Of a DNA stretch of 64,000 nucleotides, positions 1 to 64,000 are shown piece after piece. Each line of letters starts with the position of its first letter. Within the stretch, counting starts at the first letter, position 1. Below the pieces are notes generated by a model. The model saw nothing but the letters and a program-made list of their open reading frames with translations. It did not search any database and was not told the DNA's origin. This DNA is from Allomyces arbusculus. Taxonomy: Eukaryota; Blastocladiomycota; Blastocladiomycetes; Blastocladiales; Blastocladiaceae. The stretch is from positions 1 to 64,000 of the forward strand of contig JADHYV010000058.1 of NCBI GenBank assembly GCA_027604705.1. Direction: 5' to 3'. The position numbers were made by a program, and so were the translations under genes.

Positions 1-1301
1 GGTATATTACGATTAGGTTATGGTGGAGTGTTACCCCAAACGGCAACCACCTGCGGGGGCACCCGGCAACTGTCTCCGCCCGGGGTAAGCAATTGGACCC
101 CCCGAGTGACCCCATACCCTAACTGTCCCCGGTTGAAAACCCAAGACGCGAACCAGGACGGGCTCGACGTTCAGCGTACTGGCTTCTTCGGCGCGTGTAG
201 CTGCGCTGTGGCTGCGATTTCTGTTGTGCGCGCACATCCCGAACGCGGGGGCCGAAGTAACACGCCGCTTGCAACCTTTCCTTCTGGTCGACTGGACCGG
301 GACCTGACGACCCCAATGCTCGCGCAGCGCGGCTGGCACACAACTGGCGCTGTGGTCATTGAGCTGAATCCAATGCGGCACAAAGGCGTTGGGGCCCGAT
401 GGTTGGTTGGGCCCAGCGGGGCAGGGCAAGTTCGGGTTTGTGATACGATCAGGAGTGCCAGTGGTGTTGTGGTAGGGTTGGCTGCAGGCAGGTTTGCACA
501 TGCCCATTTGATTTTTGCCTTGCGGCTTGTGCACCTCCTGCCTCAGCGAGGAATGATCAACACGCTTTCGCTACCAGGGTAGTGAACTATCGCGAGCAGT
601 CGTGCGGGTGGCGCATCTGTACGTACCGTATCCCGTTGTGTCATAGGCAACGTAGTCTGAAAGCCATCTTTGAGGGCAGTTGGCTGCGCCCACCCTCCTC
701 TCCCCGCTCACCAAGATGCGACTTCACCGCACCGCATTCTTGTGCATTCTTCTTGTACTTCTCGTGCACTCCACGTCGAGTCTTCGGCTCGCTGCATGCG
801 ACTCCTTGCGCATATGCACGCGCATTGAGAGCGTCCCTCAAAGCTACTTTGTTGTGGCGCAAGCACGTGCGAGTTCGTAATGGAGCACCAGTTTTCCCGA
901 AGATTGTTGCCGCGAATTAGATCCTGCTTCATAGATATATGTAGATTTGCGGGAGGATACGATAGCGTCGTCTGCAAGTGGGGCAGAGAGCTCCGATATT
1001 GTGATAAATTTGGCACAGCGGCAATGACCTGACCACGAAGTTCGTGGTGAAGGAGGCACCATCGCTGCTGCCCATGCTTCTGGCAAAAAGAGCGCAATGT
1101 CCGACAGTGTCAATATCTGGAATGATGCAAACACGTCGCGTGCTTCACACCCAACGCCAACGTTGCGATTGTATACTTGACGCAAGAGAACAAAAAACAA
1201 ATTTATAATCGGTAACCCTCGTCCACCTTCTGCACCCTCTTCTGCCCGCCCGAGTCCACGCTGTCCCAGTCCCGTCCTGCTTTCCGCACCTGATGCCGCG
1301 C
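1..1301. other. No supported gene
   Basis: Several overlapping open frames occur on both strands, as expected in GC-rich DNA, but none shows a recognisable domain, coherent splice structure or start context. The last 100 bases before 1302 are AT-richer and are probably the 3' untranslated region of the minus-strand P450 gene. Confidence 0.5.
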
Positions 1302-4300
1302 TTACCCCCAAGTATCCTCGACATATTGTCCCCTCTGCTGCAACTCTTCCAGGTACGCGTCCGAATCGACGCCCAACTTCTCCGTGAAGATCGCCGACAC
1401 CGTGCGAAACACGTCGCGCGCCATCCCTTTCGCCGACCCGCACACAAACAACGGTGCCTTCCCCTCCACCATCGCCCCGACCAAGACATCTCCATGCGCA
1501 GTCAGCGCGTCCTGGACATACTTCCACTGCGCGCTTGCGTCGCGGGAATACGCGGCGTGCACGGCTGTCAGGTGACCCGAGGCCAAATACCCCTCCAGTT
1601 CCTCCTTGAACAACCGGTCATGTTCAGCGTGCCGGCACCCGAAAAACAAGTGCGCGGGCGAGGTCACGTTCCGCGCGCGCCGGTCTTCGAGGAACCCAAG
1701 GTACGGAGCGAGCCCCGTTCCCGCACCGACCATCATCACCGCGCGGTTGTTATCGTCGGGCAACCGGAACACGTCGCGCCCCAGCTTGACTTGCACGTAG
1801 AGCCGCGCGCCAATCTCGCTGCGCGCCAGGTACGCCGAACAGTACCCGTCGGGCGTGACACCGACCAGCAAGGCCACGCGCGTCGCGTCCAAGAGCGGCG
1901 ATGACGCAATCGAGTACCGCCGCGGCACAACGCCCGCGGCCGTCGTGAGCAAATCCACGAGCGCGAATGCGCCAGCGGGCGCGGCCAAGATCGTATCGAG
2001 CGTGCGCTTCCGCTGCGCGCACCACGCGCGGTAGACGGCCGGGTCCTGCTGCCGCACGCGCGCAGCGTCGTCGTGCCGCCCCTGCAACGCAAGCACATGC
2101 TCAACAAGCGGCCGCGGCGGCGCGCCCTGCAGGTCCACGAGGTAGGTCAATGCAGCGCGCACCGTGCATGGTTCGTCGTGGCCGACGGCCGCCGCCGCGG
2201 TCTTGGGCGCACGCGCCCCACCGGTCAACTTGAATACGGCATCCAAGTCGAGCGCAAGGTGAGCGGCTACACGAGCGACGTCCTCGGGCGATTCCTCGGG
2301 CCAGACGTCGAGATGGTCCCCAGCACGGTACACGGTCCCGTCGGGCACGCGCAGTTCAATGTATCGCGTCGAATTGTTTGCGTCACACCCGTCGACCTCC
2401 GGCAGTGGGCGCAGGAGTTCGCGGTTCGTCATGACCGTCGCATGGACCATGTGCGGTGGCGCGCGGTTCGCGCGGACCTTCGTCCCATCGTCTGGCTCGG
2501 CCAGGAACTGCACGTCGGCCGGGACCGTATTGTCGTGCACCATCATGATGCAGTGCGCCGAATGGTACTGGTTCGACTCGTCCACCATGCGCTGGATCCC
2601 AGCGTCCACGACGGGCGCGGCGATCAAGGTCGTCAGCGACACGGGCGAACTGGCGGACTGGTGGTGGATCGTCGGCGTTGTGAGCGAATTGGTGTTGGTC
2701 GTGGCGGAAATCGGCTTATGCGGGACCGCCTTGAGCACCGCTGGCGGGCTCGAGGGTGCCACGACCGACGCGACGGGCGTGGGCATGGGCGGGGACGGCA
2801 GGGCTACGACCGACGGCGACGACGAGAATTTCGGTGGCGGCGCGATTTCGCCGGGAATTGTTGGGTCCAAGTCCGTGAATTCAACCGTCGGGTTGGCGTT
2901 CCGCGGGAGCGAGCTGGACGTAGTCGTCGGGATAATGGGCGCCGCTGTGATCAGGGGTGAGCTGGGCGCCGCCAGCCGGTATGCGCGCTGCACGTCGAGC
3001 CACCACGCGGCCTCCCACTGCGCAAACGCGAAATCAATGTCGCCGTCAGCATCCTGGAGGGGAGCACGGGCGCGAGCGCGTCAGTCCTTCATCCCGCGAA
3101 TCATTCCACTCACGCGAGAAATCGACCTACCCCACCGCCTATTTCCCCAACCGCCGTGGCCCCCATCGCCGCCAACCGTTCCGCGACAAACCGCGGGAAC
3201 TGCTGGAACGTGCGCCACTGGCTGTTCCCGCACCCAAACACGGCAAACTTGAGCCCTTTCAAATCATGCGACTCCTTGAGCCACTTGGCCGCCTGGATCC
3301 CATTATCTGGGGGCCCGCCGTTATATGTTGACGTGACAATCACATGCAGCTTGCTCTGATCCTTGCTCGACACGGCCGCCCACGCGTCGAGCGTCATGAC
3401 CTGCACAGGCACGCGGTACGACGACTCGGCCGTCTGTGCGAGCGCCAGCGCGAACGCCTCGGAAGTGCCCATGTTAGACGCGTACGCGATCACGAGCCCG
3501 GGAAGAGATAGCGACGGCGTGGTCAGCGCAGGTTGCAGGGTGATGGGTTTCGAACCGGGTGCCGCGGGCGACGCGCTGCGGTCAGTGGCACCCGTGGCAG
3601 TAGCGGTGGCCACGGGGATCGTGGCCGGGTCGCGCCGGTGCACGGTGAGGTGCAGGTTGAGCGGCTTGAGCGTGAGCGCCGACGTGTCGTAGGTCGCCGG
3701 CTCGTGGTGTCGGTACTCGAACGAGTATTTGCGAACGAGCGTGGCCTGCGTGGATCAATTGGGTTAGCCCAGCGTCCGACAACAACGAATATCAAACGCC
3801 GCGAGAGGCCCGGCGTACCAAGAGCACTTTGGCCTCCATCATTGCAAACGCCATCCCGATACACGAACGCTCGCCCATGGAGAACGGCACCCACGCAAAC
3901 TTGTGCCGTTTCGCCTCGGCCTCCTTGGACACGAAATGTTCCGGGTGGAACACTTCCGCATACGGCCCCCAAATCGCGCGGTTGCGGTGCAGCTGCACGA
4001 CATTGACGAACACGTCCTCGCCCGCACTCACGGGCACGCCTTCGAGCACCGTGTCCATTTCGCACCGTTTCATGATGATCGGGACGGGTGGGTAGAGCCG
4101 CAAAGTTTCCTTGAGAACGGCCGTCGTGTAGGTGAGCTGCGCCATTTGCGCGGCCGTAATGGGGACGGATGGGTCGGGGCCGCAGACGGACACTGCTTCG
4201 GCCAAGAGCTTAGATTCGATTAGCGGGTGCTGCGTCAGGAGCCACAGGCACCACGCGAGCAGGTTACTTGTCGTTTCTGTGTCATATCAATCAAGGTCAG

Positions 4301-5813
4301 AGCCAGCTGAGTGCTAAAACCCCAAGTCCTGTCGACACCCAACATACCGTGCCCCGCGATCAAAAATGTGAGAATCTGGTCGCGAATATTCTCGTCGGGC
4401 AAGCACGTTCCGGCCTCGTCGCACGCCGTGAGCATGTAATTGAGCAAGTCGCGCTTGACGGTGGCTGCCGGGTCGGACCGGATGAGTGCGGCTTTCCGCA
4501 CCGACAGGACTTGGTCGACAGTGCGCCGCATCAAGTCGAGCGACTTCTTGAATTGCGCGTTCGACGTGATCGGCAGCATCTTGTAGAACCGAGTCGACCC
4601 GGACCGGACTTTGCTCTCGTTCAGGCAAAAGTTCATGGCGTCGACCTGTAAGGGAGAGATCGGCGATAATTGTTGGGTTAGGATCGGTGCGCACGGACAC
4701 GCGAAAGGGGAACAGGCGACATACAAACGGGTGCAGTGGCGCGTCCGGCGCATCGAGGACCCCGAAATCAAACCCAAACCCACATTGGCTACGTCCCACA
4801 TGCGTCGCGTATCAGTCCCCTGCTACCCACACCAGCACTCTCCACTGTGTCGCTTGGCGTACCCGATCGTCTGGAACGTGAATCGCGTCATCCACTCGGT
4901 CACATTAAACTCCTTGTTGTCCAACTTATCGAGCACGCCGCAAAGTTTACCGGCCCCGACATTGATCTCTGGCAGGTACTGCTTGAGCGGTGTCGCGCCG
5001 AACCCAGGGCTCAGCAGCTTGTGCGCGAGCGCCCAGGTCGGATTGTCGGTGTCGGTCGTGAAGAGGCCGTCGCCGCCCACTGGCTTGAGTTCGAGAAGCG
5101 CGCCCGTCACCTACTCAAAAGGATCGTAAGTGAGCCTCGTTCTGCAAAGAAGGAGGGGGCGGGAGTGGGCATACGAACCCGCTTCGTAAAGAACGGGCTC
5201 TCAAACATGACCTGCGCGGCTGCGTCGGCCGAACAGGTAACGTGCGCGACCTGCTGGAATAGCTTGAGCTTGAAGATCGAGCCGTACTCGGTCGTGAACT
5301 GGCGCAGCGGCGACAGGCTACAACGAGCGCGACCCGTGATCAGTCTCACCAAGTTCATACCCTGCGACTGAAGAAGATATACAATACGCACAAATCCGCG
5401 CCCAACTGATGTACATTCCCGACCAGGGGCCGCGGCTTAGGCCCCGGCTCGGCGCGCGTGGGCACATGGCCAACGCGCACTCGCACGCTTTCAAACTTGG
5501 CCAAGTTCTTTGGGACCAGGTCGAGAATCACGCGGTCGGCCGAGTCCGTCACGAAAAACTCGTGCGTCGGCAACTGCAGAGCCGCGACGATCGCCGCGCG
5601 TACTTCCACCTCGGTCAAAGCCGGATTGACAAGGAGCGGTACAGGCGTGGGCACACCGTCAGACACTAGTTGGACCGTGTGCGGGGCCGTGGGTGCGCCG
5701 TTGGCCGAAGCGCGAGGCCCAGGTGACGCGGACGACGACGCGCGCTTCGTCGTCGCGGCCGGCGCGGCGGGCGGCGTGTCGGCCGTGGGTGCAGCCACAG
5801 GAGGTGGCGCCAT
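1302..5813 (-). CDS. Self-sufficient cytochrome P450:NADPH-P450 reductase fusion (CYP505/P450foxy-like)
   Basis: Predicted fatty-acid subterminal hydroxylase carrying haem, FMN, FAD and NADPH domains in one soluble chain (about 1331 aa). Exons: 5813-5392, 5317-5179, 5110-4863, 4788-4725, 4645-4348, 4276-3819, 3745-3131, 3053-1302; all junctions keep frame. Residues 123-139 hold the PGPKP hinge that starts P450s of this class. AGHETT (388-393) is the oxygen-binding I helix, ETLR (447-450) the ExxR, and [10 protein letters not shown] carries haem ligand Cys529. A flavodoxin domain (about 628-765) follows. FAD and NADPH domains (about 905-1331) contain RRYSIASS and GAGTGLAP, and the end EDTWG resembles the P450BM3 end. 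Two oddities: about 115 extra N-terminal residues of which 45-115 look like a small beta-grasp domain, and a Pro/Ser/Thr-rich linker of over 100 residues between the FMN and FAD domains. No membrane anchor is visible. Family assignment is firm; the substrate is inferred. Confidence 0.93.
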
Positions 5814-6348
5814 GGTGGACGAGGACGAAGACAGAGGGAAAAAGGTGCTCGCGAATCGATCGGTGGAAGCCGCGTTCGACACGGGCGACAACGGCTGGTG
5901 GTCGGTTGCGACGGATCCAAGAGCAGGGGCGCGTCCAATTCCGTTTCGCGGGAGCGAGCGCAATCTCGGGCGCGTGGACGACGACCGGCGTGCGTGCAAT
6001 GCGGGCAGTCGCGCGGGAGAGCGTGCGCCGTGGGGCCGTGGTTGCGCGTGGTCGGCGACGACGAGGTTACAAACGAGGGAGCGCATCCGCAAGCCGAGGA
6101 ATCAAAGCAATCAAAGCGTGCACGCGTCTCGCACGCTAGAGCTTCTCACAACGCGCTGTCTCCCGCCCGTCGCGTTGCCACTTGCCCACCAAACGGACGA
6201 CCTGCGCCCGCACGACCTACGCCAGCAGACCCCCGCCAGCAGACCCCGCCAGCACGACCCGCGCCAGCACGAACCGCGATCCGGCGCGCGCACAATTCTC
6301 CCCGGAAATAACATGGGTTTATGGCGACTAAATACCTTCCCTCGGTCC
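5814..6348. promoter_or_regulatory. P450 upstream region / WD40 gene 3' flank
   Basis: This 535-bp gap lies between two minus-strand genes, so it should hold the P450 promoter and the 3' end of the WD40 gene. It contains a short direct-repeat cluster (listed separately); no TATA box was seen. Confidence 0.4.
6221..6277. repeat. Four-unit short direct repeat, GCCAGCA core
   Basis: Four adjacent units of 14, 13, 15 and 15 bp each begin GCCAGCA and continue with AC-rich bases. They sit about 400-460 bp upstream of the P450 start codon. They could be regulatory or simple slippage; the sequence alone does not decide. Confidence 0.7.
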
Positions 6349-8531
6349 TCACCACCGCGCCGTGAGCGCGCCCTCGTCGGGGCACACTGGCACGTTCTCA
6401 TCATAATGCCACGTCCGCACCGTCGCGTCCTCGGAACACGACACGAGCAGCTGCTGCCGCTGGCACCACCGCACGTCATACACGATCCCCGCGTGCCCAC
6501 GCAAGCGCTGCACCACGGCGCCCGAATCGCGGTCCCAGACATAGACGGCGCCGTCTTCGGACCCGCCCACGACTAGCATCCCGTCGCCGGCCCCAGCAAA
6601 AGACGCGCGCACGAAATTCTTAGCCGTGTTCGTGTGCCCCTTGAACCGGCGCAGCGGGCGCGGCATCATGCGCGTGTCCCACAGCCGGTTCGAGTTGTCC
6701 TTGGACGCGCTGAGCAAATACGTGCCCGATGGACTGAGCGCGACGCCGGTCACTTCGCCGAGGTGCGAGGTCAATGTGCGCACGCACAGGCCCGACAAGA
6801 CGTCCCAGAACCGAATCGTCGAGTCCTTGGAGCCTGACACGATCACGTTGCCCATCGGACTGAACGCGACCGAGGTCACCGATAACTGATGGCCCGCAAA
6901 CGACTTGACCACTTGGCCCGACGAAACGTCCGTGAACCGCACTTGCTTGTCGTACCCGCCCGTCGCAATGTGCGCGGCCGACCCCGGATGATACTGCACC
7001 GTGTACAAATCCCCCGCGGCATGGTTCTTGAGCACCGACACGCACGGCACCGCCGTCTCTGCGGGCTCGGACTCGGCCACTGCCGCGCCGTTTCCCGTGC
7101 CGTCCGCGCTTGTTGAACCTGCGCCATCATGCAACCGGTGCAAATCCCACAGTCGGACTGAAGCATCCCCCGAGACTGTGGCCACCTGCGTCCCGGCACG
7201 GTTCGCCGCCACGTCCCAGATCCTCGCTGCATGTCCCGCAAGAATCGCAACTCCCCTCCCGCTCTCCGTATCCCACACGCGCGCGGTATGGTCTGACGAC
7301 GCCGACGCGATCCACTTCCCCGCGTCCCCGACAAAAGCGACCTTCTTGACATTCTCGCTGTGCCCGCGGAGCACGTGCCTTGTTGCATTCGGCAACACGA
7401 CCGTCGAGTAATCTTCGAGCAACGTCCCGACGCGCGGCGTCAGTTTCGGGTGGTACCGCGCGGCTTCGACCTGGTGCGCGACCGCCTGCTGCAAGAGCGT
7501 GACGAGCCGGTTCGGCGGAACGTAGACGTTATCCCTGGCCCCACCGGTGCCCAAGACGCCCGTCTCGTCGAGATCCATCATCGACTGCAGCTGATCCACG
7601 AGCCGTTCGCGCCCAGGTCCAATGCCGTCCCAGTTGCGGAAACTCGGCGCGTCATGAATCGATTTGGCCGTGAGCAAGTAGCACAGGTCGCGGAACTCGT
7701 CGGGCGTCGTCTGGTAGGCCTCGAGCGGTTTCAATCGCTTGTTGAGAAACGTGAAGGCCTTGTGCAGTTCGTGGTGCTCAATCGTTTCGAGGTACTGCTG
7801 CTTGTAGAGTGCGTAGAGAAAGGCTTTTTGGTGCCGGTGTAAAGGCTTGGCGAGAAGAAGACGGTCGACCTCAGCCCAGTCGCCGTCGAGAATGGCTTTG
7901 CGCAGGCGGCGCAGCTCGTGCTGCGTTTCTTGGTGCTCAAAGTGCCGCACGTTGGCCTCGTCTTGGAGGGTGAGTTTGGCTGCGTGGTAGCCGTTATTGC
8001 TGAGGTACTGAATGATCATGCGGATAATGTCCTGTGGAGAAAGAGAGATGGTGTGGTCAGTCTTCAAACATTGGTCGTCATTGAGAGTGATCGAGAGGAA
8101 TGGGCAACCACACCTCCTTGATCTTCGGGTCGTTTGGGTTGAGCAAGTCGTTCGGGTTGGTCGCGAGCGCGCGCACGTGCGCATTGGCCAGCGTTGAGTT
8201 GGCCGCGTGCGCGTAGAGCCTGAATTCGAATCGTCGCCGTTGGTCAGCGCAATGCATGCGGCACACGCATTCCAAGCACGGCACAGTACTACAGTCGGGT
8301 GCGCTCGTCGGCCCGCGGCTCGGACGCGATGCCAAACGACACATTGGCAAAGCTGCTGTTGAGCGACGAAAGACTGTCGCGCGGCATGGTCGGTGTGGCG
8401 GCGGGTGTCGCGGATGCGGGGGCCGAGTGCAAGTCGGCCGGTGACAGGTGCAGCGATTCGAGAACGGCGGCATCGACGAGGCTCGTCGTGGGCGCGGTCG
8501 GTGACGGCGCGTCGTGTGGTGGCGACGCCAT
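6349..8531 (-). CDS. LisH/CTLH/WD40-repeat protein
   Basis: Scaffold-type protein of 675 aa from three exons (8531-8293, 8219-8114, 8031-6349). The first about 115 residues are Ser/Thr/Pro-rich. A LisH motif follows ([10 protein letters not shown], from residue 116), then a CTLH-like helical region containing [15 protein letters not shown]. The C-terminal half carries seven WD40 repeats beginning with LRGH, LAGH, LKNH, FAGH, LTSH, FKGH and LRGH. This order is that of the WDR26/WDR47 and Topless-like group; WDR26-type members belong to GID/CTLH ubiquitin-ligase complexes and WDR47 to microtubule processes. I cannot choose between them from memory. A much longer open frame upstream of the LisH is not used: two introns of 73 and 82 nt restore a coherent N terminus at 8531. 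Confidence 0.85.
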
Positions 8532-8885
8532 GGTTGGGTCGAGGTGGTGGTGCAGTTGGAGCTGGCGGGCGAGGTGGGGCGTTCGGCAGCGGATCACGGA
8601 GCACTGTGGGGCGCGGTCGTTGTGCAGCAAGTTGGATTAAGATGGACGGGGAGAGCAGCGAGGAATCGTCGTCGACGTCGACGTCGACGGAGGTCGTGGT
8701 CGTTGACGACGCGAACGACGCGATCGACGCGGCAAGTGACCGCACGTGCAGCACCCCTGCCGCGAACTGCTCGTCGCTCGCAAACTGCTTCAGATCACCA
8801 GCACAACGACCACCCACAAGGACAGCTCCGATCGCCGCGTACTCCAGCACCCCCGACCGCCCGCTCCAACCCGCCGCAACCGACC
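8532..8885. promoter_or_regulatory. Divergent promoter of WD40 gene and mitochondrial ACP
   Basis: The 354 bp between two start codons in opposite orientation must hold both promoters. It contains short GTCGAC-type repeats (around 8670-8695) but no TATA box. Confidence 0.45.
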
Positions 8886-9236
8886 ATGTACGCCCTGCGC
8901 GCCGCCCTCGCCAAGTCCGCCCCCCGCACGGCCGTTGCCTTCCAGCAGGCCGCGCTCCCGGCCGTCTTTGCGCGGTTTGCGTCGTCGGTGCCGCGCGCCG
9001 AAATCGAGGCGCGCATTGTCGACCTGCTCAAGGGGTTCGACAAGGTCGAGGCCGCCAAGGTCTCGCCGACCGCGCACTTCACCAACGACCTGGGCCTCGA
9101 TTCGCTCGACACGGTCGAGGTCGTCATGGCCATCGAGGAAGAGTTTGCGATTGAGATCCCGGACAAGGCCGCCGACGAGATCCTCACGGTCGCGCAGGCT
9201 ATCGACTACATTGCGTCGCGCGAGGACGCCTACTAA
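8886..9236 (+). CDS. Mitochondrial acyl carrier protein (NDUFAB1/Acp1 type)
   Basis: A 116-aa intronless protein. Residues 1 to about 34 are rich in Ala, Arg and Ser with no acidic residue, as in a mitochondrial targeting presequence. The mature part is a complete acyl carrier domain with the DSLD motif, whose Ser73 would receive 4'-phosphopantetheine. The family carries acyl chains for mitochondrial type II fatty-acid (lipoate precursor) synthesis, is a subunit of respiratory complex I where that complex exists, and supports LYR-protein and Fe-S assembly. Start at 8886 is the first ATG giving the presequence; the open frame upstream lacks any domain. It shares a 354-bp divergent promoter with the WD40 gene. 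Confidence 0.95.
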
Positions 9237-9964
9237 GGGTGAGTAGCTGCGTCTTGCTGCTCGTCTTGCTGCTCATCTTGCTGCTTGACGGGTTGGGCGG
9301 CATGGTGGTGGTGCCGCTGCTGCAGAACTGCGCGTCGCTCCAAGGCATCGTACTGCGTACGCGCTTGCGCGGCCTGCATGTTCGTCCGCTCGGGCGCTCT
9401 CTCCACCCCTGCCGCCCACCACGTCCGGGCTGCCACGATCAGATTTGCTAACTGCTACGGCGCCAGTGTCGCGCACTGATCTGTAGAGAGGTGCTGCCGC
9501 CCGTCCGCGATCGTGTCCGAGCGTCATTGTGCATACAAATATGTTAGTTTGATTTATGCCTGTCGAATTCATGGTCCCGTAGACCTCTTGACCCACTCGG
9601 GACGCGCCTCGCTCGTCGTCGTGGTTGCTGTCAGAAGCAGTTGCAATGGGGAGCACTCCGTGGCGGCCAGAAACTGGCGAACAAAAAGGAAAGGCAATGA
9701 CTTGCCGCCCCGATTGCACATGGTGGACAGCTGTGGTGTGGTTGGTTTTTGCGCTTGTTTTGGAAGTAGTTTGGTTGAGCGTCGATGCTTGCTTGGTCAC
9801 CATTTTCTGGTTTGGCCGCTTGTTGGCTGGCGTGGCACCGCCGCCGTCGCCACAGTCGACAGAAGGCACCGGCCGACTGCACGACCACGTTCGCGAATAC
9901 TTCTCCACTGTTTATCACCCGACCCACCACATCTCCATCGGCAACACCGCCCAACACTGCGCCG
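9237..9964. other. No supported gene; ACP 3' flank and USP upstream region
   Basis: Open frames on both strands here have no recognisable domain. CTTGCTGCTCGT-type short repeats lie just after the ACP stop (9252-9285). The USP frame is open from 9785, but a cleaner start is at 9965. Confidence 0.4.
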
Positions 9965-12730
9965 ATGCCTGCGGCCGGCGCACCCGACAGCGACGGGCCG
10001 GCGACGACTACAGCGACCACCGCCGCGCTGCAGTCCGAGCAACACGATCGCGCCGTGACCGACCACGACCCGCGCCCACCCCCCCTTCGCGCACGCGCAA
10101 TGTCGGCGCTGCCCGGGATGCTGCGCAGCCTACGCCGGTCGCGGTCGCGCCCACAGAGTCTCGACCAGCACGCGGGCGCCGCGCTCGCGACCACCACCAC
10201 GTCGTCGTCGTCACTCACGTTTGCCCCCGCTGGCGCACCGACTACGCCGGCATCATCAACGACCGGCAGCACTAACGGCGCGCCAAGCACGCCGCCCACC
10301 GTCCCGCCGCTCCCGCCACGACCGAGCCTGCACCGTCCCACCCCACCTTCCCCGTCGCCACCGCTGGCAAGTGCGACTCCGGCCGAGCGCGATGCGGCGA
10401 TTACACACGTGATGGCACTGTTGCCCGCCGACGCGCCCGTACACGATCGTGCTGCCGTCGAGCAAGCCCTGGCAGCGACGGCGTGGCGGTCGGTCGATGC
10501 AGCGGTCGAGTACTTGGACGACTGGGCGGCCGCGCACAACGGGCGGCTGTACCCGATCGACCCGAACGCGACGACGTGGTTGCAGGGCATGGAGAATGCG
10601 GGCAACTCGTGCTATATCGACAGTCTGGTCTTTGCGCTGTTTTCAAGGTCGACGGCCATGGACGCATTACTCACGCAGGACTTGGCCGTAACGCTGGCCG
10701 CGGCCGCGGCCGAGGAGAACGACGTGTCGGCCACGTCGTCAAGGACGTCGGGGACGGCACCAGGACCGCCGAAGCCGATTGAGCAGACCGATCGGTACAA
10801 GCACATGCGCGCCGTACAAGTGCGGCTCACGCTGGTTATTAACCGGCTGCGCAAGGGTCATCTCGTGACGAAATCCGAAATGGCCGCGCTTGAAGCCGCC
10901 ATCAAGCACCTGTGGTCACTCGACGGCGCCAACTCGGGCCAGACCAACAAGCAGGAAGACGTGTCGGAACTCTTCCTGCTCCTGACGAGCACGTTCCGCG
11001 CACCCTTCTTGCCGCTCTGGCAGCGCATCTACCACGGAGGCACGCACGACGCGCACGACGACGTGAAAGTGTGCACGGAACGCGCATTGCAGCTCGGGAT
11101 TCCGGACCCCAAGGCGAAACAGCCGATTGCGCTCGAAAAGCTGCTTGCCGATTATTTTTTCGATAACAAGGTCACGCATATCCGGCGGCAAGTACCGGCG
11201 CCGCCCATGTCGACCAAGTTACGCAAGGAGCTCGAGCGCGACGGCAGGGCGCTGGTCCAGCCTGACGCGGTCGTGAGCACGTCGTCCGCCGAGACCGACC
11301 GCGACGGGATGTTGGTCGATGGGTGGTCGATGATGCGGCTGTTGCCGTTCCTTGCTGGCGAGAACGAAATGGGTGCGTGAAACTCGTATCTCCCTCCTTC
11401 AAGGTGGCGTTATGATTCCACTTCCGCCGAGACACGTTGTAACTTGATATGCGTTCTGATAGGCGAGCACTCGACGGTGCCCGACCACGCCGTGCCCATC
11501 ATGGTCCCGCTCGTGCTCAAGCGGTACTACGTCAAGGACACGGCCACGGGCAAGGCTGGCACGCCAAAACGCATCCAACGGCGCGTTTTAATCCCAGTTG
11601 AAATCAACTTTGACCAGTTCACTGCCACGTCGAGCACGTCGGCGCTCGATATTACCAGACCCACGTTTGCGCTCGTCCTGCAAGCCGTCATCTGCCACCT
11701 CGGCGAGTCGCCGACGTCGGGGCACTTCATCTCGTACGTGAACGGCGGGCCGTCCCGTATGGCCTCCCTGCAACGCCTTCTCTCGCAACTCGAGCGCGCC
11801 TACTCCGCCGGCACCGAGCCGACCACCCCCCGCCCGTCCTCTGCCGCCACCGCCGAATTCCCTTCTGCTGCGGAAGAGAAGGAAGCCCTCGCAGCCGCCG
11901 CTGCCGCCGTCGACGCCGCACTCGACGCGGCCCTTGCGAACCCCGGCGCGCACGGAGCCGAGTGGGCATCCGCGCCGTCTGACGATACGAGGCCCACCAA
12001 GGACCCGCCCATGCCGGACCACATGCACACGGTGCGTGCGCACGACCGGTCGCGATCGCCACCCCCACCGCACTCGACGCCCGCCGCACCGCCGCCGTAC
12101 TCGAAAGCTGCGCCGAACCACCCTCGACACGCGCCCCCGCCGGCATTGTTGGTGGTCCCGCCGCCGTTGGGCATCCCGCTGCAAAGAGCGCTGACGGCGC
12201 CTGGGGCCCCGTCGGTCGCAGGTGATCCCACGCGGTACTTGCGCGCGGCAACGCCGCATATCCACCATCACCACCACCACGCACCGCCACCGACTCCGCA
12301 CGCAATGCTGTTTGGGTCCCCGGCGTCTACCACCGCCGCGGACGTGGCCACGGACCGGTCGCCGACATGGCTGCGGTTCGACGGGCTCGGCCCCACAGGC
12401 GCGAAAGTACAATCCTTCACGTCGACCGCCGCGATCACGCGGCAATTCATGGATGAGATCAGTAAGAACGCGTACATGTTGTTCTACGAATTGCGGCAGT
12501 TTGATCCGGTCCCGCCAGCGGACGTGATGGGCACCGACGCGGTGCCCGTCGAATTGGCGGCCGCGTTAGCGGCGGATACGGATTCGTTGGAGTCGCAGAT
12601 GGGTCCACCGGGTGGGCGGCGCGCGTCGGCACCAAATTTACGCGACCAGGCGGATTTTGTGATGGCGATGAAGATGCAGGCGAAGGAGTATAAGCCCAAG
12701 AAGGGGGAGAACCCATGTGTGGTCATGTAA
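9965..12730 (+). CDS. Ubiquitin-specific protease (USP/UBP) with CUE/UBA-like segment and C-terminal CaaX box
   Basis: Predicted deubiquitinase of 891 aa from exons 9965-11372 and 11463-12730 (90-nt intron). After a low-complexity N terminus, about residues 139-187 form a helical stretch ending in VDAAVEYLDDW that resembles a CUE/UBA ubiquitin-binding fold. The catalytic Cys box is NAGNSCYIDSL (Cys216), followed by QEDVSELF. The His box GESPTSGHFISYV places His557. The C-terminal third is Pro/His/Ala-rich with a six-His run. The last residues are KKGENPCVVM: a basic stretch plus a perfect CaaX motif, so farnesylation and membrane attachment are predicted. A start at 10100 is also possible. 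Substrates are unknown. Confidence 0.9.
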
Positions 12731-13056
12731 GGTAGAGCTGGGGTGGAGAATGGTATCGCCAGTTTTGCGTGCTCCTGGTTGGCATTGCTTCGGATCGTGT
12801 TTGACTGGTTGGCTCCCCCGCAGCCCCGACTGTCGACGCTCTTTCCTGGGCTTGTCCTGAGCTTTCGCGACGGAGAAGATGGAGCTGTCCAAGGCACGGC
12901 ACGCTGACCTAGCACGCGCCTGTAAACACGATCACATTCACGATCACTCGCGGCCAGCCAAGCACAGAGTTGTGTCGTACTCCACCACTTTGCGAGTCAA
13001 TGGAAGCACAAAGCCAGGTAAACAGACCCGAGGTTAATTGTTCCCAATGTATCGAC

Positions 13057-13309
13057 CCGTACCTGCTCGATACAGTAGGATCCCGCCAGCCAACGGCCCC
13101 GACTCATCAGACATTCCACACCTTTGTGTGCTGCTCAACAGAATTCTATCTTCTGCACAAGATCGGTCCCAGTCCCTTGGAGCCGTACATGCTCGATACA
13201 TTAGGATCCCGCCAACCAATGCCACCCGACCCATCAGACATTCCACCACGTTTGGATGCTCAAACGATTTCTATCTTCTACACTAAATTGGTCCCAGTCC
13301 CTGTAGTCC
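13057..13309. repeat. 126-bp imperfect tandem duplication
   Basis: Two copies start with CCGTAC and GCTCGATACA at 13057 and 13183; both contain TAGGATCCCGCCA, CAGACATTCCA and GGTCCCAGTCCC at matching offsets. The copies have diverged by substitutions but keep an offset that is a multiple of three. They lie upstream of the gene at 13479. Confidence 0.8.
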
Positions 13310-13390
13310 AACGCGTTCGTTCCCCAACGAGGGTCGTGGACACCCACCCAACACGCGACGCGACGCGATGCTACACGCATCCAACATCAC

Positions 13391-13398
13391 TACAAATA
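13391..13398 (+). promoter_or_regulatory. Weak TATA-like element
   Basis: TACAAATA lies 81 bp upstream of the ATG at 13479, a plausible core-promoter distance. It departs from the TATAAA consensus, so support is modest. Confidence 0.3.
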
Positions 13399-13478
13399 CT
13401 CCCCTCCTTCCGACCACCGTTGCGTGTTCGCCATCACGCGTCTCCTCTCCTATCCACACCTCGAGCAACAACGAGCCA

Positions 13479-14960
13479 TGACGGTTGCTGACGACGCCAA
13501 GGCTGCACCCGCCAACACGACCAAGGCCGCTCCCGCTCCGGCGCCCGCGCCCGTCGCCAATGTGCAGGCCATCTGCCAGATGCCCATGAGTCTGCAAGCT
13601 TCCGCCGTTTCGCAAGGCATCCAGGTGCGCATGCTTGCCGCCGACGAGTTCCCACGCGCTCTGCGCATCAACAATAAGGCGCGCGAGGACGTTGAGATTC
13701 TCGATGCCAAGAAGCACGCACACAACCGCGGCGAGTGGTACACCATGGCAAACGACGCCACCGACGCGTTTGGGTCGGTCCACGACGACTAGGAAACAAT
13801 TTTCTTCCGCGACGCCGAGGGCCAGCGCGCCGCAGTTCATGTGCCCGCTGCGTCGGAAGTCTCGGTGCGCGCGCTGTCGGGCGTGCCGTTCGTGTCCGAG
13901 TCGTTTTTGGTGCTGCCCAACGAGCAGGCCGATAACGCGATCGTGGTCGATTTCAGTGCACGTCACGCCGTACATGAACGTGAATGACCCGAACGGCGAG
14001 TGGTACCTGGTCGAGCCGGGCAAGCAGTCGAAGTGGACGCGCGACGACGCGCAAATGGTGATTGTGCAGTACGACGGCGGCAAGCGCGATGCGGTCTTGG
14101 CGAGTCCCAGGTCCAAGGTCGAGTTTGCTGGACCCGAGCCGCTCGTGATCATGCCGTCTGAAGAGCCGACCAAGATCCTGGTGCATAACCAAACGGACGT
14201 GCCGATCGACGTGCAAGTCTCCAACTACTCCGGCAACTCCAAGGAGTGGTACACGATCCAGCCGGGCCAGATGGACAAGTGGACGCGCGGCACCAAGCAC
14301 TTGGAGGCCGTGCTCGTGCGCTGCAGTGGCCGTGTGGTCGGCACGTACGTGCAGGTCGGCACCAACATTGCGGTCCGCAACCTCGACCGCGGCCTGACGG
14401 TGCCGACGATCGAGACGATTTTAAACGCGGCCGATGCCGGGTCGGTGCAGTTCCAGAACACGACCGACAAGGACGTCAGCGTCTTTATTACCAAGCTCGC
14501 GGGCAATAAGGGTGACGACGCGTGGGTGTCCGTGCCGGCCGGCGCGACCAAGCAGTGGCAGCGCACTGGCACCGAGGTCTTGGTCGTGCGCTACGCTGAC
14601 GGGTCAAAGATTGGTGTGGCCGTCGGCCTGGGCATGAAGGTCGTTCTCCATCCACTCCGCACACCGGCGCCGCCCAAGCTCAGGAAGCTCCGGGGCGGTT
14701 GGGTATCGTGGGAATGTGAACCGTGGCGCCAACTGCCGCCGTGGTTTCCGTCACGGTCTCAGCAGTCGCAGGCACCATCGTGCAGCAGCAGTGCCCCGCC
14801 AACGTACACGTCGGTCTATCGCCCTGGGTGCGGTTACTGGCCGTCATACATCCCGTGTGGTGGCAGCTCCTCCACGTCCTCGTCCTCTTCCTCATCGCGG
14901 CCCCCGGCCCCTCCATACGATCCATGCCGCCCGATGGGCCGCTGGCCGTACTGTACGTGA
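13479..14960 (+). pseudogene. Interrupted gene of an unrecognised beta-rich repeat family (copy A)
   Basis: I do not recognise the family. The coding trace holds about four units of roughly 80 residues, each with a pattern like N-x-T-x3-I-x-V near its start, then EWYxIxPG, then WxR, and a closing hydrophobic strand after a Gly turn (clear examples: EWYTIQPGQMDKWTR and EWYLVEPGKQSKWTR). Alternating hydrophobic residues suggest beta sandwiches. The N terminus is Ala/Pro/Lys-rich without a signal peptide; the tail is Trp/Pro/Ser-rich. The reading frame is interrupted at about two places, both in the first half, which no plausible intron explains. The second half is intact and well conserved with copy B at 39027-40222, so either the decay is recent or the assembly has errors here. 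Function unknown. Confidence 0.6.
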
Positions 14961-15663
14961 TCCGTTGTACTTGGCGGCCCATGAGGACGCTCTCTCCAAC
15001 ATGGTAGCTTATTCCTGTTTTCCCCTGACGCATCTAGGCTGAGTGAAAAATGTGAGCCTTGGTTGCGGCCGTGATCTGCGGCGCAAACTGAGAGCTGGAT
15101 CTTTCCTCCCACTTCCGTCCGACCTGTCACTCTCCCCCCCCCCCCCCTTCCCCTTTTTCTGTCCCATTCCATTCTCCCTGTCTGTTGTCATCTCACGCTC
15201 TCTTTCTCCACATTCTCCACCCCGTTATGCATGGCCAAGCGCTCTCAAATCAATTTTGATTTTGGAGTTGACGTAATCGAGTAACAGTGATATGGGGCAC
15301 GACGGGGAGCACACCAAACTCGTCAACGTACATATGTACCATCAAGCCCCGGACTCGTTCAACCTGTGAGTGCGCGGTCCCCACGATAAGCAAGCCAGAC
15401 ATCGCGAACTGCCAGCATTGACAGCGTTGGAAATTGAAAATACAAAGCCAAACATAATAGATTTCTTCATTTCAACATTACCCATTCATACATTATTACA
15501 AAGCGCGACAAAGCAATAGATACAAGAGCACGGACCCAAGACAATCGAGCTCGCGATCGCTTGGCCGGTGCGCCGCGCTTCCCACCAATTCCGCATTTAC
15601 AAGCGCCGAGCCATCTCAAACGGGGAGGCCGGCACTCGATCCCATTTCCAACACTCCATTCAC
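14961..15663. other. Convergent 3' flanks; C14 homopolymer
   Basis: No gene is supported. The gap lies between the 3' ends of two convergent genes and contains a run of 14 C at 15134-15147 followed by T-rich sequence, and AT-rich stretches around 15430-15500 near the 3' end of the Gly-rich gene. Confidence 0.45.
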
Positions 15664-17013
15664 CTAGTACGCAAACGACATGCTCGCAAACGCGTCGCCC
15701 GACGCATGCGCATCCGCCTGCGCGTGCCCGGTACCCGTCCACGCGGAATGGAATTCGTCCACCTGCGCCTTCCCGCCCACGGCCACGCCCGCGCCGAACG
15801 ATGCCGACGCGTCGGCGCCGCCCATCGTGTGCCACATCATGTCGCCGCCGCCGTACTGCGCACCGCCAGCGTGAAAGCCGGACGTGCAGTCAAATTGACC
15901 GCCGCCGAGGTGCATGTCCTGGTGCTGCCACTGGCCCTGCTGGTGGTGCGAGCCCCATTGCCCTTGCCACTGGCCCTCCCACTGGCCCTGCCACGCCCAG
16001 TCGCCGTTGCCGCCGGTATGGCAGTCGCCGCTCGTGGGCGGGGCCGGATGCGCGCCGCCGGAGTGGTCGCCGGAACCGGGTGCGCAGCCCCCGTCGCGGT
16101 CGTGCTTACCGCCGTTCGACCCGCCGTTGTGCGAACCGCCATTGGTCGGCGGCGCCGGCGCGGGAGTAGGGGTGGGGACGGGCACTGGGTACGCGCCGCC
16201 CGAGTGGTCGCCGTTCGTCGGTGGGTGGTTCGGCGCGGGCGTCGGATGCGTGGGCGCGGGCGTCGGATGCGCGCCGCCAGAGTGGTCGCCGGAACCGGAC
16301 GCACAGCCGCCATCGCGGTCGTGCTTACCACCGTTCGAACCGCCGTTTGAGCCACCGTTGTGCGAACCGCCGTTGGTAGGCGGCGCGGGGGTGGGGGTGG
16401 GGACGGGCGCCGGGTACGCGCCGCCCGAGTGGTCGCCGTTCGTCGGTGGGTGGTTTGGCGCGGGCGTGGGGTGCGTGGGCGCGGGCGTCGGATGCGAGCC
16501 GCCCGAATGATGGTCGCCACCGCCAGGAGCACACCCGCCATCGCGATCGTGCTTGCCACCGCCGTTCGACCCACCGTTATGCGACCCACCGTTCGACCCG
16601 CCGTGTTGGCCGCCGTTGGACCCGCCATGGCTGCCACCATTGTAGCCGCCATCGTGATCGTTGCGGCCGCCGTGATGCGACCCGCCTTGGTTCCCGCCTT
16701 GATGCTGCCCACCGTTTGACCCTCCGTGATGCGCGCCGCCATCGTTGTTGTGGCCGCCGCCGGGCGAACAGCCCCCATCGCGATCGTGCTTGCCGCCGTT
16801 CGAACCGTGCGACCCACCGGACTGCCCGCCATTCGACCCGCCATGCTGCGCGCCACCGTTGTACCCGCCATCGTGGTCGTTGCGGCCGCCGTGGTGCGTC
16901 GAACCGCCGTTATGCGAGCCGCCCGTGTTGGTGTTGCCGCCGTGGTGCGTCGAGCCGCCGGCCGGGGGGCACGCGGGCGGGGGAGTCGGCAGGCACGTCG
17001 TCGAGAACGTCAT
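15664..17013 (-). CDS. Gly/His/Asn-rich tandem-repeat protein
   Basis: Intronless frame of 449 aa, low-complexity throughout. The first half is built from short SNGG, GGSHNGG and HHGG units. GGKHDRDGGC recurs four times, and two DHDGGY units occur in similar context. The middle alternates with Pro/Thr blocks (HPTPAPTHPTPAPNHPPTNGD and relatives) repeated twice almost exactly. The last about 100 residues are less repetitive, rich in His, Gly, Ala, Gln and Trp, and end in FASMSFAY. His and Asp/Asn density suggests metal binding; Gly-rich composition suggests a disordered or matrix/wall protein. No clear signal peptide is seen, though the Met at 17013 is followed by a short Cys/Pro-rich stretch. 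A good TATA box lies upstream. Function not assigned. Confidence 0.7.
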   Translation of the reverse strand: MTFSTTCLPTPPPACPPAGGSTHHGGNTNTGGSHNGGSTHHGGRNDHDGGYNGGAQHGGSNGGQSGGSHGSNGGKHDRDGGCSPGGGHNNDGGAHHGGSNGGQHQGGNQGGSHHGGRNDHDGGYNGGSHGGSNGGQHGGSNGGSHNGGSNGGGKHDRDGGCAPGGGDHHSGGSHPTPAPTHPTPAPNHPPTNGDHSGGAYPAPVPTPTPAPPTNGGSHNGGSNGGSNGGKHDRDGGCASGSGDHSGGAHPTPAPTHPTPAPNHPPTNGDHSGGAYPVPVPTPTPAPAPPTNGGSHNGGSNGGKHDRDGGCAPGSGDHSGGAHPAPPTSGDCHTGGNGDWAWQGQWEGQWQGQWGSHHQQGQWQHQDMHLGGGQFDCTSGFHAGGAQYGGGDMMWHTMGGADASASFGAGVAVGGKAQVDEFHSAWTGTGHAQADAHASGDAFASMSFAY

Positions 17014-18347
17014 GATGCTTGGTGCGGGTGGCGAAGTGGTGGAGAAGGTGGTAGGCAGCGCGTCGAGCGTACTTGGCCGTGCAGAGAATTAGTTGGGTCC
17101 GGTCGCGTGGCCAGCACGGAGCGGAGTGAGCTTGGGTGGAGAAAAGTGGGTGGGGGGGGGGGGGTGGAGTGGTGAGAAATTGGATTGGTGGTGGGCGACG
17201 CGGGATTTATATCGTGCAAGGTGGCTATTACGGACGCGTCGCTCGTGCTATGGATTCGAGCGCGTCATCGTGCAGATTCGGTCTACACATGTCCATTGTT
17301 CAGGTCGGTCTTCGAATGGGACCGTGTGCCAGACGCGTCGTGCGCGCGCCACGCCTGCTGCGGACAATGGTGGCCACGGCGCACCTGTTCATGGACGGCA
17401 CGGTCAGGGCGTGGTGGAGGCACTGTCCGAGCGGAGCTGGTCGTTCACTGTAGCAAAAATGGTCCAGATCACGAATCGATCAGTGGGACACGCGCTACGC
17501 CACACACGGCAAACCATGAACAATCGTCCGACCATGAAGTGGCGCATCGTCCGTTGCGTACGGCGTAAATACTGTTTTGCCTCGCTGTTCATGGATTCGC
17601 CGTCGTTTCTTCCCAATGCAACACCACATACGGTCTTCTCCTATCATCCGGTAAAATGCGGGCCCGCGGAACCGAGAGTGCCAGAACATAAATTGGCTCA
17701 TGAACGGTTTGGCGGTTCAACGCTGCGGACGCCCACAAGGCTTTTTCTTGTTCTGGTCTTGAGCTTTCGGATCCAACACGAGCTCGCGCATGAAAGCCGA
17801 TGGTGTGGTCCAAAGGAAAATGGTTGGGTGCCTGAGCCAGCGTGGCATTGCTCGCACGACCGCATCATTTCAACGGTCATGAACGAGTCACGGTGTCGCA
17901 TCCGCAGCAGCGGCTCCACCAACGACGGTGCCGCGCCTACCCCATTCTGCATGGAGAGTATTAATAGCAAAACGCCAGTATATTTTGCATGGTCAATGTT
18001 GCTGCATGGCGGTGCACTAGCGCTCCTCTGGGGATTGGACATGCCGTGAACGGGCCAGCGACGTGGCGACAAGAAAATGCGAGAAGGGAGAAAAAACATG
18101 AAGCGAAAGTGTCAATATACACGGTGGAGCACAACGACAGCGTCAAGAGCGAAGCAAGGTGGTGATTGCGAAAAGCGTCGCCCGTGGAATCTTGTCGGGA
18201 CCAATGCAAACGAAATCAAACGGGTGCTGCCAGCAGGAAATAAATTGAACAACAGGAAAACGGTGAGAAAAACGAACAAGAAAAACCCTCCCGCTCAATC
18301 GGGTACGCGGCGAGGGAAAGAAAATAAGATAATTGGCAAGCGCAAAT
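17014..18347. other. No supported gene; promoter of the Gly-rich gene
   Basis: A plus-strand open frame spans 17093-18049 but has no domain, repeats or homologous feel and overlaps the promoter of the Gly-rich gene, so it is not called. The left end holds a run of 13 G (17152-17164) and a TATA box. The right end is AT-rich and is likely the 3' flank of the zincin gene. Confidence 0.45.
17205..17211 (-). promoter_or_regulatory. TATA box of the Gly-rich gene
   Basis: The minus strand reads TATAAAT about 190 bp upstream of the ATG at 17013, with a C-run between (plus-strand G-run 17152-17164). A perfect TATA box in otherwise GC-rich DNA suggests a strongly regulated gene. Confidence 0.55.
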
Positions 18348-20036
18348 CTAAACCCAAACTGCCATGAGAGCCGCCGCAAGCGCAACCGCAGCGCTCACCG
18401 CCGGAGTTCCTGCCACTGCGACAGCGGCGGCCGACTTTTTAGTCGTCGAATTGGTCGCGTCCCCCGTCGACGACGTGCCCGGCGCGCGCAACGCGCGCGG
18501 GTCGATATCAGCCACGTCCTTGCGCGACGTGAACCCCTGTGCGTCGGCCGACGTGTACCCCATGGCCAGCAGCACATCCTTGGTGATGGGTCCGATCCCC
18601 GACGCGGGCGCCTTGGTCGCGTCGATGGCCGTCTTGAACGACCGGACGGCGGTCGCATAGACCATGAGGAATTCGCTCGTCACGTTGGCGGCGATCGTCG
18701 TGTGCGCGAGCGAGGACCCGTCCATGAACGGGTCGAGCGACGACTCGAGCACGAGGTTGGACGTGAGCGTGGTTCCGGCAGGCCACACGCTCGTTTTGAA
18801 GACGAGCTTGTTGGCAGTCGTGCCGTAGGTGTGCAGAGCTTCCATGATCGTGCCGGCCTTGTCGTTGCGCTGCAGTGCCGAGATGACGCTGGCCGGCGAG
18901 TAGGCGACCGACTTGGTTCCGGCCACATTCACGGTTTGTAGTGACGGGGACTTGGCTTGCACGAGGGCGTTGAACGTGTCGTTGAGCACCTTGTAGTAAT
19001 CGAGCACAGGCCGGTCGGCGAGGTAGGTGAACCGGTTCCAGATGGAGGGCTCGGCGAACCGGAAGAAGACATTGCCGTTGTAGGGCATGGTGTTGACCGT
19101 GGCCGAAGGTGGAGGTTGCGATTCGGGCGGAAAACTGTTGTAGTAGGGCAACAGCTCGGGCGACTTTTGGTCAAACTGGTTGGACATGGCTAAGAGTCGG
19201 TAGTGGGGAAGGTGAGCAAGTGCGGTCAAGATGATAGGATAGCAACGGCGCGCAGCAAGTCTAGAAGCGACATTGTCGGAGAAAGGAAAGAAAACGAACG
19301 CACCCAAGTCGTCGCCAAACCCGAGGCCGTGGTAGAGCTCGTGCGTCGCGACAAACTCCAAGTCGCGCTGCGTCGAGTTCATGTTGGTGCCCGACGTGGA
19401 GAACCACCAATTGCGCAGCGAGTTGAAGCGCGCGAGAATGTCGTATTCGGGCCACGGCACCTGGCCCTCAGCGACGCCCGCCAGGTCGAGCTGCTTGAGC
19501 AACGGCGTCGGGTACATGTAGGTGACGCCGTCGTCCTTGTGAATGACGGGAATGCGTGTGGTGGGCAGCGCAAACCCGAGCGTCGAGTACTCGTCGCACG
19601 ATTGCGGGTCGGGGGTCGACGTGTCGCAGGGCAAGAACATGGCGACCGAGACGGTCATGGTGCGGCGGAACTTGAAGACCGACGCGATGCGCTGCGCGGC
19701 ACGCTGGAGAGCAGACTCGGCGTTGCGGCAAAAGGCCTGGTCGGTTGCATCGCACGTAAACTTGATTTGAAAGGCCGACCCGACCGACACGTCGTTGAGG
19801 TAGCGCAGCGCGCGCGGGTCGGACGGGTGCGTCGTGGTGATGGCGCCGGTCGACGAGACAACGGGCGCGTTGATGAGCGGGCGCGCATGCGCAACCAGAG
19901 GGAGCAGCACCAGCACGGCGGCCGTGGCGAGCAGTGCGGCAGCGGCACCGGCGGTGAGCGGGCGGGAAGCGGCCAGCGGCGAGGTCGCTGTCGCGGGCAG
20001 GCGTTGCCTCGCGGTGCTTGATCGTGAGCGGGTCAT
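18348..20036 (-). CDS. Secreted, probably GPI-anchored zincin-like metalloprotease (HExxHxxGxxD)
   Basis: 524 aa from exons 20036-19304 and 19189-18348; the 114-nt intron is in frame and would otherwise add 38 residues right after the active site. Residues 29-50 are a strong hydrophobic signal (AAALLATAAVLVLLPLVAHA). The zinc site is HELYHGLGFGDD, with His232, Glu233, His236, a Gly at 239 and Asp242: the metzincin spacing with Asp as third ligand, as in snapalysin-type (M7) enzymes. A TVNTMPYNG segment could be the Met-turn. The C terminus has a Ser/Thr/Asn stretch followed by a hydrophobic tail ending AALMAVWV, typical of GPI-anchor signals. I do not recognise the wider family. It is divergent from the RasGEF gene. 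Confidence 0.75.
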   Translation of the reverse strand: MTRSRSSTARQRLPATATSPLAASRPLTAGAAAALLATAAVLVLLPLVAHARPLINAPVVSSTGAITTTHPSDPRALRYLNDVSVGSAFQIKFTCDATDQAFCRNAESALQRAAQRIASVFKFRRTMTVSVAMFLPCDTSTPDPQSCDEYSTLGFALPTTRIPVIHKDDGVTYMYPTPLLKQLDLAGVAEGQVPWPEYDILARFNSLRNWWFSTSGTNMNSTQRDLEFVATHELYHGLGFGDDLGAFVFFPFSDNVASRLAARRCYPIILTALAHLPHYRLLAMSNQFDQKSPELLPYYNSFPPESQPPPSATVNTMPYNGNVFFRFAEPSIWNRFTYLADRPVLDYYKVLNDTFNALVQAKSPSLQTVNVAGTKSVAYSPASVISALQRNDKAGTIMEALHTYGTTANKLVFKTSVWPAGTTLTSNLVLESSLDPFMDGSSLAHTTIAANVTSEFLMVYATAVRSFKTAIDATKAPASGIGPITKDVLLAMGYTSADAQGFTSRKDVADIDPRALRAPGTSSTGDATNSTTKKSAAAVAVAGTPAVSAAVALAAALMAVWV

Positions 20037-20722
20037 GATGGCGGGCCGGTCGGTGGAGAGCGCCGATACGAGCGCGTCACGACGGTATTGGAGGCCGGGG
20101 AGCGTGTGGGAGAGAGCCAGCGGCGGCTGGAGCGCGAGCGCTTGGAGTCTTGGCGATTTGGGCGGGGCCCGCGGCGCCGGCCTCGTTGTTGAGCGTGTCG
20201 TCGCGCGAGTGCAGCCTGACGCGGCACGCAGCAGCAGCACGGCGTGTCGAGAGAGTGCGCTCAGTGGTGGAGCGCGGGTCGGCCGGTGGGTGCGCTGCTG
20301 CGCGGACGACGGTGCGCTGGCCGGGGGGATGGAAGCGCGGTGGAAGGCGGCACCGGAGCGCACCAGCACGCAGCACCACTGGCGGATGGCTCAGCGGCCC
20401 GCCAAGCGACTTGGCGAATGAAAAGGCGAACGCCAAGCCCCGCGGGCTGGGCGATGCCGTCCCCGCCATGACCGCTGCGTGCCGCGGCGCGCGCGGCAAC
20501 TCCCTGCCGCGCGATGCGGGCTTTGCCCTTCCGCCCCGCTGCTCCCACCGTCTGACGTAAAATGGCCCTCGGATCGCCTCCTGCTGACCGACACGCGTTG
20601 CTCCTGCTGCTGTTCGCTGTGCACGCTGCTCCTCCTCCAGCAGCGCTCTCCGCGCACGGCCTCCTTGCACTCCTCTTGGTCCCGACGCAGGCAACGACGG
20701 AGCTCCCCGGCCGCACTGCACC
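20037..20722. promoter_or_regulatory. Divergent promoter region, zincin / RasGEF
   Basis: The 686 bp between opposite start codons shows no TATA box and no obvious repeat. Open frames here are unsupported. Confidence 0.4.
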
Positions 20723-23642
20723 ATGGTCTCCCCACCGACGACGCCCGACGTCACCAGCACGCCGACCCCTGCCCCGCCGGCACCCGCAGCTGTCACGTCA
20801 ACCTCCCCCTCGCCAAGCCGTCATGATCAGCTGCCGCCGCCAGTCTGCACCCGCGTTCACGCAGACCATCTCCAATCCACGACCACCTCGCCCAATCACC
20901 GCGTATCGTTTGCCGCGACCGATTCCGTCAGCGATCTCGCGGCCAGCGCAAGCTCTCGTGGCCCTGCTCGACCCTTTGGTGCCGCACCCGTCTCGCTGCC
21001 CGCAACTGCAGGCGCCGCATCGTCGGTCCCAGTCGGTACTTTGCGCACGCGGCTCCTGTCGAGCGGGAGCACGGCTTCGTCGGCGGCGGCATCCTTCCGC
21101 ACGCCGCGATCGGCGGGACCACCGGCGTGGGCCGGATCGTCGGCCAGCATCATGAGCAGCGCAGGTGGTGCCGACCCCAATGGTAGCAGCACGCACTCGG
21201 GCGCACCCCCACGGTCCGCGTCGCCGACACGGCTGCTGATGCGCGGCTCCGGCGCGTCGGGCAGTCTGGGCAACCTGCTCTCGCTACGGTCGCCGCGACG
21301 TGATGGCAGCGAGCGCAGCCTCGGGTCGACCGACACGCGCGCGTCGCGGCTCGAGCTAACAAGCGAAGGTGCGGCCCGACTACCCTGGCCACCAATGGAA
21401 GAAACGGATTGGCTGACGGTTCTGGCATTTGTAGAGCGTGCCGATTTTGTGGAGTGGTACGCGAACGTACTCTCCGAGCTCAAGGACCCGTTCCCGGGTG
21501 CGCCGCCACCACACGACCAGACCGACGCCCATCCAGCGCAGGAAGTAGACGATGGGCTTGCGCGCTCGCTTCTCGGTCCACCGTCGATGACGTTACGCGA
21601 TGCGCTGTGTACGGCTCGCACGCATCTCGAGGCCCCGCCTGCATCCCCCACTACGTCAGCAGCAGTAGCCCCTGCTCCGCCATCCATGGATGACGTCGAG
21701 GCCCTGACGCTCGACGTCGACCGTGCGCTCCTCTCCCCAAATCGCGACGACGACGACGAATCGACAATCACATCCGTGACCGCTCACCTGGCCGACCTGC
21801 TCATAAACGGCGCCGCACCCCCGGCTCCCCCCGCGGGACTCGCGAAACCGTCCTCTCCACTCCGCACGCGCGCGCACCAGGACCTGACCGACGACCAGAT
21901 TCTGCGCCTGCTCATAACGCACCGCGCGTACCTTGCGCCGTCGATCCTGCTGCGCACGCTCACGACGGCCTTCCTCGACCCGCCCACGACCGACCGGCAA
22001 CTGCAGACGGTCGTGCGGCGCAATATCGAACGTATATTACGCGCCTGGATCAATCACCTCTATGACGACCTCGTGCTCGACCACGCCGTGCCGTTCCTGA
22101 CAAAGTTTGCCGACCATCTCGAGTCGCTCGTTGACGGGGCGCACGCTGACGACGGGACTTGTCACCGCGTCGGGTGTGGGCTCGCGGCGCTTTTGCAGCT
22201 GAAACGGCAGTCGACACTGATTGGCCGGTTACGCAACTTGTCGCGGCCGGCCACGGCCCCGTCGACTCTGTCGCCGACCAAGTCCCCCACCAGCGGCCGC
22301 GCGAAAGCGCATGTTCTCGAACAATTTGCCGACTCAGGCGACGTCGCGCACGCGGCCGACTTGATTACACGGTGCGACCGCGCCGCTGTCTCTGCCCTGA
22401 GCGTCCCGGTGATCGATGCGTTTGTGCGCGGCCAATCGGCGCGGCTCACGCCGGCGCACGCGCTCATCGCGCCGATTCGAGAGTACTTGCAACTGTCGAC
22501 GGGCCTGTTCCATTGGGCGTTGGGAGTCCTCGAGGGGGCACCGACGACGCGCCGACGGATTGCGGCGCTCAAGCTGGTCCTGAAACTCGCAACGGCATTG
22601 CGCGAGCGCGGGGATTGGAATGGCGCCGTGGTGGTCGGTGCCGCGGCGGTGCACCCGTGGTGCATGTTCCAGCGGGTCGTCTGGGAGGTACGATGCCGGA
22701 TCTGGTCGTTGATCTGTGGCTGCAAGCTTCGCTGACGAACGGCGCCCCAACCATGTAGGGCATGTCGGCCAAGTACATCAGCATGGCGCGCGAAATCCTG
22801 GGCCTGATCGACGCGGCCGGCCGGTACTCCAACTACTTCGACGCACTGGAGGACCCTGGCGACGGCAACGGCAGCAGCGGCACGCACGCGCCGATCCCCT
22901 GTGTGGGTGGGTTCGCATCCGTTGTGCCCTCCTCTCCCCGATTCTCCTTAAACTCAACCCACTGATTCATCATCACGCGCTTGGCCCCCTAGTCATCCAT
23001 ATCCTCGTTGCGATGCACCTCGTCACCGAAGCGACCACGCCCGACGCTGTCGACCCTTGGATGGACGTGTACCAACCTCTCCTCGCTGCCGCGGCCGCAT
23101 CAGCCACGACCGCATCCACTCCTTCGCCATCTCCCGCAGCGCCCACGTCGGCCGATACCGTCGCTTACCTCTCCACCGTGCGCGCATTTAATCCGCACGC
23201 CGCATGGGCACGAGACGTCCGCCTTACAACCCCCGACGAGCTCGACGCGTTCATTACCGCGACTACCGCGACTCCCGGCGGCGGCGGGAGTCCACGCCGC
23301 GGGAGTGCCGGAAACAGTGGCGGGTTGCTCAAGTCATTGTCGGGATCGGTCGCGCACCTGTTGGGTGCGAGCAGTGCGTCGCGCAAGCATGCTGCAGCCG
23401 CCGCGGCCACGACGGCGTCGGTCGCGGCAGGGTTGGCGCCGCACGCGGGCGCGTCGGCCGAGTCGGATCATTCGAACGACGCGCCGCGCGGAACAACGTG
23501 GGACGCAGACGCGGTGTTCGGGTTGGGCGATGTGCTGGTCCCGAGTTCGCCTTTGTCGATCGGCGCGCTCGAGGCGGCAGTGAGTGGACTGGTTGTGGAG
23601 GAGACGGTGGAGGAGGAGGGGGAGGAGAGGGGGAGAGACTAG
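20723..23642 (+). CDS. Ras guanine-nucleotide exchange factor (CDC25-homology RasGEF)
   Basis: Predicted activator of a Ras-family GTPase, 920 aa from exons 20723-22687, 22759-22906 and 22993-23642. The first about 215 residues are Ser/Ala/Pro-rich. A RasGEF_N-like helical module begins near residue 388 (DDQILRLLITHRAYL). The CDC25 catalytic domain runs from about 545 to 720: a conserved segment LVLKLATALRERGDWNGA, then FQRVVWE, the exon-2 segment SAKYISMAREIL with the YSNYFDALED helix, and the split motif IPC-VVIHILVAMHL (family equivalent: PCIPFLGxYLxDL). Both introns fall inside the catalytic domain and splicing restores the canonical order. A Gly/Ala-rich, then acidic tail follows. Which Ras is targeted is unknown. 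Confidence 0.85.
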
Positions 23643-24411
23643 CGCAAAGGAGGGAATAAGAGCTGCTGGGTCTGGTGTGTCGGTTGGGTGGAAGGTGAGT
23701 GGGCCAGTTGCGTGCCAAGCGGGTCAAGGTTACCACGTTCACCAAGTGACCCCTTGCCAGATGGGTCGGGGTGTAACTGACCAGGTGGCCAGAGCGACGT
23801 GGAAATGGATCGTGACGCTCTCTCACCAACCTTAACAGATAGAAGTGTTGAGTGGCTCCGTGCTATGAACGTGTCTGTGACCAAGCTGTCGAGGGACTAC
23901 GGCAACGATTCACGCACGGTCAAGTCAAGCGAGCTGGTCGCATGGGAAGGTTGCCAGGGCCCGATTTTGTGGTCGTGGCTTCGACCGAGGAGGACTCGAG
24001 TATTCGGCAGTGGCTCGGGGTGGGGGGGCAGTTGATGAGGTGATGAGTAAAGATGAAGATCAATGAACATAGTAAGAGCAGCCGGACACTTGAATATGGA
24101 ATAACCACCACGCATGCTCTTCTCTTGAAATGGTGGGCAACTTTTGGGGCTCTTCGACGACACGGGTGACAAGACAATTTCGTTCCGAGGTGCAAAAATT
24201 CATGCATCGTCCTTTCACATCTTATGGCAGTACAAATTTCCCGTTGGACAACACATGCACGAAAACGACAGGACCACAAAGACACAGTATGCCCATGAAA
24301 CGACATGAAACGACACGACGATGGTATATACAGCCAGAACGCAAGCACTCACGCAAGCAGGAAACGGTTTCACGACATGATCTCTTCGCGCCTATTCGCG
24401 CTAATTCACGC
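23643..24411. other. Convergent 3' flanks, no gene seen
   Basis: This gap lies between the RasGEF and PhoD-like gene ends. Small open frames have no features; nothing else was noticed. Confidence 0.45.
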
Positions 24412-26353
24412 TCACGCGCTGGCGCCAGTGTCATCGTCACCGCCGCCAACCGGCTCCGACCATGGCGGCACGGTCGGATACACGAGTTTGAGCTCCGACG
24501 ACCCAGACTCGACTTCCAGGACGGCGCCCAGCGACTCGGCGCCGCCCTCCTTCTTGGTGACGTCCTCGACATACCAATACTCGGCACGAATTCGTTGTTT
24601 TGTGACCTTGACAAGAATGTACCCGTGCTGGGCCAAGTCGATCCACTTGGCGCCATGATTGACGCGCCGCACCAGTACGATTCCGGCCTGGTTGCGCGCC
24701 ATAGATCGCAAAGCCGGCGTGCGCGCCGTGACGGGCGGGCCCGCAAACTCAACTGCAGCCGTACGGTTCCCCACCGGAATTTCCGACGCGACCGACCCTT
24801 GGTAGTCGCCCGAGAGCATGACCGTGTTCGGCTTGCGCGCCGCAGCGGCGAGCACCGCGTCGCGCGTCACCGGGTACCCGACCCACGCGTGCGCGGCGGC
24901 ACCGGCCTGCTTGAAGAGCACATCGACAACGGGCGCGAGCATGACCTGGTTCGCGAGCACGCGCCAGTTCGCCTTGGATTTGCGCAGCTTGTTGGTCACC
25001 CACTGCAGCTGCCGGTCCGTGACGAGTTTCGCGCCCGGCGACCCCGGTTGCTCGCGCCCTTCAATCCGCGTGTCCATGAGCACCAAGTCCACCAACTGGC
25101 CAATCTGAAACGTGCGGTAAATCTCGTAGAGCCCCTTTTCCACCTTGTTGGCCGCGCGCGTCGCCGTGTACTCGTGCCATGCGCGAGCTGCGGCGTACTT
25201 GCGCGCCGACCAGTCACCGTGCAGGAGCGGGTGGTGTGCACGCGCACCGCCGCTAAATGCGCGGCCCGAAAACTCGTGGTCGTCCCAGAGACTCACCATG
25301 GCGTGTGCGGCACGCAAGTGCATCATGTCGGCGTCGGACGCGTACTGCGCGTACCGACAGCGGTAGTCGTCGAGTTGCACGAGGTCGTGCCGCGGGGACG
25401 GGACGCGGTCGGACGCGATGAGGCCGTTTGCTTCTGGAAATGTGTTTTGCAGGGTGAGATCCGCCTCGGCGGGCAGTCCCAATTGAAAAGCCAAAGGTGA
25501 GCGTACCTTTTGGCCCCTTTTCGTGCAGTAAGTTGCCGAGCGCCAAGACCAGGTCCACGTCGCTGCGTTCCGCGACGCGGCGGTAGACGTGGAAGTAGCC
25601 CTTTTGCATGTTTGCGCCCGAGACGACGGCAAACGTGACTTCGTTCACGTCGGCACCCGGTTCCGGTAGCGTGCGCGTCTTGCCAATCGGCGACATGGAT
25701 CCGGCCACGACAAACCGATAATAGTAGTTCGTCAATGGCTGCAGGCCCGAAACATCAACCTTGACAGTCCAGTCAGTTGAGGAACTGACGGCCACGGTCC
25801 CGGACTTAATGACCACGTCAAACGCCGGGTGTACGCTCACTTCCCACTTGATCGAGAGCGGCGTGAGCAGGTCGATCTCGACGTCGGGCGTGATCTTGGT
25901 CCAAAGAATGACGGACCGCGCGAGCGGGTCTGTTTGCAAACAAGGCAACATGAGTTTCTGTGTTTGTTCATCGTGCAACCAAACCGTTTCGGCAAAAACA
26001 TCCGCACCCCCTGATGCAACGCCGTGTCGAAACGACGCTGTCCGGACCGTTTTGTCGAAATCGCCGCGCAAGGGCCGGAACGACGGGTGCGGCCCGTAAT
26101 TATCGCCGACGTGGCCCGACATCATGGCGCCGTAATACATGTAGACCACAATGCCGACGCACAGCGACATGGTCACGAAGAGAGCAAGCAAGCGGGTCCA
26201 TGTTGGCGGGTTGTCGACAAACAGGCTGCTGCGGCGCCGCAACGTCTTGCCGCGACGCTCTGCGGTCGCATCGTCGATCGAGCTCTTGGTCGAGCTGCTC
26301 GTCGCACTCGATGATGCCACGCAGGCAACGTCGTCGTCGGTTCGTGCGGTCAT
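24412..26353 (-). CDS. Membrane-anchored PhoD-like phosphatase homologue, probable pseudoenzyme
   Basis: 596 aa from exons 26353-26008, 25929-25507 and 25433-24412. A single membrane segment (about 54-74) after an Arg-rich stretch makes it a type II membrane protein. The PhoD N-terminal domain starts at FRHGVASG-DPLARSVILWT (about 110-126), and the metallophosphatase domain retains WDDHE (306-310) and the overall order. However, three positions that bind metal in PhoD enzymes differ: the Cys of the SC-x-N turn is Gly220, the Asp of the LGDYIYEY motif is Asn248 (LGNLLHEK), and the His of GDxHG is Gln468 (GDYQGS). The downstream paralogue at 26780-28784 keeps all three. Catalysis is therefore doubtful; a binding or regulatory role is possible. 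Confidence 0.87.
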
Positions 26354-26779
26354 TGATTCTTCCCGTTCAATTTGCAGTCGAAAATAGTTGGCCGGTCCCG
26401 TCTCGAGCACAAAGCGCCCAAACGAGCAAAATGCGAGAAGTTGCTTCAATCGTGGCTTGTTTTACTGTTGCTGTGCTGAGCGTGGCGGTGCCGAAATGCG
26501 AACAGCCGTGCTTGAGCTGGCCGGAGCCGGCCGGCAACACCGCAGATGCAAGCTGCAGCGAGGACGCGGTCACGCCCAACTCACGTTTGTCCCTCCACTC
26601 TTCGGTTCTGGTCATACGGCCACAGCTACCTACCACAAATTCGATCTGGGAAGACTGTGCGGTGCTCGTGCAGAGGTGGAGAACACAGCGAAGAAAATGA
26701 GCAAGAAAATGCCGTTCTAGCTGTAATGATATGAAGAGCCTCAACAAACCCCGCCATCATTCGCTCTCCAGCACTGCCT
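26354..26779. promoter_or_regulatory. Gap between tandem PhoD-like genes
   Basis: 426 bp separate the stop of the secreted PhoD copy from the ATG of the membrane-anchored copy on the same strand. It should carry the promoter of the latter; no TATA box was seen. Confidence 0.4.
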
Positions 26780-28784
26780 CTACTGCACCGTCGTGATCCG
26801 GTTCGACCCGCTCGCCGTCTCGAGCACCGCCGCAACAGCCGTCGCGCCACCATCCAGCGTCTTGACGCTCTTCACGTACGTGTACTCGACGCGCACTTTC
26901 GCGGGAGAGATAGCCACAAACATGTACCCGTGGCGGTACAAGTCGATCCACTTGGCCGACGGGTTCGCGAGCCCCAAGACCGGCTTAGCGAGCCCGTTCA
27001 AGATGGCTGAATCCTGCGCCGGCGACGCCGACGTGATCGAGGGACCGACAAATTCGGTCATGACCGACGGCGCATTGGTCTTGACCTTGCCGGACCCATC
27101 AGCGGGAATGTCCGACGCAACGGACCCGTGGAAGTCGCCCGTGAGCATGACCGTGTTGCTGATCTTGTTCTTAGCGAGCACGTCGAGCAGGCCCTGGCGC
27201 GGCCCCGGGTACCCGACCCATGCGTCGGCCGTGATCGGGAGCTCCCAGGCAAACAGCTACGCGTTTGATTTGCGTATGTTAGTTGCTGGTCGATCTTGTC
27301 CACCCGACTGATGCACAGCCACATGAGGAAAACGGACCTTTTCAGGCAGCGTCGCAAACATGACCTGGTTCCCAATAATGCGCCACTTGGCCTTGGACGA
27401 CTTCAAGCTCCCGTAGAGCCACTGCTCCTGCGCGGCACCCATAATCTGGCGCGACGCTCTGTCGCCCTTGGCCTGCTCGGCGCGCCCGTCGATACGCGTG
27501 TCGAGCATGATCAGGTCGACCAAGTTGCCAATCTGGAACGACCGGTAGACGCGGTACTCATCGCCGACAGCCTGCGACGGGCGAATCGGAATGTTCTCGT
27601 GGAAAGCGCGCATACCCGCGAGCTTGCGTGGACCCCAAGGGCCGTCGCGCTTGTCGTCCTGGTCCACGGCCCCACCGACCCACGCGTTGTCGGCAAACTC
27701 GTGATCGTCCCAGACGACAATCCAGGGCTTTTGCGCGTGCAGAAGCTGCAGCTGCGGGTCCGACTTGTACTGGCCATAACGCATGCGGTAGTCGGTGATG
27801 TTGCTGATCACCTTGGCCGGCACCGGGTCGCGCGACGCCGGCATCGCACCGCCAACGGGCTTGTAGCCTGGCAGATCGTACTCGTAGATGTAGCTATTTG
27901 CGAAACCGGTCAGATAATTGGGTTAAAGATCACGAACGGTCACAATGAGCGAGGGGTGGGGAGGCGTCCCCCACTCTGAAGTCCAAATACGTACTCGCCC
28001 AAGGCCAACACAAAGTCGACGTCGTTGCGCTTGGCGATCGCCTCGTAGGCATGGAAGTACCCGTGCGGCATGTTGGAGCACGAAACGACCGCCATGTTGA
28101 GCGACGCAAGGTCGGCCGTGTTGCTGACGAGTGTCTTGGTGCGGCCGACGGGAGAGACCTGGTCGTCGACCGTGAAACGGTAATAGTAGGAGGTCGCGGG
28201 GTTCAGGCCCTGCACGTCGACCTTGACCTGATCGCCGCATGATTATCATGTCGCGAAAACCGGGTGGTGAGTGTCAGCTTTTTCCATCCAACACAACAGG
28301 GCGCCCGAAAACTGCAGCAAGCTGAAGCACGAACCGAATAGCCGACATCGTCCGACGTGACGACCGCGCCCTGCTTGACGATCGCCGAGAACCCGGCATC
28401 CGTCGCGACCTGGTACTGCACCGTGACAGGCGCGTTGGCCGTCGTCGGGGTGACGCGCGTCAAAATAATCACGGCGTTCTCGAGCGGATCGCCCGAGGCG
28501 ACGCCGTGCAAGAACTTGGCCGCCGGACCACCGGCTTCCAGCTTGGGCGCCGGCTTGAGCAGCTTCGCCTTGTGGTGCGCGCTGAGCGGCACGGCCAGCT
28601 TCGGCACGTTCGCGTAAGGCGACTTGAACGCTAGATTATCGTCGTACCGCGCGACGAGCGTGTCGCGCGAAATTTTGCTTGCAGCAAAGGACGGCGCGGC
28701 AAACTCGACGGCGTGCGTGGACGTGGCGAGGACGAGGAGCACAGCCGCGGCCGAGACGGCGAGCAGGTGGTGAATGGCCGGCAT
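26780..28784 (-). CDS. Secreted PhoD-like alkaline phosphatase/phosphodiesterase
   Basis: 571 aa from exons 28784-28335, 28227-27995, 27893-27338 and 27256-26780. Residues 1-25 are a signal peptide (LAVSAAAVLLVLATSTHA). The PhoD N-terminal domain includes FLHGVASGDPLENAVIILT. The catalytic domain keeps Cys200 (VVSCSN), Asp228 and Tyr231 (LGDYIYEY), WDDHE (289-293) and His456 (GDFHGS), the set that binds iron and calcium in characterised PhoD. Splicing is convincing: LG-D-YIYEY is only complete after joining exons 2 and 3. The first donor is GTTCGT, the third GTCCGT. The enzyme should hydrolyse phosphomonoesters or diesters outside the cell or in an acidic compartment for phosphate scavenging. 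It is a tandem paralogue of the gene at 24412-26353. Confidence 0.92.
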
Positions 28785-28930
28785 GGTTGCGGGACTTGCT
28801 CGGCGCGTGTACGTGAAGAGCGATGTGAGAGGAACAGCACGCGTCTATGAAGAGTGTTGAAGACTGTCGAGCGGCCCGCGCTTGACTCGGCCCGTCGAAT
28901 GATCCAAAGGAGGTGCGGGGGAAGCGTAGC

Positions 28931-28936
28931 TTTTAT
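28931..28936 (-). promoter_or_regulatory. TATA-like element of the secreted PhoD gene
   Basis: The minus strand reads GATAAAAG here, about 147 bp upstream of the ATG at 28784. Confidence 0.4.
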
Positions 28937-30005
28937 CCCTGCCGTGATCAGGCTGTGGTTCCAGGTCGCGACCGTGATCCAGTCAACGTGGGCCAGAACA
29001 CGACCACGTACACGCCATCCATACAAGCGCGCATGTGTTGTGCGCCCTGGATCCACGGCCGATCATTTCCGGCGGCAGTTCTGATTTTGCCCTCTCAGCG
29101 ACATTGCAACGTTTGTGCAGGCCGTCACCGAAAGAGTTGAGACCATGCGCCTGTGTTTGTTCTGGTGACGGCCGTGAGGCCTCTCTTGAGGTGGCGACAT
29201 GTGGCGACACACGTCGCTGTTCCGGCACAATCGCAAACAAATTAGACCGTTCTTGGTCGTGGAACGTGGGATTTGCTGGCGCGTGCCCAACTCCAATTTC
29301 GAGCACGCGCGTGCCTGTGACGAGCAGATACGCGATGGCCCGGTTGATAGTTGAAAAGGATTGATCATTGCTGATCAACAAAAAGCTCTTGATCGTGCGC
29401 TTGCCATGCTCTTGTTGTCTTTCCAAAGACCTCAAACATTCACAACGACTTTGGGCGAAGCCGGCACACGCGCGCTGGTTGGCCTCATGACGCCGCCACT
29501 GTTCAGTGTACGCCGAAGTGTTGCTGCTGCTGGAGATGAAACAAAGAGGCCATACTTTTGGTTCCGCATGCCGTCACCTGGCACCCAACATGCGTGTGCG
29601 CGTGTTTGCAGAGAGAGGGAGATCCTGCCGCAGAACGTGTGCGCGACGAACACCTACATCCTGTTGTGATCGTGTTCCTCCACTTCTTGCCGCGCAACGG
29701 CCGGTTCTTTGGCGGGGCCGGTTTGGATGCCGGTGTTGAATTTCTCCGCGGATGAGCCGAACCGTTCCGCTGCTATTGAATGGCCCGTCGGCCGAGTTCG
29801 ATTTGTCGCGTTGGCCTGCAACCGACAAGCACGTTTGTTGTTGGCTTTGGTTCCGCGGACATGCTTTTGGCGTGCACGGAGTCATGAAGATCAGATCGCG
29901 AACGTGACATGGCGACTGCTTGTGATTTGCGTGTAACTGCTCGATGTTAAGATTACGACCTGGTGCTTCTAGCTTGCTCAGTAACCTCTTTGTGTAGCAT
30001 ACAAT

Positions 30006-30070
30006 TGATGCTTGGGTTTGATGCTTGCGCTTGATGCTTCTGACTGATACTTGTGACTGATGCTTGTGAT
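30006..30070. repeat. 13-bp minisatellite, five units
   Basis: Five contiguous 13-bp units of the form TGATGCTTGNGNY follow one another without a gap; units differ at two to four positions. It lies in an intergenic gap with no visible role. Confidence 0.85.
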
Positions 30071-30482
30071 CTCGAAAGTAAGGTGTTGCCTGCGTTTGCT
30101 GCCATTTCTCTGCATGCCAGATGACACGGCGATGTCATGGATGATGGGAAACATGCACAGCATCATTGCGGACGAATCCTGCTTGTAACAAATGCGCGAC
30201 CGTCATCAACATCAGTCAATTAATTCTACTTCATTCCCATGAGACTATGATACAGCGGAAAGTATGGCCACGACCGGGGAATCAGGAGGGACGGGTTGGG
30301 GAAACAACAAGAATGAAAAAAAACGAGCGAGCAGGCCCGTCACGACGAGCGCGTGCGACCGGGCCTAACAAAGAGCGAACACGGCGAAGCTTCCCCCGGC
30401 CGAGCATTCCCATTTGAACGACCAAACCCGCAGGTCGCGCGCGCGGACGCGAGCGACCGCGTCGGCGACCAGCGAGTCGCAT

Positions 30483-31634
30483 TCAATGGCTCGATGCCAT
30501 GCCCGTCGCCGCGCCCTGACTTGCGGGCGGTGCGTCGGCAATCGCCGCCTTGGCTGACGACGGCTTGCGCCAGTCGTGCGATTCGACGTGGTGCACCTTG
30601 CGAAGATCGTCGACGTGCGCCTCGATGCAATCCGCGAAGAAGTGGTTCGAGTCGCGGTGCACGGCCTCGTCGGCGCGCACGGCCAAGACGACGTCGCGCA
30701 ACTTCGCGTCCTTAGGCAAATTCCAGTACTCGATCGCAATTTCGGGCGCCGGCAAGTTGTTGATCCGGCCGGCATCAATCTCCTTCAAGAAAGCCGTGTA
30801 CGAAATGATCGCTTCTTCTTCGAGGTAACCGACGACGCGGTGCGCCGTCTTGGGCGAGGCCAGGTAGAGCGCAAAGAAGGCGTTAAAGAAGACGCCTTGC
30901 ACGGCCGTGACAAGCATGCGTTCCCAGAGCACCGGTTGCGAGATCTTCATGAACGTCATCAAGTGCATGCGCTCGTTCTCGGCCTCGTGCAGCAGGTGCG
31001 AGATCCACCCGCCGTCATGCTGCAGCTTGCGCAGCGAGCGCAGGTGACGCGTCATGCCGCCGACCATGCCGGGGACGGCCGCGACCGTTTCGAGCATGAC
31101 CGCGCGATGGATGTACTTTTTGCGGAAGAACATGTCTAGTCGGTGGAGAGCAAGGGCGCACCGTCAGTCTCGGCATTTTTCGTTCGACGCATCGCAGAGG
31201 CTGCGGGCAAATGGTCAGTATGTACCTGCTGGCACGCGCAACCACTTGACGACGCGCAGCGCAATCTTGTCACGCAAGTCGACGGGCTCGCGGTGCTTGT
31301 CGAGCCCGATATCGAGCGTCTCGAGCAGCTGCGGGGTGACGGGGTGCAGAAACTCGTCCCGCATCGGCTGCGGGTGGATCTCGGGCATGTCGGGCACTTC
31401 CTTGATCAGGTCGGCGCCGTTGGTGCCGTTGCCCGTGTTTCTGGCGGTGCTCCAGGCACGCCGCGCGGGCGTGGTCGCATGGTGCGTCTTGGCGATGAGC
31501 ACGGTCGGCGCAAGCAGCGCCGGCCGAATGAGCAGGAGGTGCGCCGTCGTCGTTGGCGCGGTGCCGCGCACGGCGGCGGCGGCAGCAACGGTCCAGGTCG
31601 TGGCCGTAAGTGTGCGCGAAAGAGTGGAGTACAT
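30483..31634 (-). CDS. Alternative oxidase (AOX)
   Basis: Mitochondrial inner-membrane ubiquinol oxidase that bypasses complexes III and IV and reduces oxygen to water without proton pumping. 353 aa from exons 31634-31226 and 31135-30483; the 90-nt intron splits the family motif so that LRVPA joins DMFFRKKY. The N terminus is a Ser/Thr/Arg-rich mitochondrial presequence. All six di-iron ligands are present: Glu152 ([11 protein letters not shown]), Glu191 and His194 (NERMH), Glu243 (YLEEEAI), Glu293 and His296 (RADEAVH). Length matches fungal AOX. A perfect TATA box lies about 60 bp upstream of the ATG, which fits an inducible gene. It is the third co-oriented gene after the two PhoD homologues. 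Confidence 0.96.
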
Positions 31635-32567
31635 GGTGCTGGTAGGGGTGGAGTCGAAGACGAATGTGGAGAAGAGGGGACGGGGCCGCGCTCGCATTTA
31701 TACGTCGAGCGAACGTGGGGGGACGGTGGGAGACCGTCGCACAGCAGACTGCGGCAGCTAGACACATCAACATCAACATCAACACGCGCGCTGGTGCACA
31801 GCGCGGATACTATCGGGCGTCGCATGCGCTGTTGTTGATCTTGTCCCTGCTGGCTGGTCCGCCGAGATTTGGCGCTCCCTGTCGTGGCGCACAGCTCGTG
31901 GTTCGAGGCGCGATGTTGACCAGCGCGCCGCGTCCGCGTCTCCCTGAGCGCGCGCCTGGCGTGCCCCCCGCCTTGTCCGCGGCGGAAGTCGCCGCTGGCG
32001 GGTTGGCGGTTGATTTACGCGAGCTGGCATGTTGACCACTGCACCAGAAGGCGGCGTCTGTGTGCCGCAGGGGGGGGGGGGGGATGCGCATCAACATGCA
32101 GGGCCGGCGGGGGCGCCCGCATCAACAAGGGTTTGGCCACGCCGTCGCCGTTCTGTCCCTTCTCTGGTTTGCTTGGTCCCTTCTGCGTGTGTTGCTGACT
32201 GTCGGTTGTTGATTTGTGTGCTGGCGACGTTCGGGCGGCGTCGGGCAGCGGTGCGGTCGGCGAGTCGCGGCGCGGTGCGGGGCAAACCGCCCGACGCGAC
32301 CCCGTCCAACGTGGTTCTCACGTGCCTGTGCTTAAATACATGCACGTCCCTCAGCCTGGAGATCAACACACCAGACCTCCCTCTGGCATGCCTGCGTCCG
32401 ACAAGGAACACCGCACCACGGCTTGCTCGACCTCCTCGCTCGCGCGGGATGGCCGGCGGCGGCCACCCCAGAGTCGGCCGTGCTCCTGTCAACGACGACA
32501 AGGCTTGATTGTGACAAGACCAAACAAGGCACTTTCAACTTTGATAGACAACGGCCCGTCCCGATCT
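31635..32567. other. AOX upstream region, no gene seen
   Basis: The left end is the AOX promoter. A CATCAA triplicate (31765-31785), a run of 14 G (32070-32083) and several GTTGACCA/TGGTGCAC-like short inverted matches are present. No open frame has a recognisable product. Confidence 0.4.
31696..31702 (-). promoter_or_regulatory. TATA box of AOX
   Basis: The minus strand reads GTATAAATG, placing a perfect TATAAAT about 60 bp upstream of the AOX start codon. Confidence 0.6.
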
Positions 32568-33860
32568 TCACTTCCCCACCGCGCCCGCGCCCGACGCCCC
32601 CGGCACACTCGACACCGCCTTGATCTCCCCGACTTTCTGCTGCGCGGCCCGCTGCAGCGCGACTTGCCGTGCCCGTTCGGCGGCGCGACTCGCCTCTAGC
32701 ATCGCGCGCTGCGTGCGGAACAGGTCGTTGTTGGCCGACAGCCGAGCGCCAAACTTGGCCAGCGTCGCCGTCAGCCGGTCGCCGAGTGCCGTGAGCCGCG
32801 CGTTCAGCTGTTCCGTCTCGGCCAGACACGTCGCGAGGTCGAGCGGTGGGGGCGCGTCGGGGCCGAACGGGTCCAAGTCGAGCGCGTTAGTGACGGGCGG
32901 GGCGACGGTACCGGCCATTGGGTCATCGTCGGTGGTGGTGGCCGCGGGTGGGTGCGTGGACTGGGTCGCGAGCGGGGGGTCGTGTGCCGCGCGCGTAGTT
33001 GTCGTTGGCGGCGCAGGCGCAGGGCCGTTTCGGTTCGCGCCGCCCGCCGGTGGCGGGTCGACAGCCTCGTCGGGCAAGTCGAGGGCCGCCATCGACGCGT
33101 CGGCGTCGCCGGCGTGCTCGCGCCGCGACCGCGACTGCTGCTGCTGCTGCTGCGCTTCCCGCTCTTGCCGCTGCTCCTGCCCCTCCTGCATCGCCACATC
33201 CCCCTCACCCCCATCACCGCTCATCAGCACTTCCGGTGTCACTACAACCGCGCTCCCGCCCTGGATCGCCTCAAGCCACTCGGCTTGCCCGAGCGCACCG
33301 AGCGCATCCAAAATCTCGCTATCGTCAACGGCCAGACTCGCCGCGCGCTCGAGTGCATCGCCCGCGTCGCCCGAGTCGGCGCCGAATCCCCACAGGTCAG
33401 CGGGTGGCGGCGGCGGCGCATCGTTCGATGCGGAACCGGACCCGGACCGGCGCCGGGAAGAAGAGGAAATGTTGGAGCGGGTTGTGATCGACAAGGACGT
33501 TGGGCGCACTGATGGGTCGGGCCAGTACCCGGACGTTGCGGTCACAGGCGGAGGTGGAGGAGCGGAAGAGGGAGGTTTTGTTGAGTCGGACGACCGGTGC
33601 CTCTTGTTGTGTCGTTCGGTGCCCGCGGCACGAGTGTCGCCGTGGTCGATCGGGTCGTGGTGCTCGCTGCGGTGCCGCGCGTTGTGATGGTGGTAGTGCG
33701 AGTGCGAGTGCGCGTGCGGTTGCGAGCTCGATAAGGTGGTGCGCGGCGCACGCGCGAAGAAATCGCGTGGTAAGGCGCGTTTCTGAGCAATTGATGACCG
33801 CGACGACGAGGATGAGGGCGAGGTTGGAGGGGGCGGGGGTGCGTTCGTGGTGGGCGGCAT
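32568..33860 (-). CDS. Unrecognised Ser/Pro/His-rich protein with C-terminal coiled coil
   Basis: Intronless frame of 430 aa from the Met at 33860; an upstream Met at 33956 is in frame but follows low-complexity sequence. The N-terminal half is Ser/Pro/His-rich with a patch of alternating His/Ser, then SISSSSRRRSGSGS. The middle contains an acidic helical block (DSEILDALGALGQAEWLEAI), a Gln-rich stretch and acidic/Pro linkers. The last about 75 residues form an amphipathic coiled coil (AETEQLNARLTALGDRLTAT and on). Composition suggests a regulatory or scaffold protein, possibly nuclear. I recognise no family. Real coding status rests on frame length, structured codon pattern and the coiled coil. 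Confidence 0.6.
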   Translation of the reverse strand: MPPTTNAPPPPPTSPSSSSSRSSIAQKRALPRDFFARAPRTTLSSSQPHAHSHSHYHHHNARHRSEHHDPIDHGDTRAAGTERHNKRHRSSDSTKPPSSAPPPPPVTATSGYWPDPSVRPTSLSITTRSNISSSSRRRSGSGSASNDAPPPPPADLWGFGADSGDAGDALERAASLAVDDSEILDALGALGQAEWLEAIQGGSAVVVTPEVLMSGDGGEGDVAMQEGQEQRQEREAQQQQQQSRSRREHAGDADASMAALDLPDEAVDPPPAGGANRNGPAPAPPTTTTRAAHDPPLATQSTHPPAATTTDDDPMAGTVAPPVTNALDLDPFGPDAPPPLDLATCLAETEQLNARLTALGDRLTATLAKFGARLSANNDLFRTQRAMLEASRAAERARQVALQRAAQQKVGEIKAVSSVPGASGAGAVGK

Positions 33861-34228
33861 GGTCGGTGGTGGTCGCGGTGGAGAAGAGAAGGGATCGGAC
33901 GCGTCGTGATCCTGGGGAGAGAAGAAGGGAGCGCGAGGAGGGCACGGGCGCGGCACGTTTTGTTGCTGGCCAAGAGGGACTCACTCGTCGCGGACGTGTC
34001 GTGGCGGCTGTCAGGAGGAGTTGGAGCTGGGCCGCGGGTGTCGGCGTCGAGGTGAGACATGGATGTGCGCCAGCGTGATGGCGGACGTGATTCTGGCTGA
34101 GCCCACAGGGCTCCGGCAAAGCATGTTGAGGGCCAGTTCGACGGATTGATCATCACGATGGCACACATTACGACGAGACGAGATGCAATACTGTACAGAC
34201 ACGCGCAAAAAGAGACCACGACCAACAC
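33861..34228. other. Short intergenic gap
   Basis: 368 bp between two minus-strand genes: the promoter of the coiled-coil gene and the 3' flank of the hydrolase gene. Nothing distinctive was seen. Confidence 0.4.
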
Positions 34229-35492
34229 TCATCGCACTGGCGGTCGCGGCGGCAGTGCAGGTGCGGCCACGTACCCGTACTGCACGCCGTCGGCCGCGGA
34301 GATCACGGCGCGCACATACCGCACGACCAAATCGGCGGCAGCGTCCTCTTCGCCTGCCCAAAAGTGGTCGGCGCCTGGCACGACGACAACCTGCGCGCCA
34401 AGCGCGGCGAGTTTCGGCGGATCAGCGGCACGGCCTTCAAACGCGGCTTTCGTGGCCGCGACCTGCTCCACGTCCTCGATCGTGACCGTCACAGCTGGCG
34501 CATCTGCGGGGGACGGCATCGGCGGAACCGCACCCGGCATGGTGGAGAGCCCGACCAGGTCCTCGGCGTAGGTCACCATATGCTTGGCATTTGCAAACTG
34601 GTCCTGGTCGCCGAGAACAAACAGCTTCGGCAATGTCGGCGGCAACGGGTCGCGGAACGCCGCTGCCGCGCGGAACCCGGCCAGGACCGGCACGAGCCGT
34701 GACGGCGGCGAGACAAACACGGCCGCTTTGACACACGGGTGCGAGCGCGCTACGGGGACCGAGACCATAGCGCCGTAACTGTACCCGACGAGAATGATTT
34801 TGCTCGGTTTCGCGCGCAGCCACGAGGTGCCGGTACTCGGGTCGACGTGCATCGGCGGCGACTGCGCGTGGCTCGTGACGGTCCACCAGTCGACGAGCGC
34901 GTGCAAGTCGTTGGCTTCGGCGGTTGCCGTCAGCGAGGGCTTGCCCGTAGACTTGCCGACGCCGCGCATGTTGTAACGCAGGACGGGCACGCCGAGCTGC
35001 GTGGCAATGGCGGCAGCGAGTTCGCGGACGACGGCGTTGTCGAGGTCGCCGCCGAGGCGCGCGTACGGGTGCGAGATGCTAGCAATGCGACGCGATTGGA
35101 TCAGCGACAGGTCGTGGTTCCGTGTCAGTCGCGAAGCGGGACGGGACGCACATGACCCCCCACCCATCGCCGCGGCCATTTGGGATCCCGTGGTGAATAC
35201 GCGCCTCGAGCGTGATCTTGCTCGAGACGGGCACAGACACGGTTTCTTCAGTCGGCATGGGCGTGTCGGGTGCGTGCGGTCGTCGTCGAATGCTGTTGCT
35301 GCGTGCGACGGATGCAGAGCGAAACGACGTGGCCGAGGAGAAGAAGGCGGCTGCCGCGGCGCTGGCCGACCCGACCATGGCGGGCAGGTGCGCTGTTGCC
35401 GAGCGGTCGCTTTTCGCGTCGTCGGTCGAGGAGGCGGCCGATAGGTCCGACCCGGCAGAGCTTTCAGGCCGCGCGGAGCGCAGCGGCGGCAT
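34229..35492 (-). CDS. Alpha/beta hydrolase
   Basis: 396 aa from exons 35492-35152 and 35078-34229; the 73-nt intron with donor GTGCGT joins GWGVI to ISHPYARLGGDLDN, restoring the HPxxxLGGxxDN start of this hydrolase group. YNMRGVGKS (149-157) follows. The nucleophile elbow is GYSYGA with Ser214; the likely acid is Asp in LGDQDQF and the base His in PGADHFW near the C terminus, giving a full Ser-Asp-His triad. An N-terminal Ser/Ala-rich region of about 80 residues precedes the domain. The group includes small serine hydrolases of unknown substrate. The enclosing open frame continues far upstream on this strand but has no coherent content there. Confidence 0.85.
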
Positions 35493-35990
35493 GCCAAGAG
35501 AAAGCGCGGCGGCGGCGGCGGCGCCAAGAGTCGCGTGCGAGCAAGATCGGGTCCGTGGTTCCTTGGTGTCCGCGGCGTGGCGATCAGCGCAGCCGAACGT
35601 GGTCGAGGTGGGGTGGGGTGGTCGCGTGTCGTTCGTCTGGCAGGACCGCGCAGGAGCACGACTCGAGAGAAGCAACCCGAGCGCCTGCTCCTGGCGTTTG
35701 CAGAAAGTTCGCGGCGGTTTCGCTGGTTTCCGCCTGTGTTCGCGCACTTTCGCTTCTCAAACGAGCGCATGGCAACGGCCAGGTGACGGCGCGTGACCCT
35801 CGCGCACTCTGGCCGAACCGCGTCGCTTGTCGTTTGCGCTGCTTCTTTCGCACGCGCCCACCACCTTGACAACCTCAACACGCGCCAGCACCCAACCCGA
35901 CGCGGCCAGCTGCACGCCGCCGCACTGCCCGCACTCTGCCCGATTGCCCCGATCCTCTCCACCGGACCCGACCGCCCGCCGACTGCGCGT
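35493..35990. promoter_or_regulatory. Divergent promoter, hydrolase / zinc-ribbon gene
   Basis: 498 bp between opposite start codons; no TATA box seen. Confidence 0.4.
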
Positions 35991-37867
35991 ATGGCCCGCC
36001 CGAAGCGCGTTGCTAGCAATGACGCACTGCCTGCCGCGCCAGTCTCCAAGCGCGCGCGCGCCGCAGCGCATGCCGCAGGCGACGACACCGACCCGGAACC
36101 TGACGCGCACACCGAAGACGACTTGGGCGGCGACCATGACGACGACGACGACGACCTGCTCCTCGGCGAATTGATGGAGGCCATGGGGGAAGAAGACGAC
36201 AACGATGCCGACCACATCAGCTCGCCCCCACCACCAACGCCGGCCACGACGACCGCCAAGAGGAAGAAGGCTGCCGCGCCCAAAAAAAAGCCCGCGGCAC
36301 CGAAAACGGCCACGACGCGCAAACGCGGCAAGAAGGCTGCGGCCATTCCCGAGCCCCCACCGTCGCCGCCATTGCCCGTATTCGTGCCATTCCCACGCCC
36401 GCCGCCCCCAACGCCATGCCCGCAATGTTCAACAGGCCTTGTTGAGCAGCACAAGTTTACCGCGGTCGCGACCATGCTCATGTGCACGAATCTCAAGGTA
36501 TGTTCATTGGCTGATCTCGCTTGGTTTTCTCGCTCCCTCCTCCCACTTACGCAAATGCGGCGGTGTTGGTTTGCTTTCCCTCTGTTTTCTCTCCACATGG
36601 AGACGCGTCCAAGAACTCGCCCATGCTGACGACCCTCCAACACGCGCCATCCTAGTGCCCGTACCCGTTCAACCTGCCAACGCGCGAACTCGAGGCGCTC
36701 ATGGAGCATTTCCGATTCCCGAAACACGGTCGGTCCGGCACGTCGTCGTCCACGCTCAGCGCGCTCCCAACGCTCGCCAGCGCGAGCGCGACCGCACCGA
36801 CCACCAACGCGGCTTCCGTATGGCCACCGCCGCACATGGGCACGCGGCCGAGTATCGCGACGGCGCGGCCCGCAAACGTCACGACCACGTCACGACCACC
36901 CGTGAAACGCGCTCCCGCACGCACCGCGCCTACTCCTGCTCCTGCTCGTCCCACGACCACGACCACCACAACCACGTCACGCGTGCGCACTCCCGCAACC
37001 ACGGCAACCGCGCCACCGCTCGCGCTTCCGCCACCCGGCGCGTACCTACCCCCCACCGGCTCCTTTGCACCACCGACCACAACCTCCCTCCCCGGTGCCT
37101 CGTCCATGGCACCCGGCCAAGCATACTACCCGCGGCCCACGGCTATGCCCACCTGGTCGGCCCCGTCCGGGTTCCCGTTCGCCGCAACCATGGGTGCGCG
37201 TGCACCTTACGCGCCGTACATGCCCCCCGGAATCGGGAAACCGCCGGGAATTCCTGACGCGCCGTCCATGGCACCGGCGGCGCCGTCAGTGCGTGAATTG
37301 TTGGCATCGAGGCAGGCCGCGTACGCAGCAGCGGTCGGACGGCCGGGAATGCCAATGGGGATCGCGCCGGCGAGTGTGGCCCCGCCGCCGACGGTCCCGC
37401 GCGGGCTTGCACCAGGGGTCGGATTGGATCCAGCGCGGCGCGTGGCGGCGGCCGCGGTCGCCGGTGGCAAAAAGGCGGTCGGTGGGGTGCCCGTGCCGGT
37501 CACGGCCGCGGCGAAACCGAGTTCAGCGGCGTCGACACCGTCGGTCACGGCTTTGTTGCGTGGTACGGCACCGGCTTCCACTGTATCGTCCACGTCGACG
37601 CACTTGCCGACCCCAACGGTCTCGCCGAACCCGGAACCGTACGACGACTTGGCGGCGCTCATGATGGCCGACGTGCCCGCGGCGACAGCGTCGAGTGCGG
37701 CCGCGGCAGTCGGCAACGTGGACGTGCACGCGATGCTCGAGTCCCTGCTTCCGACGACCGATCTGCTGCCCGCTGGCGCGGCGCCACCGGTGTCGACGGA
37801 AGTGGATCTTGATGCGTTGCTCAAGAGTTTGGATTCGGGGATGGTGGGGGCCACGGCGGCACATTGA
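35991..37867 (+). CDS. Nuclear-looking protein with a zinc ribbon and long Pro/Ala/Thr tail
   Basis: 572 aa from exons 35991-36497 and 36656-37867; the 158-nt intron interrupts the zinc motif. The N terminus has a basic KRARAAA patch, an acidic block with seven Asp in a row, then Lys-rich AT-hook-like segments (KRKKAAAPKKKPA, TRKRGKKAA). A CPQC pair is followed, after splicing, by MCTNLKCPYPFN, making a four-Cys ribbon of the pattern C-x2-C...C-x4-C-x-Y-P. A similar CxYP pattern occurs in the N-terminal ribbon of USPL1-type proteins; this is a resemblance of pattern only. The remainder is disordered Pro/Ala/Thr/Gly sequence with an acidic C-terminal segment (VDLDALLKSLDSG) that could be an activation or docking motif. 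Function not assigned. Confidence 0.7.
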
Positions 37868-39026
37868 GCGGGCGGCACGCTGTGCGTATGTCGCGTCAGT
37901 GCGTCCTTTTCTTGGAATGGATTGAATGGTGAATTGGTGTCCAACGTGATTGATATCCCTACCTCGGCTGAAATGAACATGCGTTCCATCACGGTATCCT
38001 CGCCATCATTCTTTTCATTTGCAACGCGGGAGGAAGCTCTTCGTCTGATTCCGAATCCAGAGGATTCAAAGCAATCCCATCAAGGCTGAACAACACAACC
38101 TCACATCGTTCGGTACAACAATCGGGTCGACGGCCAGTAGACCCTGAACCAGCGGTTACGCTCGGAACATGTACGAGAAGGAAACGTGAGGCTACAGTCT
38201 GCGATCCGGACTGCTGCCATGGGCTAGCAAAAGATGAATTTAGCCGTTACATTGTCGTCGAGGGGACTGGCGAGCGGTCACTCATAAACCAGGCCATCCT
38301 CAGTTCATACTTGATAGCTCTCTTGCCCATGATTTTCGCGGCAAGCAGCACTTTCCGCCAAAGTCACAGGAATCTTCTGGCTTTTACAAGAATTTATGTA
38401 TAGAAAATGAACCCTTCCTTCTCCATCTGATTCCTGCTCGAGTTGGCTGCTCGTTCATATTCTGGTCCATGAACGCCGTTTCTGCCTCAATACTCATTGT
38501 TAGGACTGGTGTGGGCGGGGTATTCCCCGCCACCCTTGAAACCTACGAAGATGGAGACTCAATTTTTCGTTGCTTTCATTGCGCGGGCTGTGTGTTGCTC
38601 ATCAAAGTCGGATGTGTCTTGCGCCCAGTTCGTGCAGAGCGGTCAAGAGCTCCGAGAGTGATCTCGCTGATGGTGAAGATATGCATGCCCTTCGACCCAC
38701 ACATTTTCCCAACCAAGATGCCTATGCCCCTCGAAACACAGGTGCAGCAGAGTACCACCACTGGGCTAGAACACATCTGTGAGGATTCACTGATCAACAT
38801 GAAGCTTTTGTTTTCATGTCCGCCATTTTCGCATCATCATGCAAGCGGGGTGGACCCAATCCCTCACGCCAGTTAACTAAATCCGCCGCTCCCACCCACC
38901 CGTGATTGGTACGCTCGCGTTGAGGCTGGATCGAGGGCGACCAATATTCACCCCAAGAGCCGTAATGCGATGGCACGTATGCCGGTCGAGATCCCCAGTA
39001 CTGTGCCCGACGCACTCATGGACCAG
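37868..39026. other. 1.16-kb convergent gap, no gene seen
   Basis: AT-richer than its surroundings, with only small featureless open frames. Likely 3' flanks of the converging gene and pseudogene. Confidence 0.45.
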
Positions 39027-40222
39027 CTAAAAGATCCTCCCGTGATGACCACGATGATGAGGATGGTGGTGGGCCCACGTTTCCCCAAATCCCGATGATG
39101 ATGCCCAGTTAAACCACGACGGCGTCGGGCGCCACGGTGAGTACGGGTTCGACCACGATCCGTTCGCATTCCCGACCAGCGGCGGCGTCGGAGTGCGCAG
39201 CGGGTGCAGAGCCACCTTCATACCCGGCGCCGCAGGCGTACCGACACACGGCCCTTCAAAATGATGCGCAGCCAGGATCTCGGCGCCGCCGGTCCGCACC
39301 CACCCTTCAGCCGCGCCAGGACCGACGGAAACCCACGCGTCGCCGCACTCGTCGCCCGCAAACTTGGGAACGTACACGTCGACGACCGTGTCGGTCGTGT
39401 TGTGGAACAGAATCGAGCACCGACGATCCGGTCGCCGGCAAGCGCAAGGACGCCTTTCCACCGCTTCGGGCAGAGCGACCACATGTCAGCCTTGCCCGGC
39501 ACGAGCGTGATCCACCACTTGGACTTGCCCGAGTGTTTGGAGACTTGCACGTAGACAGGCACGTTGGGCTCGTTCACGACCTGAATATCGGTCGACTCCT
39601 TGCTTATGCGCGTGATCACCGAGCGGTTTAGGTTCAGTAACTCGACCTTGCACCCGGGTTGACCATAACCGCGTCGCTCTTACATTTGACGAGCACCATA
39701 TGCTCGTCATTTTTTGTTCACCGCAGTTACGTGCCCGGATCGGCCTGGAACCAGCCGCCATTCGGATCGGTAGTGCTGTTGGCCGACGTAACGTGCACCG
39801 AGATGGGGCGCAGCGTCTTGTTCTCGACGATCACCGCGTCCTCATCCTTGCCGTTGGCCAAGACCAGGAACGAATCGGACACGAACGACAGCACGGGCAG
39901 GGCGCGCACTGTGGCTTTAGACGCGGCAGGTACATGGACCGCGGCACGGCGATAGTCAGCATCGCGTGGGAAAATGGACCCAGTTGTCGTCGATGGACGC
40001 GAACGTGTCGGAGCTGTCGTTATTGCCCGAGTGCCACTCGCATCGGCTGCCCATGAGCTTCTTGGCCAACTTGATCTCCACGTCTGCGCCCGTCTTGCTG
40101 ATGATGCGCAACGTGTACGGGATGTCGGCGAGCGCGCGGACTTGAATGCCCTGCGACGCGGCCGCGGCCTGCAGGTTCGGCGACTGCTGGTAGATCGAGT
40201 GCGCGCTCGTGCTTTCTGTCAT
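39027..40222 (-). pseudogene. Decayed copy B of the beta-rich repeat family
   Basis: This is a paralogue of copy A (13479-14960). Matching segments appear in the same order: SQGIQVRALAD and LRIISK near the start, VRALPVL and DSFLVLANG, SVHVT and DPNGGWF, VYVQVSKHSGKSKWW, then the last repeat with AGDECGDAWVSVGPG and GMKVALHPLRTPTPP, and a Trp/Pro/His-rich tail. Open frame is kept only in pieces spread over different frames, with several breaks, so the copy appears dead. Divergence from copy A is high, pointing to an old duplication. Function unknown. Confidence 0.75.
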
Positions 40223-40700
40223 GATGCGAGATTTTCGGCATTGCTGGGTGGAGAGCGAGAGAGACGGCGAGCAGATCGGGGCCAAGGAGGAATTTAGATG
40301 AGCGTGTCACATGCCGTCGGACCTGAATGCGACGCTCAAGGAGATGTGAGTGAGGAAATGTTCGATTGGATGGAATACGCAGGAGAGGCTCTGGCCCGGT
40401 CAGCATCCGGGGCTCCTACCTCGTGTGGTAGGTGCAGCAAGGCAACGGATGGTGACGGTCAGCGGTCGGACTGGCTACAGCAGTGATCAAAATGGTGATC
40501 GTATTTATGTCCCTCCAAGGACGATGAGCGGTCGTTTCCCGGCGCTCTCCACCTGCCACTGGCGCTGTTTGCCCGCGACATGCACTCAAAGAGGCACCGG
40601 TCTCGTGAAGCCGAGACCGGCATCGCTTCACGACCCCAAGGCAATTCACACGAAAACGTGCATTTCAGTACCAACCCAGTCATCACCCCGGTTCCGCGTC
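40223..40700. other. Intergenic gap, no gene seen
   Basis: Former upstream region of copy B and 3' flank of the dynein gene. Nothing distinctive. Confidence 0.4.
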
Positions 40701-43700
40701 CTATCGCACAAGTCCACCCTCGGCTGCACGTCCCGCCGGCGCGGCCCCTCCTCCTACTCCACCATTCGTCGTAGCCGACGCGGCTGCCACAGCACCAGCC
40801 CCCTTGTTCGCCTGCACGAGCGTCTCCAGCACGGTCGTGCGTTCCGCTAACGCTGCCAACTCCTCTGCCGTCGGCTCGCCGTGCGTGCCAAACAGCTGCA
40901 TCCGGCGCAGCCGGTACACGTTGACGGCGCCCGCGTCATCGCCCGTGACGAGCACTGGCGCGCTCGGCGAGAACGCGCAGCACCGCAACCGCTGGTCGAG
41001 AACGGCATGAACGATGGTCGGGTCGAGCACCGACACGGCCAGATCCCACACTTCGATCCGGCCATCTTGTGCGACACTGGCCAGGACCGTAGGCGAATGC
41101 GGGGACCAGTCGACGTCCATAATCGCGTCCTTGCCCGAGTAGAACTTGAGTCCCATCGATTCGCGGTCTTGGTGCCAGAGGCCCACGGACCAGTCGGCCG
41201 AGGCGGTCGCGAAAATGTGCGGGGAAAAGGGCGACCACTTGATCCGATGGATCGGGCCGGCGTGGCCCGTGTAGGTCGCGAGGTACTGCTCGTTGTAGGA
41301 CACGGAGCACTTGTGCGCGGTGCCGTCCTCGGTCGCGACGAGGTAGCTGCAGGAACGGGAATGGAGGTTAACAGCACAAAGTCAGTCATGTGATAACTAC
41401 AGCTGCATACGCGTCGCGGTGATTCAAGGATGCGCACCAGTTGTAGTCAGTTGGATGGAAATCAAAGCTCAACCCGCCAGCCGACCGCGAAATAAACGAC
41501 GCTACCCCACCCCCACCGCCTCCCGATGACGGCGCGGCCCCATTCGCCTTCCCACCACTCGACGCCGACGCCGCCTTCCCACCTTCGCCCTTGACCGTCT
41601 TCAACGTCATCAGCTCGACGCACTCGAGCCCTTTACGCAACAACCACTGGCACACGCGGCCATCCGTTGAAATCGAGACTACCGATTCGGACCGTCCAAT
41701 CTGCTGGTCGCCAATACTCTGTTCCTTGTCAACCCAGGCCACCTGCCAGACCGGGTCGCGGTGCGTTCCCGCACCCGCTGTCGAATCCACCACGGGCCCC
41801 GTCGTGGTTTCGTCGCGGACATCGTAAATCGCAATTCTTCCATCGAGGAACCCGACGGCCAGGAGCGACGGCGACGCGCGCGAGAAATCTATTGCGGTCA
41901 CGGACGACGCGCACCGGTACGTCCGGGCAGGAAATTCTGGGTTTTTCAGCGACCAGCAGCAGATCATGCCCGGGGACGATGCGGCCATGGCCGTGGCCGC
42001 CGGCGCGCCCGCGGCCACGTGCATTGGGCCGTACCCGACAGCGAGGACATCCGGGTTGTGCTTGTTCCAGGCGATCGCCGCGACGGGACGGTCACGCACG
42101 TGCTCGCACCGGAACGACCACAGATAGTGCAACGAAGGAATGTGCGACTCGAACGTGTCGGTGATGGTCGGTGCGGGTAGGGCGGCAGCGGCGCCATCGT
42201 GGTTGGCGGTCGTGGAGCCGGGCACGGGAATGTCGATGTCGCGATACTCGAGCAGCCGCGGGCCGTAGTTCGCCTCGAGCACGGCGAGTTCCATGATGCG
42301 TAGCGATTCCTTGAGCCGATCTTGGTTCAGCTGTGAACAAACGAGACGATGGGTAGAGTCAGCAAAATCCCGCAGGCGGCCAACAGCAGCAGCAGCGAGG
42401 CCACGCACCGACTGTAACGTCACGTCCTTTTCCAAGTAGCTCGGCACGACCATATCCTGCACATTAGCGTTGTTGTTCGGCGCGCCAAATACCGACGACT
42501 GCCCATCGCCGCCGCCAACCTGGCTCGTCTCCATGGTGCTCAACGCCGACGAAATGAACGAGCTTGAATCGAGCACTGATGCCATGGTTCCCTGCATCGA
42601 CGAGACGGCACCCGTGAGTGCCGGCAGCGCTTCGGAGCTGATGCTCGACTTGTTGGCCGTGCTACCGAAATGCGCCTTGTCAGTATGGGCTCTCGGCGCG
42701 ACCAGCAAAAACGAGAATCACCGCACTTGAGCACATTGTCCATGCCGGCCTCTTCGACCGGGGCCAGTTCTTGGTACGCGTCATATATGGCCCACTCGGT
42801 GACTTGCGTCTCGGCCGATGCGGGTTTCACGAGCACGGCCTGAATGTCCTTGGTCTTGGTCGCGCTGTTATAGGTCTGCGACGATCGGTGGACAAAGTTG
42901 TTGTCGGACATGCGGCTGGCGAGAAGCTACTGCGCAAACAGAGTGAAATGAGCGTCGGGTTGCGTCGCGAGCCGCCCGCAGCAGACAACGAACCTGCTGG
43001 TACCGCGCATTCGCCTCCTCGACAGCGGCCACGTCAGAATCATCGGGCGCGACTGAAATGCTCGGCAAGTCGAGCAGCCAGACAATGTCCGACTCGCACA
43101 GCGTCAGGTGAATCGTGCGGTTCAGGTCGGTTTCCGAGAGCTCTGGCACCTTGGACGGTGCCGCTGCTGCGTCGCGCTTGCGTCCTTGCGCGTCCTTGAA
43201 TCGCGCTAGACCATCAGCAAACGTCAGTGGTCTGCCTTTCTATCGGTAAACCATCCACGCCCAAGAAAACGCACTGTTGTAGCCATCATCGTCGTCGGCC
43301 GACCGCTCCGACGTCATCGACGCGGTCTCGTCCTCGGACCGGTCCTCGTTGGTCGACGACGCCGACATTTTGGATCCGCCGCCATTCGCAAAACTCGAAT
43401 ACGACTTGCCGAAATTGAGCGACGAAAACTGGTTAAGCGTCTGCGCCTCGAGCGACGCAAAGTAGTCGAGCGCCGACGACTACACCCACCACACCCGCCA
43501 TCCCATCAGTCGCGTCCTCAAAACCACAGGGTTGACAATCCCATCCGCACCGGCACCATCCTCGACCCGCCACCACCGACAGACATCCCGGCCCCATCCA
43601 CAGTCGCCGCACTCGCACCGACAACTTTATTCCCTGGCACTGGTTTCGGCGGCGGGAGCAGCGGCTGCGGGGTCACGTCGTTCCCATGCGCATCCACGTA

Positions 43701-43766
43701 TCGCACGTCGGCGGCACGTCCCGAACCAGTACCAGGACCGCCAACAGCGCCGGTGTGCAGCAGCAT
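40701..43766 (-). CDS. Axonemal dynein intermediate chain 4 (DNAI4/WDR78, IC138-like)
   Basis: Intermediate chain of the inner-arm dynein f/I1, which controls flagellar waveform. 874 aa from exons 43766-43551, 43479-43275, 43205-42994, 42926-42727, 42661-42409, 42330-41438 and 41346-40701. Family marks in order: GNDVTPQPL (about 28-36), TDLNRTIHLTLCESDIVWLLDLPS, NSATKTKDIQ, WAIYDAYQE, LEANYGPRLLEYRD, VAAIAWNKHNPDVLAVGYG opening the WD40 region, FHPTDYNC, and HKCSVSYNEQYLATYTGH followed by SADWSVGLW and VEVWDL-like strands. Every intron restores a family motif. The donor after NARYQQ is GTTCGT. Coding-like sequence continues in frame for about 35 residues above 43766 without a Met, so an extra 5' exon is likely. 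Confidence 0.92.
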
Positions 43767-44601
43767 TTGCGACCCGCGCGCGCCTGTGCGCCGCGAGGCG
43801 TTGTAGTACGAGGCGCCCCCAAGCGCGTGCGCGCCAGAGACGGTGCCGCCGGTTCCTGTGCCGAGGTGCTTGCGCGTGCTGGTTGCGAGAAAAGGTTGGC
43901 GTCAATTCGTATTGGTGATGGTCGGCGAGATCATGCAGATGAGGCACCTCTTCATGGTGATAGGTTGGACGGGTGGACGAGCTTGGATAAGAAACTGCTG
44001 GAGATTGACCAGGTATTGCCGCAGGCACGGGGTAGAGCCGAACTCTTGCTGGTTCAATCAAGAGCGCCAAAGGCCGGAAAAGATGGAACCTGGCGCTCGA
44101 GTTGATCCAAGTGCAGCGAGTAACGAGAACGTCTGAGGAAAGTAGATTGTTGTCGGGGAAGGTTATACAAACAGCAGCAGAAATCATGCTGATCCCACAA
44201 CGTGACCGCGTCTGGCTGCAAGCAGGTCGGCTTCCCTTGACCTGCTCGCCCAGCTCCCCAGTACGCCCGAGACTACTTCGACAGCTTCAGCAGCAGGATC
44301 GATGGTATCTTAATGAAGAACATGAACATGAAAAAAGACCCCGAAAAAAGACCCCGAAAAAAGGAATGCGCCGCCGAGCAACAAGTGGCCCTGCGACAGG
44401 TTGGACAGGTTACGTGTCAGTCCGGCGCCGCGAATAAGCCGCAGCGACGGCGGCCGGGCCGCACACGACAAGATGATTTGTACAAGGGTGGAGTGGTGAT
44501 AAAGAGAGGGAGGGAGGCCATTGACGTCGGCCGGCGCAGTTGGCCAATGAAATTCGACTCAGGAAGGGTGAACCAGCTCGCGTGCGAAAACCACAGATTC
44601 T
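43767..44601. other. 5' flank of the dynein gene
   Basis: The first about 110 bases are probably coding in a missed first exon of the dynein gene (possible acceptor after AACCAG near 43885). The rest contains no supported gene; a short GAAAAAAGACCCC direct repeat lies near 44327-44360. Confidence 0.4.
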
Positions 44602-45780
44602 TCACGCCTTGCTGCTCTGCGACCCCGTGCGACTCGCGCCGCCGTTACTACTGCTGTTGCTCGCCTGCGACCCGGCCCGCTCCGTGTACCGATCCCACGG
44701 CAACCCACGCGCCAACACGAGCGTGCGTTCCGCCGAATTCAACTTGATCGAGCAATACACGTGGAACCCAGCGCGCGCATGCAAGTGCGCAATCACCGTC
44801 GCCGCCAGCAACTGCGCGGCCGGCTGGTCACTGACCCACGGGTCCTTAGCCAGCACGTACTTAACGAGCCCCGACGCCGGATACGTGCGCGTCTTGTCGA
44901 TGCCGTGGTGCCACGAGTGCTTGAGCGCCGATTCCACCACGTCGAGCACGATCGGTGGCGCATCGACGAGCCGCAGCGTACCCTCCTCGTCAATGCCGAG
45001 AGAGCACAGGATCGGAGTGGTGGCCGTGGACGAGTCTGGCATTGACGGGGAGGTGGGGGACATGGGCGCGCTCACGGCGCGGCGCATGCCGCCAGAGCCG
45101 GCACGCGTGCCAAATGGTAAGAACACGAGCACGTTCTTATCGTGCGCGGCGCGATCGAGGTCCGTGACGACGGCCAGTCGCCACCCAAGCGCGAGCATGC
45201 CGCGCAAGACGATCGCGAGCAGCCGGCGCGCGATCGTATGATCTGAATCGCCCGACGTGGCCGACCACGGATCACCGGCAACGCGCAGTTGCCAGTAGGG
45301 TGGGTCGCGCTCAGCGTGCTCCTTGGACCGGACAAGTTCGATCCCAGCGGCAGCAAAGTCCTGGATCAGGTGCGCGACTTCAGGCGTCGCGAACCCGACG
45401 AGACGCAGCTTGTCGGACTTGCGCAGCGAGATCACGCGCGTGGCGCCGGCATCGACGGGTGGGGGTGAGCGCAACGGCGACGGGGGGACCGACGTGCGGG
45501 TTGGCGATGCGGAAAGGCCGGCCATGGCGGCAGCGGCTGCTGTTGGCGAGCGGGGTGGGCCGAGACCGGGACTCGTGGACGGCGATGTGTGCAAATGGAG
45601 CGTTGAAGATACAGAGGCCGGGTCGAGGAGCGGGTCGGGGCGACGACGGCGAATGGAGACGCGGCGCGCCGGTGTTGATGGGTTGGTCGCGGTGGCTCCT
45701 GTCTCGGCCACGGCGGTACCGTGGCTGCTGCTGCCAGCTGCGGCGATCGCGTTATCGTTGAGCGGGTTACTCGGCATCAT
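44602..45780 (-). CDS. Protein with a duplicated domain of unknown function
   Basis: Intronless, 392 aa starting at a double Met. Residues 1 to about 115 are Ser/Pro/Thr-rich. Two similar units of about 95 residues follow. Unit 1 starts with RLVGFATPEVAHLIQDFAAA and contains WQLRVAGDPWSA, a long hydrophobic helix (IARRLLAIVLRGMLALGW) and a final strand with KNVLVFLPF. Unit 2 starts with RLVDAPPIVLDVVESALKHS and contains KYVLAKDPWVS, LLAATVIAHLHARAGFHVY and AERTLVLARGLPW. The shared order (RLV-x-A-P, helix, xDPW, helix, Gly turn, Asp/Lys-rich strand) indicates an internal duplication. I have an impression of similar single or paired units in uncharacterised eukaryotic proteins but cannot name the family. 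Confidence 0.75.
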   Translation of the reverse strand: MMPSNPLNDNAIAAAGSSSHGTAVAETGATATNPSTPARRVSIRRRRPDPLLDPASVSSTLHLHTSPSTSPGLGPPRSPTAAAAAMAGLSASPTRTSVPPSPLRSPPPVDAGATRVISLRKSDKLRLVGFATPEVAHLIQDFAAAGIELVRSKEHAERDPPYWQLRVAGDPWSATSGDSDHTIARRLLAIVLRGMLALGWRLAVVTDLDRAAHDKNVLVFLPFGTRAGSGGMRRAVSAPMSPTSPSMPDSSTATTPILCSLGIDEEGTLRLVDAPPIVLDVVESALKHSWHHGIDKTRTYPASGLVKYVLAKDPWVSDQPAAQLLAATVIAHLHARAGFHVYCSIKLNSAERTLVLARGLPWDRYTERAGSQASNSSSNGGASRTGSQSSKA

Positions 45781-46524
45781 TCTGGCGCGGTTCGCTTTGG
45801 CGGGTTGGGCAAAGCTGGTTGTGGAGCAGGTGATGGCAACTGTGACAGCGCTGGCCGGTCGCGTCCAGTCACGGCAACAGCGCCGAGTTGCAGTTGGTGT
45901 CGCGTCGCGTCAAAGAGTGCAGCAAGTCTTGGCGCGCGTGGTGGTCGCGTCGTAGCGTCAGTGCGGAGCCGGCCCGGCTCGCCAGCAGAAGCCGCGGGAA
46001 GGCGGCGACAGTGGCTTGTCGACCACAACGACCGAAACAGAGCGAACAAGGAGGACAGAGCCCAACGACGCTGGCCGAAAGACATGATCAGGAGCGAAGC
46101 GTCTGGTCGCGCGGGCTCCCGTACTTGTCCTTTCTAGTAAGACCAACGTGAATCATGAACGATGCCTGCTTTCATCTTCCTTTGCAGAATGCCTCACTGA
46201 TACTGACAGGTCCCTAAGCGCTCCCTTTCTGGCCAATCGGCCAGTCAAATCGATGCATGTCAACAGCATACTAGACGTCGTCCAGTCGAGTCGCAGCGCG
46301 TGCTCAGACGTTCATTATGCATCGGCAATACTTGTCCACCCTTTAGACGACTGCGTTATACGCGCCACGCTCAATGGCAAGCAAGAGCCTCTCTTGATGT
46401 GACCAGTGCTGAGTTGTGATGCTGGTCGTATTTAACACATATGGGGTTACGCAACTCTAAACAGATGAAGATCCTGTGAATGGGCACTCGATCAGAACCA
46501 CATGAAGAAAAGGGACTGCCTAAT

Positions 46525-46552
46525 GGGGTGGGTGGGTGGGTGGGTGAGTGGG
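46525..46552. repeat. GGGT microsatellite
   Basis: About six GGGT units with one GAGT interruption, in a gene-poor stretch. Confidence 0.8.
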
Positions 46553-47175
46553 TCAAGAAAATTGGCAGGGATGTTTTGGAGAACAGGGGAGCGAAATAAA
46601 TCAATCAAGCAAACCAACACGCAGTTCCATGCAACCATGTACCCGTGCCCAAAGTGCTTGTGCCGTCAGGTCGAAACTCCCTTCACGCGACCCAGACAGT
46701 GATCGTCCGAACATGGGGGGCTCCTGCACAAACAATTGCTGGTGGGCCTTTGGCAGAGCATCCCCCCAAGACCAGGCACAGCTGGTGGGAACTGGGAAAG
46801 GTGACAAGAACAGCACGCGTGCGCCCAGCAACAGTGTGCGGAGCTGCAGCAGCACTGCAAAAAGCAATAAATGTCTATGACGGAATGTGGACAAGTAGAC
46901 GGTCAGTTACATGCACTTGATGTTGGCGAAAGTTGCAGGTCATTGATTCACAAGCAGTACATGCAGCAACAAAAGTACAAAGAACGAGTAACGAGATGAC
47001 ACCATGGTCGTGCATGTGCTGTTTGCAGGATGCTGGCTGGCTGCAGCTGGCTGCAAAATGGCCTTGCTCTCATGGGGGCCTGTACAGTGGTGAACAAAAC
47101 AGTTATGATCTCACTGCATCTTTGAGATGATCAGGTCTCTGAGCGCGTGGACAGGGGTTCTATAACCCCTGGCGC

Positions 47176-47204
47176 GGGCAGGCGGCAGGCGGGCAGGCGG
47201 GCAG
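47176..47204. repeat. GGGCAGGC short tandem repeat
   Basis: Overlapping GGCAGGC/GGGCAGGC units (about four) in the gap before the carnitine acyltransferase. Confidence 0.7.
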
Positions 47205-47796
47205 TGCGGCTGGTATATGGTATTCACAACGCGCGCATAGAACTCTTAATCAATTCCTGCGACAGCACCGTGGCGGTGCAGGGTGGGGGCATGGGCGGCC
47301 AAGGAACCGATCAAGAGCGCCCGTGTCGAGCGCGCCAACATGGCCTGTCTGGCATGGGCAGAAGAGCGATCGACGGGGCGCAGCGCAGGTCAATGCCCTG
47401 AACAGCCGTGTTTCATGTCTTCGGATTTCAGGTTGTGCCAATAGCTTGCGCTTCATGTGTCAGCAAATGTGACTTGGTGCATCATTCTGACGCGACGCCA
47501 CGCATGCGCCACTTTCTTGCCGGAACGCGTGCGATGGCTCCGAAAAACAAATGAGTGAATGGAGACCGGTCGATTTCTTCCACACAGCGCTCCACGACGC
47601 TCCGCGACGCTTCGCGGCCACCGTTGGCTTCCACAGCACTTCGACCCGCTTCTTGGCGACCTCGCCCACCACCGCCCGACGACCGCAGCCTGCCCGCACG
47701 ATCTCGCGCGCTGCCGACGCTCCCGACGCTGCCTACGTGCTCCTTCTCCCCAAGAGCGCGCTCCCGACCGCGACCCCGACCTCACAGACCACTGCA

Positions 47797-49728
47797 ATGA
47801 CCCCGCCGACGCTGCTTCTCGCGCGCACCGCCGCCGTGCGCGCCGCGCGCCGTCTGCCCGTGCATGCCACGTCGACCGCCAAGCGCACCCTGTCGCTCGC
47901 GCCCGGTCAGATGCTCTCGCGGCAGCACGAGCTCCCGCGCTTGCCCGTCCCAGACCTCGCGCACACGGCCAAGGTCTACCTGGCGTCGGTGCGCCCGCTC
48001 GTCGACGACGCAGCCTATGCGCAGACCGAGTCGGCCGTCGCCGACCTGTTGGCGCCTGGTTCGCTCGGCGAGCAGCTGCAGGCGCGCCTGCTCGCGCACG
48101 ATGCCGCGCAGCCTGACTCGTGGCTGGAAGAGTTTTGGCTGCGCAATGCGTACCTGATTTGGCGATGCCCGACAATGCTCAACGTCAACTGGTGGTGCCA
48201 GTTTGCCGACGCGCCGCACTTGATGCGCGATGCCGAGTTTGCGCAGGGCACCGTTCCGCCCAAGGGCACGTTCACGAACGTGCAGTTTACGCGTGCCGCC
48301 ACGCTCACCGCCGGTTTCCTCGATGCGCACCTCGCGATCCAGGCCGAGGCGCTGCCGGTTGACGCGACCAAGTCCGGGTCCCCGTTCTGCATGAACCAGT
48401 ACAAGTACCTGTTTGGCGTGACGCGTATCCCGGAACCGGCGTGCGACAAGATCGAGACGCCGTGGCCCGTGACCGCCAAGCACATTATTGTCTTGATCCG
48501 CGGGCAGCCCGTCAAGTTGACCGTGATTGACGCGCACGGCAAGCGCGCGTCGGTGCGCACGCTCGAGCACCAGCTGCGTGCGGCTGTGGCCCTCGTTGAC
48601 GCGGCCCTGCCGTTCCCGGACATGGGTGTTCTGACCGCCGAGGACCGCGACGTCTGGGCCAAGGCGCGGCAGGATCTCGAGTTTTCGCCGGCGAACCGCG
48701 CGACGCTCAAGGATCTGGACGAGGCGCTGTTCGCGGTCGCGCTCGACGACGTGACGCTCGGCGACGGCAGTCACGAGGCGACTCACCACCAGATTTTCCA
48801 CAACCGCGCCAACAACCGGTGGTTCGACAAGGCGATTCAGCTGGTCGTAACCAACACGGCGCGCGCGGGCGTGAATGGCGAACACTCGCCGTCCGACGCG
48901 GTCGTACCCGGGTCGGTCTTCAACTACGTGCTTGCCAATGAAGAGGCGATTCGCGCGCACGCCGATCACGGTGCCGCTGACTTGCCGGCGCCGCAGCGGC
49001 TCGTGTGGGACTTGCCGCACGGCATGGACCGTACGCTCGAGACGGCGCGGACCAATGTGGATGCGGCAGTCGATGCGATTGACAGCACGCTCTTGCACGC
49101 GACCAACACGGTTGGTGGCGCTTCGTGGATCAAGCAGCACGCAAAGATGTCGCCCGACAGTTACGCGCAGCTCGCGTTGCAGTTGACGTACTGGCGCGAC
49201 CAGAACGGCATCCCGGCGACCTACGAGTCGGCGTCGACACGCGCCTACAAGCACGGCCGTACCGAGTGCGTGCGCACGCAGTCGACGGCGTCGGCCGCGT
49301 TCGTGCAGGCGTTTGACAAGCGGGCCGTGACCGATGCTGAAAAGCTCGCACTGATGCGTACCGCCGCGGCGACGCACGCGGCCACCATGAAGGAAGCGTC
49401 GCAGGGCCGCGGGTGCGACCGGCACTTGCTCGGTCTGCGGCTGATGCTGCAGGAGGGCGAGTCGCTCAAGCTGTTCCAGGACCCGAGTTTCGCGCTGTCG
49501 TCGACGTTCCGCCTGTCGACGTCAAACATGTCCCCCGGGACGTACCTGTACGGTGGATTTGGCGCTGTTACGGCTAACGGGTACGGGTGCAACTACGCGG
49601 TCGACCCTGAGTCGTTCAAGTTTTCGGTCTCGCACTGGAAGGGCTCGAGCACGGACGCGTCCCGGTTCCGCGATACGCTGCACGCGTCGCTCACGGATAT
49701 CTACCAGCTCGTCAACCGCGTCGACTGA
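47797..49728 (+). CDS. Carnitine O-acyltransferase (acetyltransferase type), mitochondrial
   Basis: Moves acyl groups, most likely acetyl, between CoA and carnitine for transport between organelles. 643 aa, intronless, from the Met at 47797 that begins an Arg/Ala-rich presequence (LLLARTAAVRAARRLPVHA). The frame is open further upstream but that part is low-complexity. Family landmarks: LPRLPVPDLAHTAKVYL near the start, the WLEEFWLRNAYL and NVNWWCQF region, HHQIFHNRANNRWFDKAIQL, catalytic His363 in NGEHSPSDAV, the STSNMS turn that contacts carnitine, and GAVTANGYGCNY near the C terminus. Length matches the acetyltransferase branch; CPT2-type chain-length specificity cannot be excluded. Confidence 0.92.
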   Translation: MTPPTLLLARTAAVRAARRLPVHATSTAKRTLSLAPGQMLSRQHELPRLPVPDLAHTAKVYLASVRPLVDDAAYAQTESAVADLLAPGSLGEQLQARLLAHDAAQPDSWLEEFWLRNAYLIWRCPTMLNVNWWCQFADAPHLMRDAEFAQGTVPPKGTFTNVQFTRAATLTAGFLDAHLAIQAEALPVDATKSGSPFCMNQYKYLFGVTRIPEPACDKIETPWPVTAKHIIVLIRGQPVKLTVIDAHGKRASVRTLEHQLRAAVALVDAALPFPDMGVLTAEDRDVWAKARQDLEFSPANRATLKDLDEALFAVALDDVTLGDGSHEATHHQIFHNRANNRWFDKAIQLVVTNTARAGVNGEHSPSDAVVPGSVFNYVLANEEAIRAHADHGAADLPAPQRLVWDLPHGMDRTLETARTNVDAAVDAIDSTLLHATNTVGGASWIKQHAKMSPDSYAQLALQLTYWRDQNGIPATYESASTRAYKHGRTECVRTQSTASAAFVQAFDKRAVTDAEKLALMRTAAATHAATMKEASQGRGCDRHLLGLRLMLQEGESLKLFQDPSFALSSTFRLSTSNMSPGTYLYGGFGAVTANGYGCNYAVDPESFKFSVSHWKGSSTDASRFRDTLHASLTDIYQLVNRVD

Positions 49729-50413
49729 GTGAGGCGCGGCGTTTGAGCTCGACTCTGGCTTGGCGCGATGGCCGCTTGATGCGTGACCATGTTCTACACC
49801 ATGTTTTCTGTCGGATGGATTGATTGATCCTGCTTGTCTGTCCCTCATATTTTTTTGCTCACCGCAATCGACAATGAAGATGCGCGATGGGGGGCCCCGC
49901 AAACCGGCGGGGCCCGCCCTGCTCGCTAGTTTCCCCCTTTTCTTTTTCCTTCACTACCCCTCCTTTAATCTTTTGCTCTCTGTGCACGGCCTACGGCCTG
50001 GTCTGTCTGTTGCTATGTAGCTTGCAAAGCTTCCAAAGTGTGGAAACGCCAGATGTTGACGAGAAGAAACAATGGATTGATGTCATCATGGATTGAACAG
50101 GTGCAATGCTGCGAATGGGTGCGCGCAATGAGGGCCAGCAAGAAGTTAAAATGGTTTCCCGCTCTTGCGCAACACGATGCGACGCGACTCGATGCCCGTG
50201 GGCCATTTGATAATAAGCACGGTGGAGAAAATGGGGGCGCATGTCGCCGACGTCGTTCCGAGACGACACGACCCAAATACGGCGGTTGTGCTGGGCGACG
50301 CGACGCCGCGGCCATCCCGACCGACACCGGTCAGTCGAGCCGTGGATCTCAACACCCGCGCACCAGCTACGACGTCAGAATGGAACGAGAATCACAGAAT
50401 CCACACAAGCAGT
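49729..50413. other. Convergent 3' flanks, no gene seen
   Basis: Gap between carnitine acyltransferase and the membrane-protein gene; T-rich around 49920-49990, otherwise featureless. Confidence 0.45.
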
Positions 50414-52394
50414 CTACCGCGACCCGGCCTTCCCGGCCCGCGCCGCCGCTGTAACCGGCGCCACGAGCGCAATTACCGACGCGCACGGCGTCCCTGCCAC
50501 TGGCCTCTGTGCCGTCGCCCGCATCGGCCGGCGTCCCCATTCCCCCTCGGCCTCCTCTTCATCCTCCCCCTCTGTTTCTTCTCCACCATCACGGTCAACA
50601 GAATCGAGCGACACCGTGATCGACCGTCCCAAGGAACTAATCGACGTGGCCGCATCTGGCCACGCCTGACTCCCGCCGGCGGTGGTAGTACTCTCGTCCA
50701 TAGAGTCGGTGACAAACGACGGGATCAAAGACTCGCTCGTGGTGGTGGCGGTCACGGACGACCAGTTACCGCCGAGTGCGTAGAACGACGACGCAGGGCC
50801 GCCGCTGCGCAGGGAGGCGCCCGCCGCAGAGGCGGTTGAGCGGGACGTGATGGTCGACCGGAAACTGCGTGCGATGTCCGCGCGGCGCGTCGGTTTCAGC
50901 GCGGCCTTGAGGATCCGCCACGGGGAGGTGGTCGTCGAGCGTGTGTGGTGGACGACGGGCGCAGACGAGGAAACGGTGGCGACGGGCGAGGTCGGTGGGT
51001 CGGCGTGGAGCATGGGCGCGGTGGGGGGCGGTAGAGGACTTGGTTGATCGCCTTTGGCGTCGGGCGGTGTGAGGGTCGGGACCGACGACGCGTTGGATGA
51101 GCGCGGTTGCGGCGTGAGTGTTGGGATCGAGGACGCGTCGGACGGGTGCGGTTGCGGCGATACTGGGGGTCGGGGGGGTTCCGGGTCGACGACGCTTGCT
51201 TCTTCCGTAATGTTGGGCTCAGCCGAGACTGCACGAGCGGCAGTGCCCTGCGGAATGAGCGAGATGCGGCCGTCGCGTCCGACAGTCACAGGCAGCGGCG
51301 GGAGCAGCGAGAGGCGCGGCGGGATGGCGGTGATGCGCTTGGGTGTCGTGACAACGGCTTTGGGCCTCACTACGGTTCTCGGTGTTGTCGGCGACCCCTC
51401 CGTGCTCTGATCTTGGGTGGACACGAGTGAGGCCTCGCTCGGGTACGCTGGGAGCGGGTGCGTCACCGTTGCCGCGGCCGTGTTGTGCTGGAGAGACACT
51501 CTTGGGATCGGCCATCCGACTTTGACCGCGACTTGATCCCGTGCGGGCCCCGCGGCGGCTGCACATGAGCTGTTGACGGCGGTCACGTCCGAGTACGACG
51601 CCGACGACGGTCGGTCTTCCTCGTTCAATTCGACCGTTCGTAGTAGCTCATCATTGTCGGTGGTCTCGAGCAACGGCGACAGCGCAACGTTCGATGGCAG
51701 CAATTCGAACCCGGGTGTACGCGACGTGCGTCGGTCGGTGGCGAGCCACGGCTGTGCGACCGCGTGCGCGTGCGGGTGATCGGGACCGTCATGGCCCAGT
51801 GGCACGTCGCGGGTCAAGCTGGTCGGCCGTGACGCCTTGACGTCGGGCGATATGGCAGCGACCGGGACGGTCGTGACGAGCGACTGGCGCACACCCGACG
51901 TGCGGACTTCCGTGGCGGGACGGTACCGACGCTTGAGAATAACAACAACGACAGCGAGCACCACAACAAGCGCCACTGCAGCTGCAGCCGTGAGCGGAAT
52001 GTCGAAGGTGTGCAAGTGCGCGTGCAAGTTCACCGGCGTGGATTCGTTGATCCATTTCCGCTCGGCCATCGCGGCCGCAACCTCGGCACGCGTGTGCGCG
52101 AGCAGGTCGGCCACGTAAGGTGCCGCGGTCGGGTCCGACGTGGCGGCAGAGAGTGACATGTTGGCCGCGGTAGCGAGGAAGGTGCGGTATCGGCGCTGTG
52201 CAGCGCTGGGTTGGATTGCTGTCACCGCTGGTGCGTCGGCTTCCGGGGCTGATCGACTGGTACGAATCGCCGGCGACAACGAGCGAGCGGAGAAGCAAGA
52301 GAACGATGGCGGCAGCGAGGATCCGAGCGGGCAGTGCAATCAAGGCAAAATACTCGCAAGCGTGCTCGACGACGGGTGGGCCGTCACCGCTCAT
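50414..52394 (-). CDS. Single-pass membrane protein with long Ser/Pro-rich cytoplasmic tail
   Basis: 640 aa from exons 52394-52264 and 52205-50414; the 58-nt intron is among the shortest here and joins LVVAGDS to AAQRRYRTF. Residues 15-40 (ALIALPARILAAAIVLLLLR) are a signal peptide. A lumenal or outer segment of about 70 residues with one NES sequon follows, then a strong membrane helix at about 113-134 (VALVVVLAVVVVIL) and the stop-transfer KRRYR. The remaining about 500 residues are Ser/Thr/Pro-rich with Arg-Ser patches (RSFRSTITSRST) and an acidic C-terminal block (EETEGEDEEEAEGE). It resembles wall-sensor or receptor-like proteins in layout only. No family recognised. It is divergent from VPS36. 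Confidence 0.65.
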
Positions 52395-53016
52395 GACATG
52401 ACCATTGGAGGGCGGGCTGGCGGGCTGGGCAGGCGCGGAGCACCACGGACCAGGGACCTGCGCGTACACGGCCCGGTCGGAACCGTGCTTTGCTCAGCTC
52501 GCGCGGGTGCACGCTCTCCGTGTGTCCGGGCGGGGCGGGGCGGTTGATCATGGGCCAGGCAGCTCGGCATCGTTGGTCGGGCGGGCACGAGGGCTTGTGA
52601 GCGGCGGCAGATGTGGCGGCAGCGGCACACCGTCACCGTCACACATGGCGCGCCGCACGCTGCGCCCCGTCCCTTCTGGCTGAAACGAACGACGGTGCCG
52701 ACGGCGGGGCGAAGTGCTCGACAGCGTGGGCGGAGCGCGTGCGAGATCAACCGGGTCAAGGTGGGAACGCAAGCGTCCGGCGCGATGCTGATGGAGGTCT
52801 GGAAGCGCGGTGCTGGCAGGGGTGTTTGACGTGAGTGCGCATGCGTGGGGTCGCTGCAGCACAATGGCACGGATCGCACAAAGACGGACGGCGCCAACGG
52901 CGAGCTTGCGGTATCGACGCGTGCAGTGCAGTGGTCGCGAGGACCGTCGACCATCGACGTCGACGACAAAGTCACCAACCACGACGCGACGGCGCCCGCC
53001 CGCAGGACTGATCGCA
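52395..53016. promoter_or_regulatory. Divergent promoter region, membrane protein / VPS36
   Basis: 622 bp between opposite start codons. The VPS36 frame is open upstream of 53017 but without domain content. Confidence 0.4.
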
Positions 53017-54916
53017 ATGCACGCGTGGCACCGCGCCGATCTGACTGCGGCCGGTCGCGTCGTGCTCGACGATGGCAGCGCCGAAGCAATCGCGCGCTCG
53101 CAGCCACGCGTCGGCCTCTACCACGACCAAATTCGCTTACCGTCACCATTTGACGACGGCACGCTGCACGTCTCGTCCCACCGCCTCGTCTGGGTCGCTG
53201 CTGCAGCAACGAGCACGGCCAAAATTGCGACGGGCGACGCCACGGCTGATATGTTGCTTGCGCGTCTCGCGCCTGCTTCCAAGGTCGCTGCTTTGGCCAT
53301 CCAACTTGATCGTATCGACCGCGCATGGCTACAGGTACTCGCGGCCCTTCTAACGCCGGGAACGGATGGACCATGGCGCTGACCACCTTGTCCACCCTGT
53401 TTAGGCCGGATTCCTGCGGTCCTCGCCCAAAATCACGCTCGACCTCGTGTGGACCGACCCTTCCCCTTCAGCATCAACCGAACCCAGAACCGCCATCACG
53501 ACTTCGCTCGCCGTCCCTGTGGCGGCTCAACCATGGTCGTGCGCCGTCTGCGACTTCGCCAACTTTGGTCCACCCTCCGCCAAGTGCGCGCGATGTGGCG
53601 TCGTGCCGACCCCGTCCTCCGCCTCCGCTGCATGCCCGCAATGCACCTTTGCCAACCGCGCGTCGGCAACCGTATGCGCCATGTGCGCCTACCCGCTACC
53701 TTCATCGTCGACGACCATTTGCCCGCGGTGCACGCTCGCCAACCCCGTTGACGCGACCAAGTGCCGTGCGTGCGCATACGTTTTGCGCGACGAGGAAGCC
53801 GTCATGTTGCCACCCGTGCCGAAAATGGCCACCGTCAAGTTGTCGTTTCGCGGTGGGGGTGCAAATGCCGTCTACAAGGCGATCAAGGACGCGTTGCAGG
53901 CACAGGCGTGGAAACGCGTCACGAGTCCGCGCGAGCGCGCCCTTTCCTCCCCCGTCGGCAGGTCTCGCGATGCGGCTGCATCGGCAAGGCTATCGCCGGT
54001 GCAGGGCCGTCTGACGTCGCCGCTCGCACCGTCTATGGACACGGGACTGGACATGGTTGCGCCCATTGGTACGTTGGCAGTGTCGAGAGTACTTCTTCCG
54101 CAACTGTTTCTGAACCGCAGTCCCCAACCCAGGTGTCGGCGGTCTCGTCAAGCGACAAGAGCAAGAGCAAATGCTGCAACAGCAAGCGCTTGACTCGGCG
54201 TTTGCCGACCTCGAAGCGCTCATGGCCAAGGCGCACGATATGGTCACGCTCTCCAACGCGATCGCAGCTAAAATGCGCGCGCGTACGGCCATGGGCACCG
54301 AATCCGACGAGTCGTTGGTCGCGCAATTTCGGTCGTCGATGATGGCCCTGGGCGCTACTGCGGCCTTAGGTGCGGCCGATTTGCCGTCGTCCCGTGCCGC
54401 GACCACCGATGACCGTGACCGCGCGCTGGCGCGCGAAGTGGCCGATTTTCTCCACCATGTATTTGCGCAGGGGAAGGACCAGGGGCAGATTATTGCCGTG
54501 TCAGACCTCTACTGCATGTTCAACCGCGCTCGCGGCGTGGGTGCGGTTTGTTGGACTCTGCTCTCGCGGTTTGGCAGCCGCTGACCACCTCATTACCCTT
54601 CTTAGCCATGGTCTCGCCGCATGACTTCTGGACCGCTGCTCAAGTCCTAGCCACGCTGCATGTCGGGTTTGAGGCACGCACGCTTGCGTCAGGCACGCGC
54701 GTCGTGCACGCGGCGCGGTTCGCGGACACGACCCTCTTTGTCGACCTACAGCAGTGGGCCGCACGCGACGCGTTGGATGTGGCCACGGCGGCCGCGCGAT
54801 GGGGTGTGGCCGTCGCGCTCGCAGCGCAACTATTGAAACACGCGGTCGCCCACGGGTGTGTGGTTGTGGACGCGCCGGCGAATGTGTATTATGCCAACAA
54901 GTTTTTGGAGGTTTGA
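53017..54916 (+). CDS. VPS36: ESCRT-II subunit Vps36 with three NZF zinc fingers
   Basis: Endosomal sorting subunit that binds phosphoinositides and ubiquitinated cargo. 566 aa from exons 53017-53334, 53405-54068, 54133-54540 and 54606-54916. The split GLUE domain begins AGRVVLDDG (13-21) with VGLYHDQ and SSHRLVWV, and the splice creates LQ-AGFLRSSPKI. Inserted in GLUE are three RanBP2/NZF fingers: Cys152/155/167/170, Cys183/186/197/200 and Cys212/215/226/229. GLUE resumes with VKLSFRGGG. The helical linker VGGLVKRQEQEQ and DLEALMAKAHDMVTL lead into the EAP30 winged helices, with CMFNRARG-VAMVSPHDF assembled across the third intron. Yeast Vps36 has two NZF fingers here and animal forms none, so three is unusual. 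Confidence 0.94.
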
Positions 54917-55496
54917 CGGACGTGCTGTTTGTTGCCCTTGTCGCGCAGCGTTATTCGCGTCGCAAGCCCCTGAATGTTGGGACAATTTGTTTAACCAATG
55001 GGCGCACTGCTGGACGTGGTCCCCAGTGGATGGAATACAGCGAAAAGCCCTCAAGTTCGGAACAGGTCGCGACCCGCCTAAAGTCCTCCGTTGATTTGAA
55101 AATCATTGAGCATCCACAGATCTTGATCCTTCGACCTCAGAGTTGCGAGCCCTGCACGCTTCCTCATTGTGCGAGAGGACGGTCGCAAACATGGGACCGA
55201 AACTGACGAAGGCGTCAGCAAAGGTTTGATCGGAGCTACCACCACGGTTGTGTTGACCGAAAACGAGGCCAAGTGGGCACCTCATCTGTCATCATGCATT
55301 GGGTCAGTGCTTCAAGGGCCGTTGACGGAACGCGTCGTTTGCGATGCCATCAGTCGGTCTGAAATGCGTGAGGAGAGGTGCACGACGAGGATCGCGCACC
55401 ATGGATAAGCAAAGACAGCAACAGATTGATGTTTTTTGGGAAGAACTGGTTATATCCGCGATACACGACCCGCCCCCAAAGAATCCGCAAGAACTC
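54917..55496. other. Convergent gap, no gene seen
   Basis: Between VPS36 and eL33 ends. Only small featureless open frames. Confidence 0.45.
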
Positions 55497-55987
55497 TTAG
55501 ATGCGCGAGGGGTACAGCATCTGAAGGACAAACACAAAATCGATCAGCGACGAGTTCATTGGTACCCGGAATCCCGCACTCCCTCGCGACACACAGTGAG
55601 CGAGAAAAACGTACGACGCGGGCGCGAGCGCCAAACGACTTGGGCGGGACCGTGTTCTTGAACGCGACCTTGACGACGCCCGAGTTGCCGTGCGGACGCG
55701 CGACGCGGCCCCACATGACGCGGACCTTCGAGCCCTTGATGGCACGCTCGGCCTTGTAGACGTAGGCGACGCGCTTGCCAAGGTAGAAGTCGGTGTCCTC
55801 CTTAGTCTGCACACCCTCGATGCGCAGCAGGACCTGGTTGGTCTGCTGGTTGCGCAGCGAGCGCTTGTAGCCGAGAATGCGGGCCTTGGCGTAGAGACTG
55901 TGTGAGAAGCGCAAATTGCACCGGTCAGTTGGACCGTTGGTTCAGTTTGAGGCAGAACGGCGCTGACAACGCTGTCACCACCGTCAT
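55497..55987 (-). CDS. 60S ribosomal protein eL33 (RPL35A/Rpl33)
   Basis: Two exons are secure: 55897-55615, beginning LYAKARILGYKRSLRN and holding LRIEGV, DFYLGKRVAYVYKAE and MWGRVARPHGNSGVV; and 55520-55497, encoding MLYPSRI and the stop, as in the conserved family end. The 94-nt intron is in phase and ends TTCAG. The start lies in an upstream exon, because the acceptor CACACAG (with a CTGAC branch site about 25 nt before it) opens the main exon in phase 2. The only nearby Met is at 55987; a 17-nt first exon from it would give a phase-2 junction, but its donor is weak, so the exact N terminus is unresolved. Total about 106 aa, as expected. Confidence 0.9.
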
Positions 55988-56754
55988 CGCGCACAGTCCC
56001 ACCCCGCACCGCAACGCTGCCCGCACGACTGCCAGTGTTTTGCAAGAGCGCCGTCTCGCCGGATGCGAGCGGGTCCGCTGAAATTAACGAATCCGCCGTC
56101 TCGCCGCTGCGTAGCTCAACGAGACGAAGTGAACCACCGTGACCGAGCCGACGTCTTTCACGCCGAACAAACGGTCAAGACGGTTCCAAGCCCGTTCGTG
56201 CGTTTCCTGCGGCAGTATCACCCCAGACCGCAACCGCGCACAAAAACCGCCATAACAACGTTTCTGCAACCATTCTCAGTCGAATGGCGCAGTTTCGGCG
56301 GTTTTGGGCGGTTTTACGGGGTCGTAGGTTCGGCCTGGAGCGGGTGGTCACGGCGGTCCATCCGTTTCAGACGGCGGGTCGGTCGTCTCGAAACACAGCG
56401 GGCAATCGTGCGGTGGTCGCAGCGCAAAGCGCAGGCGCGGGGCGGGGCGGGGTGTCGGACGATGCGCGAGGTCGGTCGGCGGTGACGGTTGGGCTTCGTT
56501 GCGGGGTGCCAACCGTACCGGACGTCCTGGGTCATTGCGGCAAGTTGATCTCCGCCCGGAATGAACTGGTGGCGATGTCGAGAAGAGGGTCGGACAACGG
56601 TGTGAGGTGCGCACGGTTCCCGGGCGCAACGCCTGGGTGGCTCAGCGGGCAAGTGCACGTGAGGTGAGAAACTGCCTGGCCGTGATCAATTCCCCACTCT
56701 TCGTACTCTCTCGCTCTGCTCCTTCAACTTCAAGATCACTTCATCCATTCAACG
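55988..56754. promoter_or_regulatory. Upstream region shared by eL33 and the DUF1764 gene
   Basis: Divergent gap. Short CGGTTTTGGGCGGTTTT repeats occur near 56297-56315. GC-rich sequence at 56640-56680 was checked for a tRNA and rejected. Confidence 0.4.
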
Positions 56755-57478
56755 ATGGCCAAATCCAACAAGAACAAGGCCGCACCAACGCCCGCAAAGG
56801 ATCAGCTCCAGAGGACAGCGGCAGCTCCGGCGACCAAGGCCGGCAAGGCCGCGGCCAAGGCGACCGGTGCCAAGACTGCATCAGTATCACCAGCACTGGC
56901 CAAGAAGCAAAATGCTGCAAGCGAAATGGACGACATCTTTTCCGGCAAGGGCGCGGCGACCAAGCCGGCGGCCGCGGAAATTGACGACATTTTCGGCGGC
57001 AAGGCCGTGCCTCTCGCTTCATTCAGCAGCAGTGCTGACCCGACCGACAAGAAAAAGAAGAACAAGAAGAAGAAGGCCGCGGACATGGCTGCAGAGGATC
57101 CCGTAACCGGTGCTGACGCAGAACCGGCCAAGCCCACGACCAAGCTTGTGAGTAAAGTCGTCGAAGTTGTTGACGCGTCAACGGCCAAGGGCGAGGTCGC
57201 ACCGGCAAGCTCTGCTGCAGCCGCGTCGTCCGACGTCAAGTCCAGGAAGCGCAAGGTGGAGTCAAAGGATGAGTTCCTGGGCAACTCGGGCAAGAGTACG
57301 TCGGCGGCGTCTCGCTGTTTTTGGGGGCACGCGGATTCGAGCCGGACTGACCATCTATGGCTCTTCGAAAGAACGCTTCACCGACGACGGCCATCCGATC
57401 TATTACCTGGAGGATTTGATTGCGCAGGAGGGCGGCGACACGGAGCTCTGTCCGTTTGATTGTGAATGTTGTTTTTGA
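56755..57478 (+). CDS. DUF1764-family protein
   Basis: Small basic eukaryotic protein of unknown role, probably nuclear or nucleolar. Two copies of the family motif [EM]DDIF occur (SEMDDIFSGK and AEIDDIFGGK), followed by a poly-Lys stretch (DKKKKNKKKKAAD) and a second basic patch KSRKRKVESK. The C terminus carries the diagnostic end DDGHPIYYL and GGDTELCPFDCECCF. The two parts lie in different frames: exons 56755-57295 and 57342-57478 with a 46-nt intron (donor GTACGT) give 225 aa. That intron is shorter than any other here and has a poor acceptor; a one-base indel at the T5G5 run near 57318-57327 is the alternative. Confidence 0.82.
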
Positions 57479-57790
57479 TTGTTGGAAGAGAGGGGAGGGC
57501 AGTTGTGATGATTTTGAGCTGGGACCGCAAGTACCCTCCCTCCACTCTGTCTCTTGGCAGGATACAACATGAGTTGAGCGGGCCGCGACATTTCGAGTCC
57601 AAGCACGTTGCCAAAGGCCGGAACCCCCGAACCTGTATTGTATCGAAACAAGAGAGAACGTTCGCGCGACCGCAATCGGAAACCACAAAACAAAGCAAAA
57701 GCAGAACGATGCACCATCAACCCAAAACCGGACCCGATAAGGAACGCAATTAAGCGCCCAAACGAGCCCGCGGCGCGACACCCCCGCCCG
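57479..57790. other. Convergent 3' flanks
   Basis: 312 bp between the DUF1764 and Sec7-type gene ends; A-rich around 57680-57720, nothing else seen. Confidence 0.45.
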
Positions 57791-60700
57791 CTATTGCATG
57801 ATGAACTGCTCGGTGCGCAACAACACGGCATGCAAGCTCGTGCGCAAATCCTCGGCCACCTCGTACATCAACAAGTCGATGGCGAGCCGGTAGAACCGCT
57901 TGATGTGTCGTTGGAACGGCTCGTCATCGAGCAAGACCAGACCATTCAAGATCGTAAGCAGCACCGGCTTCCACGCGGCCGCGTTGCGCTTGCGCGACTC
58001 GGCGTCCATGTCGCGGTAAGCCTCGAGAATCGCGACCGCCAGCGGGACCAACTTGTTCTCGACGGCGGCACGCTCGGCCATCCGGTCAAGCGACGGGTCG
58101 CCGTACATGTGGAAGAGCAAGTGCAGCAGGCACGTTACCGACGACGTCTCTTGCTTGAGCAAATTGGGCAATTGCTTGGTGAACCCGGACTTCCACAAGG
58201 CCGTGCGCAGCTCGAGGTTGCCGTTGAACGCGCGTGCAAACTGGTACGACTTGTCGAGCGCGGCAACGAGGGCCAGCAAGTGTCGCGCCTGCATGCTCGC
58301 ATACACGGCCTCGATCGAGGTCGTCTCAAGTACCGTCTGAATGAGAAGCAGCTGCAGCACGCACTTGACGATTATCTGCTGGAACCGCGCCTGCTGGTCG
58401 GTCGCGGACGTGGCGCCGTCAAGCGGAGACGCAGCTGTGGCCGGATCCATGAGCGCGACCGCCGTCGTCGCTTCAAACAAGTCGGACCACGTCGCGCATA
58501 CTTGGTCCCACTCGCTGTCCGACAACATCTTACAGTTGCGTTCCATGAGCTGCTGTAAGCACGAGGTACCGAGCCGGGCCAGCGTCTCGTTCTCCTGCAT
58601 GATGCACGCCTTGAGCAGCGACAGCACGTCCGTGAGCTTGTGCACAAGCTGGTCGTAATACGCCCCAAACAAGTCGATGAACTGGCGCAGTGCCGCAATT
58701 AACGTCGTGCTCAACCAGACACTTAGTTCCTCGCCGCGTGCGGCACGTGAACTCGTCGGTTCCATGACGGGCGCAAATAGCGCAAACAAGATATCTGCGG
58801 CCACGCGTTTCCAGAACGCTGGCGAGAACCGCGCGCCGTGGTCACGCAGGACGGCAAACAGGTAATTGAGCGCGCGCGTGCGCACTTCGAGCTCGCATTC
58901 CACGACGACGAGATAGAGCGCATGCAACGCCGCAAACCACTCGGGCTCGTCAAACTTGTCGCGGTCGTCGACGAGCACGCGCAATGACCGGTGAATCGTC
59001 TCGACCGCTTGCAGCGCCACCTTTTGCGACACTTTCGCGGCCCGGCAATACGCGACTAGCGTGTCCATGGCGTCCGTGTAGTACCCGGCCTCGCGCACTG
59101 CCGGCAAATGCTGTGCGAAAATTACCTTGGCCGCATCAAACGAGAACGTGAACAACGGCTCGTACGTCTCGCGCGCGGCCATGGCCGTATACACGGCCAA
59201 CACGGCCTTCCACCCGGACCGCAATACGGGCGCGCGCGCGGCGACAATCTGCTGTAAACACCGCACGGCCATTTCGCGCACAGGGATCGCGTCGTGGTGC
59301 GCGACGACATGTTCAAACGGCCGCAGAAACTCGCGCTGGAACTTGAAGTTGGGCAATTCGTCCTTTTCCAAGAACTTCATGGCGAGTTGCCGCAGCGAGT
59401 CGAGCGCGAAATATGCGACTTGTTCGTTGGCATTGCACCCGACGCGGTTGAAATGCTGCCCGAGAATCGTCCACAGGTTGACCCACTCGACGCGAATGCG
59501 CGACATGTTGTAGTAGCTGATTTCCACGAGCTTGGTGAGCGAGTACATGCGCGGAATCTCCTCGGTCGAGACGGTGCACAGCGCATCAACGAAATCGACG
59601 ATACCGGCACCGTTCAGCTTGGCCGACCCGGCAAAGATCTTGTCAGTCGCCACGACAATACTCTGCGAGGTTGTTTCCTGGTGCACGGCAGAGAGCGGGC
59701 CTTCGGTCTTTTCCGCGCCAATCACGTGGAAGCGCTCGAGCTGCGAAATGCACCGCAAGACTTCGAGCCACGATTTCTTGAGCGCGTTCCCCTGCGTCAT
59801 GGCCACTTCGAGCAACGTCTTGATGGCCCCGAAATTCTTGTCGCGCATATCCGTCGCGCTCGCCGAGAGCAGCGTGAAATTGTAGACGGTCGTGACCAGC
59901 GCATTGCGTTCAAGCTCCAAGTCAAACACGCACGCGACCGTAATCGCGTGCTTGAACGCCTCGAGCGTCTGTGCTGTCGCCTGCGGGTCGTCGGACGTTT
60001 GCAGCACCGTCGAAAGCGCCGCGAGCGATGCCATCCAAACGAGCTCAAACATGTTGCGCACGTGCTCGGAATGCAGCGCGACAATCCACGACGGAGCGCG
60101 CTTGTTGCGCTTCTTGTCAAAAATCGCCTCCACCTTGGCGACGATTTCCTCGAGCGCCGACGCAAACGCTTCGCGCCGGGCACGACGGGACACCGACACG
60201 GCCGACGTGTTGGAAACCGCCGCTTTCGCGGCCGCCGCCGCGAGCGGGTCGTCCTTGAGCTTGATCTCATGCTCGGCAATCGTGTCGTAAATCTCGAGCA
60301 AAAACTCAGCGGGCAAGTCCTCGTTATCGTTGATGCCGCGGTTGTTGCGCAAGAAGTCGTCCTTGGACATGCGTTTCTTGACCTGTGGCGAATGCAAGTC
60401 GGTGTTGAGCAGAATCACCGAGTAGGCCAAGACGTAGGCCGCGTCAGGGTTCGCAAACACGTTCTCCGGATCGACCTTGGCGTTTGTGTAATACCGTTCG
60501 GCAAACTTGAGCATCATGCGATCAATCTTTTGCGACTCGCCCGGAAGTCGAAACTGCTGCAAGAACTCGCGCATCGCATCGACAAACGACATGCCCGTGA
60601 AATCGAGTTGGTCGACAAACGCGTGCATTACGGCAATCGCCTCCGGGTCGCCCTCGCCAAGGTACTCGCCGAGCGACTGCTTGTTGAGCCCCTCCGTATT

Positions 60701-63229
60701 ATGCAGCCACTGCGCAATCTCGCCCGGGTTCGCCGTGAGCATGCCATGATCGACCAGGTACTGCAACCCGCGCTTGGGTTTGCGATTGAACTGCTGAATC
60801 GCCTCGGTCAATACCGTCTTCTTCTGCTTGCTCGTCTCGAGTTGTTCCGGGTTATCGGCCGCGACCGACAGATCGGCCCCGGCGCCAACGACAGACGGCG
60901 GCCGAGCACCACCGACGACAGTCCCGGCATCGCTCGCCGACCCGTTCACGCCATCCACCAACGACCCAACCATGGACGGTGCGCGCCCATGCGTTGCCGC
61001 CGACCCCGACACTGCGAGCGACCCGCCCGTGCCCGAATCTGCCACGGCCGAGGCCGCGGCAGCACCGACCTGCGACGCCGACAGCGGCCGCGGCGCCCGA
61101 TGGATTGCAATCCACTCGGCGAGCGACTTCAACCCGGTACACAGCGTCGTGAGCGCGACCTTATGCACGTCTTGCGCCGCCGCGGCCGCCGGGTCGGTCG
61201 CCGGATCCAGGGGCGGCAACATGGACGGCGGCGCCGTGACTTGCCGCGCGGCCAAGTTCATGATGCGCTCGTAGATGTTATCGAGCGCGTCCGGATTACA
61301 GTCGTAGTTGATATAAATTTCGACGACGACCTGTGGCCGCGCCATGATTTTCGTGAGCGCCTGCAGAATGGCCGATTTCTGGGCCGTGGTGGCCGCGCGC
61401 ATTTCGAGAATGCTGAGCACGACTTCGCTGAGCAGGACCTCGATTTCCTTTTTCAGGCTTTGCCGCAGGTGCAACACGAGTTCGACAAACACGTCGAGCG
61501 CGACCTTGTAAATCGGCGGGATCGGCGAGGCCAGGGCGCGGCCGACGGCCAAGCCGAGGTACGCGCGCGTTGCTTCGAGGAATGTTGAGGGTACCCACGC
61601 CGATCCCGGTGGGGCGGGGGGCGCCGGCGGGACGTAGCACCCGCGGAAGAAGACGGCCGTGTAGGACGTGATGCACAGCTGGATCAGTTGCAGCGACAAA
61701 ACGCGTGAGTTGATCGATGCCGACCGCACGTCGAGTGAGGTGGACTCGCTGACGGCCTTGGTCGAGAGCTTGCACAGCGCGCGGAAGACCAGGTAGGCAT
61801 CGCGCACAAAGAGCTCGTTGGTCGTCGCGGTCGCGGGGTCTTCGAAAAACTGCACCGACCCGCGTCGCGCATCGAGGTGCGGGGTCGCAGGGACAGCTGT
61901 CGTGGTTGCGGGTGAGTCGGGCACGGAACCCGTTGCTGGGGTATCGGACGCAGGTCGCTCGGTGTCATCGCCCTCGTCGTCGTCACCACGCGTGCGCGCG
62001 TCGTCGTCGTCGTCAGAGATCGGCGGCGCGTGCGGGACGTGCGGCGACGGCGGAATCGCAGTCGCCACGGCTGCGGCCAAATCGGGTGACCCGAGCGGCG
62101 AGTGCGTCGGCGTCGGTTCCACGACTTCCGGCCGAATCTGCGACGGCGGTGTCGAGATCATACTCGGTGCGACCGAGGACCTTTGCACATTCGTGCCAAT
62201 CGTGCTCGCGCGGCCCGCGGTACTCGACCGCGCCATGAGCGGGTTAGGTGTCGTGGCCGCACGCGCGAAAATGACATTGATCATTTGCGTGAGCGCACCC
62301 TGCGCAACCGTCTGGATCGTGATTGACTTTGTGACGAGAAAAATGTTCCAGGACGTGCGAACGGCCTTGAGCAGCACGTTGCCATGAATCGGGACGCCCG
62401 TCGACGAAACGGCGGCCAGCAACGCCTTGATCACTTGCAAATGCACTTTTTCGTCCGTGTTTTCGCCGATATTGCATTCGCAAATCAGGTCAATGGCCAC
62501 GTCGAGCAGTGGGCGCGACTCGTTATTGGCGCTGTCAGTCGTGCTGCCACCAGATGGTGGCGCAGAAGACGTGGCATTGAGCAGGTCCGGCATCGACTCA
62601 ACATCTTGCCGAGCGACCGAGGCCACGTCGCGGTCGACGAGCACGTTGTAGGAAATGAGTTTCGAAATGCAGTCGAGCGAAATGGCGATCAGGGCCGCGG
62701 ACCGCGACGCGCAGGCGAGCTGGAAGGGCTCGAACATGGCGCGCATGACCTCGGGCGTGAGCAGGTTCATGCCGCTAGCGAACGGAAAGGACCGACGGTC
62801 AGTCGAATATCCCTTCCCTGGCGCCACGCGAACGACTCGGGAGCAGTCGCATGGGCGTATTCAATGAGGCGAGACGCGCGTACCTTGGTGCCGTGTCGGA
62901 CGAGGCCTCGTCAATGAGCGTCTTGAGCTTGTCTAGTTAATGCAATAAGCGCATCTCGTCGTCAGTCTCTCTGTCGCTCATTCAGGAGCCGGCACCGCAT
63001 CGTCGACTCGCGCAGTTGCAACCTGAGCCCCGCAAAGGAAACACGCCAAGAAGAACGTACTCAGCGCGGCCGACGACGAGTCCTTGAGCTTGGGCAGCCG
63101 GCGCACGTCTTTGAGCGCGAGCATCTTTTGCAGCGCGTCCACGACAAAGACGGCGGCCGGGTTGGCAGCGCCGCTCGCCTGCGAGACAGCGCGCAGCTGC
63201 GACTGCGCCGCACCGGCATGGCCGTTCAT
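57791..63229 (-). CDS. Large Arf guanine-nucleotide exchange factor, Sec7/BIG type
   Basis: Activates Arf GTPases at the trans-Golgi for coat recruitment. 1733 aa from exons 63229-63061, 62932-62884 and 62774-57791. Exon 1 encodes the start of the DCB dimerisation domain (FVVDALQKMLALKDVRRLPK); exon 2 joins as AALNKLKTLIDEA; exon 3 continues with FEPFQLACASRSAALIAISL. A disordered acidic insert (about 230-330) precedes the HUS domain (DAYLVFRALCKLSTKAV). The Sec7 domain covers about 735-925 with catalytic Glu819 in RLPGESQKID, QWLHNTEGLNKQSLGEYLG and the NTDLHSPQVKKRMS helix. HDS1-4 helical repeats fill the rest, including ISYYNMSRIRVEW. An in-frame Met at 63262 would add 11 residues. All domains of the BIG/Sec7p architecture are present. 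Confidence 0.95.
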
Positions 63230-64000
63230 GGTGGTGATGGTGGTGGCGGATTGGCAGTGCACAGGCGCTCGACAGGATCGGCAGCGGAGCTGGTGGGCGG
63301 CAGGAACCCAGGAGCGAGCCCGCCGATATCGCGGGCGCGAATGCGCGTAGACGGATGGCGCGGCCGGAGGGTGGCGGCACGGCGCGTCAAAGAGCGGATC
63401 GGCGCGTGTGACAGGTCGTCGAGCTGGAGCTGCTGGTGCCGTTGCTGATCACTGCAGGCGCGACTTGACCAACTCGCGACGGGCGGCCGGCGCGCGGGCG
63501 GCGACCGATTCTTGTGTTGACTTGAGCGTTCTCTGCGTGCAGTGCAGACAGTGCCGCAGGCAGGCGGGCCAGTTGGTGGTGGTGGGCGCGGTGGGCCGAC
63601 GATGTGGGCCGACGTTGCAGAAGGGCAGGCGACTCTGCGACGTGCAAGTTGCCAAATCCTCGCCGAGACTCAAGGCAGCTGGCGTTTGGCGACGGGGTTT
63701 GTGACGAGTCCCGCAACGTTGTGGGGTGCGCCATCCGGGTTTCGACCGCACGACCGCAGCAAAGAAGATGCGAATCGAATCCTGATCAGGATCCGAGACA
63801 CAATAGACAGGCTCGGCCAGCACCAAGTTTGCCGAGTGACCGATACACCACCGCACACCACCCGCACACCACCCGCACACCACCTGGCCAACACCGCCAG
63901 CACGGCGCCAGCACGGCGGCAGCAAGCATCGAGAGCAAAGTAGACAGGATTGAAAGAAAAAACAAGGTTCATTTGCCACATCATCAATAATCACGACCTC
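63230..64000. other. Upstream region of the Sec7-type gene; no gene seen
   Basis: Promoter side of the Arf-GEF gene. A CGCACACCACC unit is repeated three times near 63851-63882, followed by GCCAGCACGGC repeats. Open frames here are featureless. Confidence 0.4.
63851..63882. repeat. CGCACACCACC triplicate
   Basis: Three adjacent 11-bp units, nearly identical, in the gene-free right end. Confidence 0.75.

Follow-up and report, generated by a model that had tools for sequence, protein, structure and literature searches.

We report a pair of adjacent PhoD homologues, termed A and B, for which the best explanation, and in our judgement a likely one, is that A is an old, maintained, membrane-anchored pseudophosphatase that acts by binding, with B a secreted, ordinary PhoD. 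PhoD is a widespread phosphorus-scavenging enzyme. Its Fe3+ site is invariant in the closest 82 relatives sampled, yet is wholly gone in the apparently maintained homologue A, which, as far as the open-access literature tells, may be the first PhoD pseudophosphatase to be described; a limited search of that literature for PhoD and pseudophosphatase together found nothing, and searches on eukaryotic PhoD yielded no useful paper. As A adjoins a predicted active copy, a partner or receptor role would be directly testable.

Genomic organization of the PhoD pair

Within the window (i.e., the whole 64,000-nucleotide stretch of DNA that was analysed), the two genes lie head-to-tail on the minus strand at 24412-28784, with B first in transcription order, followed by A. 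When the gene models were reconstructed from the sequence, using GT-AG introns, they spanned exactly these positions. B (28784-26780) encodes a 571-aa PhoD phosphatase with a signal-peptide-like N-terminus in four exons (28784-28335, 28227-27995, 27893-27338, and 27256-26780), and A (26353-24412) encodes a 596-aa PhoD homologue with a predicted anchor in three (26353-26008, 25929-25507, and 25433-24412); a 426-bp spacer (26354-26779) runs from the B stop codon to the A start codon. A search of the window for a third PhoD copy found none besides A and B. Intron 1 of A (25930-26007; 78 bp) is in frame and stop-free, such that its retention would add 26 residues between HGVASG and DPL, making a longer isoform possible.

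The surrounding DNA is eukaryotic in character, with short GT-AG introns and a GC content of about 62%, and the neighbouring genes encode a Sec7/BIG ARF-GEF, a carnitine acyltransferase, and WD40 proteins. The 1689-aa Sec7/BIG-type ARF-GEF (57791-62860, minus strand) is a single open frame without introns, unlike the PhoD genes. A 715-aa open frame on the plus strand (20588-22735) matches the RasGEF N-terminal motif weakly, at 22.0 bits against a Pfam cut-off of 28.3, and tRNA and Rfam scans of the window gave no match.

Both proteins matched the PhoD (PF09423) and PhoD_N (PF16655) profiles, at 334.9 and 107.1 bits for B and at 229.1 and 99.3 bits for A, with E values of 1e-28 to 1e-100, beyond chance. 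Each also matched B. subtilis PhoD (2YEQ) at E 6e-59 or better, and aligned with solved PhoD structures over ~460-500 residues. To one another, A and B are 42% identical over 486 columns (BLASTP). By its sequence, B is thus a PhoD family member, with both domains and the metal-ligand residues present; A is a member by homology, with both domains present and a modelled fold that matches 2YEQ. The latter model covers exon 3 alone (339 residues; mean pLDDT 81.5, pTM 0.82), was built with 27 bacterial homologues, and takes in one of the four iron-ligand positions lost in A; its best PDB match was 2YEQ (E 1.5e-19), followed by purple acid phosphatases, with Vps29 as a weak fold match. For the exon-3 part, this best match agrees with the original prediction that A keeps the PhoD fold.

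The two N-termini differ. In B, residues 1-25 (MPAIHHLLAVSAAAVLLVLATSTHA; 28710-28784, minus strand) resemble a signal peptide in sequence and hydropathy, and by hydropathy only, this stretch ends between THA and VEF. In A, a single hydrophobic segment at ~residues 51-78 (TWTRLLALFVTMSLCVGIVVYMYYGAMM; 26120-26203, minus strand; mean hydropathy up to 2.26) follows a basic RRGKTLRRRSS stretch and is a predicted signal-anchor, from which hydropathy suggests a membrane-anchored, type II topology. An anchor in A against a signal peptide in B had been proposed and stands by hydropathy; that A "gained" its segment implies a direction, which is readable only with orthologues.

Metal-ligand positions of B and A

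B. subtilis PhoD (2YEQ) served as the reference for nine metal-ligand positions. According to its structural report, the site comprises one Fe3+ and two Ca2+, the iron has a tyrosine ligand, and, apart from its Cys, the Fe3+ ligand set matches that of purple acid phosphatases (PMC4223295). Given this equivalence, an iron-ligand His was assigned, and our alignment places the Tyr at position 210 and the His at 438. The same report describes alanine variants of C180, D207, D265, D266, N271, N272, and D436, of which C180A, N271A, and N272A abolished activity, with D207A cutting it drastically (PMC4223295).

Listed in order, the residues at the nine positions are C D Y D D N N D H in B. subtilis PhoD, C D Y D D D N D H in B, and G N H D D G R D Q in A. 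All nine residues of B (C200, D228, Y231, D290, D291, D296, N297, D454, and H456) are acceptable; D296 replaces B. subtilis Asn271, and Asp occupies that position in 25/82 relatives. The Cys200 codon lies at 28078-28080, and the TGDFHGS motif bearing Asp454 and His456 lies at 27122-27142 (both minus strand). Cys200 is the sole cysteine of B. The retention in B of Cys200, Asp228, Tyr231, and His456 had been predicted under residue numbers that match our rebuilt gene.

In A (G220, N248, H251, D307, D308, G313, R314, D466, and Q468), six of the nine metal ligands are absent, namely the complete Fe3+ set of four and the two CaB Asn residues. On the minus strand, (i) Gly220 replaces the Fe-ligand Cys (25616-25618), (ii) Asn248-Leu-Leu-His251 replaces the Fe-ligand Asp and Tyr (25523-25534), (iii) WDDHEFSGRAF (306-316; 25255-25287) keeps Asp307 and Asp308, with the CaB Asn residues changed to Gly313 and Arg314, and (iv) SGDYQGS (464-470; 24793-24813) keeps Asp466, with the Fe-ligand His changed to Gln468. 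Gly220, Asn248, and Gln468 were thus correctly named in the original prediction, which understated the losses (three named, six found); WDDHE (306-310) is indeed retained in an intact spliced frame in the rebuilt model. Since the counterpart of Tyr231 has been replaced as well (His251), the whole iron site of A is gone. Examined as a catalytic PhoD, A therefore has neither the Fe3+ ligand set nor, with Gly313 and Arg314 in place, the CaB Asn/Asp ligands, and no substitute ligands elsewhere in A were seen in the alignment. Mis-splicing was rejected as a source of the substitutions, the replaced residues being exonic and in clear aligned blocks (VSGANM, LALGNLLH, WDDHEFSGRAF, and LSGDYQGS). As the loss of just one of several of these ligands inactivates B. 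subtilis PhoD, it is very probable that A has no catalytic activity. A single Ca2+ might still be held by Asp307, Asp308, Asp466, and perhaps Asn248, which leaves some room for residual or new metal chemistry.

Ligand conservation among PhoD proteins

Our main comparison set held 82 PhoDs (80 bacterial loci and two solved proteins), in which the Cys, Asp, Tyr, Asp, Asp, Asp, and His ligand columns are invariant (82/82); the scan patterns for the bacterial loci included WDDHE and GVASGD, so the conservation of D265/D266 is partly a matter of sample selection, which does not apply to C, D207, Y, D436, and H. A second set of 60 further loci, drawn from 299 genomes of two phyla, contains many distant PhoD paralogues, with some genes doubled and at least two loci re-found from the earlier set. 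These rows retain the Asp and Tyr of the Fe site wherever the region is present; the Cys is changed to Gly in three of the 60, the D436/H438 pair differs in one weak row of doubtful alignment, and the CaB positions are variable in distant rows. None of these 60, mostly distant, rows lacks more than one Fe ligand, and the ligand pattern of A was not found among the 82 PhoDs and 60 further rows.

Bacterial pseudo-PhoDs were considered as a match for A and rejected, as the weaker rows have CaB variants or, in some cases, the Cys-to-Gly change, not the pattern of A. Distant bacterial PhoD paralogues (L092-L095, L107, L109, and L110) retain the Fe-site Asp and Tyr, and either have Trp and Lys/Leu/Gln as their CaB residues or have Gly in place of the Cys; these are possibly a separate Ca-site variant group. 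No PhoD relatives were found in viral contigs.

History of the pair

A and B group as sisters, apart from the 82 other PhoDs, in the 84-row tree (SH-aLRT 99), with branch lengths of 1.53 and 0.97 changes per site, respectively; both are long branches, for which the program warns of long-branch attraction. Placed singly in trees, neither protein joins a bacterial group with support; this would fit a shared eukaryotic origin of A and B without proving it. The genes have no intron position in common (codons 116 and 257 in A; codons 151, 228, and 414 in B), meaning that the duplication is old, or that the introns came later. The tandem duplication originally proposed is partly supported: the sister grouping is in its favour, tempered by the long branches and the attraction warning, and the absence of a common intron points to an old split.

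Proposed role of A

In the model that we favour, B would be a secreted Fe3+/Ca2+ phosphatase/phosphodiesterase of the ordinary PhoD type, and A an old, maintained paralogue turned membrane-anchored pseudophosphatase. The N-terminus of A would be cytosolic, with its PhoD domain towards the lumen or the outside. This domain would fold, and with neither the Fe3+ site nor the second calcium site, it would not hydrolyse phosphate esters. A is thus probably a non-enzymatic partner or receptor, and would most likely bind the secreted copy B, other proteins, or phosphate esters, the latter via a remaining pocket of three Asp residues and Arg314 where a calcium ligand stood. Which of these A binds is a matter of speculation. 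As a broader and tentative proposal, the A lineage would be a tethered partner or phosphate-ester receptor for the adjacent secreted PhoD, the two forming a system of prozyme-like or receptor type for acquiring extracellular phosphorus.

One form of this model, possible though not one we would expect, is that dead A binds, regulates, or localises secreted B in a prozyme-like manner; tethered A would capture B within the secretory pathway or on the cell surface. The adjacency of A and B on the same strand and their sister relationship would suit such a partnership, as would, by analogy, the precedent of dead paralogues activating a live partner (PMC5201418, PMC3663545). Against it, 39-42% identity and the lack of common introns indicate a long separate history of the two genes. 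Nor are we aware of any indication that PhoD depends on a partner.

A second form, which we regard as unlikely, casts A as a membrane receptor or sensor that binds phosphate esters without cleaving them, with its Ser/Thr-rich cytosolic tail and RRRSS motif signalling inward. The predicted type II topology, which would leave a tail of ~50 residues in the cytosol, is consistent with this role, as are Arg314 at a former Ca2+-ligand position and the three kept Asp residues. However, A has no signalling domain, and the further losses of Tyr229 (to Leu249) and Asp424 (to His438) would fit relaxation of the pocket equally well.

As opposed to a binding role, A might remain catalytic through a reduced metal site, with Ca2+ or another ion held at Asp307, Asp308, Asp466, Asn248, and His251. 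Three Asp residues are kept, and the Asn, His, and Gln replacements can bind metals; nonetheless, the Fe3+ site has lost all four of its ligands, among them the Asp that D207A shows to be needed, and single substitutions abolish the activity of B. subtilis PhoD (PMC4223295). No other metallophosphatase motif has been restored in A, and we consider residual catalysis quite improbable.

Evidence bearing on the maintenance of A

The earlier claim of catalytic ligands lost with the frame kept agrees with our findings, six of nine ligands being gone from an intact gene. No stop occurs in the 596 codons of A, against a mean of 11.3 and a minimum of 4 in 200 runs of simulated neutral decay starting from B and proceeding to the same identity as A. 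The GC3 of A is 0.80, versus an intron GC of 0.45-0.55, and its codon adaptation (0.65) is close to that of the neighbouring Sec7 gene (0.67) and well above the 0.34-0.37 of the other forward frames. A keeps 32/35 non-ligand invariant columns versus 3/7 ligand columns (Fisher p=0.009), a contrast that is tied to the selection of columns without variation among bacteria and that fades as the threshold is relaxed (p=0.04 at 95%, 0.07 at 90%). The three non-ligand losses are Tyr229 to Leu249, Pro330 to Ala347, and Asp424 to His438; of these, Leu249 sits between two lost ligands. Synonymous changes between A and B are near saturation (pS 0.61), making the dN/dS of ~0.5 (Nei-Gojobori) unreliable; the stop count, codon bias, and kept invariants speak against decay, and do not measure selection on the branch of A.

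That A is instead a relic under relaxed selection, heading to a pseudogene, would accord with its longer branch and with the ligand losses that relaxation would permit, yet is highly improbable, because its spliced frame is intact despite divergence to 39-42% identity, with no stop where about 11 are expected, normal codon bias, and the kept non-ligand invariants.

Comparison with known systems

A and B have in common with B. subtilis PhoD (2YEQ) and a secreted bacterial alkaline phosphatase (9UYA) the two-domain architecture and fold, and B has the same Cys/Asp/Tyr/His Fe3+ set and Ca2+ ligands. A differs from these enzymes in having none of the four Fe3+ ligands and neither CaB Asn, and in appearing signal-anchored instead of secreted; introns set both A and B apart from them.

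Two further proteins illustrate separate features of the proposed pseudophosphatase. Vps29 is a retromer subunit in which the metallophosphoesterase fold serves binding, not catalysis; it is a distant fold relative of A, small and cytosolic, and not a PhoD paralogue. Yeast Pho8 is a type II membrane alkaline phosphatase with the layout predicted for A (i.e., a cytosolic N-tail, one signal anchor, and a lumenal phosphatase-like domain), and differs from A in having an unrelated PhoA-type fold and in being active.

With respect to the pairing itself, the trypanosome AdoMetDC prozyme (PMC5201418) and deoxyhypusine synthase (PMC3663545) each involve a dead paralogue that activates a live partner. 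These are other enzymes, for which the partnership has been shown, whereas for A and B it is a proposal; what they would have in common with A and B is that one genome maintains both an active enzyme and a catalytically dead sister.
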